From positions 558,001 to 622,000 of the forward strand of contig NZ_CP020562.1 of the NCBI RefSeq assembly GCF_002082565.1: a stretch of DNA of 64,000 bases. Reading direction: 5' to 3'. The stretch's first letter is position 1; every line of letters starts with the position of its first letter. The position numbers were made by a program, and so were the translations under genes. Positions 1 through 64,000 of the stretch are shown one piece after another. Source of the stretch: Halomonas sp. GT. Its GTDB lineage: Bacteria > Pseudomonadota > Gammaproteobacteria > Pseudomonadales > Halomonadaceae. The notes below the pieces were generated by a model that ran no database searches, had not been told where the DNA came from, and saw only the letters and a program-made list of their open reading frames with translations.

Positions 1-929
1 GTGACAGCTAGCAGCAGCGCACGGCCACTAAAGGCAATTGCCGTTGACCCTGATGTCCGCGAGCCGTTGGCCAACCAACGCTGACAGAGGCACTTGACCC
101 CTTGTTCGCCAAGCCACCAGGTAAGCAGTGCCGCCAGGGTAACGCCGAGCTGTAGCACGGCACCGGCAGATGCCATAAATCGGCGGCTTAAATCGGGATC
201 ATTAAACCAGGTGAGCACCGAAACACTCAGCGTTGGTGGCAAGGTAGGGCCAAGAATCAACGCCATATCCACCACCGACGTGGCGTAGGCAATAACGGCA
301 TAAACTGGCAAGCGAATGAGAGGGTAAAGCGCTGGGAAAACGCACTTCAGCCAAGCAATGCCGGGTGCATAGCCCAGCGACCGCGCCAAGGTGACACGTT
401 GTTCAGGGCGCAACTGAGGGAGCGTAGCTAAACTCATCAATAGCAAAAAGGGCACTTCTTTGAGTATCAGGCCCGCCATTAGCGCAAGCCCTAACGGGTC
501 GTTGACGATCAGCAGGTCAGGTGGGCGCTCCCACCCAGTGAGTCCAGGAGAGACCCAGCGCACCAGCAACCCTGAAGGGGCAATCAAAAAGGCGAGCCCG
601 AATGCCACGGCTGCGTGGGGAATGGCCAGTAGCGGTGAGACCATTCGCCGAATGGCGCGGTCAATCCAGGTTCCTTGGCTAGCTGCCAGGAACAGCACCA
701 CGATAAACAGTGCCACCAAGGTGGTGATCAGACCGCTAAAATAGCTCAGCAGTACGGAACGGTGGAGACCCGCACGCCCCCATAGAGCATGCCATGCTTC
801 CAGATGAAACGTGCCCTCTCCGAGTACCGGTAAATAGCCAAAGGCAGGCAACAACACCATACCAAGCCCCACACTTACTGGAATAACCAAAAGTGCAATA
901 AGCAGTATAGGGGCTAGCCGCAGGATCAA
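1..929 (-). CDS. ynjC: YnjC-like ABC transporter permease, N-terminal part (runs off the window)
   Basis: The reverse strand is open from base 929 to the window edge, giving about 309 residues rich in hydrophobic segments and beginning ILRLAPILLIALLVIPV. I take TTG at 929-927 as start: it directly follows the stop codon of the upstream binding protein, and the first in-frame ATG lies about 20 codons inside the first membrane segment. An EAA-type permease loop is visible near LARSLGYAPGIAWLKCVFP. E. coli YnjC is a double-length permease of about 510 residues, so roughly the C-terminal 40% would lie outside the window. Identity follows from the neighbour, which is clearly YnjB-like. Inner membrane; substrate unknown. 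An ATPase gene (ynjD-like) is expected just beyond the edge. Confidence 0.8.
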   Translation of the reverse strand, partial: MILRLAPILLIALLVIPVSVGLGMVLLPAFGYLPVLGEGTFHLEAWHALWGRAGLHRSVLLSYFSGLITTLVALFIVVLFLAASQGTWIDRAIRRMVSPLLAIPHAAVAFGLAFLIAPSGLLVRWVSPGLTGWERPPDLLIVNDPLGLALMAGLILKEVPFLLLMSLATLPQLRPEQRVTLARSLGYAPGIAWLKCVFPALYPLIRLPVYAVIAYATSVVDMALILGPTLPPTLSVSVLTWFNDPDLSRRFMASAGAVLQLGVTLAALLTWWLGEQGVKCLCQRWLANGSRTSGSTAIAFSGRALLLAV

Positions 930-2147
930 TTAATTAACGCCATAACGCTTAAGCCACGCATCCTGTAGCGCCGTCATCCAGCTGGGGTGAGGTTCGGCCA
1001 GGGTATTGGAAAGTGCATCGGCGGGCAGAGCAGATGGGTGGCTTTCGCCTTGTTCGAAGAGCGCCTTGTCGTTTTCATCTAACCGACTGACTGCCAATAC
1101 GGTGCGATCGCCCCACATGCTAAGCGACTGCTTTTGGGCTTGGGCTTCAGGTGAGAGCAGAAAGTTGGCTAGTGCCATTGCGCCTGCTTTATGGGGAGAA
1201 TTATAGGGAATAGCGACAAAGTGAACGTTTCCTAGGGTGCCGCCTTCCAGCACGTAGCTGCGCACACTCTCTGGGAGTTCATACTCCATCACCGCGACGG
1301 CGGCATCTGTCGGGTAGAAGGAGAAGGCCACGCTGAGTTCACCATCGCTCATTAAAGTGCGAAGGTTAGGGCCTGATTCCGGGAAACTTCGGCCGCTGCG
1401 CCATAGGTATGGGTGTAACTCATCCAGATAATCCCACAATGGCGCAGTGATCTCCGCAAACTCCGCTTCAACCACTGGCGCATAAAGGGCGTCATCTTGA
1501 TTCGATAATTCAATTAACGCCTGTTTTAAAAAGGTGCTACCGGTGAAATCGGGAATACGTGGATAGCTGAATTGGCCAGGATTATCTTTGGCCCACTCCA
1601 GTAAATCCGCAATACTTTGCGGCGGCGTTTCAGTTTGAGCGCTGTCGTAGTAGAAAGTGATTTGTGCTTTTCCCCATGGAGACTCATAGCCTTCAGTAGG
1701 CAACGTAAAGTCGGTAACCACTTCTGGGTTTTCATCTGAGTGAGTCAAGGCGAAGTTAGGCAGGGATTCGGCAAAGGGGCCAAATAAGAGGTCCTGTTCG
1801 CGCATGGCGGCGAAGTTTTCGCCGTTAATCCAGATCAGGTCGATGCGGCCATCATCCATGTTACCAGCCTGCTTTTCACCCAGTACTCGAGCAACGGCAC
1901 TACCTGTGTCGTCTAACTTCACATGCTCTACATCGACGCCATACGTGGACTGCATTTGCTCGGACACCCAAGCGATATATCGGTTGGTGCGACTGTCACC
2001 GCCCCACGCGTTCCAGTAAATGGTTTGACCCTCGGCGGCTTGCAATACGGCATCCCAATCATTGGGATCTGGGGCAGCCATGGCGGGCAGCGCCAGTGAC
2101 AACATGGCAGTGGCGACAGCGGTCATTAGGGTGGCGCGTGGTTTCAT
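930..2147 (-). CDS. ynjB: YnjB-like ABC transporter substrate-binding protein
   Basis: A 405-residue periplasmic binding protein. Residues 1-24 form a signal peptide with an AMA cleavage site. The mature part opens with QTIYWNAWGGDSRTNRYI, the hallmark of the YnjB group of extracellular solute-binding proteins, and ends in KRYGVN. It should deliver a solute to the YnjC-like permease whose start touches its stop codon. The substrate of YnjBCD is not established; related clusters have been proposed to carry thiamine-like or other small cations, which I treat as a hypothesis only. The gene lies 24 bases downstream of a kinase-fold gene on the same strand, so the three are probably one transcript. 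Confidence 0.85.
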   Translation of the reverse strand: MKPRATLMTAVATAMLSLALPAMAAPDPNDWDAVLQAAEGQTIYWNAWGGDSRTNRYIAWVSEQMQSTYGVDVEHVKLDDTGSAVARVLGEKQAGNMDDGRIDLIWINGENFAAMREQDLLFGPFAESLPNFALTHSDENPEVVTDFTLPTEGYESPWGKAQITFYYDSAQTETPPQSIADLLEWAKDNPGQFSYPRIPDFTGSTFLKQALIELSNQDDALYAPVVEAEFAEITAPLWDYLDELHPYLWRSGRSFPESGPNLRTLMSDGELSVAFSFYPTDAAVAVMEYELPESVRSYVLEGGTLGNVHFVAIPYNSPHKAGAMALANFLLSPEAQAQKQSLSMWGDRTVLAVSRLDENDKALFEQGESHPSALPADALSNTLAEPHPSWMTALQDAWLKRYGVN

Positions 2148-2171
2148 CGTACACCTTTTAAAATCAGTTGG

Positions 2172-3206
2172 TTATAGAGATGCTTTTAGGTAGAGAAGTT
2201 CATTATGAACATGCTCAATAATCGGCAGTGATAAATAGTGCTCGACCCGGTCGCGAACATGGGCAATGACGTCAGCATCGGTGAGATCTGCTGACCAGTC
2301 CTGGCCACGGTGCGCGGCATCTTTACGTTGCAAATGCTGGGCACGCCACTTGGCGCACCATGTTAATGACCACAGCCAAGTGGCACGTCGGCAGGCAACC
2401 AGCGTTTCCGCGCTGGGTGATTTACCCACATGCGCTTGCCAACGCTGATAAAAAGCGACGACGTCTTCCAGAGTAAGCACTGCCTGGCTGTTAATGTCCC
2501 AGGTGGTCGAGGTGTAAAGCGAGGTGTGGGCAAGATCAATGCCCGGTAGGCCGTAGCGACACTTCTCTAAGTCCACCAGCATCGCGCTACCCTCTGCGGT
2601 GATCAAAAAGTTTCCAGGGTGGGTATCAAAGCTGATCAAGCAGCGCTCGGCATCGGGCAGCGTGGTGGGCAGAGCCTCCAGCTCATCGCGAACACGGGCA
2701 ATGATATCGGGTTCCAAGTCGGCCTTTTCCAGCCACTCGGACTGATGGCTAACTTCCTCACACATGGCTTGCCATGAGTCGGCAGGCGCCAGTAATGGTT
2801 GGGGATGCTCAGGTAGCGGTAAGCGGTGTAGGCTTGCCAGGGTCTCTGCGATACGTGGTAAATCCTGCGGTAGCTGTGCCAGCCGCCCTTCAATAGCATC
2901 GACCAGCAGCCCGCCACGCGGCAGGGCATCACTCACGGGCAAGATGCCATGCAAGCGGGGCACTTGGCCTCCCTGGCTGGCGCGTTCGTAGCACGCAGCT
3001 TCATATGCCAGGTTATCGGCAGGGGCTAGATTCATTTGGCTCTGTTTTGGCAGTCGTGCGACCCAATCATCGCCATCGCGATGTACCCATACATGATCGT
3101 GGGCAAGCCCAGTATCTGCCATCGGTGAAAGCGACTGGTAAGCGATCTCCGCCTGTTGCAGGGTGTTTTCCAGTGCCTGCAAACGCGCCGCTAATGGTGT
3201 TGGCAT
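2172..3206 (-). CDS. Phosphotransferase (APH/choline-kinase fold)
   Basis: A 344-residue protein with the aminoglycoside-phosphotransferase/small-molecule kinase fold. The catalytic-loop equivalent is FDTHPGNFLI (around residue 190) and the metal-binding segment that follows is LVDLEKCRYG, which together correspond to the HxDxxxxN and DxD/DFE elements of this superfamily, though with an offset Asp before the His. The family covers choline, thiamine, homoserine and antibiotic kinases, so the substrate cannot be read from sequence. Being first in a probable operon with YnjB and YnjC suggests it phosphorylates, and so traps, whatever that importer brings in; this is inference. Starts at ATG 3206, divergent from the Lrp-type regulator across 266 bases. 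Confidence 0.75.
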   Translation of the reverse strand: MPTPLAARLQALENTLQQAEIAYQSLSPMADTGLAHDHVWVHRDGDDWVARLPKQSQMNLAPADNLAYEAACYERASQGGQVPRLHGILPVSDALPRGGLLVDAIEGRLAQLPQDLPRIAETLASLHRLPLPEHPQPLLAPADSWQAMCEEVSHQSEWLEKADLEPDIIARVRDELEALPTTLPDAERCLISFDTHPGNFLITAEGSAMLVDLEKCRYGLPGIDLAHTSLYTSTTWDINSQAVLTLEDVVAFYQRWQAHVGKSPSAETLVACRRATWLWSLTWCAKWRAQHLQRKDAAHRGQDWSADLTDADVIAHVRDRVEHYLSLPIIEHVHNELLYLKASL

Positions 3207-3306
3207 AGCTTCGTCCGTGTCGGTATATGTTTAGCAATGCCAGTTAGTGGCAGTATTGTCGCCAACCTTACATGTTCTGTCGTAAAGAGTGATTAAAACG
3301 CAGTTA

Positions 3307-3347
3307 ATAGGCGTTAAAATACACGCCTATGGCGTTTGCCTATAGGC
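3307..3347. promoter_or_regulatory. Two palindromes in the kinase/Lrp divergent gap
   Basis: ATAGGCG (3307-3313) and CGCCTAT (3324-3330) form an inverted repeat with a 10-base spacer, and a perfect 10-base palindrome GCCTATAGGC follows at 3338-3347. The shared GCCTAT core repeats three times in 41 bases. The position between divergent genes, one of them a DNA-binding regulator, suggests an operator; Lrp/AsnC proteins often bind several spaced sites. No T-run follows, so a terminator is less likely. Confidence 0.45.
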
Positions 3348-3441
3348 TATAAGTTTGTCGCTTAGCGGTAAGTTTGCTGATGATCATTTAGGATACGGTT
3401 TTATTCTTAACGGGCATCTATCAGGCGAATGCTGCTATTTG

Positions 3442-3466
3442 TCTAGGGCTGATTATCTAGGGCTGA
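3442..3466. repeat. Tandem 14-base repeat before the Lrp gene
   Basis: TCTAGGGCTGA occurs at 3442-3452 and again at 3456-3466, a perfect 11-base match at a 14-base period. The second copy ends seven bases before the ATG at 3473 and covers the place where a ribosome binding site would be. It belongs to the group of short intergenic tandem duplications noted across this window. Confidence 0.7.
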
Positions 3467-3472
3467 GAGTCA

Positions 3473-3964
3473 ATGAAAAAAACTGCTATTGATGCCGCAG
3501 ATATCCGCATTCTTTGCGCATTACAACAACATGGCCCGCTCAGCAAAATGAAACTCTCCGAGCTGGTCAACCTGTCTCCAACACCCTGTTGGGTACGTTT
3601 TAACCGTTTAAAACAGGCAGGGCTTATACGTGGATACCACGCTGACATTGCACTTAATCAAATCGCGAACGCCTCGAAGGTGGTGGTGACCGTTTCTCTT
3701 AAGGAGCATCAAAAATCGGCGTTCGAGCGTTTTGAGCGTTACATCAATCAAGTAGATGAAATTATCGAGTGTATTGCCACGGGCGGAGGCATGGATTATG
3801 TGTTGAAAGTTGTGGCTCCAAGTTTAGATGCCTTTCAGCAAGTGATAGAGGGCCTGCTCGCCCCAGAGTTGGGAGTAGAACGTTATATGACGTATATCAC
3901 TACCAGAGAAGTAAAATCGACCCAGTTGAATCTCGCTTGTCTTATGACAAATAAAGGCCACTAA
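3473..3964 (+). CDS. Lrp/AsnC family transcriptional regulator
   Basis: A 163-residue protein of the usual Lrp length. The N-terminal winged helix-turn-helix spans about residues 7-55 (DAADIRILCALQQHGPLSK, then LSELVNLSPTPCWVRFNRLK), and the rest is a RAM/AsnC ligand-binding domain, including the ATGGGMDYVLKV strand and glycine turn. It lies just upstream of, and in the same direction as, the methyl-transfer operon starting at 4220 and is divergent from the kinase/YnjBC group, so it could control either. Lrp regulators normally respond to amino acids or similar small molecules. That it senses the substrate or product of the downstream pathway is inference. Confidence 0.9.
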   Translation: MKKTAIDAADIRILCALQQHGPLSKMKLSELVNLSPTPCWVRFNRLKQAGLIRGYHADIALNQIANASKVVVTVSLKEHQKSAFERFERYINQVDEIIECIATGGGMDYVLKVVAPSLDAFQQVIEGLLAPELGVERYMTYITTREVKSTQLNLACLMTNKGH

Positions 3965-4219
3965 GCAACACCGCTGGCCATTGGATGACGATTGTCTTTC
4001 CCGCTAACTCCCTATCCTCCTTACACCTAATCCTGCTAGATACGACGTGTGAAACTGACGGTATCCCTCTTACTGCCAAGCCATTAAAACTTGGTCTGTT
4101 CAGACTTCTTAAATCGTTTTTTTAGGCCGCGCCGTCACATCTTGTACCCCTATAGTGCATGTACTGAACGCCTAGTCGTTCGATTGACTATAAAACACTA
4201 CAAAAACAAGGTGGTTAGC

Positions 4220-5401
4220 ATGCCAAATACGACATTAAACAACGTGGTTGTTAGCATCAGTAAGGAAGACGATTTTGGCTTTGGTACACAGATTCGTAAG
4301 TCCCCTTACTTTGACGCAACTGTTCGCTGGGGGGCAACGGCGTTTTCGGTTTACAACCATATGTATATTCCACGTGCATTTGGCAACCCTGAGCAGAATT
4401 TTTGGAATTTAGTAAATGACGCCATTCTGTGTGATGTGGCTGCCGAGCGTCAGGTGGAAATTACCGGCCCAGATGCAGCGAAATTTGTGCAGCGTATGAC
4501 GCCACGTGACTTGTCCTCCATGGCGGTTGGGCAGTGTAAATACATCTTAATGACCAATGCTGAGGGCGGCATTCTGAATGATCCGATTTTACTTCGATTG
4601 GCAGAGAATCACTTCTGGATATCGTTAGCTGACAGCGACATTTTATTATGGGCGCAAGGGCTTGCTGTCAACTCAGAACTGAATGTGAGGATCAACGAAC
4701 CAGATGTCTCTCCTCTGCAGTTACAGGGGCCTCGCTCGGGTGACGTGATGAATGCGCTGTTTGGTGACAGCATCATGGATCTCCGCTATTTCTGGCTGCG
4801 CGAGGTTGAGCTGAACGGTATTCCGCTGATTGTTTCACGTACTGGCTGGTCAAGTGAGCTGGGCTACGAGCTCTATTTGCGTGATGGTTCACGAGGCGAT
4901 GAACTCTGGGAGACCATCATGGCAGCAGGGCGGCCCTTTGGTTTGCAGCCTGGTCATACGTCGTCAATCCGTCGCATCGAAGGTGGCATGCTCTCCTATC
5001 ATGCGGATGCGGACATGCACACTAACCCCTATGAACTGGGCATGGACCGCCTAGTGAATCTCGACATGGCTACCGACTTTATTGGCAAAGCAGCTTTGCA
5101 GCGTATCCAGGCGCAAGGCGTGAGCCGCAAGCAGGTTGGGCTATGGATTGATGCAGCTCCGCTGAAAGGCCCAAACACCACTTTCTGGTCGCTTGAACGC
5201 AATGGCGACGTCGTTGGCAAGGTAACCTCCGCTGTTTACTCCCCGCGCTTAGATCAGAATATTGCGCTGGCGATGGTGGCGGTTGAGTACGCCGACCTTG
5301 GAACTGAGCTAGACGTGTATACCGCTGTCGGTTCAGCTCGGGCCGTTGTTGTCGAGAAACCTTTCTTTGACCCCCAAAAGAAACTCGCCGTATCGGCATA
5401 A
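4220..5401 (+). CDS. DmdA/GcvT-like tetrahydrofolate-dependent methyltransferase (demethylase)
   Basis: From ATG 4220 the protein has 393 residues; AAGGTGG lies five bases upstream, and a longer frame back to 4091 has no support. It belongs to the folate-binding aminomethyltransferase (GcvT) superfamily and resembles the DMSP demethylase DmdA more than glycine-cleavage GcvT: the N-terminal VYNHMYIPRAF, then CDVAAERQVEITGPDA, MTPRDLSSM, GGILNDPI, FWISLADSD, NEPDVSPLQLQGP, RTGW, and RRIEGGMLSYHADAD. This class moves a methyl group from an S-, N- or O-methyl donor to THF, giving 5-methyl-THF. The next four genes are exactly those needed to oxidise 5-methyl-THF to formate. The substrate is unknown: DMSP, another sulfonio or betaine compound, or a methoxyl compound are possible. 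Cytoplasmic. Confidence 0.8.
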   Translation: MPNTTLNNVVVSISKEDDFGFGTQIRKSPYFDATVRWGATAFSVYNHMYIPRAFGNPEQNFWNLVNDAILCDVAAERQVEITGPDAAKFVQRMTPRDLSSMAVGQCKYILMTNAEGGILNDPILLRLAENHFWISLADSDILLWAQGLAVNSELNVRINEPDVSPLQLQGPRSGDVMNALFGDSIMDLRYFWLREVELNGIPLIVSRTGWSSELGYELYLRDGSRGDELWETIMAAGRPFGLQPGHTSSIRRIEGGMLSYHADADMHTNPYELGMDRLVNLDMATDFIGKAALQRIQAQGVSRKQVGLWIDAAPLKGPNTTFWSLERNGDVVGKVTSAVYSPRLDQNIALAMVAVEYADLGTELDVYTAVGSARAVVVEKPFFDPQKKLAVSA

Positions 5402-5463
5402 AAGTAAGCGTGGGGGCCGAAGGGCGGTTGCTTTCGTTCGCATAACAGCCACAGGAGCGCTTT

Positions 5464-5946
5464 ATGTATTCCATTCGTCGTTGGGTCGTACGCAACGCAA
5501 GATTTTTTGAGGTCGCTTACCGTCTGTTCGAACCAGTGGTCGTCACGTTAACGCCACTATGGAAATGGATGGGGTACCCGCGAGCAGAAAAAGCCGTTAG
5601 CAAGCTGGAAAAGGTCTCCAAGGAGTTGCTGTTCGACTGCAAGATGTGTGGCCAATGTGTCCTGAGTTCTACGGGTATGTCTTGCCCTATGAACTGCCCA
5701 AAAAACATGCGAAATGGCCCATGTGGTGGCGTCTTACAGAACGGGAACTGTGAAGTGCTTCCCGATAAGCGGTGTGTCTGGGTAGAAGCCTGGGAGGGCA
5801 GTCAGAGAATGCAAGCTGGTGGCCAGATACATGCTGTGCAGTTGCCGGTTGATCATCGTCTAAAGGGGAGCTCGTCTTGGCTGCGTGTGGCGCGACAGGC
5901 TGAGGAAAAAGCACCACATCATAAGCAAGGGGAGCGTAATGATTAA
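5464..5946 (+). CDS. MetV-like cysteine-rich protein (MTHFR C-terminal-type domain)
   Basis: A 160-residue protein preceded by AGGAG. Residues 59-104 carry eight cysteines (59, 62, 65, 74, 78, 87, 96, 104), beginning CKMCGQCVLSS and continuing through NMRNGPCGGV. This is the domain annotated as methylenetetrahydrofolate reductase C-terminal, the same family as the iron-sulfur/zinc subunit MetV that partners MetF in acetogens. The N-terminal 50 residues are hydrophobic and basic and may lie on a membrane or partner protein. The last codons overlap the start of metF by eight bases, which implies translational coupling and supports a physical MetV-MetF pair. Its likely role is to pass electrons to or from the MetF flavin; in this organism that is inference. 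Confidence 0.8.
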   Translation: MYSIRRWVVRNARFFEVAYRLFEPVVVTLTPLWKWMGYPRAEKAVSKLEKVSKELLFDCKMCGQCVLSSTGMSCPMNCPKNMRNGPCGGVLQNGNCEVLPDKRCVWVEAWEGSQRMQAGGQIHAVQLPVDHRLKGSSSWLRVARQAEEKAPHHKQGERND

Positions 5947-6973
5947 CCACGAGAGAGGCCATGATCGTTTAGTGGCAACACCAGCGGCATATAGCTCTGC
6001 CGGACGTCTGGAGCGTGTCTTAAAGGCTGGTTATTTTGCCGTTACCAGTGAGTTGGCTCCTCCCGATTCTGCGAATCCTGAAGACGTGTATATGCGAGCA
6101 AGAGTCTTTGATGGTTACGTAGACAGTTTAAATGCGACGGATGGTTCCGGTGCTAACTGCCATATGTCTAGCGTGGCAATGTGCGCGTTGTTATCACGTG
6201 TTGGCTACGACACGGTGATGCAGGTTTCCTGTCGAGATAGAAACCGCATCGCCATTCAAGGCGATGTATTAGGTGCCGCCGCATTGGGCGTCAACAATGT
6301 CCTATGTCTGACGGGAGATGGTGTACAGGTAGGCGACCATCCACAAGCAAAGCCGGTGTTTGACCTCGACTCGATGTCGCTATTAGAAGTCATCGCAGGG
6401 CTACGTGACAAAAAGATGTTTGTCAGCGGCCGTAAAATAAGCGACCCACCAAAGGTGTTTCTGGGGGCAGCTGAAAACCCATTTGTACCGCCACATGATT
6501 TTCGACCTTATCGATTGGCTAAAAAAATTGCTGCAGGGGCGCAGTTCATTCAAACGCAGTACTGTTTTGATCTACCTCGCTTTGCAACGTTTATGGCCCG
6601 CTCGCGAGACCTTGGGCTACTCGAAAAATGCTTTATTTTGCCTGGTGTTGGGCCGTTGGCATCGGCACGCACTGCCAACTGGATGCGACATCATGTACCG
6701 GGTGTGCATATTCCTGACGCCGTGATTAAACGGCTCGAAGGTGCACAGGATCAAAAGCATGAAGGGCGTCAGATATGTATCGAGATGATTCAGCAGTTAC
6801 GAGAGATACATGGCGTCAGCGGGGTCCATGTAATGGCCCATCGTCAGGAATCTGCAGTCGCCGACATTATTGAAAAATCCGGTGTATTACGTGATCGGCG
6901 GCCATGGTTTCCTGGGAGCGACCAGCGTCTTGATAAGCCTCATGAATTGCCAGTAGACCTCAATTTAGAGTGA
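5939..6973 (+). CDS. metF: Methylenetetrahydrofolate reductase (MetF)
   Basis: I choose ATG 5939, with a GGGGAG ribosome site a few bases upstream, over a longer frame from 5885; this gives 344 residues. The flavin-binding TIM barrel is recognisable: FAVTSELAPPDSANPE carries the catalytic Glu of the family's TxExxPP motif, LCLTGDGV the Asp near the flavin, and AAGAQFIQTQYCFD the strand that binds folate. The enzyme interconverts 5-methyl- and 5,10-methylene-THF. Next to a methyl-THF-forming demethylase and PurU, the oxidative direction is the likely one here, whereas biosynthetic MetF works reductively. It is therefore probably a second, catabolic copy; the biosynthetic one is not in this window. 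Confidence 0.88.
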   Translation: MINHERGHDRLVATPAAYSSAGRLERVLKAGYFAVTSELAPPDSANPEDVYMRARVFDGYVDSLNATDGSGANCHMSSVAMCALLSRVGYDTVMQVSCRDRNRIAIQGDVLGAAALGVNNVLCLTGDGVQVGDHPQAKPVFDLDSMSLLEVIAGLRDKKMFVSGRKISDPPKVFLGAAENPFVPPHDFRPYRLAKKIAAGAQFIQTQYCFDLPRFATFMARSRDLGLLEKCFILPGVGPLASARTANWMRHHVPGVHIPDAVIKRLEGAQDQKHEGRQICIEMIQQLREIHGVSGVHVMAHRQESAVADIIEKSGVLRDRRPWFPGSDQRLDKPHELPVDLNLE

Positions 6974-7086
6974 GGCGTACTTAACTGTTGAGCGATAGTG
7001 GCTAAATGCTTTTCGAGACAAACGCGTCGTTGTGGCGTGTCCAGACAACCCAGCATCTCATTATCTATTTGCATAGGCTTTCTGTT

Positions 7087-7962
7087 GTGACAAAAAATCT
7101 GGATCAAACAAATCACTTTGTCTTAACCGTCAGATGCGAAACGGGTCCGGGTATCGTCTCTGGTGTTACCTCATATCTAGCAGATCACGGTTGCAATATC
7201 GGCGAATTATCTCAGTTCGACGATAAAATTACCGGACAGTTTTTCATGCGCGCCGTGTTCAATATTCTGCCAAATTCCAGCGTCTCTTTTGCTCAAATAC
7301 AAGCAGGGTTTGTTGAGTTGGCCGACCGGCTTGGTTTGGACTGGCAGATGTACCAGGCCGATCAGCCCGCGCGGGTTTTGATAATGGTATCCCGCTTTGA
7401 TCACTGTCTACTCGATCTGCTTTATCGGCACCGTAAAGGTGAGCTGAATATCGAAATTACCGCAGTGGTATCGAACCATCTGGACCTGCGGCCCATCGCA
7501 GAGCGTGAAGGTATTCGTTTTATTTATATGCCTGTCACCAAAGAGAACAAACCGGCCCAAGAAGCTGAACTGATGAAGCTGGTTCATGAAACAGAAACCG
7601 AATTGGTGGTCCTGGCGCGTTACATGCAAATTCTATCTGACCAGCTGTGTCAGCAACTGCATGGGCGAGCCATTAATATTCATCACTCTTTTCTACCCGG
7701 TTTCAAGGGTGCCAAACCCTATCATCAGGCGTTTGATCGTGGGGTCAAACTGATCGGTGCCACGGCGCATTATGTGACCGCCGACCTAGATGAAGGCCCA
7801 ATAATCGAGCAATCTGTGCAGCCGGTTGATCACGCCTACTACCCAGAAGAGTTAGTGGCGCTAGGACGTGATACCGAAACGATGGCGCTGACACGTGCTG
7901 TAAAGCTTCACGCTGAGCGTCGCATTTTTCTCTCGGCTGACAAAACCGTGATTTTCAAATAG
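7087..7962 (+). CDS. purU: Formyltetrahydrofolate deformylase (PurU)
   Basis: Hydrolyses 10-formyl-THF to formate and THF. An N-terminal ACT domain ([21 protein letters not shown]) precedes a formyltransferase-fold domain with the catalytic Asn-His-Asp set in [11 protein letters not shown] and [10 protein letters not shown]. The frame is open from ATG 7006, but homology to PurU (about 285 residues) begins at residue 28 of that frame, so GTG 7087, giving 291 residues, is my preferred start; its ribosome site is weak and 7006 cannot be excluded. In this operon PurU would release the oxidised C1 unit as formate and regenerate free THF for the demethylase. Confidence 0.88.
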
Positions 7963-7978
7963 CAACAGTGAGCCCCCT

Positions 7979-8905
7979 ATGGCCCAGTTAATAGATGGTA
8001 AAGCGCTCTCCGCTAAGGTGTTGCAGCAAGTGGCCTCAGAGGTTGCGTCACTCAGCGCTGAACATGGCATTAAACCTATGCTGGCCGTGGTGCTGGTAGG
8101 TGAAGATCCGGCTAGCCAGATATACGTCAGAAATAAGATGAAGCGAGCGAGTGAGGTGGGCATCGGCTCAAGAGAGTATGTACTTGATGCTGGCATTACT
8201 CAGGATGAGCTAGCGCAGTTGATCGATGCTTTGAACAACGATGCTGATGTACATGGCATTCTGGTTCAGCTACCACTTCCCGCTCAGCTGGATGAAGATA
8301 CCGTTATCGAATCGGTCCATCCGGATAAGGATGTTGATGGGTTTCATCCGTTAAACGTCGGCGCGCTTGCTGCCGGAAGCGACACGGTGGTGCCATGTAC
8401 ACCACAGGGCTGCATGATCATGCTCCGCCAGATCCACTCAGATTTGAGCGGTAAACATGCGGTGGTGATCGGGCGCTCCAATATTGTCGGTAAGCCGATG
8501 GCCATGCTGCTTTTGCAAGCCAACTGTACGGTGACTATTGCCCATTCCCATACGCAGGGTATTGAATCCCTATGCCGCCAAGCCGATATCGTTATTGCAG
8601 CGGTTGGCTGTAGAGAGCTTGTTGATGCTGACTGGGTAAAGCCAGGCGCAACGGTGATTGATGTTGGTATTAATGCTATTGAGATTGATGGCACGCGCAA
8701 GCTCGTTGGCGATGTAGCCTTTGACGCGGTCTCCCAAGTTGCCGGTGCCATTTCGCCAGTGCCCGGTGGCGTGGGACCGATGACAATCGCTTGTCTGTTG
8801 CTGAACACCACGGGTGCCGTAAAACGTCAGCTACCGCGTACGTTTGATCTGGCGTCGGGTACTGTGAATAAACCAATAAGGAGTTACTGCTATGTCCGTT
8901 CATGA
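7979..8905 (+). CDS. folD: Methylene-THF dehydrogenase / methenyl-THF cyclohydrolase (FolD)
   Basis: A 308-residue bifunctional enzyme that oxidises 5,10-methylene-THF with NADP and opens the methenyl ring to 10-formyl-THF. Visible marks are [14 protein letters not shown] (the catalytic Tyr and Lys), [21 protein letters not shown], the Rossmann [14 protein letters not shown] and [13 protein letters not shown]. It is about 20 residues longer than usual; the tail overlaps the start of the following OsmC gene by 14 bases. It sits 16 bases after purU. Functionally it links MetF to PurU in the C1 oxidation route. Confidence 0.93.
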
Positions 8906-9353
8906 AGCCGCCGTTCACTGGCAGCACGCCCCTCACACAACTGACCCCAACACCTATTCGCGTAACCACCGTGTGAGTTTGAATGGCAACCAGCAGGTAG
9001 AGGTTTCCGCATCAGTTGAATTTAAAGGTGATGCCAATTGTGCCGACCCGGAGCAGATGCTGATTAGCGCCGTATCCAGTTGTCACATGCTGTTTTTCCT
9101 GGCCATTGCTGAAATGCAGGGCTTTAAGGTGGCGTCTTATCAGGATGATCCGAAAGGCTATCTGGAACGCAATGACAAAAAGGGGATGGCAATTACACGT
9201 ATTGAGCTATCACCACGCATCACTTTTAGCGGCGATAAAGCGCCCGATCAGAAAGCCATCGACAATATTCACAGCAAAGCCCACAGCAACTGCTTTATTC
9301 GTAACTCAGTCACCGCTGAGGTAACGATCAACTCGCTGCCACCTGCCGTTTGA
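8892..9353 (+). CDS. OsmC family protein
   Basis: A 153-residue OsmC/Ohr-fold protein. The two redox cysteines are in [11 protein letters not shown] (about residue 58) and [10 protein letters not shown], the expected spacing for a thiol-dependent peroxidase. A ribosome site AAGGAG sits inside the folD tail, and the genes overlap by 14 bases. Family members detoxify organic peroxides or handle reactive thiols. Within this operon it might protect the folate enzymes or deal with a reactive by-product such as a thiol, if the substrate carries sulfur; that is inference. YhfA-like OsmC proteins of unknown role are the alternative. Confidence 0.85.
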
Positions 9354-9377
9354 ATCAGTCATGTTCGTTGGGAGCCG

Positions 9378-10181
9378 ATGATGAATCATACGAACACCTC
9401 ACAAGACATTCTGATAAGGGAAGATAGGCAGGGCGCTGTTTATCTCACCTTAAATCGGCCAGAGAAGTTCAACACGCTTTCTGAAGCTATGCTCTCTGCG
9501 TTGCAACACGAGTTAGATGCCATTGCTGTTAATACTGCTGCACGCTGCGTCGTGATTGGAGGTAATGGGCGTGGATTTTGTGCTGGCCATGATCTAAAGG
9601 AAATGCGGTCGAATCCTGACCAAGCTTATTATCAAGCGCTGTTTCGCAATTGTAGTCGATTAATGCAGAGCGTTGTTGCACTGCCGATACCCGTGATTGC
9701 CAAAGTGCACGGCATGGCCACGGCGGCGGGGTGTCAGTTAGTGGCTAGCTGCGATCTGGCCATTGCTGGCCGTTCCGCAAGTTTTGCGGTGTCAGGTATT
9801 AACGTTGGACTGTTCTGCTCGACGCCTGCTGTGGCGTTATCGCGGTGCATACCTACCAAGAAAGCGTTCGATATGCTGATATCAGGAGAGTTTATTGATG
9901 CGAAGGCGGCGCTAGAGAAGGGGCTGGTGTCTGATATTTGTGAAGACGCTGAGTTAGACACGACTGTCGCCGCAAAGGTAGCTCAGATCCTAGCTAAAAG
10001 CCCAGCAGCAGTGCGTTATGGCAAGTCCATGTTTCATTCCCAGCGACAGATGGATTTAGCAGATGCTTATGACTTTGCTGGCAACGTAATGGCCGAAAAT
10101 ATGCTTAACCCAGATGCCCAAGAGGGAATAGACGCCTTCTTAAACAAGCGTAAACCCGTCTGGGGACAGCCTGGCCATTGA
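9378..10181 (+). CDS. Enoyl-CoA hydratase/isomerase-fold protein, ECHDC3-like
   Basis: A 267-residue crotonase-superfamily protein. The oxyanion-hole segments are present (GRGFCAGHDLKEM and GMATAAGCQLVAS), but the two glutamates used by true enoyl-CoA hydratases are replaced: Gln stands in AAGCQLV where GGCELA is usual, and FAVSGINVGLF replaces the second Glu motif. This pattern, with LFCSTPAVALSR, matches the ECHDC3-like branch, whose reaction is unclear. It lies directly before an acyl-CoA ligase gene and probably acts on that enzyme's CoA ester, perhaps as hydrolase, isomerase or lyase rather than as a hydratase. It is not a clear match for DmdD, which keeps the catalytic glutamates. Confidence 0.8.
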   Translation: MMNHTNTSQDILIREDRQGAVYLTLNRPEKFNTLSEAMLSALQHELDAIAVNTAARCVVIGGNGRGFCAGHDLKEMRSNPDQAYYQALFRNCSRLMQSVVALPIPVIAKVHGMATAAGCQLVASCDLAIAGRSASFAVSGINVGLFCSTPAVALSRCIPTKKAFDMLISGEFIDAKAALEKGLVSDICEDAELDTTVAAKVAQILAKSPAAVRYGKSMFHSQRQMDLADAYDFAGNVMAENMLNPDAQEGIDAFLNKRKPVWGQPGH

Positions 10182-10265
10182 ACGATTAGTGCTGAGGGTG
10201 AGAGGCGTCGCGTTGGCTGTAGAGCCAAGTGATGAGCGGTTGCTAACAATAAAAGGGATAAGACT

Positions 10266-11900
10266 ATGAGTGATATTTGCTATTTTAATCAAGTGCTTGA
10301 GAAAAATGCGGCGAATCATGCCGCGCTGTCACCGTTGAGCTTTATCCGTCGAGCGGCAACTGTCTACCCTGATCGTACAGCGCTAATCTATAACGAGAGC
10401 CACTATAGCTGGCGCGAAACGTATGCTCGCTGCTGTCAACTGGCATCACTGTTGACCCGCCTAGGCATCTCTAAAGGCGATACGGTAGCGGTAATGCTGC
10501 CTAATGTCCCCGCCATGTATGAAGCGCATTTTGGTGTGCCGATGGTGGGAGCCGTATTGAATGCGATCAATACCCGCTTGGATCCAGAAGCAATTGCCTT
10601 TATTTTGGATCATAGCCGCTCGCGTCTTTTACTTGTAGACCCAGAGTACACGGACGTGGTCGAGAAGGCCTTAGCCCAGTTGGAAGGGCCTACGCCACAG
10701 GTGATCAATGTCTCGGACCCGAGCCAGGGCACAGAGCGGTGGATTGGTGAATTTGAATATGAAGTGTTGCTAGCCAACCAGTATCTGTGGGACGACTGGC
10801 AGCTACCCGATGACGAATGGGATGCCATTGCGCTGGGGTATACCTCGGGCACCACCGGCAATCCCAAAGGGGTGGTTAGCCATCATCGTGGAGCTTATCT
10901 GAATGCCGTTAGCAACGTACTTTCCTGGACGCTACCCGCTAACGTGACCTACCTGTGGACACTGCCGATGTTTCATTGCAATGGCTGGTGCTTCCCATGG
11001 ACACTGGCCGCCATTGGTGGCACCAGTGTCTGTTTGCGCAGAGTGGATCCCGAGCACATCCTGGCGCTGATCAAAGAGCAGCGTGTTACTCATTACTGTG
11101 GGGCACCCATTGTACACACTATGATTGCCGATGCTGCTATGGCACGCGGAGCGCCGATTGAGCATAAAGTTTATGGGCTGATTGCCGGTGCCGCGCCACC
11201 TGCCTCTGTGCTAGAGCGGATGGAGAAAATTGGCATCGAACTCACCCATGTTTACGGGCTAACAGAGACCTACGGCCCGGCGTCGGTGTGCGTCAAGCAG
11301 AATGACTGGGCTCAACACTCACTGGAAGAGCGAGTACGGCTCAATGGCCGTCAAGGCGTCGCTTACCCGCTTCAGGAAGATATGGCGGTGCTCGACTCGG
11401 AAACACTGATACCCGTTCCCGCAGATGGCAAAACGGTCGGCGAAATTATGTTTCGCGGAAATATCGTCATGAAGGGGTATTTGCGCAATGAAATTGCCAC
11501 CCGCGAAGCGTTTGCTGGTGGCTGGTTTCATTCAGGCGATCTGGCCGTTATGGAGCCGGACGGCTATATCAAAATCCGCGATCGATTAAAGGACGTCATT
11601 ATCTCAGGGGGAGAAAATATTTCCTCCCTTGAAGTAGAAGATATTGTGCAACGTCACCCCGACGTCGAGCTTGCTGCGGTTGTTGCCATGGCAGATGAAA
11701 AGTGGGGGGAGGTACCTGCTGCCTTCGTTCAACTACGTTCTGGCAGTGTGCTTAGCGAAAGCGCTCTGATCCGTTTTTGTCGCGAGCAAATCACTCATTA
11801 CAAAGCGCCTAAAAAAATCATCTTTGGGCAGCTACCCACCACGGCAACCGGCAAAATTCAGAAATTTCAGCTGCGACAGCAGCTTGAAAAAACCTATTAG
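10266..11900 (+). CDS. Acyl-CoA synthetase (AMP-forming), DmdB-like size and family
   Basis: A 544-residue ANL-superfamily ligase. The phosphate-binding loop YTSGTTGNPKGVV is near residue 192, then the acyl-site region LPMFHCNGWCFPW, the A5 motif THVYGLTETYGP, GGWFHSGDLAV with the ATP-ribose Asp, and the C-terminal catalytic Lys in TATGKIQKFQLR. It activates a carboxylic acid to its CoA thioester with ATP. Length and family agree with medium-chain and methylmercaptopropionate ligases (DmdB), but sequence alone does not fix the acid. An 84-base gap separates it from the crotonase gene, so it is probably the last gene of the operon. It is followed by convergent genes. Confidence 0.85.
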   Translation: MSDICYFNQVLEKNAANHAALSPLSFIRRAATVYPDRTALIYNESHYSWRETYARCCQLASLLTRLGISKGDTVAVMLPNVPAMYEAHFGVPMVGAVLNAINTRLDPEAIAFILDHSRSRLLLVDPEYTDVVEKALAQLEGPTPQVINVSDPSQGTERWIGEFEYEVLLANQYLWDDWQLPDDEWDAIALGYTSGTTGNPKGVVSHHRGAYLNAVSNVLSWTLPANVTYLWTLPMFHCNGWCFPWTLAAIGGTSVCLRRVDPEHILALIKEQRVTHYCGAPIVHTMIADAAMARGAPIEHKVYGLIAGAAPPASVLERMEKIGIELTHVYGLTETYGPASVCVKQNDWAQHSLEERVRLNGRQGVAYPLQEDMAVLDSETLIPVPADGKTVGEIMFRGNIVMKGYLRNEIATREAFAGGWFHSGDLAVMEPDGYIKIRDRLKDVIISGGENISSLEVEDIVQRHPDVELAAVVAMADEKWGEVPAAFVQLRSGSVLSESALIRFCREQITHYKAPKKIIFGQLPTTATGKIQKFQLRQQLEKTY

Positions 11901-11920
11901 CCTGAATGCATGGAGGGCGA

Positions 11921-12175
11921 TCAGAGATACTTTTTCTTAATCAGGTAGGCAGTGATGACGGGGGCTAAGAAGACGATCAAAAAGAACGGCAACTCATACA
12001 TTAATGAGTATCCTGCGTGAACTACGCCGACCCATAGGTTGATACAAGCAGCGAGTAACCAGAGAACCGCAAAGACAATGAAATAGTGGGGGCGGAAAGC
12101 AGGTGCCAGCCTAGCCGCAAATGCCAGAATAGCAAAGAGTACTAAGCCAGCGCAGATAATCATTAGTGTATGCAT
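11921..12175 (-). CDS. Small hypothetical membrane protein
   Basis: An 84-residue protein with three predicted membrane helices, about residues 4-22 (MIICAGLVLFAILAFAARL), 32-52 and 60-78, and a basic end IKKKYL that suggests an inside-facing C-terminus. AGGAG lies upstream of ATG 12175. I do not recognise a named family. It follows the SDR gene on the same strand, separated by a stem-loop, so it may be expressed alone. Confidence 0.65.
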   Translation of the reverse strand: MHTLMIICAGLVLFAILAFAARLAPAFRPHYFIVFAVLWLLAACINLWVGVVHAGYSLMYELPFFLIVFLAPVITAYLIKKKYL

Positions 12176-12213
12176 AGGCTCCTCCAGTGGAAGATAGCGT
12201 TTTAATTATGAAG

Positions 12214-12240
12214 AATCGGCTGGCGTTCGGCCAGCCGATT
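12214..12240 (-). terminator. Stem-loop after the SDR gene
   Basis: An 11-base perfect stem (AATCGGCTGGC at 12214-12224 with GCCAGCCGATT at 12230-12240, five-base loop) sits immediately downstream of the SDR stop on the minus strand. Only a broken T/A-rich tract follows, so termination strength is uncertain. Confidence 0.6.
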
Positions 12241-12247
12241 TGACTGA

Positions 12248-13003
12248 TCAGCGCGTTGTATAGCCGCCATTGGCAAAAATTGTTTGGCCAGTAATCCACC
12301 AGCCGTCAGTTGCCAGGAAACGGATAATGGGGGAAATATCCTCGATTTTGGTAAGGTCCCCATTTAGTGATTGAGATTTATGGTATCCCACCCGCTCTGG
12401 CGTTTCCTGCCCGTAGAAGAAAGGAGTGTCCATGGGGCCGGGGCCAACGGCGGTTACCGAAATGCCACGCCCTGCGAACTCTTTTGCCGCCGCACGGGTG
12501 AAATGCTCCACGGGTGACTTGCCACCAGCGTAAGTGGAATAGCCATCAGTAAAGGCTGCAAGCAGGGAAGTGACAACAGTGATGATTTTTCCATTGTCAT
12601 TGAGATGCTTGCCTGCTTCCTTAATAAAGAAATACGCCGCCTTGGCATTGATCTCGAACATGGTGTCGTATTCGTCTTCGCTCGTCTCGACGATGGGCTT
12701 GCGCAACACCATACCTGCTGTGTTGACGGCGACATCGATGCCTCCGAATCTATTTTTGGCTTCTAGAAAAAGTGCTTCCACGTTGGCTGGCCGGGTTAAG
12801 TCACCTTGGGTGATGTAGGCGTCGCCACCCAAGCCTTTTACCGCATTAACCGTGTCTTCCGCGTCGGCACGGGTGGCATCGCTGTTGTAATGCACCACAA
12901 CTTTCGCACCCTCTTTAGCAACTTCACGGCTTAGAAGACCGCCGAGGTTTTTCGCACCGCCAGCGATAAGTACTACTTTGTTTTTAAAATCGTATGTCGC
13001 CAT
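12248..13003 (-). CDS. SDR family oxidoreductase
   Basis: A 251-residue classical short-chain dehydrogenase. The N-terminal nucleotide-binding glycines are in IAGGAKNLGGLLSR, the structural motif in VAVNTAGMV (NNAG equivalent), and the catalytic pair in YSTYAGGKSP (Tyr-x3-Lys). Substrate and cofactor are not readable; VVHYNSDATR after beta-strand 2 would fit an NADP enzyme. It is divergent from a LysR regulator 158 bases away, the usual arrangement for a LysR-controlled oxidoreductase. Confidence 0.9.
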   Translation of the reverse strand: MATYDFKNKVVLIAGGAKNLGGLLSREVAKEGAKVVVHYNSDATRADAEDTVNAVKGLGGDAYITQGDLTRPANVEALFLEAKNRFGGIDVAVNTAGMVLRKPIVETSEDEYDTMFEINAKAAYFFIKEAGKHLNDNGKIITVVTSLLAAFTDGYSTYAGGKSPVEHFTRAAAKEFAGRGISVTAVGPGPMDTPFFYGQETPERVGYHKSQSLNGDLTKIEDISPIIRFLATDGWWITGQTIFANGGYTTR

Positions 13004-13161
13004 GTTGATTACCTTCTTGGTATTTTGAAATCAAATGTATTTGCTGTTACGCCGAGCATCGACATCGGCTTGCAGATTCATTTTCTTCAGGCTGAGCATT
13101 GGTATAAACCGGCGTAAACTGACAGCATTTGTCGAGAATCACGAACAGTAAGGTGAGGGAA

Positions 13162-14082
13162 ATGGATCGGCTGGAAAGGCTGAATGTTTTTGTCCGTGTG
13201 GTGGATTGCATGAGCTTCACCCGTGCTGCAGAGAGCCTGAGTATTCCTCGCTCTACGGTATCGACAGCGGTGAAAGATTTAGAGAGCACGCTGGGAGCCC
13301 GTCTGATTAATCGGACGACGCGGGCGCTTGATATCACCGAAGAGGGGCAACTGCTGTACAAGCAGGCGCTGTTATTGTTGGAGGATTATGAGCGGTTAAC
13401 AGGTGCGTTTCCCGCGGAAGCGGGGCGTCCCAGCGGCAAGCTGCGCATTAATGTCCCAGGGCGACTAGGACGGCGGGTGCTAGTACCTGCGCTGCCAGAT
13501 TTCCTCGACCGATACCCGGATATTGATATTCAAATGGGAGTGACTGATCGAGCGGTTGATTTAGTAGGCGAGGGGGTGGATTGCGTGATCCGAGTGGGGG
13601 AGCTGGCAGACAGTAACCTTATTGCCCGCCCACTTGGCAGTTTGCCGCTGTGCAATTGTGCGAGCCCTGCTTATCTAGCCCGCTTTGGCATGCCTAAGAC
13701 GATTGCTGATCTATCCGCTCATCGTATAGTTGCATTCGTTTCGTCCATCTCAGGCAGTGTTGAGAGTTGGGAATATCAGCAAGGAGGTCGGGTGGAGAGT
13801 GCTCTACTCCCTGCTCGGGTCACCGTGAACACAGCAGAAGCGCTCATAGCTGGTGCTTTGGCTGGCTTGGGGCTAACCCAGGTCCCCCGTTACGATGTTC
13901 AACATCACCTGGAATCCGGAAGACTGGTTAGTATTCTGCCTAGTACAGTACCCGACCCCATGCCCATAACTCTGTTGTACCCACATCGTGAGCACATGAC
14001 GCGGCGTCTTGAAGCATTTATAGACTGGGTGGTGCCGGTATTACAGAGCCAAGTGTTGAGGTCGTCAAATCAGGAGCCATGA
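13162..14082 (+). CDS. LysR family transcriptional regulator
   Basis: I start at ATG 13162 (MDRLERLNVFVRVVD), with AGGTGAGGGA just upstream, rather than at the TTG 11 codons earlier; this gives 306 residues. The N-terminal winged helix (SFTRAAESLSIPRSTVSTAVK, about residues 17-37) and the PBP2-type effector domain are complete. The CrgA/AaeR-like style (RLINRTTRALDITEEGQ) is common among regulators of oxidoreductases. It probably controls the divergent SDR gene, and itself, from the 158-base gap. Confidence 0.9.
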   Translation: MDRLERLNVFVRVVDCMSFTRAAESLSIPRSTVSTAVKDLESTLGARLINRTTRALDITEEGQLLYKQALLLLEDYERLTGAFPAEAGRPSGKLRINVPGRLGRRVLVPALPDFLDRYPDIDIQMGVTDRAVDLVGEGVDCVIRVGELADSNLIARPLGSLPLCNCASPAYLARFGMPKTIADLSAHRIVAFVSSISGSVESWEYQQGGRVESALLPARVTVNTAEALIAGALAGLGLTQVPRYDVQHHLESGRLVSILPSTVPDPMPITLLYPHREHMTRRLEAFIDWVVPVLQSQVLRSSNQEP

Positions 14083-14588
14083 TCAATGACGTTAAGAAAT
14101 TTTCCCCTATGCCCTAATACCAGTCAGTCAAGGCTGACTGGCATTACCCTCTAGTCCTATATAGCAAAGCGGCCACCTCCCGAAGCGTGCACCTCACGCA
14201 TTCCCGAGTCACCGCACTGTCATTCCCGAGTGGGGTTATCGGGAATCCACTTTGACCTTAGCTTGCAGCAGCCCGAAACCCCAGATCAACTTGGATTCCC
14301 GCTAAGGGCTTGCGGGAATGACGATGGCGGCTCTGAGGGCTGGGGCGCACCAAAGGATCAGGGAGATGTATCCAGAGGAAAGGTTGCCAGTCTGCTACTA
14401 CCTATACTCTTTCGAGGGCGCCTTAACTGATACGCATTGGAATAAAATCGGGGAACACAGAAAACGGCAACTTAGAGCGCAGATCGGTTAGTCCAGTCTA
14501 ATGAGTTTATGCACGCTGACGCAGGATGCTATTTGAAACTGCGCACTCACCGAAATCACGAACTACTTGAAACCGCGAGGGGTTGGGG
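14083..14588. other. Gene-poor gap of about 500 bases
   Basis: No convincing reading frame fills this stretch; a 66-codon frame at 14230 overlaps repeat DNA and resembles nothing. It holds a hairpin with an 8-base stem (CCAGTCAG at 14120-14127, CTGACTGG at 14134-14141), which may end the LysR transcript although no T-run follows, and a pair of inverted repeat units listed separately. The last 250 bases before the next gene show nothing I can name. Confidence 0.6.
14196..14322. repeat. Paired CATTCCCG-type interspersed repeat
   Basis: Bases 14219-14249 run GTCATTCCCGA to TCGGGAATCCA, themselves an imperfect hairpin, and 14292-14322 run TGGATTCCCGC to GCGGGAATGAC, the same kind of unit in the opposite orientation. 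A further half unit, GCATTCCCGAGTCA, lies near 14198. Hairpins with GGATTCCCGC/GCGGGAATGAC arms are widespread extragenic repeats in proteobacteria, and two outward-facing copies about 40 bases apart look like a MITE or REP doublet. No transposase is nearby. Confidence 0.7.
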
Positions 14589-15287
14589 ATGCATGACACG
14601 GCAATTGTATTGGGCTCAACCGGGGCTATTGGCAAACAGTTAGTCACCCAGTTAACCCAGCGAGAAGAGCTCGCCCATGTCATCGTACTGACGCGCCGTG
14701 AGTTGATGGTGTCGCAGGTTTTTCCGGTGGCTATCTCCTCCAAAATTAGCCTTTGTGTGATTGATTTTGAAAAGTTGGAAGAGCAGGCGGCGGGTTTAAT
14801 ACCTGCTGGTTCAATGGCGTTTGTGGCATTAGGCACAACGAAAAAGCAGGCGGGAAGTGAAGCGGCTTTTCGCGCTATTGATCATGGGCTAGTACTAGCG
14901 TTTGCTCGCGCATGTAAGTCTGCTGATGTCAGCCAACTAGGCGTCGTAACAGCAGCTGGTGCCAATGCGCGTTCTGTTAGTTTTTATAACCGCGTGAAAG
15001 GCGAGGTGGAACAGGATCTTCAAGCGCTAGGCCTGTCGAGCGTGTTTTTTGCCCGGCCTTCACTGCTGCTGGGGCGACCGGAGGAGGGACGGGGTGTGGA
15101 AAATATCGCGGCCACGCTATTGACGCCAATGACGCCGTTACTTCCTAAAGCGGTACGCCCTATTGCGACACAGCGGGTTGCAGCGGCAATGATTGACGTG
15201 GCGTTTAGTGGTGAGCCGAATCGGCCGACGTTTGTGCTATCAAATGCTGCTATGCACTCAATATCGTGCTCTTTGACTAGTGGCTAG
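14589..15287 (+). CDS. Atypical SDR / NAD(P)-binding oxidoreductase (HTATIP2/YbjT-like)
   Basis: From ATG 14589 the protein has 232 residues; an alternative TTG lies two codons earlier. The N-terminal Rossmann motif is AIVLGSTGAIGKQLVTQL, followed by VALGTTKKQAGSEAAFRAID and VVTAAGANARSVSFYNRVKGEVE, a pattern seen in the HTATIP2/CC3 and NAD-dependent epimerase-like atypical SDR group. YNRVKGE may supply the Tyr-x3-Lys pair. Function unknown. A strong terminator follows 30 bases after the stop, and the neighbours are on other transcripts, so it is probably a single-gene unit. Confidence 0.8.
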   Translation: MHDTAIVLGSTGAIGKQLVTQLTQREELAHVIVLTRRELMVSQVFPVAISSKISLCVIDFEKLEEQAAGLIPAGSMAFVALGTTKKQAGSEAAFRAIDHGLVLAFARACKSADVSQLGVVTAAGANARSVSFYNRVKGEVEQDLQALGLSSVFFARPSLLLGRPEEGRGVENIAATLLTPMTPLLPKAVRPIATQRVAAAMIDVAFSGEPNRPTFVLSNAAMHSISCSLTSG

Positions 15288-15317
15288 CGTTGATTAAGAA
15301 GTGAGTTAACATCCAGA

Positions 15318-15340
15318 ACGGCACCTCGCGGTGCCGTTTT
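15318..15340 (+). terminator. Rho-independent terminator
   Basis: Perfect 8-base GC-rich stem (ACGGCACC 15318-15325, GGTGCCGT 15330-15337) with a TCGC loop and a run TTTTGGTTT. It ends the atypical SDR transcript, and lies between it and the convergent valS. Confidence 0.88.
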
Positions 15341-15367
15341 GGTTTCGGCTGTGTTAGCTAACCCGTT

Positions 15368-18214
15368 TTACAGCGCCGCGATCTTCGCTTGTTGCTCTTC
15401 CAGAAGCTTTTTGGCAGCTTGGAATTCAGCGAGTTTGCCACGCTCTTTTTCCACCACGGCTTCCGGGGCTTTGGCGATAAAGCCGTCGTTGCCGAGCTTC
15501 TTCTCGATACCGCCGATCAACTTGTCCTGCTTTTCAATTTCTTTAGCTAGTCGTTTGAGTTCGGCGTCTTTATCGATTAGATCCGCCATGGGCACCAGCA
15601 CTTCCATATCGCCCACTAGCTGCGTTGCGCAGAGTGGTGCGTCGTCTGGGTTGGATAGCCAGGTGGCGCTTTCCAACTTAGCCAGCTTGGCGAGGAAGTG
15701 GCGGTTGCTTTCCAAGCGCTGGGCGTCTTCCGGCTTGCCTTTGGTGAGCAGTACGTCCAGCGGTTTGCCAGGGGCAATGTTCATCTCGGCGCGGATGTTA
15801 CGCACTGCGATAATCACGCCTTTCAACCATTCGATATCTCGAGTGGCCTGTTCGTCGATTTTGCTTTCGTCGGCTTCCGGCCAGGCTTGGAGCATGATAG
15901 ACGCGCCATCACCGACGAAGGTGCCTGCCAGCGGCGCAACGCGCTGCCATATCTCTTCTGAGATATAGGGCATCATCGGATGGGCGAGGCGCAGAATCGT
16001 TTCCAGTACGCGCACGAGCGTACGGCGGGTGCCACGTTTGGCTTCCGCACTGGCGTTTTCGTCCCATAAAACAGGCTTGGAAAGCTCCAAGTACCAGTCG
16101 CAGTACTCGTTCCAGACAAACTCATACAGCGCTTGGGAAGCGTGGTCAAAGCGGTACTCGTCCATCGCTTTGGTGACCTGGGTTTCGGTTTTCTGCAGCT
16201 GGGAAATAATCCAGCGGTCGGCCAGTGAAAGCTCAACGTCGCCACCCTCTGTTCCGCAATCTTCACCTTCGGCATTCATAAGCACGTAGCGTGAAGCGTT
16301 CCACAGCTTGTTGCAGAAGTTGCGATAGCCATCCAGGCGGTTCATATCAAACTTAATATCGCGCCCGGTGGTTGCCTGGGAAAGGAACGTAAAGCGCAGG
16401 GCATCGGTGCCGTGGGCTTCAATGCCGTCTTTAAATTCGTCCTTGGTCGCTTTGGCAATGGCTTTGGCCTGTTTCGGCTGCATCATATTGCCGGTGCGCT
16501 TTTCCAGCAGCGCATCTAGTGTGACGCCGTCAATCAGGTCGATGGGGTCCAGCACATTGCCCTTGGATTTGGACATTTTCTGACCCTGTCCGTCGCGTAC
16601 CAAACCGTGCACATAAACGGTTTTGAACGGTACTTCGCCAGTGAACTTGAGGGTCATCATGATCATCCGGGCAACCCAGAAGAAGATAATGTCAAAACCG
16701 GTCACCAGCACGCTGGAGGGGTGGAAGGTTTCCAGTTCTGGGGTTTTTTCCGGCCAGCCTAGCGTGCCGAACGTCCACAGGCCCGAGCTGAACCAGGTGT
16801 CGAGGACGTCTTCGTCTTGGGTCAGTGTCACCTCTGCAGCTAAGCCGTGCTTCTCGCGGGCTTCCTCCTCGCTACGGGCAACGTACACATTGCCTTCCGC
16901 GTCGTACCAGGCAGGAATGCGGTGGCCCCACCACAGCTGGCGGGAGATACACCAGTCTTGCAGGTCGCGCATCCAAGCGAAGTACATGTTTTCGTAGTTC
17001 TTCGGTACAAACTGGATATCCCCGTTTTCTACCGCTTCAATGGCGGGCTTGGCCAGGGTTTCTACCGCAACAAACCACTGGTCGGTGAGCAGCGGCTCGA
17101 TCACATCGCCAGAGCGGTCGCCATAGGGCAGGGTGTTATTAACTGCTTCCACCTGTTCCAGCAGACCCAATGCGTCCATATCGGCCACAATCTGCTTACG
17201 CGCTTCAAAACGGTCCAGCCCTGCGTACTTGGCGGGCAGGCTGGCGTCTTCGTCGGGCTGGGGAGTGCCTTTCAGGTCGAAGATTTCAGCGCGCTCAAGG
17301 ATGGTGGCATCCTTGGTAAATACGTTGATCAGCAGATGGTTCTGGCGCTTGCCGACTTCGTAGTCATTGAAGTCGTGGGCCGGGGTGATCTTCACGCAGC
17401 CGGAGCCTTTTTCCATATCGGCGTGCTCGTCGGCAACGATAGGAATGCGGCGGCCGACCAGCGGCAATTCGATAAATTTGCCGACCAGCGAGGCATAGCG
17501 AGCATCGTCGGGGTTAACCGCGACACCCGTATCGCCTAGCAAGGTTTCAGGGCGAGTGGTTGCCACGACCAGATAATCTTTACCATCGGTGGTTTTGACG
17601 CCATCGGCCAGCGGGTAGCGGAAGTGCCAGAAGCTGCCCTGCTGATCTTTGTTTTCCACTTCTAGGTCGGAAATGGCGGTGTGCAGGGTAGGGTCCCAGT
17701 TCACCAGGCGTTTGCCACGGTAGATCAACTTTTCTTCGTGCAAGCGCACGAACACTTCTTGCACGGCTTTATAGAAGCCGTCATCCATCGTGAAGCGCTC
17801 GCGGGACCAATCAACGCTGGCGCCCATGCGGCGCAACTGGCGGGTGATGTGGCCGCCGGACTCCTCTTTCCACTCCCATACCTTGTCGATAAACGCATCG
17901 CGGCCCAGGTCGTGGCGGGTTTTGCCTTCTTCCGCGGCAATTTTACGCTCAACCAGCATTTGCGTGGCGATTCCGGCGTGGTCGGTGCCTACCTGCCACA
18001 GGGTGTTGTTGCCCTGCATCCGCTTCCAGCGCGTCAGGGTATCCATAATGGTGTCCTGGAACGCGTGGCCCATGTGCAGGCTGCCGGTCACGTTAGGCGG
18101 CGGAATCATGATCGAAAACGGCTTACCGCGGCCTGTTGGGGCGAAGCGGTTGTCGGCTTCCCAGCGTTCGTACCAGCGGGTTTCGATCTGTTCGGGTTGG
18201 TAGGTCTTTTCCAT
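15368..18214 (-). CDS. valS: Valyl-tRNA synthetase
   Basis: 948 residues, full length for bacterial ValRS. The class I signatures are HMGH at residues 47-50 (in [12 protein letters not shown]) and KMSKSKGNV near 548. The editing domain carries [17 protein letters not shown], the anticodon-binding part follows, and the C-terminus is the coiled-coil arm typical of ValRS ([19 protein letters not shown]). Charges tRNA-Val in the cytoplasm. Downstream on the minus strand of the type I secretion genes, whereas in many gammaproteobacteria it directly follows holC. Confidence 0.98.
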
Positions 18215-18269
18215 GGGGGAGTCGGCTCACGGCTTGCAAAAAAATGGTGGCAAGTATACCGCGAACGAC

Positions 18270-18285
18270 CCCCTGGCGTCAGGGG
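18270..18285 (-). terminator. Short stem-loop between the HlyD gene and valS
   Basis: CCCCTG (18270-18275) and CAGGGG (18280-18285) form a 6-base GC stem with a four-base loop, 23 bases after the HlyD-like stop. There is no T-run, so it may weaken rather than stop read-through into valS. Confidence 0.35.
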
Positions 18286-18307
18286 CGTTGATGAAACCGC
18301 ACAGCGG

Positions 18308-19624
18308 TTAATCGCGCAGGGCGCGGTCGCGTACTTTCACCACGGGCTCCATGAGGTAGTCCAATACGCTGCGCTTACCGCTGAGAATATCGATTTCCGC
18401 CACCATACCGGGAATTATGGTCAGCGGTTCATTATCGGCGTCATAGAGATAGCCGTCGGTGCGCACCTCAACGGGGTACATCAACTCACCGCTTTCGGGC
18501 ATTTGGACAGCGTCGGCGGCAATAGTGACCAGCTCGCCATCCAGGCCGCCGTAACGGGCAAAGTCGTAGGCCGTTAGTTTTACCTTTACTGGCTGGCCGG
18601 GGTAGAGGAAGGCGATATCCGAGGGGCGAATATGCGCTTCTACGACCAAGGCGTCATCGGCAGGAACGACTTCTACGAGCGGCTCACCGGAGCCTGCTAC
18701 GCCACCTACGGTGCTAATATGCACTTGATTAACAACCCCTGCGACTGGCGAGCGGATGGTGGTGCGTGCCACCTGGTCTGCTCGGCCGGGAAGTGTCTTT
18801 TGTAGCTCTGCGACCTGTGAGGTCGCTTCGGCCAGTTGAGCGAGCGCATCGGCTTCAAAGGCATTGCGAGCGGCTGCTTTGCGGTCTTCAATTTCAGCGA
18901 TGGAAGATTCTGCGCGGGCAACGGCGCTTTGTTGGCGGGCTACCTCGCCGCGCAGCTCGTTGAGTGATTGACGCACGCGCAGCAGCGAGGTTTCTGGTTC
19001 AATACCGCGCTGAGCCAGTGGCTGAATGATGGCGAGCTCTCGTTCGGCCAGCTGCACGCCGGAACGGGCGGTGTTTAACGCGGCTTCGAGCTCAGCTTTC
19101 TCCTGACTGCGCTGATAGCCCTGCTGTTCTAATACTTGAAGTTCCGCGCTTAGCTCCAACTGCCGCCCATGAAACAGACGGGTTTCGCTCGCAGCCACAC
19201 TAGGTGCGCCTTGGCTGAGTGCATCATCGAGTGCCAGCGGCGTTTGGTTGATTTCGGCTTCCAGGCGTTGCAAGCGCAGTTGTAACGAACGCAGGCGCTG
19301 TAAGCTCTCTTCGTAGTCGCCTTCCAGCGTGCCGCCACTAAGCACCATCAGCGTGTCGCCTTGTTCGACCGTATCCCCACGGCGTACGTTAATCTCGGTC
19401 ACCACGCCGCCTTCCAGGCTTTCTACTACTTGCAGGCTGCGCGAGGGCACGACTTTGCCTTGCCCTCGAGTCACTTCGTCCACTTCCGTGAGATAAGCCC
19501 ATAAGAAGCCAATCAGTAAAAAGCCAATAATGGTGAGTAGCAGCAGGCTGCTGGCAATTGGGCGTTTGGCGCGGCCATGGCGTACAAAGTGTTCAAAATC
19601 AAGCTGGGACGTCGGGCGGCTCAC
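18308..19624 (-). CDS. Type I secretion membrane fusion protein (HlyD/LapC family)
   Basis: 438 residues. One membrane helix near residues 25-45 (SSLLLLTIIGFLLIGFLWAYL region) anchors it in the inner membrane; then a lipoyl-like hairpin (GQGKVVPSRSLQVVESLEGG), a long coiled coil of about residues 95-275, and the conserved C-terminal RIRSPVAG-type strand (TTIRSPVAGVVNQVHI) and VEIDILSG-like end. It bridges the ABC exporter and the TolC-like pore. Start overlaps the ABC gene stop by four bases (ATGA), showing tight coupling. Confidence 0.93.
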   Translation of the reverse strand: MSRPTSQLDFEHFVRHGRAKRPIASSLLLLTIIGFLLIGFLWAYLTEVDEVTRGQGKVVPSRSLQVVESLEGGVVTEINVRRGDTVEQGDTLMVLSGGTLEGDYEESLQRLRSLQLRLQRLEAEINQTPLALDDALSQGAPSVAASETRLFHGRQLELSAELQVLEQQGYQRSQEKAELEAALNTARSGVQLAERELAIIQPLAQRGIEPETSLLRVRQSLNELRGEVARQQSAVARAESSIAEIEDRKAAARNAFEADALAQLAEATSQVAELQKTLPGRADQVARTTIRSPVAGVVNQVHISTVGGVAGSGEPLVEVVPADDALVVEAHIRPSDIAFLYPGQPVKVKLTAYDFARYGGLDGELVTIAADAVQMPESGELMYPVEVRTDGYLYDADNEPLTIIPGMVAEIDILSGKRSVLDYLMEPVVKVRDRALRD

Positions 19625-21759
19625 AATGCTGTTCCTTCACGCGTGCGGTGGGGCGCTGCTTCAACGGGGCGCATCACCTGGGCCTTAGGGCCATCGGCAA
19701 TAATCTGGCCTTGATCAACAATAATTACCCGATCCACCAGTGCTAGCAGGCTGGTACGGTGCGTCACGACGACCAGGGTTTGCGATTGGCTAGCGGCTTT
19801 TAGCCGTGAGATCACTTCTTTTTCGGTTTGAATATCCATCGCACTGGTTGGCTCATCCATCAGCAACATCGGCGGGGCACCCAGCAGCGCGCGGGCAAGG
19901 CAGATGAGCTGCCGCTGGCCACCGGAAAGCCCTTCGCCGCGCTCACCAATGGGCATGTCGTAGCCCTGGGGGTGGCGGGCGATAAAGTCGTGGGCACCGG
20001 CCAGTTTGGCCGCCTGGAGAATTTGTTCATCGGTAGGGTGGTGAGCACCAATCGCAATATTCTGGCGAACGGTGCCAGAAAACAGCCACGCTTCTTGCAA
20101 CACGCTACCAATGTTGTGACGTAAATCCGCAGGGTCAATTTGGCGAATATCGGTGTCATCTACCAGTACCGCGCCTTTTTCGGGCGGATAAATACCAAGC
20201 AGTAGCCGCGCCAGGGTGCTTTTGCCGGAACCCACGCGGCCCAGTAGCGCAACTTTTTCTCCAGGCTCGATCGTCAGGTTGATATTGGCCAGTGCCGCAG
20301 TGGTTTGCTCTGGGTAACGGAAGCTCACATCTTGCAAGCTGATTTTGCCTTCCAGAGAAGAGCGGCTTAAGTAGTGACGGCCAGCGGGGCGTTCGGAAGG
20401 CATATTCATTAGTTGGTCGAGCGCACGGTAAGAGGTGCGGGCTTGGTTAATGCGGGTCATGGTTTGAGCCAGCTGCGCCAGCGGCGCGAGTGCCCGTCCG
20501 GTGAGAATCACACAGGCAATCATTGCGCCCATGGAAATCACCCCGTCGCCGACTAAAAATACCCCATACACCACAATACTCACCTGAGCGGCTTGCTGGG
20601 CGAACGCGGTGGCATTCAGGGCAAATTGTTGAATTGAGCGGCCTTTACGGCCCACGTTAGATTGCTGCTGAACGCTCTCTTCCCAGCGCTGACGAATCAT
20701 TGGCGCAGCGCCACTGGCTTTAATGGTTTCCAGCCCTGCTACCGCTTCAATCAGCACGCCCTGCTTGGAACGGCTCTCTTCGAAGGCTTGGCCGGAAAGG
20801 CGTTTAAGAAAGGGCTGCACCGCCAGGCCAATCAGCAGTACCAACGGCACGGCAATCAGCGGCACCATAAAGAGCGGGCCCCCAATCAGATAAATCACGC
20901 CGATAAACAGGAAAATAAACGGCAAATCGACGAGGGCTACCAGCGATGCTGAGGCGAAGAAATCGCGCAACGACTCAAATTCCCGAAGGGTGTTGGCAAA
21001 CCCGCCAGTAGAACCTCGCTTGGCACTCATTTGTAGATTGAGTACATGGTCAAAAATGCGCCTGCCCATGCGCAGATCAGCTTCTTGTCCCGCCCGTTCA
21101 ATAAACAGTTGGCGCAACGTTTTTACCGCAAAATCAAACAGCAATGCGATGCTCACACCCACGGTTAGCGCGACGAGCGATTCAATGGCCTCGTTGGGCA
21201 ATACGCGGTCGTAAACCACCATAATAAACAGTGAGGTGGCTAGCCCAAGGAAGTTGGTTAGCGCAGCGGCAATCACCACTTGGGTGTACACCCAACGATT
21301 AGACGAGAGGGCGCTCCAAAACCAGTGGCCGCCTTGTATGGCTGGCTCGCTATTCAGTGTTACCGGCCGGTAGCGGGCGCGCACCGCAATCAGGTGGCCG
21401 ATGTACTCTGCTTGAAGGGCACTTAACGCGGTGTCGACCGGCTGTTTGCCTAATGCCGGATCGAACAGCGCAAAACGCTCAACATCAATGCGCTCAATGA
21501 TGACCACGGCGCGCCCGTTTTTTAGCAGCGCGACCGCTGGCAGCAGCGAGTTACCCAGCGTTGCCAACGCGTGTTCACCCAGCGCCGCGACCATGCCGTG
21601 ACGCTCGGCAGCATCAATAAAGCCGTCGGGGGTGAGCGGGGTGTTTGCGCCTACCCGTTGGGCGCGTACAGCCGCTTCTGAGACCGGCAGCTCAAGCCGA
21701 GCCGCCACAAAGGTCAGGCATTGCTCAAGGGCATCCGTGTGGGGATTAGCGGCGTTCAA
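19621..21759 (-). CDS. Type I secretion ABC exporter (permease-ATPase, LapB-like)
   Basis: 712 residues. The N-terminal 130 residues form a C39 peptidase-like domain that lacks the catalytic cysteine motif, as in exporters of RTX proteins and large adhesins. A six-helix exporter domain (about 160-440) and an ATPase follow: Walker A LLGRVGSGKSTLARLL near 508, signature LSGGQRQL near 613, Walker B MLLMDEPTS near 628 and the H-loop VVVTHR. It would drive unfolded C-terminal-signal proteins out of the cell. No RTX or adhesin substrate gene is in the window. Overlaps the TolC gene by 14 bases. Confidence 0.94.
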   Translation of the reverse strand: MNAANPHTDALEQCLTFVAARLELPVSEAAVRAQRVGANTPLTPDGFIDAAERHGMVAALGEHALATLGNSLLPAVALLKNGRAVVIIERIDVERFALFDPALGKQPVDTALSALQAEYIGHLIAVRARYRPVTLNSEPAIQGGHWFWSALSSNRWVYTQVVIAAALTNFLGLATSLFIMVVYDRVLPNEAIESLVALTVGVSIALLFDFAVKTLRQLFIERAGQEADLRMGRRIFDHVLNLQMSAKRGSTGGFANTLREFESLRDFFASASLVALVDLPFIFLFIGVIYLIGGPLFMVPLIAVPLVLLIGLAVQPFLKRLSGQAFEESRSKQGVLIEAVAGLETIKASGAAPMIRQRWEESVQQQSNVGRKGRSIQQFALNATAFAQQAAQVSIVVYGVFLVGDGVISMGAMIACVILTGRALAPLAQLAQTMTRINQARTSYRALDQLMNMPSERPAGRHYLSRSSLEGKISLQDVSFRYPEQTTAALANINLTIEPGEKVALLGRVGSGKSTLARLLLGIYPPEKGAVLVDDTDIRQIDPADLRHNIGSVLQEAWLFSGTVRQNIAIGAHHPTDEQILQAAKLAGAHDFIARHPQGYDMPIGERGEGLSGGQRQLICLARALLGAPPMLLMDEPTSAMDIQTEKEVISRLKAASQSQTLVVVTHRTSLLALVDRVIIVDQGQIIADGPKAQVMRPVEAAPHRTREGTAL

Positions 21760-23200
21760 GGTAAATCTCCATCACATCGAGTAGCTGCCCGGTTACCGCG
21801 AGCTGTTGAAAGCTAGCTTGTTCCCAGCGCACACGGCGATTAATCAGCTCTAGCGCGGTTTGGAACAGATCCCGCTGGGCGTCCAACAAATCGTTAATGC
21901 TGCTTCTTCCTACGGCGAACTGATCGCGGTAGGCCAGTAGCGCTTCTTCTTCAGCGGCAAGCGTGGCGGTTTGCGCTTCAAGCTCCGCTAGGCGGGTGCG
22001 CGTGTCGGTATAGGCAGAGCGTACTTCCCGCTCCAGCTCGCGATGCAAGGCTTGGCGTTCAAATTGGCTCTGCTGCTGACGTTCAACCGCTTGGGCAATG
22101 CGCGATGAGGTCGCGCCGCCGCTATAGGGCGTGTAATCAAGATTAAATAACAGCGCCACGTCATTATCCGATTCGTTGAACTCATTCACATCGAATTGAC
22201 GACCTTCCACGGCTACGCTCAGGCTAGGCAAGCGGGCGTTACGGGTAGCTTGAGCGTCGGCTTCGCTGGCCTCGCTGGCCAGGGTTTGGCTACGCAGCGA
22301 GGCGTTACGGGCAAGGGCGTTATCCAGCAGTTGGTCGGCGCTGGTCTCGCTTAGTAGCGCCCCGCCTTGGGGCAAGGCCAGCTCGTCGGGCTGGGTAAAG
22401 AACGCTTCTTGGTAGACGTTAATCGCCCTGGCTAACTCACCTTCTAAAGAGATTAGCCGCGAGTTGGCGTCGCTTAAGCGGCTCTGGGCACGTAGTACAT
22501 CGGCTCGCGAACCGGCGCCTGCCTCGCGGCGAAGTTGAACGTCTTCAAAAATGCGCTGATGCTGCTGCAGATTGTGCTCAGCTAGCTGGCGCTGAGCGCT
22601 AACACGGGCAACATCCAAGTAGGCATTCAAGGCGTAGAGGACTTCTTCTTCGACACTGGCGTGGGACTGCCAGTAAGCCGCTTCAGCACTAAGATCGGCA
22701 GCGCGGATGCGTTCGCCGCTGGCGCCAAAATCTACCAACAGCTGGCTGAGCGTAATGACCGCGTCAACACGTGAGCCGCGGTCGGGCAGTGATTCAGTGC
22801 GCTGCAAGTCGTTACGGTACTCAAGCCCAGCGTTCACCTGAGGGCGGCGTACGGCGCGCACTTCATCAATTTGCAGCACCGACTCACGCTCACGCGAGCG
22901 TTGCGCCAGAATTCGAGGCTGTTGCTCTAGCGCCTGTTGGATTTTTTGGCGTAGCGCACCTAGCGCAGGGGTGGCTTCCATTGGCTGACCCGTTTGCCAG
23001 CGAAAGCGCGTTAATAGTTGCGTTAGTTCCGGCGAAAATGCCGGCCCTTCCAGCGATGAGGCGGGCAGTGGCGCAGCCTCAGGAAGCGGTTCATCAAGCG
23101 CCGTTTGAGCGGCCAGTAATGGACTTGCCAGCAAAAACGCAGCGGCCACGCTGCTTAGTAATAGCCGTTTGCGTGGCCGCGTATCAACATTAAAAGACAT
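21746..23200 (-). CDS. TolC family outer membrane protein (LapE-like)
   Basis: 484 residues with a signal peptide up to about residue 31 (LLLSSVAAAFLLASPLLAAQ). The rest is alternating helical coiled coils of two OEP repeats, with QLLVDFGASGERIRAADLS and RRQVNAGLEYRNDL-like strands as in type I secretion outer membrane channels. First gene of the secretion operon TolC-ABC-HlyD. Together they form a complete three-part secretion system. Confidence 0.92.
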   Translation of the reverse strand: MSFNVDTRPRKRLLLSSVAAAFLLASPLLAAQTALDEPLPEAAPLPASSLEGPAFSPELTQLLTRFRWQTGQPMEATPALGALRQKIQQALEQQPRILAQRSRERESVLQIDEVRAVRRPQVNAGLEYRNDLQRTESLPDRGSRVDAVITLSQLLVDFGASGERIRAADLSAEAAYWQSHASVEEEVLYALNAYLDVARVSAQRQLAEHNLQQHQRIFEDVQLRREAGAGSRADVLRAQSRLSDANSRLISLEGELARAINVYQEAFFTQPDELALPQGGALLSETSADQLLDNALARNASLRSQTLASEASEADAQATRNARLPSLSVAVEGRQFDVNEFNESDNDVALLFNLDYTPYSGGATSSRIAQAVERQQQSQFERQALHRELEREVRSAYTDTRTRLAELEAQTATLAAEEEALLAYRDQFAVGRSSINDLLDAQRDLFQTALELINRRVRWEQASFQQLAVTGQLLDVMEIYLERR

Positions 23201-23236
23201 TCACGTTCCTGAATAACGTCGGTGCTTGGCACCCAA

Positions 23237-24016
23237 TTAAGAGAGATCCGGCCATTGATAGCGTTCTTCGCTGCTAAACGTTTCTTGCCACTCGGAAAGG
23301 GGGCGGGAAGCGTTTGCTTCTGGCGGCGATGTTGTCGGCCGCTGAAGGAGGCTGCGAAGTACGCCAAGCTGCCGTTGGGATATGAGCTGAGCGTACACTA
23401 AAGGAACGGCACCCAATTGCCAGAAAAGCCCCATTTGTTCAGCGGATAGCGCCTTCCAAGCGGGCTCATCAATTTGATATAGCGGCGCGCTGCCTTGATA
23501 GCCTTCTGGCTGCCAAGGCGTGAGCAGCTTGGCATTGGCCAATGCATCAAGCTGCTGTGCAACTCGCTGGCAACCTGCTTTCCGCTGCTGGAGAAAAGCC
23601 AGTACTTGTTGGGGGAAGCTGGCTAGCTCGCCGTGTTGGTTAAAGAAAGGCTCGGCATCCAGGCGCGCCACCACAAAAGGCGAATGCTGGTCGATGCATA
23701 GCTTTTCAGGATATTCAGCATGCAGCCCGAAGGGGTGGCTTCGCAGGGCGGCAGGCACATACGCCGCGCGCCAGCCCCCTTGGCTATCGACGATGAGATT
23801 TTGTTCATCGCGCAGCCCCAATAGTGCGACGGCCTGCCAGCCTGATGCTGTTTGGGTGAACCCAACTGGAAAACTAGCGGCCGCATGGCGTAATTCGGCT
23901 TCTGCAAGGCTTGCCTGGGTAATGTGCTGAGCAAAATGGTAGGCAGTAAAACGTTGCCACATCAAACCGCCGTGGCGCTTAACGTCAAGCGGCACCCAGT
24001 GGGCAGCGTGGGCCAT
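23237..24016 (-). CDS. SapC family protein
   Basis: From ATG 24016 (MAHAAHWVPLDVKRHGGLMW), with AAAGG upstream, the protein has 259 residues; an upstream start at 24067 has poor support. The pattern HGGLMWQRFTAYHFAQ, FPVGFTQTASGWQAVALLGL, WRAAYVPAALRSHPF and LCIDQHSPFV matches the SapC family, named after a gene beside the Campylobacter S-layer export system. Biochemical function is unknown. It lies 37 bases upstream of the type I secretion operon on the same strand, which again ties SapC to protein export. Confidence 0.85.
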   Translation of the reverse strand: MAHAAHWVPLDVKRHGGLMWQRFTAYHFAQHITQASLAEAELRHAAASFPVGFTQTASGWQAVALLGLRDEQNLIVDSQGGWRAAYVPAALRSHPFGLHAEYPEKLCIDQHSPFVVARLDAEPFFNQHGELASFPQQVLAFLQQRKAGCQRVAQQLDALANAKLLTPWQPEGYQGSAPLYQIDEPAWKALSAEQMGLFWQLGAVPLVYAQLISQRQLGVLRSLLQRPTTSPPEANASRPLSEWQETFSSEERYQWPDLS

Positions 24017-24074
24017 AGGAAAACCTTTGTGGTGGTGATAACAAGGCGGCCACCATACCAAGAACACGCGCTAA

Positions 24075-25286
24075 TCATTTACTTGAAGAGAGCCCACGCA
24101 TGGCGATTAATCCAAGCACTGGGCCAGGTAGTAGCCACCATATCACCCAGGGGCCTTGGCTTACCCAAAGAGCAGTGACTAGGGCAATAGACGGAATCGT
24201 TAGGCCAAAGCCAATGGCATTCATCATGGCTAGCGCCGCGCCGAGACGCTCAGGTGGGGCGGCGGCTGACGCCAGCGCGGAAAACTGCGCTGAGTCGGCA
24301 ATCACGCTAATACCCCAAATTCCTAACAGGGTTAGCAGTAGCCAGGGTGAAGTGCCACCTAAGAGTGGATAGAGCAAACAAAGCGTGCCGGAGGTCGCTA
24401 GCGCCACAACGGCCACTCGCGCACTGCCCACTCGGCGGCTCCAGCGGCCAGCCCATACGCAGCCAGGTAAGCCCAACGCAATCACCGCAAAGCTGAGCCA
24501 TGGCTGAAGGCCCGGCGCTGCGCTTAGGCGCTCCAGCTCTCTAGTAACTAAAAAAGGTACCAGCGCCCACAGGGCGTATAGCTCCCAGCAGTGACCAAAG
24601 TAGCCCAGCGCCGCGGCGCGAAAGTTCTTTTGCCTGAAGGCAGCCAGTCCTGCCCAGGGGCGTCCGCCGCTAGCTTTGGCGGGCAGGTGTGGCCCCACGC
24701 CTAGTTTAAAAATCATCAGTGCGGCGAGCAGTGCCAGGCCAGAGGCCAGCAACAGCGGCCACTGCCATGGCAAGTGCAGCGTTAGACCGCGCAGTAAGTG
24801 GGGCGAGGCAATGCCCAGTGTCAGCATGCCGACCAACCAGCCCAGCGCCGCGCCTGCGTTGTTGGGTGTCCAGCTCACCACCAATTTCATACCGAGCGGA
24901 TAAATACCGGCAAGACACAGCCCGACCAAAAAGCGTGCTGCTACCGCTAAGCTGACGCTCTCGGCCACGCCAATAAACGCGGCATTAATCAGCGCGCCTG
25001 CTATCGCCGAGATAGCAAACAAGTGGCTGGCACGGACGCGGTCGGCAAGCCCAGTGGTAGCAATCAACAGCGTGCCGGTAATAAAGCCTGCTTGCACCGC
25101 AATGGTGAGCAGCCCCAGGTCGCTTTCACTCAAACCAACGGCCTGTTGAAGCGCCAGCCCAACGCCGTTAACACTGAACCAGAGCGATGTTCCAAACAGC
25201 TGGGCAATGACAATCACCGCCAACGGGGCGCGCGCTAAAAAAGCATGGGAAGATTGAGTGGATGCAAGCCGAGTGGGAAAGCGCAT
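24075..25286 (-). CDS. MFS transporter
   Basis: 403 residues with about twelve membrane helices and no signal peptide. The loop 2-3 motif is degenerate (TTGLADRVRASHLF). Helix 1 has LFGTSLWFSVNGVG, a start shared with CynX/nitrate-type and YfcJ-like MFS members. Substrate not readable. Minus strand between holC and the SapC gene, possibly one transcript with SapC (gap about 58 bases). Confidence 0.85.
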   Translation of the reverse strand: MRFPTRLASTQSSHAFLARAPLAVIVIAQLFGTSLWFSVNGVGLALQQAVGLSESDLGLLTIAVQAGFITGTLLIATTGLADRVRASHLFAISAIAGALINAAFIGVAESVSLAVAARFLVGLCLAGIYPLGMKLVVSWTPNNAGAALGWLVGMLTLGIASPHLLRGLTLHLPWQWPLLLASGLALLAALMIFKLGVGPHLPAKASGGRPWAGLAAFRQKNFRAAALGYFGHCWELYALWALVPFLVTRELERLSAAPGLQPWLSFAVIALGLPGCVWAGRWSRRVGSARVAVVALATSGTLCLLYPLLGGTSPWLLLTLLGIWGISVIADSAQFSALASAAAPPERLGAALAMMNAIGFGLTIPSIALVTALWVSQGPWVIWWLLPGPVLGLIAMRGLSSSK

Positions 25287-25367
25287 TGAGTGACTCTTCC
25301 GCTGAGTTGTTGTTATGTATGGCGCTAGTGTAAGTGGTTATGCATCAGTGGCCAGATGGTAGAAAGA

Positions 25368-25799
25368 TTACCCCAACTTATGCGGCACCACTTCATGACC
25401 CATTTCTTTATAGCGTTGCCAGCAGGCACGTTTGGCGACCAGTACTTGTTGGTGCTGATTGATGATTTCGGCAATGCGGGCGTAGCGCTCCACGCCGTCG
25501 GGAATGTCGGGGTGCAAGTTCAGTAGAGCGGTTTCTTGCGTTGGCACCGGGAGTTGCTGCCAGCCTAGCGTTATCGGCACGCTGGCGGCCATGTCGCTGT
25601 CTTCCAGCGCGTGGGGGAGGTAGGCATCTTCACGGAACTGCCAAAGGGCCTCGTCGGCCTGTTCGGCCAGGGCTTTATCTTCGCAATGCAGGTGCAACCG
25701 ATAGCCTTTGCGGTGGATGGTTTCTGCTAGCTTGCAAGCAAACTGCAGGCGCGCTTCCAGGGTGGTGTCAGGAAGGATATAAAAATCAATACGTGCCAT
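25368..25799 (-). CDS. holC: DNA polymerase III subunit chi
   Basis: 143 residues, the length of HolC. MARIDFYILPDTTLEARLQFACKLAETIHRKGYRLHL is the typical chi start, and WQRYKEMGHEVVPHKL a typical end. Chi joins the clamp-loader psi subunit to SSB. Ends 82 bases from the MFS gene start; its usual neighbours pepA and valS are both in this region but separated by inserted genes. Confidence 0.93.
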   Translation of the reverse strand: MARIDFYILPDTTLEARLQFACKLAETIHRKGYRLHLHCEDKALAEQADEALWQFREDAYLPHALEDSDMAASVPITLGWQQLPVPTQETALLNLHPDIPDGVERYARIAEIINQHQQVLVAKRACWQRYKEMGHEVVPHKLG

Positions 25800-25837
25800 T
25801 GAAGGCTCCAGCGGTTTCCGCTTTTTTCAAAACCTTT

Positions 25838-25866
25838 CCCTACCACCGCAGCTAGCGGCGGTAGGG
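25838..25866 (-). terminator. Stem-loop after ilvE
   Basis: A 12-base stem with one mismatch (CCCTACCACCGC 25838-25849 and GCGGCGGTAGGG 25855-25866) lies between the ilvE stop and holC on the minus strand. The following tract in that direction is AAAGGTTTTG, so the T-run is short. Confidence 0.6.
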
Positions 25867-25870
25867 TGTC

Positions 25871-25912
25871 GGTTTATACCAGTTGATTTATACCAACTGA
25901 TTTATACCAACC
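25871..25912. repeat. Tandem 14-base repeat over the 3' end of ilvE
   Basis: Three head-to-tail copies: GGTTTATACCAGTT, GATTTATACCAACT, GATTTATACCAACC (25871-25884, 25885-25898, 25899-25912). The last copy contains the ilvE stop codon, so the other two look like duplications of the gene end, each with its own TAA. Confidence 0.85.
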
Positions 25913-27023
25913 GGGTGAGCCAACCGTATTTGTCTTCACTGCGGCCATATTGCAGATCAAGCAGCGTTTTACGAATGCGCTTGGCAATTTCATTGTTGCC
26001 ATCGCCTTGTAAACGAATACGCTCGTTTTCGGTGACCAGTTCGCCGACCGGGGTAATGACCGCTGCCGTACCGCAGGCGAACACTTCAGTAATCTCACCA
26101 GACGCAGCGCCTTCGCGCCATTCATCGATGCTGATGGGACGCTCTTCCGGTGTTAGGCCCGCATCTTTTGCCAACGTAAGCACAGAGTTGCGGGTAACGC
26201 CCTCCAGAATGGTGTCGGTGAGGCGGGGCGTCACTAAACGACCATCTTTATAAACGAAGAATAGGTTCATACCGCCTAGTTCTTCAATCCACTTGTTTTC
26301 AGCGGCGTCTAAGAACGCTACTTGGCTGCAGCCGTTTGCGGCGGCTTCTTTCTGGGCTGCCAGGGAGGCTGCATAGTTGCCGCCGCACTTGGCAAAGCCG
26401 GTGCCGCCAGGGGCTGCACGCTTGTAGTGGGAAGAGAGCCAGATAGACACCGGCTCAATGCCGCCCTTGAAGTAAGCCGCCGCCGGTGAGGCAATCACGT
26501 AGTAGTCCACTTCATGGGCCGGACGTACGCCTAGGAAGGCTTCGGAGGCGATCATAAACGGACGCAGGTAGAGGCTGCACTCGTCGGCATCGCTGGAAGG
26601 TGTAGGTACCCAGGTGTGGTCTTGGGCCAGCAGCGCTTTCAGTGAACCGATAAAATCTTCATCGGAAAGCTCCGGCAACGCTAATCGGCGGGCACTGCGG
26701 CGAAAACGTTCGGCGTTTTTCTCTGGGCGGAATGTCCAGATAGAGCCATCGGCATGGCGATACGCTTTAATGCCTTCAAAAATTTCCTGACCGTAGTGCA
26801 GCACAGAGGCCGCTGGGTCGAGGGTGAGCGGGCCATAGGGGCGCACTTGATGGCCGTGCCAGTCGGCGTCGACTGTCCAACGGACATGGGCCATGTGGTC
26901 AGTGAAGTGCTTGCCAAAACCTGGGTTTTGTAGAATGTTGTCACGAATCTCATCAGCCATCGGTTGATTGGACGGCAGTATTTCAAAGTGTGATTCAAGC
27001 TGGGTGTCTGAAGCTGTGGGCAC
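25902..27023 (-). CDS. ilvE: Branched-chain amino acid aminotransferase (type II BCAT)
   Basis: 373 residues, the length of the eukaryote-like class (BCAT2) rather than the 309-residue E. coli IlvE. The PLP lysine is in GTGFAKCGGNYAASLAAQ; other marks are GQEIFEGIKAYRHADGSIW and EVFACGTAAVITPVGEL. Transfers amino groups between branched-chain amino acids and 2-oxoglutarate, serving both synthesis and breakdown. It lies between pepA and holC on the minus strand. The gene end is duplicated as a short tandem repeat. Confidence 0.92.
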   Translation of the reverse strand: MPTASDTQLESHFEILPSNQPMADEIRDNILQNPGFGKHFTDHMAHVRWTVDADWHGHQVRPYGPLTLDPAASVLHYGQEIFEGIKAYRHADGSIWTFRPEKNAERFRRSARRLALPELSDEDFIGSLKALLAQDHTWVPTPSSDADECSLYLRPFMIASEAFLGVRPAHEVDYYVIASPAAAYFKGGIEPVSIWLSSHYKRAAPGGTGFAKCGGNYAASLAAQKEAAANGCSQVAFLDAAENKWIEELGGMNLFFVYKDGRLVTPRLTDTILEGVTRNSVLTLAKDAGLTPEERPISIDEWREGAASGEITEVFACGTAAVITPVGELVTENERIRLQGDGNNEIAKRIRKTLLDLQYGRSEDKYGWLTRLV

Positions 27024-27175
27024 GGCGTATTCTCTCCGCTATAGCCTGGCCCCGAAGGGCAAGTGTTAGTGTTTATTTGGTGTAGCGTACGCCCTGAAAA
27101 CAGTACGTACGCTAATGCCCTTAGATGTAACGTTTACGTCAACCAATGGCAACCGTTGATCGCCTGATTGTGATG

Positions 27176-28696
27176 TTAGCCGTCGCTATTTTCTACTTGT
27201 GCATCGGCCTCACGATCAAGCAAGTACTGGGTGAGCAGTCCTACTGGGCGGCCGGTAGCGCCTTTTTGTTTGCCGGAGTGCCAGGCGGTACCGGCAATAT
27301 CCAGATGCGCCCAGGGGAAGTGGTCGGCAAAGCGTGATAGGAAACAGGCTGCCGTAATGGTGCCTGCCGGGCGGCCACCAATATTGGCCAAGTCGGCGAA
27401 ATTAGAATCAAGCTGTTCCTGATACTCATCCCATAGCGGCAGATGCCAAGCACGATCCCAAGCTGCTTCGCCAGCGTCCAGCAGGTCAAGTGCCAAGTCA
27501 TCATCGTTGGAAAGCAGGCCCGTTGCATGGTGGCCAAGGCCAATAATGACAGCACCAGTGAGGGTGGCAATATCAACCACGCTGGCCGGGGTAAAACGCT
27601 CGGCGTAGGTAAGCGCATCGCACAGCACCAAGCGGCCTTCTGCATCGGTGTTGAGCACTTCAACCGTCAAGCCCTTCAAGGTTTTGATAATATCGCCGGG
27701 TTTAGTGGCCGCACCATCAGGCATGTTTTCAGCGGCGGCAACAATAAACACCACGTTTAGCTTGGGCTTAATGGCGAGCACTGCTTTTACGGTGCCGAAT
27801 ACGCTAGCCGCACCGCCCATGTCGAACTTCATTTCATCCATGCCTTCGCCGGGCTTCAGCGAAATACCACCGGTGTCAAAGGTGATGCCTTTGCCCACGA
27901 GCACATGGGGTGCTTCTTCAGGGCTTTCCGCCCCCTGGTATTTCATCACGATCAGGCGAGTCGGTTCTTGACTACCGCGTCCAACAGAAAGCAGTGAACC
28001 AGCACCCAGCGCTTCTAGCGCCTCTTCATCTAAAATTTCAACCTCAAGGGCGCCTTGGGATTCGCGGCCCAGCTGTTCGGCTTGTTCGGCTAAATAGCGC
28101 GGTGTACAGACATTGCCTGGCAAGTTACCTAGGGTGCGAGTGACGTTGATACCCTGGCCAATGGCGGTACCCAGCGCTGCTCCTTGTTTGGCCATGGGGG
28201 CTTCGTCGGCATCGCTGACGATGAGGTTCAGCTTGGCCAGGCTGGGGGCTTTTGCGGGTGATGTTTTGAACTGGTCAAAGCGGTAAATGGCGCGCTCAGC
28301 CGCTTCGAGGGTTTTACGGGCTTTCCAAGCAGTATCGCGATCTTCTAGAGGAACGTCTGTAAAGGTAGCGCTAGCTTCATCAATGGGCAGCTTGGTCAAC
28401 GCTGCCATGGCGGCGTCTAGGGCTTTAATAAACGCTGCTTCCTGACATTTTGCGCGTTCGCCCAGGCCAACGAGCAATAAACGTTCAGCGCCCAGGCCCG
28501 GCGCAAAGGGGACAAGTTGAACGTTGCCCAGCGTGGCATCAAAGTCGCCACGGTCAAGCAACTGGCCAATTAGCCGCTCGCTCGCGTCATCTAATTTGGC
28601 GACGGCGGGCAATAAGTCGCTACCTTTAAAGACAGGCAAAACGAGGCAAGCCGTTTCGGCTTTGGCTGGGTTCGCGGTCTGAACGGAAAATTCCAT
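27176..28696 (-). CDS. pepA: Leucyl aminopeptidase (PepA, M17)
   Basis: 506 residues. The M17 signature NTDAEGRLVLCDAL and the metal and catalytic residues in KGITFDTGGISLKPG, MKFDMGGAASVFG and LTGAVIIGLGHHATG are all present. Cytoplasmic di-metal aminopeptidase hexamer; E. coli PepA also binds DNA. Divergent from lptF with 165 bases between them, the conserved arrangement in gammaproteobacteria. Confidence 0.95.
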   Translation of the reverse strand: MEFSVQTANPAKAETACLVLPVFKGSDLLPAVAKLDDASERLIGQLLDRGDFDATLGNVQLVPFAPGLGAERLLLVGLGERAKCQEAAFIKALDAAMAALTKLPIDEASATFTDVPLEDRDTAWKARKTLEAAERAIYRFDQFKTSPAKAPSLAKLNLIVSDADEAPMAKQGAALGTAIGQGINVTRTLGNLPGNVCTPRYLAEQAEQLGRESQGALEVEILDEEALEALGAGSLLSVGRGSQEPTRLIVMKYQGAESPEEAPHVLVGKGITFDTGGISLKPGEGMDEMKFDMGGAASVFGTVKAVLAIKPKLNVVFIVAAAENMPDGAATKPGDIIKTLKGLTVEVLNTDAEGRLVLCDALTYAERFTPASVVDIATLTGAVIIGLGHHATGLLSNDDDLALDLLDAGEAAWDRAWHLPLWDEYQEQLDSNFADLANIGGRPAGTITAACFLSRFADHFPWAHLDIAGTAWHSGKQKGATGRPVGLLTQYLLDREADAQVENSDG

Positions 28697-28749
28697 GACG
28701 TCTCCAACAAGACAAGCATCGAGTGATTCGGGATAATGCCCCGTTACTT

Positions 28750-28793
28750 AGGTTTCTGATAACAGGTTTCTGATAACAGGCTTTTTTGATAAC
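28750..28793. repeat. Tandem repeat in the pepA/lptF gap
   Basis: AGGTTTCTGATAAC occurs perfectly at 28750-28763 and 28764-28777, followed by a diverged third unit ending TTTTTTGATAAC (28778-28793). The repeat fills the centre of the divergent promoter region of pepA and lptF, so copy number could change promoter spacing. Confidence 0.85.
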
Positions 28794-28861
28794 AGTTTGA
28801 TTAGTGTACCCAAGCCATGGGCGCATTGCATTGCAACCTGCGCTACTAGCCGGAGAGTGCG

Positions 28862-29941
28862 TTGATTTTATTTCGGTACTTAACTCGCGAAGTATTACTG
28901 ACGATGTCAGCGGTGGCTGGAATTTTGCTGCTGGTCATCATGGGCAGCCGTTTTATTCGCTATTTCTCTGATGCGGCAGAGGGCGATATTCCTGTCACTA
29001 TCTTAGGCAGCCTCATGGTTTTTCACCTGCCTGGATTTATGGAGCTGATTCTACCGCTATCTTTTTTCCTGGGGATATTACTGGCCTATGGTCAGCTTTA
29101 TATGAACAGCGAAATTACCGTAATGGTGGCTTGTGGTATGAGCCCTATGCGGCTGTTGCGAGTAACGCTGTTGCCTGCTTCAGTCGTGGCAGTGCTGGTG
29201 GGTTTTTGTAGTTTGTGGCTAACACCTGCGGGCGCGCTACAAACTGAGGCCGCGCTTGAAGAGCAGCGCAGCCGATTGGATGTGTCAGTACTGGCGCCAG
29301 GGCGTTTCCAAGATTTCGGTGGAGGGCGTACCGCTTACATCAGCGATTTCAGCAGTGATGGCACTGAAATGCAGGAGGTGCTGGTTCATGAGCAGCCCGT
29401 AGCTGGGGCGGAAAAGACTCATAGCTACGTGACCCGGGCAGGTTCTGGCTATCAAGAAACCAGCATGGAAACCGGCAGCCGTTTTCTAGTGCTGGAAGAT
29501 GGCGAGCGCTATGGTGTAACGCCAGGTAAACAAGCTGCCGAACGGTTGACGTTCGAACGCTACACACTGCGTCTGGGCTTGAGCCGGAATCGACAAGAGC
29601 TGGATTCATTAGAGTACGCGACCACGGCTGAACTGTGGAGCGACCCTAGTCCTCGTGCCCAAGCGCAGTTTCAGTGGCGTGCGGGTTTGCCGCTTATGGT
29701 GTTTGTTTTGGCATTGCTAGCTCAGCCGCTTTCCAGAGTAAATCCTCGACAGGGACGGTTTGCCAAATTGCTGCCTGCCGTTTTTCTTTATGTCGCCTAT
29801 TTAAGTCTGCTATTGGCCGCGGTGGATGCGATCGGCAACGGCGCGCTGGCAGTTGCGCTTGGGGTTTGGCCGGTACACGGGCTGTTTTTGGCGCTTGGCT
29901 GCCTGCTGCTATGGCACTCGCAACGTAAAGGAATGCGCTAA
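28862..29941 (+). CDS. lptF: LPS export system permease LptF
   Basis: 359 residues starting at TTG 28862 with GGAG about eight bases upstream; no nearer ATG fits the conserved start MILFRYLTREVLLTM. Six membrane helices (about 12-35, 55-75, 98-120 and three after 270) flank a periplasmic jellyroll domain (about 130-260). With LptG and the ATPase LptB it extracts lipopolysaccharide from the inner membrane. LptG follows 15 bases later. Confidence 0.95.
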   Translation: MILFRYLTREVLLTMSAVAGILLLVIMGSRFIRYFSDAAEGDIPVTILGSLMVFHLPGFMELILPLSFFLGILLAYGQLYMNSEITVMVACGMSPMRLLRVTLLPASVVAVLVGFCSLWLTPAGALQTEAALEEQRSRLDVSVLAPGRFQDFGGGRTAYISDFSSDGTEMQEVLVHEQPVAGAEKTHSYVTRAGSGYQETSMETGSRFLVLEDGERYGVTPGKQAAERLTFERYTLRLGLSRNRQELDSLEYATTAELWSDPSPRAQAQFQWRAGLPLMVFVLALLAQPLSRVNPRQGRFAKLLPAVFLYVAYLSLLLAAVDAIGNGALAVALGVWPVHGLFLALGCLLLWHSQRKGMR

Positions 29942-29956
29942 TGAAGGGGCTAACTC

Positions 29957-31021
29957 ATGCTTGCTGATCGCCTTGATCGTTATATTGCCCGCAATGTATT
30001 GGCGGCCATTATTGTTGTTCAGTTTGTGTTGCTGGGCTTGGACATCACCATCGCCTATATCGGTGATTTAGGCGACACCCAAGGTAACTATACCGCGTTA
30101 GATGTGTTGATTTATCTGGGAATGCGTCTGCCTTGGCGATTTTATCAGTACGCGCCAGTGGCGGTGTTGATTGGCGCACTGATTGGCTTAGGGAGTATGG
30201 CTTCCAGCAACGAGTTAACCGTCATGCGTGCCGCTGGGCGATCCCTTGCGCGGATTGTCTGGGGGGTCATGAAGCCAGTGCTATTAGTGGTCGTGGTGGT
30301 GCTGCTGGTCGCCGAATTTGTATCTCCCCGCACGGAGCAATTTGCCGAGGCGTGGCGTCTAGAGCAGCGCCAGGGGGAAGGGGCGCAGCTAACTAGCCGG
30401 AGTGGCTGGCAGTTCGAAGGAGAAAGCGTTTACCGCTTTGGTGCTATTCGTGCGGATAACGTGGTGCTGGATTTAACACGCTATCGTTTTGATGAGCGTC
30501 GGTTAACTGAGGCTACCCATGCGAATCGTGCGCATTGGGAAGACGGTGCATGGCAGCTGGAAGGCGTTACGACTACGCGTATTTTTGATGACCATACTGA
30601 ATCGGAGTATCAGCAACATGCGGGTTGGGATACGGCGTTAACGCCCACCCAATTGGAACGTTTGCTGCGTGATATCGAGAGCCAAGCGCCTAGTGAGCTG
30701 TGGGCGTACGCCAACTTTTTGCAAAGCCAAAACCTCCAAGCTGACCAGCCGCTGCTCTATTTCTGGCAAAAAGTGCTGATGCCGCTAACGATGGGATCGC
30801 TGGTATTAATCGCCGCTTCCTTTGTGTTTGGCCCGTTGCGAACGGTGGCCGCAGGTACGCGCGTGTTTTATGGCGTGGTGACCGGTCTTGTTTTTAAGTA
30901 TGTGCAAGACCTGCTGGCGCCTGCATCAACCATCTTTGGTTTTTCGCCGGTGTGGGCGGTGTTGGTACCAACCCTTGCCTGTGCGGTGGTGGGTATTTAT
31001 TTCTTACGCCGCAACGGCTAG
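29957..31021 (+). CDS. lptG: LPS export system permease LptG
   Basis: 354 residues, same topology as LptF: MLADRLDRYIARNVLAAIIVVQF at the start, GSMASSNELTVMRAAG in the coupling-helix region, a periplasmic domain at about 125-260 and LVFKYVQDLLAPASTIFGFSPVWAVL in the last helices. Partner of LptF; together they form the membrane part of LptB2FG. Confidence 0.96.
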   Translation: MLADRLDRYIARNVLAAIIVVQFVLLGLDITIAYIGDLGDTQGNYTALDVLIYLGMRLPWRFYQYAPVAVLIGALIGLGSMASSNELTVMRAAGRSLARIVWGVMKPVLLVVVVVLLVAEFVSPRTEQFAEAWRLEQRQGEGAQLTSRSGWQFEGESVYRFGAIRADNVVLDLTRYRFDERRLTEATHANRAHWEDGAWQLEGVTTTRIFDDHTESEYQQHAGWDTALTPTQLERLLRDIESQAPSELWAYANFLQSQNLQADQPLLYFWQKVLMPLTMGSLVLIAASFVFGPLRTVAAGTRVFYGVVTGLVFKYVQDLLAPASTIFGFSPVWAVLVPTLACAVVGIYFLRRNG

Positions 31022-31046
31022 TTGGGGCTGCGATAGGTGAAAGAAG

Positions 31047-31532
31047 ATGAGCAATGTAACGAGCCCTCGACGCTTTACCGAATTAGATAGCGTTTGGCCT
31101 GCTGGGTTAAGCCGCCGTTTGGGCGCGATGTTGTATGACGGGTTTTTGGTGACGGCCATTTGGATCACGGTAACGGTGGCTCATCTGGCATTTTTTCGGT
31201 TTGTGTTGGGGCAGCAGGCAGATGAGATAGGCACAACCTCGTTTGATATCTGGAGCCTTAGATTGATGCTGCTGTTTTTTGTCACGCTGTTCTTTGTCTA
31301 CTCTTGGCGGCGCGGCGGCATGACGCTAGGCATGCAAGCGTGGCGGCTGAGAGTGCAAACGATCGATGGCCATGCGATTACGCTTAAGCAAAGCCTAATT
31401 CGCTGCGTGGCAGCCTGGCTTTCTCTGGCCGCGTTTGGCATTGGTTACTGGTGGGTCTTATTTGATCGGCAGCGTAGAAGTTGGCCAGATATCGCCTCTA
31501 ATACGCAAACGGTGGTGCTACCGAAAAAATAA
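31047..31532 (+). CDS. RDD family membrane protein
   Basis: 161 residues. The family name motif appears as AGLSRRLGAMLYDGFLV (Arg, Asp in helix 1), followed by about four hydrophobic segments and the conserved MTLGMQAWRLRV turn. RDD proteins are poorly characterised, some linked to ion transport. It starts 26 bases after lptG and is a frequent neighbour of lptFG in this group, so it is probably co-transcribed. Confidence 0.88.
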   Translation: MSNVTSPRRFTELDSVWPAGLSRRLGAMLYDGFLVTAIWITVTVAHLAFFRFVLGQQADEIGTTSFDIWSLRLMLLFFVTLFFVYSWRRGGMTLGMQAWRLRVQTIDGHAITLKQSLIRCVAAWLSLAAFGIGYWWVLFDRQRRSWPDIASNTQTVVLPKK

Positions 31533-31632
31533 TTTCATCGCCTTTTTTGCTAAAAATATTGCTATGACAAGACGTTATCATATGGCTCATTTTTATTAAG
31601 ACGAATGGCTACCAAAAAGCATCCATTTCTAC

Positions 31633-31670
31633 TTGAAAAGATGTATGCGAATCATTTACATTCATCTCAT
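31633..31670 (+). promoter_or_regulatory. Candidate Fur-type box and promoter before bfd
   Basis: A possible -35 TTGAAA (31633) and -10 TACATT (31657) are 18 bases apart. The segment 31644-31670, reading ATGCGAATCATTTACATT and onward, resembles iron-box hexamers of the GATAAT/AATCAT type and overlaps the -10. Iron repression of bfd is known in other bacteria. The match is loose. Confidence 0.4.
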
Positions 31671-31690
31671 GATCTTTATGAGGTGTTGCC

Positions 31691-31897
31691 ATGTACGTTT
31701 GCGTGTGCAAGGGAGTAACCGACCATCAGATTCGCCAGCACGTTAGCGACGGAGCGCGCAGCTGGCGAGAAGTACGCGAAGCTACTGGGTGTGGAACCCA
31801 GTGCGGAAAATGCGCCTGTTTTGCTAAATCGCTTACCCGCGAAGCGGTTCAAGAGGCGCGTTGCGAAGCGGATATGAGTCTCGCTTACGCTGTGTGA
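31691..31897 (+). CDS. bfd: Bacterioferritin-associated ferredoxin
   Basis: 68 residues. Four cysteines in the Bfd pattern: CVCKG at residues 4 and 6, then TGCGTQCGKC, ligate a [2Fe-2S] cluster. Bfd passes electrons to bacterioferritin to release stored iron; the ferritin gene lies 154 bases downstream on the same strand with its own leader, so the two are paired in function but may be transcribed separately. Confidence 0.95.
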   Translation: MYVCVCKGVTDHQIRQHVSDGARSWREVREATGCGTQCGKCACFAKSLTREAVQEARCEADMSLAYAV

Positions 31898-31969
31898 CGC
31901 GAATCACTATTGTTTAAGTTATCGTTAGCAAATATATGATTTTTTTGAGTTTTTAATTGCTTCCTATAT

Positions 31970-31990
31970 ACTCCCAGCATCGTTGGGAGT
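31970..31990 (+). promoter_or_regulatory. Hairpin in the bacterioferritin leader
   Basis: ACTCCCA (31970-31976) and TGGGAGT (31984-31990) form a perfect 7-base stem with a 7-base loop, overlapping a -10 like TATACT (31967-31972; possible -35 TTGAGT at 31945). It lies about 60 bases before the ATG and could be an operator or a 5' leader structure. Confidence 0.35.
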
Positions 31991-32051
31991 AAGCCTATTT
32001 ATGGCCTATACTCTCTAGTTAGCGTAATTGCACACTAAGAAAGGTGACGTC

Positions 32052-32537
32052 ATGAAAGGTGATCCCAAAGTTATTCAGCATCTCAATATCGCCCTCGGCA
32101 ATGAACTGGTAGCCATCAACCAGTACTTTCTGCATGCCAAAATGTACAAAGACTGGGGCTTTAAAGAGCTTGCTAAGTGGGAATACGATGAGTCTATTGA
32201 AGAGATGCAGCACGCCGATAAGCTAATCGAGCGTATTTTGTTCCTTGAAGGCATTCCTAACCTTCAAGATCTAGGTAAGCTGCATATCGGCGAAAATGTA
32301 AAAGAAATGCTCGAAAGTGATTTGAAAATCGAGCACGACGGCCGCAACGACTACATCGAAGCGATTACCTATTGTGAAAGCGTTAAGGATTACGTGACTC
32401 GTGATCTACTGCGCGACCTGCTTGCAGATGAAGAAAGTCATATCGACCATATCGAAACGCAGCTAGGTTTGATTGATAAAGTGGGTATTCAAAATTATCT
32501 GCAAAAACATATGCAACTGGCGACTGACGAAGAGTAA
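32052..32537 (+). CDS. bfr: Bacterioferritin
   Basis: 161 residues from ATG 32052 (AAGGTGACGTC upstream); a TTG eight codons earlier is less likely. Ferroxidase ligands are visible: Glu in [30 protein letters not shown] and [16 protein letters not shown] heme-binding methionine is at EMQHADK-adjacent Met, as in true Bfr. It forms a 24-mer iron store, emptied with the help of Bfd. Confidence 0.95.
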
Positions 32538-32558
32538 CACCGCTTAACTGGATTAAAG

Positions 32559-32590
32559 CAAAACGGGCAGCCAAATGGCTGCCCGTTTTG
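32559..32590. terminator. Bidirectional terminator after bfr
   Basis: A 14-base perfect inverted repeat (CAAAACGGGCAGCC 32559-32572, GGCTGCCCGTTTTG 32577-32590) with an AAAT loop. T-runs occur in both directions, so it serves bfr and possibly the convergent ABC operon. Confidence 0.93.
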
Positions 32591-32631
32591 TTTGGGGCTG
32601 TTTACGTCTTCTATTTTTGCGCTTGATGATC

Positions 32632-34395
32632 TTAGCGAGGTAGCTTGCGCAAGCCCACAATACTTGAAAGTGACACCGCTAGTACCGATAGCAAAATCAG
32701 TGCTAATGCGGGAATCAGCACCGCCCAAGGCGCTCGCTCAATATAGGGCATACCTTCGGCAAGGATTAATCCCCACTCTGGCGAAGGTGGACGTGGCCCC
32801 AGGCCGAGAAAGCCAAGCGCTGCCAAGGCCAGCGCCACACCGGGTAAACGCAGCATGGCGTGGCGAAATACTGGGCCAAGTACTGCCGGTAAGATGTAGC
32901 GGCTCATTAAACGGAAATGCCCCACGCCTAGCATTGGCGTAATGCGAACGTGAGGCTGGGCTTTCACTTCTGCCACCAGTGCCGCTGTGTGCGCTGCAAG
33001 CGGAGCCCAAGCTACGGCTGTTACCGCAATGATCGCGCCGCTAGCACTTGGCCCTATTAGCCCCGCGACAATTAACCCCGCAATGGTGGGTGGCGTTGCC
33101 TTGGTGATTTCAATAGGACCAGTGGCTAGCTTGGGAGCTAGTCCAATCAGTAGCCCTATGACTAGCGAAAAGAAGACGACGACTGTTGCCATGCCCATGG
33201 TGGACAGCGCGCCGTGAGCCACCCGTGCCAAAATATCGCGCCCAGTGCCGTCGGCGCCTAATGGTAACGCAAAGCTTGGTGACTCTAAGCGCATAAACGC
33301 AGAGCTAAACGGGTCGCGGCCAATCCCCGCTACAATTAGCACAAAGAGCAGTAATATCGCGATGGCGGGTACAACCCATGCCCTGCGAGGAATATTCTGC
33401 TCACTATGCGCCACGGGCAGTGCCCCAAGCTGAAAAGCACGGCCTAGTAACAGTACGCGACCGATATTGGCCAAATTGCCTAATATAATGGCAATAATCA
33501 GCAGAATCAGAATGCCGGTCTGTAGAGCGGGTAGGTCCTGGGCCGATGCTGCGCCAAGCGTTGCACGGCCCAGGCCTGGAATAGAGAATACTTGTTCGAC
33601 GGCAATGGCTCCGCCCGTCAGACCCACCATCACCATGCCGACCTGAGGCATCAGGCTGGGTAAAGTGCGTCGCAGTGCGGCCATGACAATTCGGCTGCGT
33701 GAAAAGCCTGCTACGTTCCAGGTAGCGACCCAGCGCTCGCTGAAGGTGGCTGCAAGGCCATCGCTAAACAAGCGGCCCAATAGACCGCCTGCCGGAAGGC
33801 CCAGCGCGAAGGCGGGCAATAGGGCATAGCTAAAACCTCGCCAGCCGTAAGGCGGTAGCCAGTTTAGCCATGCCGCAAACACCACTAGCAGTAGTGAAGC
33901 AAGTAGAAACTCAGGTAGAGCTGTTAATGCTGCGCCAATGGCGCCGGAAGAACGGCTGACCTGACCTCGCAAGCCACGCCGTACAACGGGTAGGCAGATA
34001 AGCGTAGCGGTAATTATCGCTACCAGCATGCCAAAGGTCATTAGTGTAAGTGATACCTGGGCGCTTTTTAACATACCTGGTAGCACGGGTGCGCCGGAGA
34101 TCCAGGAATTGCCTGCATCGCCATGCAGCAGGCCCATCAGCCAGCTCTGTAGCTTTTCGAAGGGGCCAAGATCAAGGCCTAACTGAGCACGAATGGCTGC
34201 TAAGGCTTCGGGCGTGGCTTCCTGCTCAGCAGAGCGCGCTCGCAAAATGCTCAGCGCTGGATCTCTGCCGGATAACCATGGCAGTAGCCCGACCAGCACC
34301 ACCACACCGGCTAACGTTAGCAAACGTGAGAGCAGCGGAATAAAGGCCGTGATGCGCAAGCTGCGCCATAGGCGCAGCGGTATTGCGGTTGTCAT
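32632..34395 (-). CDS. Fused Dpp/Nik-type ABC permease (DppB-DppC in one chain)
   Basis: From ATG 34395, with TAAGGG upstream and 13 bases after the binding-protein stop, 587 residues. The first half (to about 315) is a DppB/NikB-like permease: AAIRAQLGLDLGPFEKLQSWL, then an EAA-type loop WNVAGFSRSRIVMAALRRTL and EQVFSIPGLGRATL. The second half (from about 330) is a DppC/NikC-like permease with LPLGADGTGRDILARVAHG and GLGPRPPSPEWGLIL. Normally these are two proteins of about 310 and 290 residues. Last gene of the Zur-box operon; inner membrane channel for a peptide, nickel or metallophore-type ligand. Confidence 0.9.
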   Translation of the reverse strand: MTTAIPLRLWRSLRITAFIPLLSRLLTLAGVVVLVGLLPWLSGRDPALSILRARSAEQEATPEALAAIRAQLGLDLGPFEKLQSWLMGLLHGDAGNSWISGAPVLPGMLKSAQVSLTLMTFGMLVAIITATLICLPVVRRGLRGQVSRSSGAIGAALTALPEFLLASLLLVVFAAWLNWLPPYGWRGFSYALLPAFALGLPAGGLLGRLFSDGLAATFSERWVATWNVAGFSRSRIVMAALRRTLPSLMPQVGMVMVGLTGGAIAVEQVFSIPGLGRATLGAASAQDLPALQTGILILLIIAIILGNLANIGRVLLLGRAFQLGALPVAHSEQNIPRRAWVVPAIAILLLFVLIVAGIGRDPFSSAFMRLESPSFALPLGADGTGRDILARVAHGALSTMGMATVVVFFSLVIGLLIGLAPKLATGPIEITKATPPTIAGLIVAGLIGPSASGAIIAVTAVAWAPLAAHTAALVAEVKAQPHVRITPMLGVGHFRLMSRYILPAVLGPVFRHAMLRLPGVALALAALGFLGLGPRPPSPEWGLILAEGMPYIERAPWAVLIPALALILLSVLAVSLSSIVGLRKLPR

Positions 34396-34408
34396 GCGTG
34401 GCGTACCC

Positions 34409-35923
34409 TTAGGAGCCACTGTCGGCGACAATGGTGGTCTCTTCAGTAATTAGCATGCGCTCGCGGGGGTCGCGCTCGGCATTTGAGACCCGCGCCGACT
34501 CGCCCTGGATAACGCGCTCGTGGAGCATCGGAATGGCCGCATCAGTGCGTAAAATAGCCGCTTCCGCCTCGATAATTGCCTGACGACGCTCATCTCCGGT
34601 GGGCAGTATGGCGGCATTGGCCAGCGCTTCATCGACGGTGGAGTCACACAGCTGGGCGATGTTGAAAGAGCCCGCACAAGCGAAGTCGCTGAACATATAG
34701 GCCACCGGGTCGCCGGAGTCGAGGACGGTGGCACGCGAAAGAATAAAGGCGTCAAATTCACCGGCTAAGGCGTCTGCTTCTATATGCGCGTACTCACGCA
34801 CTTCTTGGGTCACGTTAAAGCCCGCACGAGTCAGCTGCTGTTCAAGCAGTACAGCCACTTCGGGCAGCTCGGCGCGGTCAGTAAAAGTCGCTAGGGTGAT
34901 GTCAGTGCCGTTTGGCTCAGTGGGTAAGGTGCGATCTTCAAGCGGGGTGCGGTAGTTGCTTGCCCACGCTAGCGCCGGGCCGAGCAACCCTTCGGCGATA
35001 TCCGCGCGCCCTTCGTAAACGGTATTCACAATAGCGGAGCGGTCTACCGCTTCGCGGACGGCTGCGCGAAGGCCGGGGTCGGTCATTGGGCCTGATTCGG
35101 TATTCAGGTAAAGCGTATTGGTGCGTGGCATGGGCACTTCGTGGACTAACTCAGGGTCAAGCAGCGCCACCTGGGAGACTGGAATTGCTTCAACCACATC
35201 TGCCGCGCCGGTTCTCAAGGCTGCCGCTCGAGCGGTGCCGTCGGGGACATAATCAGCATCAATACCGGCCACTTTGGCGGGCTCGCCCCAGTAGTCATCA
35301 AAGCGGTCTAGATGTGCGCTGGTAGTGCCGTTGATCTCTGTTAATACGAACGGGCCGGTACCCGCTTTGATGGGGTTAACCCGGCCATCTTCGCCATAGG
35401 CGCTGGCGGCCAGAATCGCTAGTTGCGGGCTTGAAAGGCGGTTGGGAATCAGCGGGTCATCGGTTTCTGTGCGCACAACCACCGCGTTATCACCATCGTC
35501 TTCGATGGTCATGTTCACGCCGTCTAAAATGCGTGGCTTCGGGGCGGCTTTGGTGGCCGCAGTAAGAGCGTTCACTACGTCGTTAGCTGTCAGGGTTGTG
35601 CCATCATGAAAGGTGACTCCATCGCGAATCACAAACCGCCATGTGTTGGCATCGAGCTGCTCCCACTCGGTGGCCAGAAATGGCTGTGGGTCGCTGCTGT
35701 CATCCAGTCGAATCAGGGTTTCTGCTGCGCTCCAGCGCGACAGTTTGAAAGCATCGTCGGAAAGGGGGGTTAATCCCGAGCGAGGTGGTTGCAGCATGGC
35801 CAGGCTGATCCGCTCACCAGCTTCTGATGAGGCGGTGTCGCGCTGTTCATCGAAACAGCCAGCAAGCAGTAGGGGGGCAGCAAGGGCAATAGGCAGAGAA
35901 AGGCGCAGCGGGCGGCGTAGCAT
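34409..35923 (-). CDS. ABC transporter substrate-binding lipoprotein (Dpp/Nik/Opp family)
   Basis: From ATG 35923 (GGAG about eight bases upstream) 504 residues; the frame extends to 35989 but those codons have no ribosome site. A lipoprotein signal ends at LLLAGC (residues 17-22). The family-5 binding fold is clear: LATEWEQLDANTWRFVIRDGVTFHDGT, NGTTSAHLDRFDDYWGEP, and the C-terminal lobe. Ligands may be peptides, opines, nickel or zincophores. Many acidic residues fit a halophile. Middle of the operon between the ATPases and the fused permease. Confidence 0.9.
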   Translation of the reverse strand: MLRRPLRLSLPIALAAPLLLAGCFDEQRDTASSEAGERISLAMLQPPRSGLTPLSDDAFKLSRWSAAETLIRLDDSSDPQPFLATEWEQLDANTWRFVIRDGVTFHDGTTLTANDVVNALTAATKAAPKPRILDGVNMTIEDDGDNAVVVRTETDDPLIPNRLSSPQLAILAASAYGEDGRVNPIKAGTGPFVLTEINGTTSAHLDRFDDYWGEPAKVAGIDADYVPDGTARAAALRTGAADVVEAIPVSQVALLDPELVHEVPMPRTNTLYLNTESGPMTDPGLRAAVREAVDRSAIVNTVYEGRADIAEGLLGPALAWASNYRTPLEDRTLPTEPNGTDITLATFTDRAELPEVAVLLEQQLTRAGFNVTQEVREYAHIEADALAGEFDAFILSRATVLDSGDPVAYMFSDFACAGSFNIAQLCDSTVDEALANAAILPTGDERRQAIIEAEAAILRTDAAIPMLHERVIQGESARVSNAERDPRERMLITEETTIVADSGS

Positions 35924-35996
35924 CGTAACGACTCCAGTCGAAGTAACGGGTAGCAAAAACGTGTAGAAAAGATGAATAAAAAACGTCACGGATACG

Positions 35997-36854
35997 TTAT
36001 AAAAGCGCTTCTACCTCAGCCGCATTGCAGTTTGGGTGCGCACAAGTGGGTAGTTGCGCAACCGCATTGATTAGCGAGCGCGTTGTCGGGTGACGGGGTG
36101 TGCGCCATAGCGCTTCCGTTGGGCGGTCTTCAACTATCTTGCCGTCATCCATGACCAGCGTGCGTTGGCACAGTTTGGTGACCACCAATAAATCATGGGA
36201 CACCATCAGCAGTCCGGTGCCACTTTCATCACAAAGCTGCTTGAGCACGCTAATCACCTGCGCGCGAACCGGTAGATCCAGGCCGCTAAGTGGCTCATCG
36301 GCCAATAAAAAGCGCGGGCGTGTGGCTATCGCGCGAGCAATGGCGACCCGTTGGGCTTGGCCGCCGGAGAGTTCATGAGGCAGGCGCTCCAAAAACTGGG
36401 TATCCAAGCCGACTTGCTCCAATGCTTCTCGGGCGCGTTCTCCAGGGTCGCAATCAACGTTTAGGCGTATCAATGGCTCGGCCACTAGTGCACGAACATT
36501 CATACGAGGGTCAAGGGAGGCACCGGGGTCTTGGGGAATATACTGAACAGCCCGACGGTACCATCTAAGCTTGGCCGTGGAGGCGGGACGTACCGTTTTA
36601 TGCAGACAAGTAATCGAACCAGTATCGGGCGCGTCAATCGCTAACAGCGAGCGTAGTAATGTCGTTTTCCCCGACCCTGACAAGCCGACTAGTCCGACAC
36701 GTTCACCCGGATAAAGCCTCAGGTTGATGTTATTCATGACTTGTTTGCGTTCACCCGCCCGCCAAAAAACAGTGCGGGGTAACGAGACGCTTTTATAGAG
36801 CCCGTTTGCTGAGAGGAAGGCTTCCTGGCACTTGAAAAGTGGATGGCTCTGCAT
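35997..36854 (-). CDS. ABC transporter ATPase (DppF/NikE-like)
   Basis: 285 residues. Walker A VGLSGSGKTTLLRSLL, Q-loop VQYIPQDPGASLDP, signature ELSGGQAQRVAIARA, Walker B FLLADEPLSGLD and H-loop MVSHDLL. The C-terminal segment CAHPNCNAAEVEALL carries two Cys and a His and is shorter than the usual oligopeptide-binding extension. Its start codon directly follows the stop of the DppD-like gene. Confidence 0.92.
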   Translation of the reverse strand: MQSHPLFKCQEAFLSANGLYKSVSLPRTVFWRAGERKQVMNNINLRLYPGERVGLVGLSGSGKTTLLRSLLAIDAPDTGSITCLHKTVRPASTAKLRWYRRAVQYIPQDPGASLDPRMNVRALVAEPLIRLNVDCDPGERAREALEQVGLDTQFLERLPHELSGGQAQRVAIARAIATRPRFLLADEPLSGLDLPVRAQVISVLKQLCDESGTGLLMVSHDLLVVTKLCQRTLVMDDGKIVEDRPTEALWRTPRHPTTRSLINAVAQLPTCAHPNCNAAEVEALL

Positions 36855-37676
36855 TTAGGCACTCTTCAAATAGTCAGTTGGGACTACTTCAGGCGGTTGC
36901 ACATTATGCGACGCCGCTACTAGCGCTTGAGTGAAGGGGTGCTGCGGGGAGGTGATTAGGGTATCTAGCTCACCGCTTTCGATCATCGTGCCCCGTTCAA
37001 TAATGACTGCCCGCTGGCATAGCTGTGCTGCCGCGTGTAGATCATGAGTAATGAATAGCAGCGCAGATGCTGAGCTGTCGGTATGTTGATGTAAGGCGCG
37101 CAGCACCTGGGCTTGAGTGACGACGTCCAACGCAGTCGTAGGTTCATCGGCAACCATTAGCGACGTTTTACAAGCCATTGCTAACGCAATGCATACCCGC
37201 TGACGCTGTCCACCAGAAAGCTCTGCTGGGGTACGCTTGATTAACCGTTGAGGGTCTGGAAGGTCCAGTGACGCGAGTAGTGCCACTGTGGCGTCATTCG
37301 CGGCAGAGCGCGATAGGCCATGGTGGCGCAAAAAGGGTTCTCGCAGCTGGGAGCCGATAGAAACTAAGGGATTAAGTGCCGAGAGCGAATCCTGAAACAC
37401 CATCGACACCCGTGAGTTTTTCGGCCGCTGTGTCGCTGGTGTCGCAATCGCTTCTTGGCCTTGAATCCGTATACTTCCCTGAGCTTGAGCATTGGGGGGC
37501 AGCATACCGAGCACTGCTTTAGCTGTGAACGATTTGCCTGAGCCGGAAGCGCCCAAGAGGCAAACACGCTCGCCAGGCAGGACATCAAACGAGAGACCAT
37601 CGACAACCTGTAGCTGGCCGATTTTGATGCGCAGATCACGCACGGATAACACTGGGTCGCTGCACATTGACACCAT
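36855..37676 (-). CDS. ABC transporter ATPase (DppD/NikD-like)
   Basis: 273 residues; an in-frame Met three codons later is possible. Walker A LLGASGSGKSFTAKAVL, Q-loop VSMVFQDSLSALNP, signature ELSGGQRQRVCIALA, Walker B LMVADEPTTALD and H-loop FITHDLH. First gene of the minus-strand importer operon ATPase-ATPase-binding protein-fused permease. A Zur-like palindrome lies about 30 bases before its start. Confidence 0.92.
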   Translation of the reverse strand: MVSMCSDPVLSVRDLRIKIGQLQVVDGLSFDVLPGERVCLLGASGSGKSFTAKAVLGMLPPNAQAQGSIRIQGQEAIATPATQRPKNSRVSMVFQDSLSALNPLVSIGSQLREPFLRHHGLSRSAANDATVALLASLDLPDPQRLIKRTPAELSGGQRQRVCIALAMACKTSLMVADEPTTALDVVTQAQVLRALHQHTDSSASALLFITHDLHAAAQLCQRAVIIERGTMIESGELDTLITSPQHPFTQALVAASHNVQPPEVVPTDYLKSA

Positions 37677-37706
37677 CGTTTGCTATACCGCTCAATAAGA
37701 TATTTT

Positions 37707-37723
37707 AGTTATGATATAACATT
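37707..37723. promoter_or_regulatory. Zur-like box upstream of the Dpp-type operon
   Basis: GTTATGATATAAC (37708-37720), followed by ATT, is a near-perfect palindrome and differs at one central position from GTTATAATATAAC, the core of the proteobacterial Zur consensus. It is centred about 38 bases before the ATPase start codon, where a repressor would block the promoter. A closely similar box precedes the COG0523 GTPase at 48535. Confidence 0.7.
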
Positions 37724-37783
37724 GGATGAATGAGCATCAATCTATGCGTTAATGCTGCGTCTAAAAAGCGTGTTTCAGTGGTT

Positions 37784-37822
37784 AAAACAACTAGTCAAAA
37801 CAGCTAGTCAAAACAGCTAGTC
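37784..37822. repeat. Tandem 13-base repeat, three copies
   Basis: AAAACAACTAGTC (37784-37796), AAAACAGCTAGTC (37797-37809) and AAAACAGCTAGTC (37810-37822), head to tail, with a partial further unit after. It lies between the Zur-like box and the cstA terminator, in non-coding DNA. Confidence 0.92.
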
Positions 37823-37857
37823 TAAAAGTGGTCGAAATGAAGTTAAGAGTCGTCCAT

Positions 37858-37887
37858 AAAAAAGCGCTGAGCTAATCAGCGCTTTTT
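37858..37887 (-). terminator. Terminator after cstA
   Basis: Stem AAAAAGCGCTGA/TCAGCGCTTTTT with a five-base loop, flanked by A and T runs on both sides. On the minus strand it lies 27 bases after the cstA stop. Confidence 0.92.
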
Positions 37888-37913
37888 CTCTTAAGGGACA
37901 GTAAAACAATAAC

Positions 37914-39395
37914 TTACTTGGTAGCAGTAGATAGTGTTTGGGTCTGCCCCTCTTGGCCTGCATCAAAGGCATCAGCATGCTCATCAACCGCAAAGGTCGC
38001 GCGGCTTAAGCGGCGCACACGCTTCATAAACAGTGCGATACATACCAGCGTTCCCAGCGCCGCGACGATACAGCTTGTTTGGAGTGGCAAACCAAAGCCA
38101 ATCGGTGCGTAGGCTAAATAGGTAAAGGTAGCCATGGTCATAAAGACAGCTGGGATTGAGGTGATCAGATAAGGTTTACGTGATAGCACTAGGTACATGG
38201 TGCCGACCCACAGTGCAATGACTGCCGTGGTTTGGTTGGCCCAGGAGAAGTAGCGCCATAGCAGGGTAAAGTCCATGTGGGTAAGCGCGTAAGAAGCAAC
38301 AAACAGTGGCAGGGCGATCAAAATACGCTTAATAATCGGCTTCTGCTCAACCTTGAGATAGTCAGCAATAATCATTCGTGCACTGCGGAAGGCGGTATCG
38401 CCTGAGGTAATCGGCAGCACAATAACCCCCAGCACTGCCAGCGTGCCGCCAACAGCGCCAAGCATGCTAATAGATACTTCGCTGACCACTGCTGCGGGGC
38501 CACCGGCGGCCAACACAGCGGACAGCGACTGTTCACCCTGGAATAAACTCATGGCGGCGGCGGCCCAGATCATCGCAATCACGCCTTCGGCAATCATCAT
38601 GCCGTAAAAGATTTTACGGCCATTGGTTTCGTTTTGCGTCGTACGCGAAATGATGGGGGTTTGTGTGGCATGGAAGCCTGAAAGAGCACCGCAGGAGATC
38701 GTTAAGAACAGCAGTGGGAAAATGGGCGCTCCTTCCGGATGCATATTCTGGAAAGAGAGTTCTGGAATCGGTGCGCCGGTAACAACCAAACCAATACCGA
38801 TGCCTGCGGCACTGAATAGCAGCAAAGCGCCGAAGTAGGGGTAGATACGCCCAATGACTTTATCAATCGGTAGCAGAGTAGCAACCAGATAGTAGGCAAA
38901 AATCGCCAGAATAATGAGCGTTAAAGAGAGTGATGTCATATTAGAAAGCAGCGCTGCGGGCGAGGTTACAAAGACCGTGCCCACCAGTAATAACAGCAAA
39001 ATAGCAAAGCCGTTAACCACATGCTTCATGGTTTTACCGAGAAATTTACCCGCCAACTGAGGCAAATGAGCCCCGTGATTGCGAATCGAGATCATACCGG
39101 TGAGGTAATCATGTACGGCACCTGCAAAGATGCAGCCAACCACAATCCATATGAAGGCCACCGGGCCATAAAGCGCCCCTAAAATGGGGCCAAAAATTGG
39201 GCCGACACCGGCAATGTTAAGCAATTGAATAAGTGAGTTGCGCGTGGTGTTCATCGGCACATAGTCAATATTGTCACGCATACTAAACGCCGGTGTTTGA
39301 CGCTTGCGGTCAGTAACAAACACGCGCTCAACGAACTTGCCGTAGGTGAAGTAGCCCACGACTAGAAGCAGTATCGATACAATGAAGGTGATCAT
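37914..39395 (-). CDS. cstA: CstA family carbon starvation / pyruvate-type transporter
   Basis: 493 residues, about two thirds of E. coli CstA or BtsT (about 700), matching the short CstA branch. Around 13 helices. Conserved segments: MRDNIDYVPMNTTRNSLIQLLNIAGVG opens the family signature (usually DGxDYVPT), GPILGALYGP, HDYLTGMISIRNHG, and ISCGALSGFHATQTPIISR. Members take up peptides or pyruvate by cation symport. Here the ligand is not known. A single-gene unit with its own terminator. Confidence 0.88.
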   Translation of the reverse strand: MITFIVSILLLVVGYFTYGKFVERVFVTDRKRQTPAFSMRDNIDYVPMNTTRNSLIQLLNIAGVGPIFGPILGALYGPVAFIWIVVGCIFAGAVHDYLTGMISIRNHGAHLPQLAGKFLGKTMKHVVNGFAILLLLLVGTVFVTSPAALLSNMTSLSLTLIILAIFAYYLVATLLPIDKVIGRIYPYFGALLLFSAAGIGIGLVVTGAPIPELSFQNMHPEGAPIFPLLFLTISCGALSGFHATQTPIISRTTQNETNGRKIFYGMMIAEGVIAMIWAAAAMSLFQGEQSLSAVLAAGGPAAVVSEVSISMLGAVGGTLAVLGVIVLPITSGDTAFRSARMIIADYLKVEQKPIIKRILIALPLFVASYALTHMDFTLLWRYFSWANQTTAVIALWVGTMYLVLSRKPYLITSIPAVFMTMATFTYLAYAPIGFGLPLQTSCIVAALGTLVCIALFMKRVRRLSRATFAVDEHADAFDAGQEGQTQTLSTATK

Positions 39396-39552
39396 TTAGG
39401 GCACTCAGTCTCAGGGGAATTAAGATGGTCGTGCATGCTAGTGAATTACTTGTTAGCACGCTTATTTGGCCGGGCTGAATGTACCGACTCATCAGGATAA
39501 TCGCTTTAAGACTTTAGTGGCCTATGGTGCTAGCGAGAGCAATCATCAACAT

Positions 39553-39577
39553 AAAAAAGGGCAGCGCTGTGCTGCCC
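39553..39577 (-). terminator. Terminator after sodC
   Basis: GGGCAGC (39559-39565) and GCTGCCC (39571-39577) form a 7-base GC stem. In the minus direction six Ts follow (39558-39553). It lies 32 bases after the sodC stop. Confidence 0.88.
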
Positions 39578-39608
39578 GATATATCGCTGTAGTAATGGGT
39601 TTTAAACG

Positions 39609-40142
39609 TTACGATTCAACGACGCCGCAGGCCATGCGCGCACCGCCGCCGCCTAAGTGGGGATCATCTGAATACGTATCGCCGCCGGCATGGATCATCA
39701 GGCTGCGCCCTGGCATATCTTCCATGCTCAAGCGCGGTGCCAACACGGGAAGGTTAGCTTCGCCATCTTCATTCACCGTGAGAACCGGTAGGTCACCCAG
39801 ATGGCCATCGCCGTAGGGACCTTGGTGGGTGTCAGTCTCTTCGGGATCGTAATGACCACCTGCAGACAGCGCTGCTGTCATTTCGCCGCTATCGTTTTCA
39901 GCAGGCTCGCAGCTGGCATTTTTGTGGACATGAAAACCGTATACGCCGGGTTCTAGGTCAGTTAACGACGGCGTAAGCAATACGCCGTGCTCAGTATGCT
40001 CAATAGCGACAGTCCCAATAGACTGTTCAATTCCTTCAGCGCTGACCTTGTGCATTTCAACGTCGAGCGTCTCATTGGCCTGAGCGGTGGATGCCAGCAA
40101 CAAACCCACGGCCATGCCTGTTAGCGGTAGTGAGTAACGCAT
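39609..40142 (-). CDS. sodC: Cu/Zn superoxide dismutase, periplasmic
   Basis: 177 residues with a signal peptide ending near residue 22 (LLASTAQA). Metal ligands and signature: [10 protein letters not shown] (His pair and disulfide Cys), [25 protein letters not shown] (bridging and zinc His), [29 protein letters not shown] (copper His and second Cys). Destroys superoxide in the periplasm. Confidence 0.96.
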
Positions 40143-40358
40143 AGTGCAATTCTCCTGTCCTTATCCATGGAAGCTCGTATGACGAGTTGCCATTTCAAAG
40201 TAGCTTCCTGGAAGCAACTCTGCCAATGGATTGGGTTGGGGTTATTCGCTTTCTTGATGCCGCTAGTAGCGGATGACATTGAACCGTTAAGCCGCGACAA
40301 TAGCGCTGCTTCAAATCACCGCGATTTGTTATCTCAATTGCCGCTATCGGGGAGTGCC

Positions 40359-41129
40359 ATGTTGCCATTGAACATCCTTTATCAGGATGAGCACCTTGTT
40401 GCAGTGCATAAGCCGTCTGGGTTACTAGTGCACCGCTCGGCGCTGGCGCGTGGAGAAACAGAATTTTTGCTTCAACGCCTGCGTGACCAAATTGGCAAAC
40501 GAGTGTATCCGGTGCATCGGTTAGATAGACCCACCTCTGGCGTGATGGTGTTTGGTTTATCATCTGAAGCGGCAGCCGTGTTGAGTGAAGGCTTTAGCGA
40601 ACGGCAGGTGGAAAAACGCTATCTGGCGGTAGTGAGGGGCAAGGCGCCGGAGCAAGAGCGCCTGGATTACCCTCTACGGGAAGAAGATGGCACGCGCCCC
40701 AAAGCCGAGATGCCTGCTATGCCCGCGATGACCGATATTCGACGCCTGGATAGCGTTGAACTGCCTGTACAGGTAGACCGCTATCCAGTGGCGCGCTATT
40801 CGCTAGTGGAAGCGCGGCCTATGACCGGGCGGCGACATCAGATCCGTCGCCATCTTTCTCGGCGTGGTTATCCAATTATTGGAGATGCCAAACACGGCAA
40901 AAGTGTCCACAACCGCTTTTTCGCGGATCAGTTGAATGCTCCCCGTTTGCTGTTGGCTGCCACCTATTTGGCATTTGATCACCCCTTAATCGATAAGCGC
41001 ATCCAACTAAGCTGTGCGCTCGATGCGACCATGAGAAGTTTGTTTGAGCAGTTCGGCTGGGCTGGACATCTGCCGCTAGATAGCGTGCGCACCCCAGCCA
41101 TATCAACGCCCGCAGCACTTCAGCGGTAG
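40359..41129 (+). CDS. truC: tRNA pseudouridine synthase C (TruC-like)
   Basis: The frame is open from 40167, but homology begins at MLPLNILYQDEHLVAVHKPSG; ATG 40359 with GGGGAG four bases upstream gives 256 residues, the usual TruC length. The catalytic Asp lies in PVHRLDRPTSGVMVFG, and RPMTGRRHQIRRHLSRRGYPIIGDAKHG is the RluA-family C-terminal motif. TruC makes pseudouridine 65 in some tRNAs. The 217 bases before it hold no other gene. Confidence 0.9.
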   Translation: MLPLNILYQDEHLVAVHKPSGLLVHRSALARGETEFLLQRLRDQIGKRVYPVHRLDRPTSGVMVFGLSSEAAAVLSEGFSERQVEKRYLAVVRGKAPEQERLDYPLREEDGTRPKAEMPAMPAMTDIRRLDSVELPVQVDRYPVARYSLVEARPMTGRRHQIRRHLSRRGYPIIGDAKHGKSVHNRFFADQLNAPRLLLAATYLAFDHPLIDKRIQLSCALDATMRSLFEQFGWAGHLPLDSVRTPAISTPAALQR

Positions 41130-41185
41130 TCGTGACGAATCGACCCGTGCTGTCAAATAGCATGTTGTAAAATAGAGAGCCTGTA

Positions 41186-42010
41186 ATGTCTTCGGATTAT
41201 GACTTTCGCTTTGGCGGCATTCGCCGCTTGTATGGCCAACGTGCTGCCACGGCATTTTGCCATGCCCATGTTGTGGTAGTGGGTGTGGGAGGCGTGGGCA
41301 GTTGGACGGTAGAAGCGCTGGCGCGCTCTGGCATTGGCAAGCTGACGCTGATTGATTTGGATGACGTCTGTGTGTCTAACGTCAATCGTCAGCTCCATGC
41401 GTTAGACGACACGATTGGCCAGCCAAAGGTGGACGTGTTGGCCGAGCGTTGTCGCTTGATTGCCCCGGAGATAAACGTCGTAGCCGACAGTGCTTTTGTG
41501 ACGCCCACTAACCTTGCCGAGCGTATCCCCGAGGATGCCGATCATGTGGTGGACGCCATTGACAGCGTCATCGCCAAGGCAGCGCTAATCGCTTGGTGCA
41601 AACGACGTAAACTACCGATTACCGTGACGGGAGCTGCAGGCGGTCAGACGGATCCAACCCGCATTCAGGTGGCAGATTTAACGCGCACTGAACACGATCC
41701 GCTACTTTCCAAGGTGCGCTCGCGGCTGCGCCGTGATTACGGTTTTTCGCGTAATCCTAAGCGGCGCTTTTCCGTTGAGTGTGTCTATTCTGATGAGCAG
41801 CTGGTGTACCCTGGCGCTGACGGCGAAGTTTGCCTGCAAAAGCCCGGCAACGGTGATGCTACCCGTTTAGACTGCGCCTCAGGCTTTGGCGCCGCCACCT
41901 TTGTCACTGGTACGTTTGGTTTTGTCGCTGCCTCAAAAGTGCTCGAACGGCTGGCTAAAAAAGCCGCTAAGCCCATGCCTTCAATGACCCATCAAGAGGA
42001 AAGTGAATGA
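41186..42010 (+). CDS. tcdA: tRNA cyclic N6-threonylcarbamoyladenosine synthase (TcdA/CsdL)
   Basis: 274 residues of the E1/MoeB superfamily. Nucleotide loop VVVGVGGVGSWTVEALARSG, acceptor region LIDLDDVCVSNVNRQ, and DHVVDAIDSVIAKAAL. The start RFGGIRRLYG is typical of TcdA. It dehydrates t6A37 to the cyclic form using ATP. Its stop overlaps the next start by four bases. Confidence 0.94.
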   Translation: MSSDYDFRFGGIRRLYGQRAATAFCHAHVVVVGVGGVGSWTVEALARSGIGKLTLIDLDDVCVSNVNRQLHALDDTIGQPKVDVLAERCRLIAPEINVVADSAFVTPTNLAERIPEDADHVVDAIDSVIAKAALIAWCKRRKLPITVTGAAGGQTDPTRIQVADLTRTEHDPLLSKVRSRLRRDYGFSRNPKRRFSVECVYSDEQLVYPGADGEVCLQKPGNGDATRLDCASGFGAATFVTGTFGFVAASKVLERLAKKAAKPMPSMTHQEESE

Positions 42011-42228
42011 CTGCGCCTGTTCCCGGTATATATCGCCACTATAAAGGCAGCCTTTACGAAGTGCTGGGCACCGCTCAGCACAGTGAAACTGAAGAGGTGC
42101 TGGTAGTTTACCGTGCGCTTTATGGTGACTACGGCCTGTGGGTGCGCCCGCTGACAATGTTCACTGAAAGCGTTAACAAAGACAGCCAACCACAGCCGCG
42201 CTTTGCGTTAGAGAAAGTGTTTAATTAA
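42007..42228 (+). CDS. DUF1653 protein
   Basis: 73 residues. VPGIYRHYKGSLYEVLGTAQHSETEE and YGLWVRPLTMFTE match the DUF1653 family, small beta-rich proteins of unknown function. ATGA overlap with tcdA indicates coupled translation; a terminator follows at 42294. Confidence 0.9.
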   Translation: MTAPVPGIYRHYKGSLYEVLGTAQHSETEEVLVVYRALYGDYGLWVRPLTMFTESVNKDSQPQPRFALEKVFN

Positions 42229-42293
42229 TCCGGCGTTCCCTAATAGCGATAACACTCAATAGCGTTCCGTTTCTCCCTTCGATATTTATGCGC

Positions 42294-42333
42294 CACCCGG
42301 GTCTTTTCTCTAAAAAAAGCCCCGGGTGTTTTT
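42294..42333 (+). terminator. Terminator after tcdA-DUF1653
   Basis: CACCCGGG (42294-42301) pairs with CCCGGGTG (42321-42328); A-rich loop, then a T-run TTTTTG. The loop is longer than usual (19 bases). Confidence 0.85.
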
Positions 42334-42367
42334 GTCGTGCGCTATTGCTTATATTCCAAAATAAGCT

Positions 42368-42380
42368 ATGTTTATAACAT
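42368..42380. promoter_or_regulatory. Palindrome ATGTTTATAACAT before the DUF442 gene
   Basis: A perfect palindrome (ATGTT, three-base centre, AACAT) 68 bases before the ATG at 42448. Sulfide-responsive repressors are known to control DUF442 genes elsewhere, but I cannot assign this site to a regulator. Its spacing differs from the Zur-like boxes in the window. Confidence 0.4.
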
Positions 42381-42447
42381 TATTTTAATGCCATGTTATG
42401 CCTGCACTGCTGCTTAAAACGGCAGTGAGAAACGCTAGGAGAGATGC

Positions 42448-42876
42448 ATGCATACACAATCGTTAGAGAAGGGCGTTGCTATTACTTCACAGCTCACGGT
42501 CGAGGAGCTTGAGCACGTAAAAGCTCAGGGCTTTAAAACGGTGATCTGTAACTGCAAGCCGGGTGAAAGCGCTGAGTTTTCTGGAGAGGATGCTTACCGC
42601 TTTAAAGCAGAAGAACTTGGGCTTCATTGGGTGCACATTCCTGTGACCCCCGGCGAGTATAGCCAAGCGGATGTCGCCACTTTTGCTAAGGCGCTGCAGC
42701 AGCTACCTCGGCCTATTTTGGCGTTTTGTCGGTCAGGTAAGCGTGCTACCCATCTTTGGGCTTACGCAAAGCGCCATACCGAAAAATGCGATCTGGCGGA
42801 ACTATTTTCCGCTGCCAAAGCAGCCGGTTTTGATTTGGAAGAGCACCGCCAAGGGCTTGAAAACCAGACAGCGTAG
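42448..42876 (+). CDS. DUF442 / TIGR01244 family sulfur transferase-phosphatase
   Basis: 142 residues. FKTVICNCKPGESAEF, WVHIPVTPGEYSQADV and ILAFCRSGKRATHLWAY with a CxxGxR-type active-site loop are characteristic of the DUF442 (Blh N-terminal) family, a phosphatase-like fold linked to sulfide detoxification. GGAGAG precedes the start. A SulP transporter follows 53 bases downstream, so a shared role in sulfur handling is plausible. Confidence 0.88.
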   Translation: MHTQSLEKGVAITSQLTVEELEHVKAQGFKTVICNCKPGESAEFSGEDAYRFKAEELGLHWVHIPVTPGEYSQADVATFAKALQQLPRPILAFCRSGKRATHLWAYAKRHTEKCDLAELFSAAKAAGFDLEEHRQGLENQTA

Positions 42877-42929
42877 GCGTGCGGTGTGATTTGCCTTAGT
42901 CAGTGCTATTACTAGAATGAGTACTCCCC

Positions 42930-44672
42930 ATGAACATAGAGCGTTGGGTGCCTGTGGTTGGCTGGCTGCGGCGCTATAACCGGGCTTTGTTATTTAAAGA
43001 TTCGCTGGCAGCCGTTATCGTCACGCTAATGCTGGTGCCCCAGGCGTTGGCCTATGCCTTACTGGCTGGGTTGCCGCCAGAGATGGGCCTGTATGCCAGT
43101 ATGCTACCGCTGGTGCTTTACGCCATATTTGGTACCAGTGCCAGCTTGGCGGTAGGGCCGGTAGCCGTGGCAGCGTTAATGACGGCGTCGGCTTTAAGCA
43201 GCTTTGCTACTCCAGGCAGCCCTGAATATATTGGCGCTGCACTGGTGTTGGCGGCGCTTTCAGGATTGATATTGATTGCCATGGGCGTACTGCGGCTGGG
43301 CTTTTTGGTCAACTTTTTAAGCCATCCGGTTATTTCTGGGTTTATCACTGCGTCGGGAATCTTGATCGCCATTAGTCAGTTCAAGCATATTCTAGGCGTG
43401 GAGGCCACGGGACATAATGTTATTGAGCTGCTGGGCGCACTGTTCAGTCAGTGGCAGCAGGTCAATCTCATCACGCTGCTGATTGGTTTAGGGGTGTGGG
43501 GCTATCTGCTGATTTGCCGCAAGCGGTTACACACTTGGCTGATGGCGATAGGTATCTCGGCTAGCGCTTCTGGTTTGATGGTCAAAGCCGCACCTATTTC
43601 AGCGGTGATGGTGACTACACTGCTGGCCTGGCACTTTAACTTGGGGCAGTACGACGTGGATCTGGTCGGCTTTGTGCCTAGCGGCTTGCCTGCCATTACG
43701 CTGCCTAGCCTAGATCAGTCGCTATGGTTTGGCCTGTTGCCTGCCGCTTTATTGATCAGTTTAGTGGGCTTTGTAGAATCGGTATCCGTGGCGCAAACCC
43801 TGGCGGCTAAGCGTCGCCAGCGTATCGACCCTAATCAAGAACTCATCGCTCTTGGGATGGCCAATTTGGGCACTGGCGTCAGCGGCGGGTCGCCGGTGTC
43901 AGGTGGGTTTTCACGCTCGGTAGTGAACTTTGAAGCGGGCGCGGCAACACCGTTAGCCGGGGCATTTACCGCCTTGGGTATCGTGCTTGCAACGTTGTTG
44001 CTCACTGGTCTGCTGGCATTTCTGCCGACGGCGACCTTGGCCGCTACCATTATCGTCGCCGTGGGCACATTGATTGATCTGCCCGCAGTAAAGCACACTT
44101 GGCAATATTCCCGCAGCGACGGCGTGGCAATGGTGGCGACCTTGCTGCTCACCCTGCTGCACAGTGTCGAGGTCGGTATTATCAGCGGCGTTGTGCTTTC
44201 GTTAGGGCTACATCTTTACCGCACCAGCCAGCCCCACAGTGCCGTGGTGGGCCGGGTGCCGGGCACCGAGCACTTCCGCAACGTGAAGCGCCATGACGTT
44301 GAAACCGATGAGCACGTGGCCATGTTGCGCATTGATGAAAGCCTTTACTTTGCTAACGCTCGCTACTTAGAAGATACCGTGATGGCGCTGGCTGCTCGTT
44401 CGCCCTCGTTAAAGCATATTGTACTGACCTGCCAAGCGGTGAACGTGATTGATGCGTCCGCGCTTGAAAGCCTAGAAGCCATTAACGGACGGTTAAAAGA
44501 TGCTGGCGCGATGCTTCATTTGGCAGAGGTGAAAGGCCCTGTGATGGATCGCTTAACAAACACAACGCTTTACCGCGAGCTAACAGGGCAGGTGTTTTTT
44601 ACCACCTTTGAGGCTTGGCAGACGCTGGCTCTCCCCGCACAGAATGAAGAGCCGCAACCCTATACGCATTAA
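42930..44672 (+). CDS. SulP family anion transporter with STAS domain
   Basis: 580 residues. About 12-14 helices (residues 20-430) with the SulP signature region VTLMLVPQALAYALLAGLPPEMGLYASMLP and PVSGGFSRSVVNFEAGA, then a cytoplasmic STAS domain (from about 450) with VNVIDASALESLEAIN. Probably carries sulfate, bicarbonate or a related anion. SulP proteins of this type are common in halophiles. Confidence 0.93.
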   Translation: MNIERWVPVVGWLRRYNRALLFKDSLAAVIVTLMLVPQALAYALLAGLPPEMGLYASMLPLVLYAIFGTSASLAVGPVAVAALMTASALSSFATPGSPEYIGAALVLAALSGLILIAMGVLRLGFLVNFLSHPVISGFITASGILIAISQFKHILGVEATGHNVIELLGALFSQWQQVNLITLLIGLGVWGYLLICRKRLHTWLMAIGISASASGLMVKAAPISAVMVTTLLAWHFNLGQYDVDLVGFVPSGLPAITLPSLDQSLWFGLLPAALLISLVGFVESVSVAQTLAAKRRQRIDPNQELIALGMANLGTGVSGGSPVSGGFSRSVVNFEAGAATPLAGAFTALGIVLATLLLTGLLAFLPTATLAATIIVAVGTLIDLPAVKHTWQYSRSDGVAMVATLLLTLLHSVEVGIISGVVLSLGLHLYRTSQPHSAVVGRVPGTEHFRNVKRHDVETDEHVAMLRIDESLYFANARYLEDTVMALAARSPSLKHIVLTCQAVNVIDASALESLEAINGRLKDAGAMLHLAEVKGPVMDRLTNTTLYRELTGQVFFTTFEAWQTLALPAQNEEPQPYTH

Positions 44673-44751
44673 TGGTCATCGTTGATTGGAGAAAACGACG
44701 TGAACGCGTTAGCTTAGCCCTAACGTATTGACGACACTCCAGGGAACGGCC

Positions 44752-46752
44752 ATGACCTCGCTATCACCGCAGCAGACGCTGAAGGCAGTATTCGGATTTG
44801 ATGATTTTCGTGGCGGTCAGCAGGCGGTGGTATCCAGAGTGTTGGATGGATGCTCTACCGCGGCGATTTTTGCCACCGGGGCGGGGAAGTCGCTCTGCTA
44901 TCAGTTGCCTGCACTTCATCTTCCGCACCTGACGCTGGTGGTATCGCCGCTGCTGGCACTGATGCAGGATCAACTCGCTTTTCTGGCACGCCATGGTGTT
45001 TCAGCCGCGAGTATTGATTCCACCCAAGACCGCGCTACGACCCGTGATGTGATGGAACGCGCTAAAAGCGGTGAGCTGAAAATCCTTATGGTGTCGGTGG
45101 AGCGGCTTAAGAACGAGCGCTTTCGGCACTTTCTACGCCAGATTCAAATATCGCTGCTGGTGGTTGATGAAGCACACTGTCTCTCTGAGTGGGGACACAA
45201 CTTCCGCCCCGATTACCTCAAACTACCCGAATATCAGCGCGACTTCGCTATTCCCCAGGTGCTGCTACTGACAGCCACGGCCACGCCCGCCGTTATCGCT
45301 GATATGCGCGGGAAGTTTGCTATTGCGCCAGAAAATGTTGTTACCACCGGCTTTTACCGCCCCAATTTGGAACTGCTGGTAGCGCCCGCGATGGAAAATC
45401 GTCAGCAACAGCTGATTGATTGGCTTATGCCGCAAATGCCGCTTGGCAACGAAGCGCCCACGATTATTTACGTTACCTTGCAGCAAACAGCCGAGCAGGT
45501 GGCAAGTGCACTTGCCACCCAGGGGATTGCTGCCCAGGCGTACCATGCGGGGCTGGATTCAGCCCGCCGCGACGAGATTCAGCGCCAGTTTATGAGCGGC
45601 AAATCGCCCTGCATTGTGGCTACCATTGCCTTCGGCATGGGGATTGATAAAGGCAATATCCGCAACGTTGTGCACTTTGATCTGCCTAAATCGATTGAGA
45701 ATTACAGTCAGGAAATTGGTCGAGCAGGGCGCGATGGGCTGCCTTCCACCTGTTTAACCATTGCCGGACGCGATGGTCTACGGGTGCTGGAGAACTTCGT
45801 TTACGGGGACACGCCTGAGTACGCGGGTATTTTGCGCTTACTGGAAGAAATTTCATCAGCCGGTCAAGCGCCAGATCGCCAGTGGGAAGTGCTGCTCAAT
45901 ACGCTTTCTCGAGATACCAATATCCGCCTGCTGCCACTTAAAACGCTACTGGTGCGGCTGGAAATGCACGGCATTATTGCACCGCGCTTTGCGTTCTTAG
46001 CCGAGTATCGGTTGCGCTACCATATTGAGCCTACTGCCTTGGCGGGACGTTTTGAAGGAGAGCGGGCAGCCTTTGTATGTTTGTTGATTGACAATATTGC
46101 TATTGCTCGCACCTGGGGAACGGTAGATTTTGAGCGACTGCATCAGGCTGGGCAGGCACAGCAAATTGATGCTTCCCGTGCCCGCGTCATTACCGCGCTT
46201 GAATACTTCCAGGATAAAGGCTGGCTGACCCTGGAAGGTAAACGCATGACCGATGTGTATGAAATTTGTCAGCCGGAATTTTCGGTCGAGGCGGTAGCAA
46301 GCCAGTTGTTTAATGAGTGTCTACATCGAGAGCAAATCGAAATTGAACGGTTGCACTCCATGCTGGCACTGTTTGAGTCGGAAAGCTGCCTGACTCGGCG
46401 ATTAGCTGAGCATTTTGGGGATACTACCTTCGATGGGCCACTTCATACCGAGCAGGGCCGCTGTGGTCACTGTTCGGTATGCTACGGCAACCCAGTTCGG
46501 TTGCCGGATGCGCCGCCGTTACCCACACTGTCTGATAATGATTTCATTCGCTATGCCTCACCGCTAATTGAACGCCATACAGAACAGTTCGGCCGGCCAC
46601 CTAATGCCCATCGGTTGGCGCACTTCTTATGTGGTTTAACCATGCCAGTCTTTACCCCACTCAAAGCCCGCGGCCTTAACGGCTTTGCGGTCTTTGAGCA
46701 GCGTGCCTACCCTGAAGTGCGACATTGGGCAGAGGCAATGCTAGGCGGGTAA
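44752..46752 (+). CDS. RecQ-family ATP-dependent DNA helicase, variant layout
   Basis: 666 residues from ATG 44752 (CCAGGGAACGG upstream). Helicase core: FDDFRGGQQAVVSRVL, Walker A FATGAGKSLCYQLPAL, DEAH box VVDEAHCLSEWGHNFRPDY, TATATPAV and motif VI SQEIGRAGRDG. The zinc-site cysteines are at about 545 (ESCLTRRLAEHFGD) and 571, 574, 577 (RCGHCSVC); in E. coli RecQ they sit just after the core, near residue 380-403. About 200 extra residues, probably winged-helix, lie between. It is a RecQ-like enzyme but probably not the orthologue of recQ. Confidence 0.88.
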   Translation: MTSLSPQQTLKAVFGFDDFRGGQQAVVSRVLDGCSTAAIFATGAGKSLCYQLPALHLPHLTLVVSPLLALMQDQLAFLARHGVSAASIDSTQDRATTRDVMERAKSGELKILMVSVERLKNERFRHFLRQIQISLLVVDEAHCLSEWGHNFRPDYLKLPEYQRDFAIPQVLLLTATATPAVIADMRGKFAIAPENVVTTGFYRPNLELLVAPAMENRQQQLIDWLMPQMPLGNEAPTIIYVTLQQTAEQVASALATQGIAAQAYHAGLDSARRDEIQRQFMSGKSPCIVATIAFGMGIDKGNIRNVVHFDLPKSIENYSQEIGRAGRDGLPSTCLTIAGRDGLRVLENFVYGDTPEYAGILRLLEEISSAGQAPDRQWEVLLNTLSRDTNIRLLPLKTLLVRLEMHGIIAPRFAFLAEYRLRYHIEPTALAGRFEGERAAFVCLLIDNIAIARTWGTVDFERLHQAGQAQQIDASRARVITALEYFQDKGWLTLEGKRMTDVYEICQPEFSVEAVASQLFNECLHREQIEIERLHSMLALFESESCLTRRLAEHFGDTTFDGPLHTEQGRCGHCSVCYGNPVRLPDAPPLPTLSDNDFIRYASPLIERHTEQFGRPPNAHRLAHFLCGLTMPVFTPLKARGLNGFAVFEQRAYPEVRHWAEAMLGG

Positions 46753-46839
46753 GTGTTTTGATAGCTGCTTTACTGATAGGTAGGGCCAATCGTTGACTAC
46801 GCTTAAGTTCGTTCAAGGAAGCTAATCCAGGGAGTCGTA

Positions 46840-47283
46840 ATGTTAAGCGGAAGTGGGGCAGTCGTCGTCATCACCGCAATAGCCGTCATAATGAGCGTGC
46901 TAGTACATTTTGAAGTGGCTATTCGGGTGAGCCGAAAGCTTGAGTATTGGTCGCTAACGTTGCGGCGGCGTTTTTTAGTACTGATATTCTCGTTATTTGG
47001 AGCGCATGTTACCGAAATTTGCCTGTTTGCTCTCGCGCTGATATGTCTTCAATACCTGCCAGAAACGGGTCAACTTTCGGGCAGCGAAGCGGTGACACTA
47101 TGGGATTATGTTTATGTGTCGGCAACCAGTTATACCACCCTAGGTTTTGGCGACCTAACACCTGAGGGCGGTATACGTCTGTTACTAAGTGCCGAAGGAT
47201 TGATCGGTTTTATGCTGATTACTTGGTCAGCATCGCTTACCTTCTTGCAAATGCAGCAGCACTGGGCTGTGGGGCCTGAGTAG
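46840..47283 (+). CDS. Small potassium channel-like membrane protein
   Basis: 147 residues, about four hydrophobic segments. The pore loop YTTLGFGDLTPEGG contains the selectivity-filter motif TLGFGD, followed by a last helix (LLLSAEGLIGFMLITWSASL). This is the Ion_trans_2/two-helix channel family without a RCK regulatory domain. Potassium conductance is inferred from the filter. Confidence 0.88.
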   Translation: MLSGSGAVVVITAIAVIMSVLVHFEVAIRVSRKLEYWSLTLRRRFLVLIFSLFGAHVTEICLFALALICLQYLPETGQLSGSEAVTLWDYVYVSATSYTTLGFGDLTPEGGIRLLLSAEGLIGFMLITWSASLTFLQMQQHWAVGPE

Positions 47284-47308
47284 TCAGTGGGGAGATGTGG
47301 CCTGTGAA

Positions 47309-48535
47309 TTACTCCCAAGCAGGAAAAGGATCGGGGAGCTGCTTCCAGGCTTCCATGCCTTGTAGCAGTTCAGCTTCACTTAGCAAGCAGGCATCTAGCG
47401 CCTCGCGCATGTTGTCTTGATCTAAGTGTTGGCCGATAAACACCAACTCCTGGCGCATGTCGCCAAACGGCTCCTGCCACTTTTCCATAATGAACTGGCG
47501 AGTTTCAGGATCTTCCGGCCAGTTAGCTTCTGGGATAGCTTTCCAGAACACTCCCGCTGGGCCGTGATGAGCAATACCGCCTGCTTGGCTCCATTGGCCT
47601 GCGAAGCGTGGCCGAGTAGCAAGCCAGAAAAAGCCTTTCGAGCGTAGCAGCCCTTTACCAAACCACTCTTCATTGAGTAAATCGTGGAATTTCTGCGGGT
47701 GGAAAGGGCGGCGAGCATGATAGGCAAAGCTACCGATACCGTACTCTTCGGTTTCTGGCACATGCTCGCCACGCATCTCTTTTAGCCAACCAGGCGCTTG
47801 CTGGGCGCGCTCAAAATTGAACTTGCCAGTATCAAGCACCTTCTCTAGCGGCACGCCACCTTGAGTGATGGGCACCAGCTCTGCATCAGGGTTTAGTGAG
47901 CGTAGAATCGCCGTTAGCGCATCAAGCTCTTTTTTATTGATCAGATCCGTTTTACTGATCAGTAATACATCACAAAACTCGATCTGGTCGACCAGTAGGT
48001 CTGCGACGTTACGCTCGTCGTCTTCACCCAAGCTTTCGCCAGCTTCAGCGAGGCTCTGCGCTTCGCGGTACTGCTCAAGAAAGTTGGCTCCATCGACAAC
48101 AGTGACGAGCGTATCAAGGCGTGCAACGTGGGAGAGGCTCTGGCCGCTTTCATCTTCAAAGGTGAAGGTTTCCGCAACGGGCAGCGGCTCGGAAATCCCT
48201 GTGGACTCAATCACCAGGTAATCAAATTTACCTTCTCTGGCCAGTTGGCTAACTTCGTCTAGCAAGTCTTCACGCAGCGTGCAGCAAATACAGCCGTTGC
48301 TCATTTCTACCAAACGCTCTTCAGAGCGGTTCAGTGCCACCTCGCCATCTAATGTTGATTCGCCAGGGCCGCCACGTACTAATGCACCGTCGATATTGAC
48401 CTCGCTCATATCGTTGACAATCACCGCAACGCGACGACCTTCGCGGTTAGCCAAAATATGATTGAGTACGGTGGTTTTACCTGCACCTAGAAATCCTGAA
48501 AGCACGGTCACAGGTAGGGGAGAAAATACGGTCAT
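47309..48535 (-). CDS. COG0523 GTPase (CobW/ZigA-type zinc chaperone)
   Basis: 408 residues. Walker [16 protein letters not shown], the metal-binding CICC in [36 protein letters not shown] as the G4 motif, and a CobW C-terminal domain with [16 protein letters not shown]. ZigA and ZNG1-type members deliver zinc to client enzymes under zinc limitation. A Zur-like box about 50 bases upstream supports that branch rather than cobalamin or nitrile hydratase types. Confidence 0.92.
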
Positions 48536-48578
48536 TGTGAATGCACCTCTAACGAGTTTTATAAGCGAGTTTATGTTA

Positions 48579-48593
48579 TGTGATAATATAACA
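48579..48593. promoter_or_regulatory. Zur-like box upstream of the COG0523 GTPase
   Basis: TGTGATAATATAACA matches the 15-base Zur core TGTTATAATATAACA at 14 positions and continues ATTA, as in the wider consensus. The centre lies about 50 bases before the start codon at 48535. The same signature is found before the Dpp-type operon at 37.7 kb. Confidence 0.75.
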
Positions 48594-48659
48594 TTAATTC
48601 AGTGGTTAAAAAGGCCCGTTAGAAGATGGCATCCTATAATTTTTCGTTGCAAATGGTGA

Positions 48660-48935
48660 TTAGCGCTTATATTGCGTCGGGCAGTAGCCGCGTAAAACAT
48701 CCGAAGATCGCAAAGCCGTGTGTTTAGTCGCGCGACCTGTAACGCGTTTACGCCATAAACGAAACGAGGCTGGCTTAAGCTGGTGGCGCATCACCTCTAT
48801 GACGTCTGGCTCGCCTAGGCCAAATAGAGAATTGATCGCTTCAAACGGCGTGCGGTCTTCCCAGGCCATTTCAATGACACGGGACTGCTCCTCTTCAGGT
48901 AAGCGACGAAAGCGTTTCACAGCTGCTTTAGGCAT
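48660..48935 (-). CDS. TIGR03643-type small protein
   Basis: 91 residues. FRRLPEEEQSRVIEMAWEDR, TPFEAINSLFGLGEPDVIEVM, and RHQLKPASFRLWRKRVTGR fit the short, helical TIGR03643 family, whose function is unknown; the sequence is like a degenerate helix-turn-helix. Minus strand, about 124 bases downstream of the GTPase start region and on a separate transcript. Confidence 0.78.
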   Translation of the reverse strand: MPKAAVKRFRRLPEEEQSRVIEMAWEDRTPFEAINSLFGLGEPDVIEVMRHQLKPASFRLWRKRVTGRATKHTALRSSDVLRGYCPTQYKR

Positions 48936-48987
48936 TGGGCACCTTACATGTTGATGAAGCGAGAAAGTAACGGGTTGTTGTTAATTA

Positions 48988-49025
48988 TACCAGTGTTGGA
49001 CATTGTTGATTCCAATGTACTGGTA
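48988..49025 (-). terminator. Hairpin after the methyltransferase
   Basis: TACCAGT (48988-48994) and ACTGGTA (49019-49025) with inner arms CATTG/CAATG form an imperfect long hairpin. In the minus direction it is 32 bases after the methyltransferase stop, followed by ATAATTAA. Confidence 0.5.
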
Positions 49026-49056
49026 TTTTGAGGGGGTGTGCAGTTGTGAGAGCCGT

Positions 49057-49671
49057 TTACTTTATCGCTAAAAGCGCTCGAAAAAGGCCATTCATCAATA
49101 CGGGTTCGTCGCGGCGGATAGTAAAGCCTGCCTGTTTAAGCAGTGGCGTTGCCTGACGGGTGATGTCGGTCGCGATCAATGAAGTGATGGCGTTCAGTGC
49201 TCGCCGACTTGGACCGGCAATGTGGGTGTCGGGTTGGAATTTATCCATAACACATAGCTGTCCGTCGCTTTTTAGTACTCGGTGCGCCTCGGCTAGTCCC
49301 TGTTCAGGGTTGGGCATCACCGCCAAAATGAGATGCATCACAACGACATCAAAATGCTCATCTGGATAGTCAAGTGCTGCAGCATCCATCACATGGCACT
49401 CCACGTCACGTTGCGCATGTTCCGCTCGTTCACGGGCGCGCGTCACCATCGCGGGGGTAAGGTCGGTTAAATGAATTTCTAATTCGCGTGGTAAATAAGG
49501 CAGGTCTAAGCCGGTGCCTGCACCGACCAGTAACACTCGCATCCCGGGTTCCCAGTCAACTTGGTTTAGCGCATTTCTTCGGGGTTGACGAAACGCTTTA
49601 GTCGCCACCAAATCATAGACTGGCGCGTAAATGCTATAACGCAAGCGGTTCCAGGCGGTGGTATTTACCAT
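49057..49671 (-). CDS. Class I SAM-dependent methyltransferase
   Basis: 204 residues. Motif I is VLLVGAGTGLDLPYLP, with LTDLTPAMVTRARE after strand 2 and FDVVVMHLILAVMP as motif post-II. Similar to phospholipid N-methyltransferase PmtA and UbiE-like enzymes; the substrate is open. RYSIYAPVYDLVA at the N-terminus fits the lipid-methyltransferase group. Separate from the Eut regulator by a 70-base gap that holds a tandem repeat. Confidence 0.82.
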   Translation of the reverse strand: MVNTTAWNRLRYSIYAPVYDLVATKAFRQPRRNALNQVDWEPGMRVLLVGAGTGLDLPYLPRELEIHLTDLTPAMVTRARERAEHAQRDVECHVMDAAALDYPDEHFDVVVMHLILAVMPNPEQGLAEAHRVLKSDGQLCVMDKFQPDTHIAGPSRRALNAITSLIATDITRQATPLLKQAGFTIRRDEPVLMNGLFRALLAIK

Positions 49672-49673
49672 AG

Positions 49674-49731
49674 GGTCTCTACCTCGATACAGGACCTTTG
49701 CTCGACATAAGGTCTTTACCTCGAAAGGACT
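49674..49731. repeat. Degenerate 18-19 base tandem repeat
   Basis: Three related units, AGGGTCTCTACCTCGATAC, AGGACCTTTGCTCGACATA and AGGTCTTTACCTCGAAAG, run head to tail between the methyltransferase start and the Eut regulator stop. They are less conserved than the other repeats of this kind in the window. Confidence 0.6.
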
Positions 49732-49740
49732 GCCGCGCGC

Positions 49741-50685
49741 TCAATGAATCGCGTTTAACGTTTGTGAAGGGCTTTCTCCAAACTGTTGTTTGTAGTCATG
49801 AGCAAATTGCCCCAAATGCCAAAAGCCCCAATAGGTGGCAATTTCAGTCACTGTTTGGTGAGGCTCGGCACTGCGCAGGGCGCGGCGCACTCGGTTAAGC
49901 CGCGTTAAACGTAAAAACTGCAGCGGGCTAATACCTAGGATAGTCGTAAAACTGTATTGCAGCGTACGTCTGCTGACATGAGTTAGCTCGCATAGTGTCT
50001 CCATCGTCACTGGACCTTCCAGGTGTTCATCAACATAGCGCTTCACCCGGTCAACCACTGCTTTTCGATGAGGATAGCTGGGAGGCAATTCATGGCTTGC
50101 TTGGTTGGCTTTTAATACTTCCATTAGGCCTGTTAGCAAAATATCTTGATGAACGTTTTCAGCAATGGGGCCTTGTTGATTTGAGAGTAAGCGTTCAAGC
50201 AAAAACGACACAGCATGAAGGGTTTCAGGTGCTACCCGACGGCGGGGTGAAGCATGCCACTCATTATCAAGTATCACCCCCTGTCGCTGGGCGGCAGCCT
50301 GTAATAACGGCATACGTATCACCAGCCCATAAATATCAAATGCCTCGGGCGTTACCAGCTCAAAATCGTGACCGCCGGGGTGGCACATCACCTCATGTTT
50401 TTCCAACGCCTGCCCATTAATTCGTGACCCTGGTGCTTGAGTGGGGATGCCCAGCCAGAGAGAGTCAGCCCACACCCGGCAGTCTTGTCGCAGCGCTTGC
50501 CCTGTATGTTCTTTAAACACCTGCATAGCGGGTAATTCAATTTCATCTAGTCGCCCATAAAATCGGCCAGGACTTAGTTGGTCGTATTGCTGCTGCCAGC
50601 GGGTCAGGTTTTGGGCATGTTCGTCGGCATCAAACGCCTCCTGTATGCACTTTTTTGGTGCATGGTCTTGACTTGTCAGCGTCAT
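49741..50685 (-). CDS. AraC family regulator, EutR-like
   Basis: 314 residues. The C-terminal double helix-turn-helix starts near residue 215: ETLCELTHVSRRTLQYSF then ILGISPLQFLRLTRLNRVRRAL and EIATYWGFWHLGQFAHDYKQQFGESP. This matches EutR, which activates eut genes with ethanolamine and adenosylcobalamin. The divergent eutBC-permease genes support the role. It lies 254 bases from eutB, with an inverted 11-base pair between. Confidence 0.88.
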   Translation of the reverse strand: MTLTSQDHAPKKCIQEAFDADEHAQNLTRWQQQYDQLSPGRFYGRLDEIELPAMQVFKEHTGQALRQDCRVWADSLWLGIPTQAPGSRINGQALEKHEVMCHPGGHDFELVTPEAFDIYGLVIRMPLLQAAAQRQGVILDNEWHASPRRRVAPETLHAVSFLLERLLSNQQGPIAENVHQDILLTGLMEVLKANQASHELPPSYPHRKAVVDRVKRYVDEHLEGPVTMETLCELTHVSRRTLQYSFTTILGISPLQFLRLTRLNRVRRALRSAEPHQTVTEIATYWGFWHLGQFAHDYKQQFGESPSQTLNAIH

Positions 50686-50710
50686 GAGAAACTCCTGTGA
50701 ACGTGATTAA

Positions 50711-50817
50711 AGCGCTATCACGTTGCTTGCTTGTTTCTAATTTATTGTATTTGTTTGAATTTTTATCAGTATGACAGGTTTGCCAAAACTCGATACTCCC
50801 CATTAAGTGATAGCGCT
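50711..50817. promoter_or_regulatory. Inverted 11-base pair between the Eut regulator and eutB
   Basis: AGCGCTATCAC (50711-50721) and its exact reverse complement GTGATAGCGCT (50807-50817) lie 85 bases apart in the divergent gap. One is next to the regulator gene, the other on the eutB side, as expected for two sites of a single activator reading outward. Confidence 0.6.
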
Positions 50818-50874
50818 ATTGTGGAAACAAGCAAATTCTGTTCCTCAACGTGCATTCGGCGCCATTGTTTTAGC

Positions 50875-50917
50875 AATAGACGTTCTAGGAATAGACGTTT
50901 TGGAAATAGCCGCTTTT
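50875..50917. repeat. Tandem 14-15 base repeat before eutB
   Basis: AATAGACGTTCTAGG (50875-50889), AATAGACGTTTTGG (50890-50903) and a diverged AAATAGCCGCTTTT (50904-50917) lie directly upstream of the eutB ribosome site. Confidence 0.8.
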
Positions 50918-50939
50918 AAATATAAAAAAGGAAGGTCCC

Positions 50940-52355
50940 ATGGCGCAGACCTATCACACAACTGTCGGAAGCCGCCGCTATCGCTTTAATGGCTTGGCGG
51001 AATTAATGGCCAAGGCCACGCCACCACGCTCCGGTGACCGCTTGGCAGGTGTCATTGCAGAATCAGCAGAAGAGCGGGTAGTGGCGCAAATGGTGCTCGC
51101 AGAGCTCCCGCTTACCACGTTTTTGAATGATGTACTTATCCCTTATGAGCAAGACGAAATTACTCGTTTAATCATCGATGAGCACGATGCCGCTGCATTT
51201 GCGCCGCTGAAGCATTTAACCGTGGGGGACTTCCGTAACTGGCTGCTGTCCGACTATGCCACCAGCGATATTTTAGCCGCGGCTCGCCCTGGCATTACCC
51301 CTGAAATGGCCGCCGCTGTTAGCAAGTTGATGCGCAATCAAGATTTGATGCTAGTCGCCAAGAAGTGCCATGTGACGACTGCATTTCGCAATACTATTGG
51401 TTTGCCGGGGCGGTTATCCACGCGTTTGCAGCCCAACCATCCTACTGATGACGTGACCGGGATTGCCGCCAGTATTCTGGATGGCTTGCTGTATGGCAGT
51501 GGCGATGCGGTCATTGGGATCAATCCTGCTACTGATAATGTCGCCCAAAGCATCAAGCTAATGCGCCTGATGGACGATGTCATTCAGAAATATGAAATTC
51601 CCACCCAATCCTGCGTGCTCACCCATGTTACCAATACGCTTGAAGCGATTGAGCAGGGCGCGCCGGTAGATCTCGTTTTTCAATCCATTGGCGGTACCGA
51701 AGCCACCAACCGCAGCTTTGGCTTTGATTTGAGTACGCTGGCGGAGGCTGAGGCGGCCGCTCTGACCCTGAACCGCGGTACGGTTGGGCGCAACGTGATG
51801 TATTTCGAAACTGGGCAAGGCAGCTCGCTTTCCGCTGACGCTCATCATGGTTTAGACCAACAAACCTGTGAAGCCCGTGCTTATGCGGTAGCGCGCAAGT
51901 TTAATCCGCTGCTGGTGAATACGGTGGTGGGATTTATCGGCCCCGAGTACCTGTACGACGGCAAAGAAATCACCCGAGCGGGGCTGGAAGACCACTTTTG
52001 CGGCAAGTTGCTAGGCGTACCCATGGGCTGTGATGTTTGCTACACCAATCACGCTGAAGCCGATCAAAATGATATGGACAACCTGCTAACGCTATTAGGC
52101 GTGGCGGGCTGTAGCTTTGTGATGGGTATCCCCGGTTCTGACGACATAATGCTCAACTATCAAACCACCTCTTTTCACGATGCGCTGTATGCGCGGCGGG
52201 TGCTTGGGTTGAAGGCCGCCCCTGAGTTCGAGCAGTGGCTGGCGAAGATGCAAATCTTCCAAGATGTTTCTTCCTATCGGCTCAACGATCAATTACCGGC
52301 CGCTTTCGCTAATAGCCTGCGCCACCTGCCAAAGGAGGATGCTCGCGATGTCTGA
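50940..52355 (+). CDS. eutB: Ethanolamine ammonia-lyase large subunit
   Basis: 471 residues, full length for EutB. Typical stretches: KTCHV-like AKKCHVTTAFRNTIGLPGR, RLQPNHPTDDVTGIAASI, FQSIGGTEATNRSFGFD, YFETGQGSSLSADAHHG (which contains the substrate Glu), and MGIPGSDDIMLNYQTTSFHD. The adenosylcobalamin-dependent enzyme splits ethanolamine to acetaldehyde and ammonia. AAGGAAGG lies upstream. Stop overlaps eutC by eight bases. Confidence 0.97.
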   Translation: MAQTYHTTVGSRRYRFNGLAELMAKATPPRSGDRLAGVIAESAEERVVAQMVLAELPLTTFLNDVLIPYEQDEITRLIIDEHDAAAFAPLKHLTVGDFRNWLLSDYATSDILAAARPGITPEMAAAVSKLMRNQDLMLVAKKCHVTTAFRNTIGLPGRLSTRLQPNHPTDDVTGIAASILDGLLYGSGDAVIGINPATDNVAQSIKLMRLMDDVIQKYEIPTQSCVLTHVTNTLEAIEQGAPVDLVFQSIGGTEATNRSFGFDLSTLAEAEAAALTLNRGTVGRNVMYFETGQGSSLSADAHHGLDQQTCEARAYAVARKFNPLLVNTVVGFIGPEYLYDGKEITRAGLEDHFCGKLLGVPMGCDVCYTNHAEADQNDMDNLLTLLGVAGCSFVMGIPGSDDIMLNYQTTSFHDALYARRVLGLKAAPEFEQWLAKMQIFQDVSSYRLNDQLPAAFANSLRHLPKEDARDV

Positions 52356-53190
52356 TAATGAATCTAAAAAAGCCCCATCGATTGTGATTGCTAACCCATG
52401 GGAGCGGCTGAGGGCATTTACCGATGCTCGCATTGGGCTTGGACGAGCGGGCATTAGTCTGCCCACGCATCAGCTATTGGCGTTTCAACTGGCTCATGCC
52501 CAAGCCCAGGATGCCGTTCACTGCCTTCTTGAGTGCGACGCGCTGGCCGATGAGTTAACGACAGCGCTGAGCCTGAACCAGCCACCTATTCATGTGCATA
52601 GCCACGCAGTGGACAGGGCCATGTATCTGCAGCGTCCGGATTATGGCCGTCGTCTTGACGACGCTTCGCGAGAGCAACTGCAACAAGCGGCGCAAAGTGG
52701 CCAGCGCTTTGATTTAGCGGTGGTGATTGTTGATGGACTTTCCTCACTGGCAGTACAGCAGAACAGTGCGCCGTTTCTTACTGCGCTGTATCGCGCCTTT
52801 GAGAGTGATCAGCGGGAATGGCAGCTCGCGCCATTAACCATCGTAGAGCAGGGGCGTGTGGCGATTGGTGATGAGGTTGGCGCGCTGCTTAATGCCGATG
52901 CCGTGTTGGTGATGATTGGTGAACGTCCAGGCTTAAGCTCCCCCGATAGCCTCGGGCTGTATATGACCTGGGAGCCAGAAGTGGGCTTAAAGGATGACCG
53001 CCGAAACTGCATTTCGAACGTTCGCCCAGCAGGGCTCAAGCCGGAAGAGGCCGCACGGCGGCTGCTGTTGTTATTAACCGAAGCCCGTCAGCGGCAACTG
53101 TCTGGCGTGCAATTGAAAGATCGTAGCGAGGAAAGTGTATTAGAAGGTGCAACAGGGGGGACAACTCAAAACTTTCTGGTGGCCGATTAA
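52348..53190 (+). CDS. eutC: Ethanolamine ammonia-lyase small subunit
   Basis: 280 residues from ATG 52348, preceded by AAAGGAGG within the eutB end. FTDARIGLGRAGISLPTHQLLAFQLAHAQAQDAVH is the standard EutC N-terminal motif, and CISNVRPAGLKPEEAA lies near the C-terminus. It binds the cobalamin cofactor with EutB. The longer frame from 52264 overlaps eutB and is not needed. Confidence 0.96.
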   Translation: MSDNESKKAPSIVIANPWERLRAFTDARIGLGRAGISLPTHQLLAFQLAHAQAQDAVHCLLECDALADELTTALSLNQPPIHVHSHAVDRAMYLQRPDYGRRLDDASREQLQQAAQSGQRFDLAVVIVDGLSSLAVQQNSAPFLTALYRAFESDQREWQLAPLTIVEQGRVAIGDEVGALLNADAVLVMIGERPGLSSPDSLGLYMTWEPEVGLKDDRRNCISNVRPAGLKPEEAARRLLLLLTEARQRQLSGVQLKDRSEESVLEGATGGTTQNFLVAD

Positions 53191-53267
53191 CGGGGGCTTG
53201 CGTACTAAGCGAAACCCATTAACAACCCGCCAATAACGACATATCAATAACAACACTTATAGAAACG

Positions 53268-53291
53268 CTCCTAACAACACTCCTAACAACA
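53268..53291. repeat. Tandem 12-base repeat
   Basis: CTCCTAACAACA occurs twice, perfectly, at 53268-53279 and 53280-53291, in the gap between eutC and the permease. The surrounding 100 bases repeat the CAATAAC/TAACAAC theme more loosely. Confidence 0.85.
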
Positions 53292-53362
53292 ATATGGAAC
53301 CAACACCCTGACTCAGCACGCCGCTGACAACGATTGCGTTCCACACTAAAAAGGGCAAGACA

Positions 53363-54796
53363 ATGACACAACCTTCTGTCGATCAAGCGTATTTGGCCAA
53401 GCGCCAACTGCGCAAGGGTACCGCGGGCTGGCTATTACTAGCAGGGCTTGGGGTTTCTTATGTTATTTCTGGTGACTTTGCCGGCTGGAACTTCGGTATT
53501 GCTGAAGCGGGTTGGGGTGGTTTTGCCATTGCCGCCTGCTTAATGGCGCTGATGTACCTTGCGCTCGTATTAGCATTGGCGGAAATGTCCGCAGCGATTC
53601 CAGCCGCAGGTGGAGGTTATAGCTTTGCCCGCCAAGCGATGGGGCCAGCCGGTGGCTATTTAACCGGGCTTGCGGTGTTGATTGAGTACGCGCTTGCGCC
53701 TGCAGCGATCGTGATTTTTATCGGCTCGGCAGTCGAAGCGCTCTTAGGTATTAATGGGCCGCTGGTTTATTTGCTGTTCTATGCGGTGTTTATCGGTATT
53801 CACTTAGCAGGCGTGGGTGAAGCGCTAAAAGTCATGATGGTGATTAGCGGGCTGGCCGTGTTCGCGATTTTGGCAACAGCAGTAGCGCTGATTGGCGATT
53901 TCGATTCAGCGAACCTCTTTGATATTGCGCCCACTGATGCCGCTGGCGCGAGTACCTTTATGCCCTATGGCTGGTACGGTATTTGGGCCGCGCTGCCGTT
54001 TGGTATGTGGCTATTTTTAGCGGTTGAGGGTGTGCCCCTAGCGGCAGAAGAAGCCAAAGATCCCGCGCGCGATATGCCTAAAGGCATTATTGCTGCGATG
54101 CTGTTTCTGCTATTTACCGCTTTATTAGTCGTGGTGTTACTGGCAGGCGCAGCGGGTGCTGAAATGATAGGTCAAAGCGGTGTGCCGCTGGTCGATGCGC
54201 TTAAGGTTGCAGGCAACCCTACGCTTGCCACACTGGTTAACGTGCTGGGCCTTGCGGGACTGGTGGCATCATTTTTCTCGATTATCTATGGCTACAGCCG
54301 TTTGGTGTTTGCGCTTTCACGAGCGGGTTACTTGCCTAAGCAGTTGTCACTAACCAGTGAGCGTAAAGTGCCTTATCTGGCGCTGATCGTGCCTGGTGTA
54401 TTTGGCTTTTTGGTCTCACTTAGCGGCGAAGGCGATCTAATTTTAGGGATGGCCGTTGTCGGTGCAACGCTCTCTTATGCATTGATGGCGCTCAGCCACA
54501 TTCTATTGCGAGTTAAACAGCCTGACTTGCCGCGCCCTTATAAAACACCCGGTGGTGTGGTGACCTCTGGCGTTGCATTAGTTCTTTCCCTCGTCGCGCT
54601 GACCGGTGTCTATGCTTTCGACCCACGGGCGTTTAATTACACCATTGTTCTATTCATCGCCGGTGCAGCGTACTACTTCCTTTACAGCAAGCATAAGCTG
54701 GTGGCGAAAACCGCTGAAGAGGAGTTTGCGTTGGTGACTGCCGCCCCGGAAGAGGTAGGCATTAGCGAGCCAACGCCAGCCGCCGCCAAGCTGTAA
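53363..54796 (+). CDS. Ethanolamine permease (APC superfamily)
   Basis: 477 residues with about twelve helices. YVISGDFAGWNFGIAEAGWGG is the characteristic start of the ethanolamine permease family (an Eat-type APC transporter), and AVEGVPLAAEEAKDPARDMPKG the conserved loop 8. It brings ethanolamine to EutBC. Clustering with eutBC strengthens the assignment. Confidence 0.93.
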   Translation: MTQPSVDQAYLAKRQLRKGTAGWLLLAGLGVSYVISGDFAGWNFGIAEAGWGGFAIAACLMALMYLALVLALAEMSAAIPAAGGGYSFARQAMGPAGGYLTGLAVLIEYALAPAAIVIFIGSAVEALLGINGPLVYLLFYAVFIGIHLAGVGEALKVMMVISGLAVFAILATAVALIGDFDSANLFDIAPTDAAGASTFMPYGWYGIWAALPFGMWLFLAVEGVPLAAEEAKDPARDMPKGIIAAMLFLLFTALLVVVLLAGAAGAEMIGQSGVPLVDALKVAGNPTLATLVNVLGLAGLVASFFSIIYGYSRLVFALSRAGYLPKQLSLTSERKVPYLALIVPGVFGFLVSLSGEGDLILGMAVVGATLSYALMALSHILLRVKQPDLPRPYKTPGGVVTSGVALVLSLVALTGVYAFDPRAFNYTIVLFIAGAAYYFLYSKHKLVAKTAEEEFALVTAAPEEVGISEPTPAAAKL

Positions 54797-54834
54797 TGTT
54801 TGGCCCCAATCGCCTAACCTGATTAGGCAGTTTA

Positions 54835-54866
54835 AGCCTCTGTGCCCAACGGCCCAGAGGCTTTTT
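54835..54866 (+). terminator. Terminator after the ethanolamine permease
   Basis: AGCCTCTG (54835-54842) pairs with CAGAGGCT (54855-54862), followed by TTTTT. A second small hairpin GCCTAA/TTAGGC lies at 54812-54828 just before it. Confidence 0.9.
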
Positions 54867-54881
54867 AGTAACTTTAGTAAC
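54864..54881. repeat. Tandem 9-base repeat
   Basis: TTTAGTAAC occurs twice head to tail (54864-54872, 54873-54881), directly after the eut terminator. Confidence 0.7.
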
Positions 54882-54915
54882 AAACAGCGAAACGTTGACG
54901 ACGCCAGGAGCCCAC

Positions 54916-55434
54916 ATGACATTAACCTTTGTGCCCCGCGCTAACAGCCCCGATTTTAATCAGCATCGTGAGGAGCAGCGCTGGTTTGCAGTAAATGACG
55001 GTGTAATGGGCGGCGTCTCTCGCAGTACGTTTCGTATCGAGGCGGGGGCGGGCTGTTTTATTGGTGAGGTGTCGCTTGATAATGGCGGTGGTTTTGCCTC
55101 GATACGCCGCGAACCGGGCCACTTTGAACAATCGCTTGCTAAAAGTAACGGCGTTACTCTACGTATACGGGGCGACGGGCGTACTTATCAATTGCGTTTG
55201 AAAAGTACGGCGTTAGACGAAGCCAGCGCCTATCGGGTAGCGTTCACACCGCCCCAAGGTCAGTGGGAAACGCTGGCGTTTACTTGGAATAGGTTTGAAG
55301 CTGTGCGGCGTGGCACTCTTCTTAACGATGCGCCGCCACTTTCTTCTGAAAGCATTTATCAACTTGGCTTCTTGATTGCTGACCGAACTGCTGGACCATT
55401 TCGACTCGACATTGCATCCATTGCAGCGCTTTAG
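54916..55434 (+). CDS. CIA30 family protein
   Basis: From ATG 54916 (AGGAG seven bases upstream) 172 residues; a start seven codons earlier is possible. WFAVNDGVMGGVSRSTFRIE and the closing YQLGFLIADRTAGPFRLDIASI match the CIA30/NDUFAF1 family, a beta-sandwich domain whose mitochondrial member assists complex I assembly. Bacterial members are uncharacterised. No signal peptide. Confidence 0.88.
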   Translation: MTLTFVPRANSPDFNQHREEQRWFAVNDGVMGGVSRSTFRIEAGAGCFIGEVSLDNGGGFASIRREPGHFEQSLAKSNGVTLRIRGDGRTYQLRLKSTALDEASAYRVAFTPPQGQWETLAFTWNRFEAVRRGTLLNDAPPLSSESIYQLGFLIADRTAGPFRLDIASIAAL

Positions 55435-55477
55435 CAGTCTATTTTGCAACGTAACTTTCCAATAAGAGCACACCGCC

Positions 55478-57244
55478 ATGAAGCACTCCCCAGCGTATCG
55501 CTTAGCGGTCACTATTCTGCATGGGTTTGATGGTTACCGTGCTCGCTTTAAGCAGATAACCTTTGATGCCAGCCGTCGTTTTCGAGAGGCAGCATGGCGG
55601 GAGGCTCAGCAAGCCTCCGCAGCGCGGATTAACCTGTATGAAGAGAAAGTGGGCGATACGCTAACACGTTTGCAGCGCACGTTTGATCATGAATCGCTTA
55701 CGTACTGTGAAACATGGCGAGAGGCACGTGAGCACTATGCGCAGCTGATCAGCCAGCGGTTGGATTACGAGTTAGCAGAGACATTTTTTAACTCGTTATT
55801 CTGCTCGATTTTCCACCACCGCCATATTCGCAATGACTGGATGTTTGTGTACAGCTCTCGAGAAGATGCTGCGCATCATTCTGGAATTGAGCTTTGTCGC
55901 CAGCATTCAGTCAACGGTGATTGGTCTCAGGCGCTTGCCTGGGCGCTTGAAGAGGCTCCGTTTGATAACGCTTTTGCTGATCTGGAACGCGATATTGAAC
56001 TAGGTGCTGGCTTATTAGAAACCCTGCTTCCTGCCGCTATTCTGCAGTCAGAAGATGCTCAATTAGAACTGTTGAAAAGCGTCTTTTATCGCAATAAAGG
56101 GGCTTACTTGGTGGGCCGCATTTTGGGTGGCGGTGAGCAGGTGCCGCTGGTATTGCCCATTCTGCATGGTGAAGGGTTTGGCGAGCAGCAGGGCGGCGAC
56201 CCCTGCCTGCACTTGGATACCGTGCTAACCGAGACTGATGAAGTCTCGATTATTTTCTCGTTTACCCGTGCCTACTTCCAAGTCGATGTGCCGGTGCCTG
56301 GGGAGTTTGTCCATTACTTAAAACAGCTCATGCCGCATAAGCCTGAAGGCGAGCTGTATGCCGCGATTGGCTTTTTTAAGCATGGCAAAACCGAATTTTT
56401 CCGTGCGTTAAACCTGCAAGTAGCCAAGCGTGAGGATCAGTTTGTCATTGCACCTGGTGTGCGTGGCATGGTGATGGCGGTGTTCGTGCTGCCCAGTTTT
56501 CGCACCGTGTTTAAGATCATTAAAGATAAATTTGATCCGGCCAAGGATGTCACCCACGCAATAGTGCGCGAAAAATACCGCTTGGTGAAACGCCACGACC
56601 GAGTTGGGCGTATGGCTGATACCCAGGAGTTCTCGAATTTTATCGTGCGTCAGGATCACTTTGCGCCGGAGTGTCTAGAGCACTTGTTAGAAGTGGCGCC
56701 GTCTACTGTGTCATTGAAAGATGACAAGGTGATTATTAAGCACTGCTATACCGAGCGCATGATGACGCCGCTGAATATCTATCTGGAGCAGTGCAGCGCG
56801 GACGAGCGCGTAATGGTGCTCAAAGACTATGGTAACGCCATTAAGCAGATGGCAGCGGCTAATATTTTCCCTGGTGATATGCTGTTAAAAAACTTTGGTG
56901 TTACTCGCCATGGTCGGGTGATTTTTTACGATTACGACGAGGTGTGCTATCTAACAGAGTGTCGCTTTAGACACATGCCTAAATCGTATGGCAATGATTA
57001 CCTATGCGGCGGTGGTGAAAGCTTTTCTATTGGTCCCAACGATATCTTCCCCGAGGAGTTCGGCCCCTTTATGTTTGCCAACTCGGAGCTGCGCAGTATT
57101 TTTATGCAACAGCATCCGGAGTTATTTGATCCCGATTACTGGTTGGAGCTGCAGCAGGCTATTGTCGATGGGCGAGTGATTGATGTTTACCCATATCGTA
57201 ATAAGCAGCGCTTCGCGGGGATCATAGGGCAGCTGGTATATTAA
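55478..57244 (+). CDS. aceK: Isocitrate dehydrogenase kinase/phosphatase
   Basis: 588 residues, the usual AceK length. ATP-binding part YAAIGFFKHGKTEFFR, then APGVRGMVMAVFVLPSF, and the catalytic MAAANIFPGDMLLKNFGVTRHGRVIFYDYDEVCYL. It switches isocitrate dehydrogenase off and on to divert carbon to the glyoxylate shunt. Useful on C2 sources such as acetaldehyde from ethanolamine, though aceAB are not here. Confidence 0.97.
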   Translation: MKHSPAYRLAVTILHGFDGYRARFKQITFDASRRFREAAWREAQQASAARINLYEEKVGDTLTRLQRTFDHESLTYCETWREAREHYAQLISQRLDYELAETFFNSLFCSIFHHRHIRNDWMFVYSSREDAAHHSGIELCRQHSVNGDWSQALAWALEEAPFDNAFADLERDIELGAGLLETLLPAAILQSEDAQLELLKSVFYRNKGAYLVGRILGGGEQVPLVLPILHGEGFGEQQGGDPCLHLDTVLTETDEVSIIFSFTRAYFQVDVPVPGEFVHYLKQLMPHKPEGELYAAIGFFKHGKTEFFRALNLQVAKREDQFVIAPGVRGMVMAVFVLPSFRTVFKIIKDKFDPAKDVTHAIVREKYRLVKRHDRVGRMADTQEFSNFIVRQDHFAPECLEHLLEVAPSTVSLKDDKVIIKHCYTERMMTPLNIYLEQCSADERVMVLKDYGNAIKQMAAANIFPGDMLLKNFGVTRHGRVIFYDYDEVCYLTECRFRHMPKSYGNDYLCGGGESFSIGPNDIFPEEFGPFMFANSELRSIFMQQHPELFDPDYWLELQQAIVDGRVIDVYPYRNKQRFAGIIGQLVY

Positions 57245-57269
57245 GTAACCTCTGATTAACTATTGCGCT

Positions 57270-57356
57270 TGGCCATACTGCGTTAAAAATCGCCTTAAAA
57301 TGCTCATTTACAACCCGTAAACTCCGCTTTTTCGTTGATTTTTGCCTTGTCTGGCC
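57270..57356. repeat. Palindromic intergenic element
   Basis: Nested inverted arms: TGGCCA/TGGCC at the ends (about 57270 and 57352-57356), AAAAATC (57285-57291) with GATTTTT (57337-57343), and TTTAC/GTAAA (57307-57311, 57317-57321) at the centre. The sequence style resembles extragenic repeats recurring in gammaproteobacterial gaps. It separates aceK from cobB. Confidence 0.5.
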
Positions 57357-57421
57357 TGCGCTCATTACATTAATAAGAGGCTCCTTGTGAAACAGTAAGC
57401 AGTGATTTAGTCGAGGAAAAC

Positions 57422-58135
57422 ATGACAGCACCACCGCACCTAGTGGTTTTTACTGGCTCGGGCATTAGTGCCGAAAGTGGTATTAAAACGTTCCGTGCCA
57501 GCGATGGCCTGTGGGAAGACCACCCGGTCGAAGAGGTAGCCACGCCCGCGGGCTGGCGTCGAGATCCTCAGCGGGTGCTGGCGTTTTATAATCTGCGTCG
57601 GGAGCAAATTCGTAAGGCTAAGCCCAACGCTGCTCATAAAGCCCTGGCGGCACTTGAAAAAGATGGCTTTAGAGTTAGCGTTGTAACGCAGAATATTGAC
57701 GATCTGCATGAGCGTGCAGGGTCGCGAGATGTGTTGCATCTTCATGGCGAGATTTTGAAGGCGCGATCTTCAGTGGATATGCGGCTGCGCTACCCACTGC
57801 CGAAAGGTGGTATTGCGCTGGGCGATATTTGTGACAAAGGCAGCCAACTGCGCCCGGACGTGGTGTGGTTCGGTGAATCGGTACCGCTGTTTGAAGACGC
57901 CTGCGAGCTTGTTAGCCAAGCAGATTTTTTGCTGGTGGTGGGCACGTCATTGGCGGTTATGCCCGCGGCATCGCTGCTGTCGTATATTGACTTGGATACC
58001 CCGTGTGCCCTGGTCGACCCCGATGCGGATGCCTTAACACCGCCGGGCGTTCTAGCGATTAACACCACCGCAGGCAAAGGCGTTCCTGCCTTGGTCAATC
58101 AGTGGCGCAAACAGGGCAATTTGATGCTGCCTTGA
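57422..58135 (+). CDS. cobB: NAD-dependent protein deacylase (sirtuin), without zinc cysteines
   Basis: 237 residues. NAD site FTGSGISAESGIKTFR, TQNIDDLHERAG and the catalytic His in HLHGEILKARSSVDM. FYNLRRE supplies the Tyr-x-x-Arg pair of the desuccinylase (SirT5-like) class. The four zinc cysteines of E. coli CobB are missing: ARSSVDM replaces the first CxxC, and only one Cys (GDICDKGS) is left in this region. It is the metal-free SIR2 branch. Removes acyl groups from lysines using NAD. Confidence 0.9.
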   Translation: MTAPPHLVVFTGSGISAESGIKTFRASDGLWEDHPVEEVATPAGWRRDPQRVLAFYNLRREQIRKAKPNAAHKALAALEKDGFRVSVVTQNIDDLHERAGSRDVLHLHGEILKARSSVDMRLRYPLPKGGIALGDICDKGSQLRPDVVWFGESVPLFEDACELVSQADFLLVVGTSLAVMPAASLLSYIDLDTPCALVDPDADALTPPGVLAINTTAGKGVPALVNQWRKQGNLMLP

Positions 58136-58157
58136 ATATTTTCTAATAACTATCGCT

Positions 58158-58182
58158 TCAAGAGCTAAGTCCTCAAGAGCTA
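58158..58182. repeat. 15-base tandem repeat at the end of bioA
   Basis: TCAAGAGCTA occurs at 58158-58167 and 58173-58182, a 15-base period. The second copy covers the bioA stop codon. Confidence 0.7.
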
Positions 58183-59451
58183 TCTGTTCAAAAACCATGC
58201 TTTCATTACGTCGGTAATCTGAGTGATGTCGGCGTCGGTAGCGATATAAGCGGGCATGGTGTAAAGCCAGCGGCCGATTGGGCGCAGCCATACACCACGC
58301 TCGCGGGCGAACTGCCCGACACCTTTCAGCGCCTCGGCGGAGTGCGCTTCAATCACCGCGGTGGCACCCAGTACTCGCACATCGGCCACGTCTGGGTGGG
58401 CGTTCAGCACGGAGTCGTCAATTAACGCTCGGCTAAGCTGTTGGCTGAGAGCCGCAATCTTGTCCAGGTAGTGCTCCTCTTCAAACACGCGTAGGCTTTC
58501 CAGCGCGACGCGGCAGGCCAGCGGATTGCCCATAAATGTCGGGCCGTGCATAAAGGCATGGTGGGCGCTGTCGCCAACAAACGCATCGTGAACACGGTCG
58601 CTGGCCAGGGTCGCTGCATGGCCGAGGTAGCCGCCGGTTAATCCTTTTGAGAGCACCATAATATCCGGTGTTACGTCAGCGTGATTGGCGGCAAACAGCT
58701 TGCCAGTGCGGCCAAAGCCGGTGGCTACTTCATCAAAAATCAGCAACACGCCAAACTCATCGCATAACTCCCGTGCACCGCGCAGGTAGTCAGGCGAGGT
58801 CATATTCAGCCCGCCTGCCGCCTGGAGTAACGGCTCCATCAGTAGGGCCGCAATCTCATGGTGATGGCTCGCCAAGACGTCGCGCAGCGCCGCTAAATCG
58901 TCGGCTACCTGCTCCGGTGTGGCGTTAAACGGTGCGGTGGGCGCGGGGGCGAAGTAGTGTTGGGGCAGCAGGCTGGCGAACAGGCTGTGCATGCCCTCTT
59001 CCGGGTCGCATACCGCCATACAACCGGTGGTGTCGCCATGGTAGGCCTTCATTAACGAAAGCATCTTGCATTTTTCGGGGTGGCCTATGAGCACTTGGTA
59101 CTGCAGGGCCATTTTCATTGCCACTTCCATCCCAACTGAACCACTGTCGGAGTAGAACACGTGATTAAGCCCGGCAGGGGTGATGCGCACTAGCTCCTGA
59201 GCAAGCTGGTCGGCGGGACCATGGGTGAGGCCGCCGAGCATGACATGGCATAGCTCGCCTGCCTGTTCACGAATGGCCGCGACTAAACGCGGATGTCCAT
59301 AGCCATGAATCATGCACCACCAAGAGCAGGTAGCGTCGAGCAGTTGCTCGCCGCTTTCCAGCGTAAAGTGACTGCCGCTGCCGCCGACCACTTTGGGTGC
59401 TGGCGCTTGGGTTTTGAGGTGGGCATAAGGGTGCCAAACGGGAGAACTCAT
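58180..59451 (-). CDS. bioA: Adenosylmethionine-8-amino-7-oxononanoate aminotransferase
   Basis: 423 residues. DATCSWWCMIHGYGHP is the BioA-specific start of the PLP fold, YHGDTTGCMAVCDPEEGMH follows, the cofactor Asp is in LLIFDEVATGFGRTGK and the PLP lysine in VLSKGLTGGY (about residue 272). Makes 7,8-diaminopelargonate (DAPA) from 8-amino-7-oxononanoate. Last gene of the operon; overlaps bioD by four bases. Confidence 0.96.
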   Translation of the reverse strand: MSSPVWHPYAHLKTQAPAPKVVGGSGSHFTLESGEQLLDATCSWWCMIHGYGHPRLVAAIREQAGELCHVMLGGLTHGPADQLAQELVRITPAGLNHVFYSDSGSVGMEVAMKMALQYQVLIGHPEKCKMLSLMKAYHGDTTGCMAVCDPEEGMHSLFASLLPQHYFAPAPTAPFNATPEQVADDLAALRDVLASHHHEIAALLMEPLLQAAGGLNMTSPDYLRGARELCDEFGVLLIFDEVATGFGRTGKLFAANHADVTPDIMVLSKGLTGGYLGHAATLASDRVHDAFVGDSAHHAFMHGPTFMGNPLACRVALESLRVFEEEHYLDKIAALSQQLSRALIDDSVLNAHPDVADVRVLGATAVIEAHSAEALKGVGQFARERGVWLRPIGRWLYTMPAYIATDADITQITDVMKAWFLNR

Positions 59452-60173
59452 AGAGCGGCTTCCTGATTCAAAACTGAGATGTTGAGCAGCGCGGTTAGTG
59501 AAAGCGCGTGGCGCGCATGGACGGCATCAGCGGTGGCTAAATGAGGAATAATGCCTAGACATGGCGCGTTAAGGGTGTTTTTAAGCAGGGTGATGTTGGC
59601 GTCAAAGCGCGCTGTGTCAGAGGCGAACTCAGGATCCACTACACTGCCGACCCAACCCGCAAGGGGTAGGCCATCGGCAGCGATGACCTCCGCGGTAAGC
59701 CGCGCATGATTAAGACAGCCAAGTTTTAGTCCCACGACCAGAATGACTGGCAGCTGCATCATCCGCGGTATATCGGAAAAGTCGTTGTGCTCATTGAGTG
59801 GCACGCGCCAGCCGCCAGCGCCTTCAATGAGCGTTAAATCGCGCGGCATGTCGTTTAGGGTGGCGGTAAGCGAGGCCACTACGCTATTGACGTTAAGAGA
59901 GCGTCCTGTCTCGCTGGCGGCCAGATGCGGCGCAATAGCGGGCGCAAACGTCCACGGGTTAACGGTGGTGTAATCGACGGGAGGAGCGCTCTGTTGTTGT
60001 AGCGCCAACGCGTCGCTATTGCGCAGCCCATCCGCCGTGATGTGGCTGCCAGAGGCAATCGGCTTAAGCCCCAGCGTGCTGAGCTGCTGCTGTTTGGCAG
60101 CGCATAGCAGTGCGCTGGTGGCCAGGGTCTTACCTGCATCGGTATCGGTGCCGGTCACGAAATAGACGGTCAT
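59448..60173 (-). CDS. bioD: Dethiobiotin synthetase
   Basis: 241 residues. P-loop GTDTDAGKT at residues 8-16, LIEGAGGWRVPLNE as the switch-like motif and LVVGLKLGCLNHARLT. Closes the ureido ring of dethiobiotin with CO2 and ATP. Four-base overlaps on both sides. Confidence 0.96.
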   Translation of the reverse strand: MTVYFVTGTDTDAGKTLATSALLCAAKQQQLSTLGLKPIASGSHITADGLRNSDALALQQQSAPPVDYTTVNPWTFAPAIAPHLAASETGRSLNVNSVVASLTATLNDMPRDLTLIEGAGGWRVPLNEHNDFSDIPRMMQLPVILVVGLKLGCLNHARLTAEVIAADGLPLAGWVGSVVDPEFASDTARFDANITLLKNTLNAPCLGIIPHLATADAVHARHALSLTALLNISVLNQEAAL

Positions 60174-60949
60174 GGTGATTTTTCCAGGTGCAGGGTGATG
60201 CAGTGGTAGCTAACGGGGAGCCCTTGGGGTTCACGTAGCGTTTCAAAACGCTGGCGGGCGGCGACCAGGTCTCGGCGAGTAAGACTTGCCTTGGGCCGCG
60301 CCACCTGGGCGCCTACCCCCTTGATTGAAGCCATGACGGCAGTGAGATCGGGGTAGTAAAACCGCCGCCATTCGGTGATGCGGTCAACCTGCGTTAGGCC
60401 GCTTAAGCCGACGGCGCGTTCAAGCGACTGGGCATTCGGCGTCTGCAGTAATGCCTCAGGGCGCTGCCAAGCAGAGGCGACTTCAGCCAACGTGCCTGGT
60501 AAGAGTGTCGTGAGGCGCACTTGGCCGCCAGGGGACAGCACTCGTTGAAGCTCGCGCATAACCGCATCGATATCGCGGCACCACTGGATGGCGAGGTTGG
60601 AAAATATTAGATCAAAGGTGCCGCGCTCAAAAGGCAGTGCAGCGGCATCGCCTTGCTGCCAACGAATATGATGGCCATAGCGCGCTTGGGCGTGAGCGAG
60701 CATGCCAGGGGCAATATCCAGCCCAGTGACGTGAGCTCGGGGAAATTGAGTGGCTAGCCGTTGTGTCCAGACGCCAGTACCACAGCCAAGGTCGAGTATG
60801 TTGTCGGCACTAGGCGGAAGTGATGACCAGAGCGTTTCCCCTATCTGGCGCTGAGCGCTGGCCAGAGCATCGTAGCGGGGTGCCGCGCGAGAAAAAGCGT
60901 GGGCGACTTTTGCCTGCCAGTTTGGCGCTGGCGTTGCCGTTAGGTACAT
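60170..60949 (-). CDS. bioC: Malonyl-ACP O-methyltransferase
   Basis: 259 residues. SAM motif NILDLGCGTGVWTQRLA, LDIAPGMLAHAQARY and FDLIFSNLAIQWCRDI, characteristic of BioC. Methylates malonyl-ACP so that it can enter fatty-acid elongation as a pimeloyl precursor. Overlaps bioH by ten bases. Confidence 0.95.
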   Translation of the reverse strand: MYLTATPAPNWQAKVAHAFSRAAPRYDALASAQRQIGETLWSSLPPSADNILDLGCGTGVWTQRLATQFPRAHVTGLDIAPGMLAHAQARYGHHIRWQQGDAAALPFERGTFDLIFSNLAIQWCRDIDAVMRELQRVLSPGGQVRLTTLLPGTLAEVASAWQRPEALLQTPNAQSLERAVGLSGLTQVDRITEWRRFYYPDLTAVMASIKGVGAQVARPKASLTRRDLVAARQRFETLREPQGLPVSYHCITLHLEKSP

Positions 60950-61677
60950 ACGTGCTCCTTGGCGACCAGTGCGGCCTGGGAAGCGATGGTCGCGACTAGT
61001 TGAGCAGGTTGGGAAAGCATCGGGCAGTGTCCCGCGTGGGCAAGGTTGATTGCCTGAGCGCGGGTGCTGGAAGCCACTAACGGATCGTGCTCGCCCACTA
61101 GTTGAATGACCGGGCAGGGTGCCTCTTGCAAACGCTGAGTGTTATCCAGAGTGGCAAGCCAGTGGAGCCCCTGGGACAGCGTGCTTGTCGTGGCATTTGG
61201 GGGGTCACCCAACATGGCGCGTAGCTGTCGGTAGGCATGGCGGGCATTGGGTTCGCCCTGGGTTTGCCAACGCAAGAAATGCCGCCACGTGGCGTTGGGG
61301 TCGCGGGTGAAGGCGCGATGAAAGCTGGCAAGCTCGGCTTTGCTAACCCCGTCATCGCTACAAAATTGCTCGCCCGTGCCAATCAACACAAGGCCGCGTG
61401 GCGCTGGCAGCTTATCGAGCAGTGCGCTGGCTAGTAGTCCGCCCAACGACCAACCAATCCATACGGCGTCGCTGGGTAGTTGGTCGTCCATGGCGCTGGC
61501 AAGAGTATCAAGGGTGGCCGGTTCAGCCAGGGCAGGGGTGTCGCCATAGCCCGGCCAATCCACGGTATGTACCTTGCTATGGGCAGGCCAGTGGTGTTCC
61601 AGCGGCTGCCAGATGCGTTGATCGATCCCCCAGCCCGACAGCAGCACCAGACGTTGAGGGGCGTCTAGGCGGGACAT
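60940..61677 (-). CDS. bioH: Pimeloyl-ACP methyl ester esterase
   Basis: 245 residues, alpha/beta hydrolase. Nucleophile Ser77 in WIGWSLGGLLAS, acid in GEHDPLV and His in AGHCPMLSQP. Removes the methyl group from pimeloyl-ACP ester. bioH is remote from the bio operon in E. coli, but lies inside it here as in pseudomonads. Overlaps bioF by 13 bases. Confidence 0.93.
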   Translation of the reverse strand: MSRLDAPQRLVLLSGWGIDQRIWQPLEHHWPAHSKVHTVDWPGYGDTPALAEPATLDTLASAMDDQLPSDAVWIGWSLGGLLASALLDKLPAPRGLVLIGTGEQFCSDDGVSKAELASFHRAFTRDPNATWRHFLRWQTQGEPNARHAYRQLRAMLGDPPNATTSTLSQGLHWLATLDNTQRLQEAPCPVIQLVGEHDPLVASSTRAQAINLAHAGHCPMLSQPAQLVATIASQAALVAKEHVCT

Positions 61678-62819
61678 GCTGTTTCCTCACGCTGACAGGC
61701 ACTCAGCCCTTCAATAAGCCGATCAATATCCTCTGGTGTGTGGCGGGCACTCAGCGTAATGCGCAGCCTTGCGGCACCATTGGGTACCGTGGGGGGACGA
61801 ATCGCTCCGACGTGAATGCCCCGTTGGGCGAGCTTAGCCGCCCAAGCCATGGTGCGTGGTTCGTTGCCGAGTAACAGCGGTTGAATAGGTGTATGGGAGT
61901 CGGCTAAGGGCAGCTCTAGCGCCAGGGCTTGCTGGCGGAAGTAGCTGATATGGCGCTGGAGCCGCTGGCGATGTTCAGGCTCGCGCTGCACGATAGCCAG
62001 CGCTTCCAGGGTCGATGCGGCAATGCTGGGGGGCTGGGCCGTGGTATAGATATAGCTGCGAGCAAACTGGATGAGGTGGTCAATCAGCGCCGCGTCACCG
62101 GCCACAAACGCGCCAGCGGTGCCCAGTGCTTTGCCCAGTGTACCCACCAAAATAGGCACCGCTTGGCTATCAAAACCTTCCACACAGCCGCCGCCATTAG
62201 CGCCTAACACGCCCAGACCGTGAGCGTCATCAATCATTAGCCAGGCGTTGTGCTGCTGGCTGACGTGGGCAAGGGTGGCAATATCAGCAACGTCGCCATC
62301 CATACTGAACACGCCGTCGCTGATCACCAGCTTATGGGTGGCGGAGCTGCGCGCTAACAGGTGTTCAAGATCAGCGCTGTTGCGGTGATGAAAACGCCGC
62401 GAGCGAGCGCCGCTTAACACTGCGCCATCGAGTAGCGAGGCATGGTTCAAACGGTCTTGAAAAGTGGCGGTATTTGAGTCGGCGAGCGCCTGCAACACGC
62501 CAAGGTTAGCCATATAGCCAGTGGAAAACAGCAGTACACGCTGCCGTCCGGTCCACTCGGCTAGCGCGTCTTCCAGTGCGTCGTGAACTTCCAAGTGCCC
62601 GCTGACCAAGTGCGACGCGCCCGCGCCTGCGCCAAAGCGGCGCGCACCCTCTGCCTGGGCAGCTTGCACACGTGGATCATGAGCCAGTCCGAGATAGTCA
62701 TTGCCGGCAAAGTCCAGCGTGCTGTGGGTGTTCACCCGCCGGTGCCGCCAGCGCTGTTCATCGACACGCTGCTGACGGGCGCTGGCTAGGCGCTGCAGCC
62801 ACGCGTCAGACACTGGCAT
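61665..62819 (-). CDS. bioF: 8-amino-7-oxononanoate synthase
   Basis: 384 residues. [39 protein letters not shown] and the PLP lysine in [12 protein letters not shown]. Condenses pimeloyl-ACP with alanine. Overlaps bioB by 14 bases. Confidence 0.96.
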
Positions 62820-63882
62820 CTACCGCCAGTGCTGCTGCCCGCTCTGCCAGGGCGCGCTGCTGAGCTTTTTGGGTGAGTCGCTCGGTGTGAGTGGCTTCAT
62901 CTTCGCAGGTATCACGGCGTTCTGGGTGCAGGCCTAATTTTGCAAATAGCGCGCGGTCGCGTTCTGCCTGAGGATTGCCGGTGGTGAGTAGTTTGTCGCC
63001 GTAGAAGATCGAGTTGGCTCCAGCCAAAAATGCCAGTGCTTGAGTCGACTCGCTCATCTGTTCGCGGCCAGCGGAAAGCCGCACATGGCTTTGCGGCATC
63101 ATAATACGCGCCACCGCGATAGCGCGGATAAACTCAAGCGGGTCCAAGTCTTCGACGTTCTCAAGCGGTGTGCCCGGTACTTTAACCAGCATATTGATGG
63201 GCACGGATTCTGGGTGCGGTGACAACTTGGCTAACTGCTGTAACAGCGCGCTGCGGTCTTGTGCGCCTTCGCCCATGCCTAAAATGCCGCCGGAGCATAC
63301 TTTCATCCCCGCTTCACGCACGGTGGCCAGGGTGTCTAGGCGGTCGCTGAAGGTGCGGGTGGTGATGATTTCACCGTAAAAGTCGGGGGAGGTGTCTAGG
63401 TTATGGTTGTAGTAATCCAGCCCAGCAGCCGCCAAGCGGTTGGCTTGGGCACCGTCGACCATACCTAATGTCATGCAGGTTTCCAGCCCCAAGGCTTTTA
63501 CTTGGCGAACCATCTCTTCGACCAGCAGTAAATCTTTGTCCCGCGGGCTGCGCCATGCTGCGCCCATACAGAAACGGCTAGCGCCAGCTTCTTTGGCAGC
63601 CTTGGCCTGGGCAACGACCTTTTCGATTTCCAGCAGTTTCTCTTTTTCGAGCTGGGTAGTGTAGTGACCGGACTGCGGGCAATATTTGCAGTCTTCTGGG
63701 CAAGCCCCCGTTTTAATCGACAGCAGAGTCGAGACCTGCACCGCGTTAGCATCAAAGTGGGCACGATGCACTTGCTGAGCTTTAAATAGCAGGTCGTTGA
63801 AGGGCAGCGCGAACAGCGCATTAATCTCTTCCAGCGTCCAGTCGTGGCGCGGGGCGGCGGCATTGAAAGCGGTGGCGGTCAC
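62806..63882 (-). CDS. bioB: Biotin synthase
   Basis: 358 residues of the radical SAM family. The [4Fe-4S] cysteines 61, 65 and 68 are in [14 protein letters not shown]; the second cluster ligands follow in [21 protein letters not shown] and [10 protein letters not shown]. Inserts sulfur into dethiobiotin. First gene of bioB-F-H-C-D-A; promoter and operator lie upstream. Confidence 0.97.
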
Positions 63883-63915
63883 GGGTAAACCTTTTTTCTT
63901 TTGAAAGTTGACGAG

Positions 63916-63945
63916 ACTCTAGCGGCGTTACGCTTTTGGTGTCAA
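63916..63945 (-). promoter_or_regulatory. Probable bioB promoter
   Basis: On the minus strand TTGACA (63945-63940) and TAGAGT (63921-63916) are 18 bases apart, about 34 bases from the bioB start. The -35 hexamer lies inside one arm of the BirA-type operator. Confidence 0.6.
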
Positions 63946-63970
63946 CTATTCAGAGTATGTTGGTTTACTA
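63939..63970. promoter_or_regulatory. BirA-type biotin operator
   Basis: GTGTCAACT (63939-63947), a 14-base spacer, then GGTTTACTA (63962-63970). This fits the WTGTMAACC-spacer-GGTTKACA pattern of BirA sites at most positions. It overlaps the -35 of the bioB promoter, so biotin-loaded BirA would block it. The last 30 bases of the window hold no gene I can see. Confidence 0.7.
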
Positions 63971-64000
63971 CGAGTGGTTTTTAGAGAGCTGGGGTTCGTC

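Follow-up and report, generated by a model that had tools for sequence, protein, structure and literature searches.

The window analysed here is the whole stretch of 64,000 nucleotides between positions 558,001 and 622,000 of contig NZ_CP020562.1 of Halomonas sp. GT. Between its positions 3473 and 11900, on the forward strand, it carries nine genes in a row in the order Lrp-DMT-MetV-MetF-PurU-FolD-OsmC-ECH-ACS, in which DMT denotes the DmdA/GcvT-like methyltransferase, ECH the operon crotonase and ACS the operon acyl-CoA ligase:

3473..3964 (+): Lrp/AsnC-family regulator, probable local regulator (Pfam AsnC_trans_reg, HTH_24)
4220..5401 (+): DMT, predicted DmdA-like THF-dependent methyltransferase, 393 aa (Pfam GCV_T + GCV_T_C)
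5464..5946 (+): MetV-like protein (DUF5981, methylene-THF reductase C-terminal type; Pfam PF12225)
5939..6973 (+): MetF-type methylene-THF reductase (Pfam MTHFR)
7006..7962 (+): PurU, formyl-THF deformylase (TIGR00655, 321.7 bits, cut-off 285.95)
7979..8905 (+): FolD, methylene-THF dehydrogenase/cyclohydrolase (NF010785, 436.3 bits, cut-off 396)
8892..9353 (+): OsmC-family protein with both redox cysteines (Pfam OsmC)
9378..10181 (+): ECH, crotonase of PRK08139/ECHDC3 type without either hydratase glutamate (NF006008, 402.6 bits, cut-off 313)
10266..11900 (+): ACS, acyl-CoA ligase of subfamily PRK08162 (NF006020, 882.1 bits, cut-off 677)

An earlier, sequence-only reading had listed the genes from the methyltransferase to the ligase, and all were recovered in the order and on the strand that it gave. 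The overlaps that it reported are likewise seen in the coordinates, 8 bases between metV and metF (MetV stop at 5946, MetF ATG at 5939) and 14 bases between folD and osmC (FolD end at 8905, OsmC start at 8892), and it was right that the operon holds no DmdC-like dehydrogenase, none being present at 3473-11900. The start of DMT was placed at the ATG at 4220; an alternative upstream TTG would give 436 residues, and the alignment begins at query residue 1-15 in the 18 closest Halomonadaceae matches. PurU may start approximately 30 codons downstream, because its match to the deformylase models does not set in until residue 35-39. NCBIfam profiles gave zero matches to the MetV-like protein, PADLOC gave zero for OsmC and ECH, and promoter and terminator scans returned nothing clearly over shuffled sequence.

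The MetF-, FolD- and PurU-type genes together constitute a THF-linked set for C1 oxidation, PurU and FolD scoring over their curated cut-offs and MetF being assigned by Pfam. Two MTHFR genes are present in the genome, the higher-scoring of which lies at G000:C1:65700-66512 and is not the operon MetF; a second, divergent MetF seems to have been retained for the operon. Of 61 aligned OsmC rows, 60 have Cys64 and all 61 have Cys134.

Relationships of the methyltransferase

DmdA is the nearest characterised relative of DMT, shares its domains and folate motif, and provides its best match among solved structures (3tfh). Nevertheless, DMT scores 374.9 bits with the DmdA model NF009133, under the cut-off of 410; the best rows of five genomes reach 631-712 bits, and across 295 genomes the 135 rows that exceed the cut-off span 420-705 bits, the highest listed row under it having 386.4. 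GcvT proteins also share the domains of DMT, but DMT reaches 173 of the 300 bits that the GcvT model requires, and it has Asn-Asp, a motif common to its clade and DmdA, instead of the Asp-Asp found in two GcvT rows; a separate GCV_T gene of the genome, at C1:2001713, outscores it. The GcvT-like part of the TMAO demethylase of Methylocella type matches DMT with 226.4 bits, yet the cut-off is 1100, DMT covers model positions 386-759 only and the two lie on separate branches. LigM, a GcvT-like demethylase, is encoded together with genes for THF oxidation, a likeness of the LigM/DesA systems to the present locus; unlike them, DMT has 67.7 bits against the LigM cut-off of 580 and 76.7 against the DesA cut-off of 800, and the operon is without aromatic genes.

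In the phylogenetic tree, DMT lies in a clade of 30 rows (clade 1, support 100/99), outside of which fall both the GcvT rows and the TMAO demethylase rows, and DmdA forms a separate group of 6 rows (100/99). Clade 1 has as its sister group DmdA together with two paralogs, the joining branch being supported at 86/82 and not starred; for this tree the tool warned of long branches, DmdA (3tfh) among them, whose joins may be false. Comparison of clade 1 (29 rows) with DmdA (6 rows) revealed 36 positions that are invariant within each group and different between them, while Glu213 and Arg251 of clade 1 are common to a 52%-identical clade of Halomonadaceae and not to DmdA. PMC7487153 names residue W171, which we equated by its spacing with W197 of 3tfh; this position gives no discrimination, because the same Trp is present in clade 1 too. 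As judged from its sequence, DMT is neither GcvT nor DmdA and belongs to a separate clade adjoining DmdA; automatic annotation would likely name its gene DmdA or GcvT.

Distribution of the gene set and linkage to SBP56 genes

The gene set of the operon is found again in dozens of genomes, its order being conserved more widely in Rhodobacteraceae than in Halomonadaceae, of which 18 of 201 genomes have the clade (E ≤ 1e-200). Among 45 α-proteobacterial loci, OsmC is present at 35, ECH at 34, ACS at 32 and Lrp at 43; Lrp and DMT are no more than 10 kb apart at 43/45 α- and 10/13 γ-proteobacterial loci with enough flank, and we count Lrp (3473-3964 in Halomonas sp. GT) as part of the operon unit. 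The THF genes join this unit in γ-proteobacteria. DMT is kept without OsmC, ECH and ACS at loci L091, L094, L097, L105 and L115, and in G145, a genome without a clade-1 DMT, OsmC-ECH-ACS adjoins an Lpd-like gene. Both arrangements would suit a reading in which DMT collects methyl groups as C1 units for methionine and purines, with OsmC-ECH-ACS as an unrelated fatty-acid or stress module travelling along; we hold this to be quite improbable, given that ECH has apparently come together with DMT repeatedly, that ACS overlaps DMT at locus L201 and that PurU would give the C1 unit away as formate rather than retain it.

A possible clue to the substrate comes from genes of the SBP56 family, to which the neighbours of DMT in some relatives belong by Pfam and which, by analogy with SELENBP1 and MtoX, may oxidise methanethiol. 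In the family of R. pomeroyi, an SBP56 gene lies within 5 kb of DMT in 10 of 48 clade-bearing genomes, versus 2 of 135 DmdA genes (Fisher 3e-5) and none of 26 other paralogs. The linkage is found in four of the five members of a divergent branch (61-64% identical), without which it falls to 6/43 (p 0.003 versus DmdA, 0.08 versus the paralogs). Within 10 kb, SBP56 occurs at 4 of 58 named loci (L059, L099, L108 and L113). Thalassococcus halodurans is among the species with an SBP56-linked DMT. SBP56 genes come in two types and several layouts, and therefore probably more than one linkage event took place. In L201, of the divergent branch, the genes run SBP56-Fdx-CoA binding-rhodanese-ECH-ACS-DMT and overlap or lie at most ~40 bp apart. 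DmdA is a known source of methanethiol; SBP56 is present in 76 of 125 genomes with DmdA versus 25 of 170 without, and in G273 it lies 73 bp downstream of a true DmdA.

The candidate identity of these proteins with MtoX proper was not borne out in the one copy run, that of L099, which scored 160.5 bits with model NF052453 (cut-off 650) and is not of the proven MtoX type. Of the 18 clade-bearing Halomonadaceae genomes, 3 have SBP56; it is absent from the genome of Halomonas sp. GT, which rules it out as proof of methanethiol oxidation there; any methanethiol must therefore go elsewhere in this organism. In the genome that we take to be that of R. pomeroyi DSS-3, another paralog has an SBP56 gene at a distance of 5.7 kb, so that such neighbours are not unique to clade 1.

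Crotonase, ligase and candidate substrates

ECH scores over the PRK08139 cut-off, and the human ECHDC3 structure 2vx2 is its second-best PDB match; the operon may give these crotonases a context. Gln120 and Gly140 replace both hydratase glutamates in 59 of 59 rows, whereas DmdD retains two catalytic glutamates according to PMC5395565; lacking both, ECH cannot act as DmdD does. A single clade of operon crotonases was rejected (AU p 0.0013) in a test of 39 rows picked from 76, which left out L270 and L271, labelled generic yet grouped with the operon crotonases in the 76-row analysis (L270 being ~9 kb from a clade-1 gene). ECH and DMT therefore seem to have been brought together on more than one occasion. 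For ACS, a first clade test was spoiled by L287, which belongs to an OsmC-ECH-ACS module that lacks DMT; once L287, L291 and L292 were removed, a single operon clade was not rejected (p 0.18). ACS reaches 310.3 bits with the DmdB model NF005426 (cut-off 822) and is not a DmdB equivalog.

What, then, would such an operon degrade? The reading that we prefer, to which we give about an even chance, is that the operon demethylates a dimethylsulfonio carboxylate, though not DMSP, and degrades it in a CoA-dependent manner. DMT would transfer a sulfonium methyl to THF, yielding 5-methyl-THF and a methylthio acid; MetV/MetF, FolD and PurU would convert the former to formate and free THF, and ACS would form methylthio-acyl-CoA, on which the crotonase, not an ordinary hydratase, perhaps with OsmC, would act so that methanethiol leaves, to be oxidised in some relatives by the SBP56-family enzyme. 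What the sequence itself shows is the gene content, the families, the clade, the linkage, the missing glutamates and the intact OsmC cysteines; we infer each of these reactions, a substrate that contains sulfur, and the order of the ligase and crotonase steps. The scheme resembles DmdABCD in its predicted methyl transfer to THF, followed by a CoA ligase and a crotonase, and in the SBP56 linkage of some relatives, and differs from it by including genes for C1 oxidation as well as OsmC and Lrp. The sequence-only reading had proposed a catabolic operon that demethylates a methylated acid, possibly one other than DMSP, with a crotonase unlike DmdD, and had pointed to placement within GcvT and to gene order in relatives as the matters to examine. 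Its proposal is supported, on sequence evidence, by the clade beside DmdA and outside GcvT, the scores under the DmdA, DmdB and GcvT cut-offs, the divergent second MetF, the conserved gene set and the glutamate-less crotonase. The SBP56 linkage pointing to sulfur, the wide α-proteobacterial distribution and the separate crotonase origins go beyond it.

Could the operon instead be a second route for DMSP, in which ACS would form MMPA-CoA and a dehydrogenase from elsewhere, with the operon crotonase, would finish the pathway? The kinship of DMT with DmdA and the 15 of 48 clade genomes that lack DmdA would fit, as would a 596-aa protein resembling an acyl-CoA dehydrogenase, encoded elsewhere in the genome near a second PRK08162 ligase and with zero NCBIfam matches at E ≤ 1e-50. 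However, the route would be redundant with DmdA in the other 33 genomes, ACS is far under the DmdB cut-off, the crotonase lacks the glutamates described for DmdD, and the 36 clade-specific positions separate DMT from DmdA; we regard it as distinctly unlikely.

Unlikely, too, though the strongest of the rivals, is an ammonium betaine such as beta-alanine betaine or one of carnitine or proline type, from which DMT would take one N-methyl, the remainder being CoA-activated and split by the crotonase, with SBP56 neighbours doing general sulfur or redox work. BCCT transporters lie near DMT at 5/13 γ- and 2/45 α-proteobacterial loci, and that of L059, the one run, has a glycine-betaine BCCT as its best model (519.7 bits, under the cut-off of 650). 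The 52%-identical clade, tied to clade 1 by Glu213 and Arg251, neighbours MetF-like, formate-THF-ligase-like and FAD-dehydrogenase-like genes plus a regulator, as judged by eye from first residues. These betaine-looking neighbours, BCCT genes that fit ammonium betaines equally, the low share of SBP56 and its absence from Halomonas sp. GT all count against a sulfonium substrate. Against a betaine stand the sharing of an operon with SBP56, and in L201 with rhodanese too, the tie of SBP56 otherwise to DmdA genomes, and the tree, which joins the clade with DmdA and not with the 52% clade (at that 86/82 support only).

If the dimethylsulfonio carboxylate reading is true, many marine and saline-lake bacteria hold an unassigned sulfonium-osmolyte pathway in addition to that for DMSP, and with it another source of methanethiol, perhaps an overlooked one, as hinted by the occasional placement of the widely recurring core genes beside predicted methanethiol-oxidising genes. 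DpgC is a cofactor-free crotonase oxygenase and OsmC a homologue of organic-hydroperoxide reductases; by analogy, the crotonase might free methanethiol from methylthio-acyl-CoA by oxygen/substitution chemistry at the alpha carbon, OsmC reducing the resulting hydroperoxide. We consider this a long shot, but if true it would be a new demethiolation route and the first function for ECHDC3-type crotonases. An example of such a thioester would be methylthioacetyl-CoA from dimethylsulfonioacetate. The operon offers a gene set for testing against the compound class treated by Gebser et al.

R. pomeroyi DSS-3 releases methanethiol from dimethylsulfonioacetate, and we rejected this as evidence for that substrate, because the genome taken to be that of DSS-3, which has DmdA and a 42% paralog, is without a clade-1 gene at E ≤ 1e-60. 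Locus L063 belongs to another R. pomeroyi genome.

Make-up of the operon and family of its methyltransferase

We consider the operon of Halomonas sp. GT to be real, mobile and conserved, uncharacterised as far as the literature searched shows, and a variant of the DmdA-type route that brings its own C1 oxidation, its own ligase and a putative non-hydratase crotonase; that it serves catabolic demethylation is highly probable. No title or abstract opening in the search describes this gene set, while PMC7487153 discusses non-DmdA clades and gives no tested function for them in its relevant passages. The genes lie in the following order within positions 558001-622000 of a complete 4.16-Mb genome:

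3473-11900, + strand throughout: Lrp, DMT (the THF-dependent methyltransferase), MetV, MetF, PurU, FolD, OsmC, ECH (the crotonase), ACS (the acyl-CoA ligase)

The overlaps described in the sequence-only reading (8 bases for metV/metF, 14 for folD/osmC) proved exact on rechecking. MetF, PurU, ECH and ACS each have a counterpart elsewhere in the genome (chromosome C1), so the operon copies look dedicated: another MetF, with a higher score, at C1:65700; a PurU-like gene, 49% identical, close to a GCV_T protein that sits in a frame of 1063 codons; a further crotonase of PRK08139 type at C1:3910484; and a further PRK08162 ligase at C1:983466. Adjoining the operon at 930-3206 (- strand) are genes for an ABC substrate-binding protein (PRK11622) and an APH-family kinase, retained in two close relatives (L036, L037).

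The methyltransferase has the Pfam domains GCV_T and GCV_T_C, and its best curated model is DmdA, at 374.9 bits under a cut-off of 410; it scores far under each curated cut-off of the GcvT, LigM, DesA and TMAO demethylase models. For five Rhodobacteraceae genomes this model gives DmdA 631-712 bits and their window-type gene 366-379; a survey of 295 genomes from the family of R. pomeroyi gave 135 rows above the cut-off, at 420-705, and 386 for the top listed row under it. A 58-row tree places the protein, whose nearest named relatives belong to Vreelandella/Halomonas, within a 30-row clade (100/99), here clade 1, and rows of GcvT, sarcosine-oxidase and TMAO-demethylase type all fall outside it, in keeping with the initial reading. 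The sister of clade 1 is DmdA plus the paralogs L124 and L133, on a branch (86/82) that is not firm and for which the tool warns of long branches. The protein shares with DmdA an Asn-Asp motif that is Asp-Asp in two GcvT rows, yet it differs from DmdA in its own clade, its score under the DmdA cut-off and 36 positions invariant both in clade 1 (29 rows) and in DmdA (6 rows, one partial) but different between them.

Spread of the gene set and history of its crotonase

Conservation in relatives, raised earlier as a check, is borne out by recurrence of the set across alpha- and gammaproteobacterial loci and by the presence of the clade in 18 of 201 Halomonadaceae genomes (E <= 1e-200). Neighbours were counted in 58 of the best 80 loci in named genomes, all with the methyltransferase gene, the 22 with short flanks being left out.

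Gene types within 10 kb of the methyltransferase gene (loci with at least 1.5 kb upstream and 5 kb downstream)
Alphaproteobacterial, 45 loci: Lrp 43, OsmC 35, ECH 34, ACS 32, MetV 3, MetF 3, PurU 3, FolD 2
Gammaproteobacterial, 13 loci: PurU 12, FolD 12, MetV 11, Lrp 10, MetF 9, OsmC 9, ECH 9, ACS 9, dihydrolipoyl-dehydrogenase-like gene 8, BCCT 5

One alphaproteobacterial locus, L061, has all nine gene types. Identity of the alphaproteobacterial methyltransferases to that of the window is 73-82%, against only about 35-54% for OsmC, ECH and ACS. The window ECH groups with gammaproteobacterial PRK08139 copies (27 rows at 100, one alphaproteobacterial), apart from alphaproteobacterial operon ECHs. 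A single clade of operon ECHs was rejected (AU p 0.0013; 0.00057 without L200 and L201), these values being somewhat generous as the groups were chosen after the identities were known; a single clade of operon ACSs was not rejected (p 0.18 and 0.20). Since a common ECH clade is rejected, pairing with the methyltransferase seems to have happened more than once, at least for the crotonase.

At the two hydratase glutamate positions, where DmdD keeps both glutamates (PMC5395565), all 59 operon ECHs (58 loci plus the window) have Gln120 and Gly140, which upholds the earlier claim that the crotonase is not DmdD-like; both positions are Glu in two less closely related crotonases of the loci examined. 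Judged by these replacements, the operon ECH cannot use the two-glutamate hydratase mechanism, and a substrate without a hydratable double bond, such as methylthioacetyl-CoA, is thus thinkable. The generic PRK08139 copy in this genome (L196) shows Gln and Gly there too, so the loss characterises the family and not the operon. OsmC keeps its redox cysteines (Cys64 in 60 of 61 rows, Cys134 in 61 of 61), and may be auxiliary, as L081, L087, L090, L111, L200 and L201 retain ECH and ACS without it.

Several loci stand apart. Ruegeria marina (G503) has four equal-scoring clade-1 copies, through recent amplification or assembly duplication, with OsmC, ECH and ACS downstream in each of L049, L050 and L051. 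L147: 8060-12034 (G188, of the window's genus) is an Lrp-DMT-OsmC-ACS locus of alphaproteobacterial type that has neither ECH nor C1 genes close by and may have been gained horizontally in a separate event. L293: 5476-11779 has OsmC-ECH-ACS and a dihydrolipoyl-dehydrogenase-like gene in a genome (G145) without a clade-1 methyltransferase. L153: 160-9349 (G181) represents a second DmdA-like Halomonadaceae clade, about 52% identical, whose neighbours (MetF-like, formate-THF-ligase-like and FAD-dehydrogenase-like genes plus a regulator) look betaine-related by eye.

Linkage to SBP56 and the substrate

Among the 295 genomes of R. pomeroyi's family, clade 1 (E < 1e-150) occurs in 48 and SBP56 in 101. 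Ten of the 48 have an SBP56 gene no more than 5 kb from the clade-1 gene (all within 3.8 kb, eight on the same strand), where random placement of some 40 SBP56 genes would yield about 0.13 cases. The corresponding count for over-cut-off DmdA is 2 of 135 genes (Fisher 3e-5; 4 of 135 within 10 kb), and for other DmdA-like rows 0 of 26. Five of the 48, four of them linked, belong to a more divergent branch with 61-64% identity to the window protein; without it linkage is 6 of 43 (0.003 in comparison with DmdA, 0.08 in comparison with the 26 paralogs). Co-occurrence by genome, uncorrected for kinship, is 34/48 versus 67/247 for clade 1 with SBP56 (2e-8), 76/125 versus 25/170 for DmdA with SBP56 (1e-16) and 33/48 versus 92/247 for clade 1 with DmdA (9e-5); the first may arise partly via DmdA. 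The linked layouts vary:

Layouts of SBP56-linked loci (small genes assigned by Pfam in L201 and by like first residues in the others)
L203, L204: Lrp-DMT-OsmC-ECH-ACS-SBP56-219aa
L201: SBP56-ferredoxin-CoA binding-rhodanese-ECH-ACS-DMT
L200: SBP56-ferredoxin-CoA binding-ECH-ACS-DMT
L199: SBP56-ferredoxin-CoA binding-rhodanese-DMT

Passages in the literature give demonstrated methanethiol oxidase activity for two SBP56-family members, MtoX (PMC5739008) and human SELENBP1. The copies near the methyltransferase, for which we infer the same activity from these two, belong to other branches, that of L099 reaching 160.5 bits in the MtoX model, whose cut-off is 650. A non-DMSP sulfonium acid, leading to methanethiol, has about an even chance of being the substrate; this reading was lowered slightly, and two rival substrates each raised minimally, because the linkage is weaker without the divergent branch.

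Genome G504, presumably that of R. pomeroyi DSS-3, lacks a clade-1 gene but carries DmdA and, at L213: 1137-2537 and 8243-9346, a DmdA paralog (42% identical) that neighbours ABC-transporter-like genes and lies 5.7 kb away from a pair of SBP56 and 219-aa genes. Given the missing clade-1 gene in this presumed DSS-3 genome, the dimethylsulfonioacetate activity of DSS-3 was dropped as support for clade 1, and no sulfonium acid is ranked first. In the relevant passages, Gebser et al. report methanethiol release from dimethylsulfonioacetate by DSS-3, cite DmdA as not accepting this compound and speak of an unrecognised pathway. The 42% paralog, not clade 1, is a candidate source of that activity.

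SBP56 is rare in Halomonadaceae (6 of 201 genomes, four of these above 550 bits), and each of the six also has some DmdA-like gene, as do 47 of the 201 in all. At L207: 7579-10750 (G273) an SBP56 gene lies 73 bp downstream of a true, over-cut-off DmdA, with a gene for about 219 aa after it. A protein of this size without Pfam match (L108: 15544-16203) repeatedly follows SBP56, likewise in L059, L113, L165, L204, L205, L206, L207 and L213.
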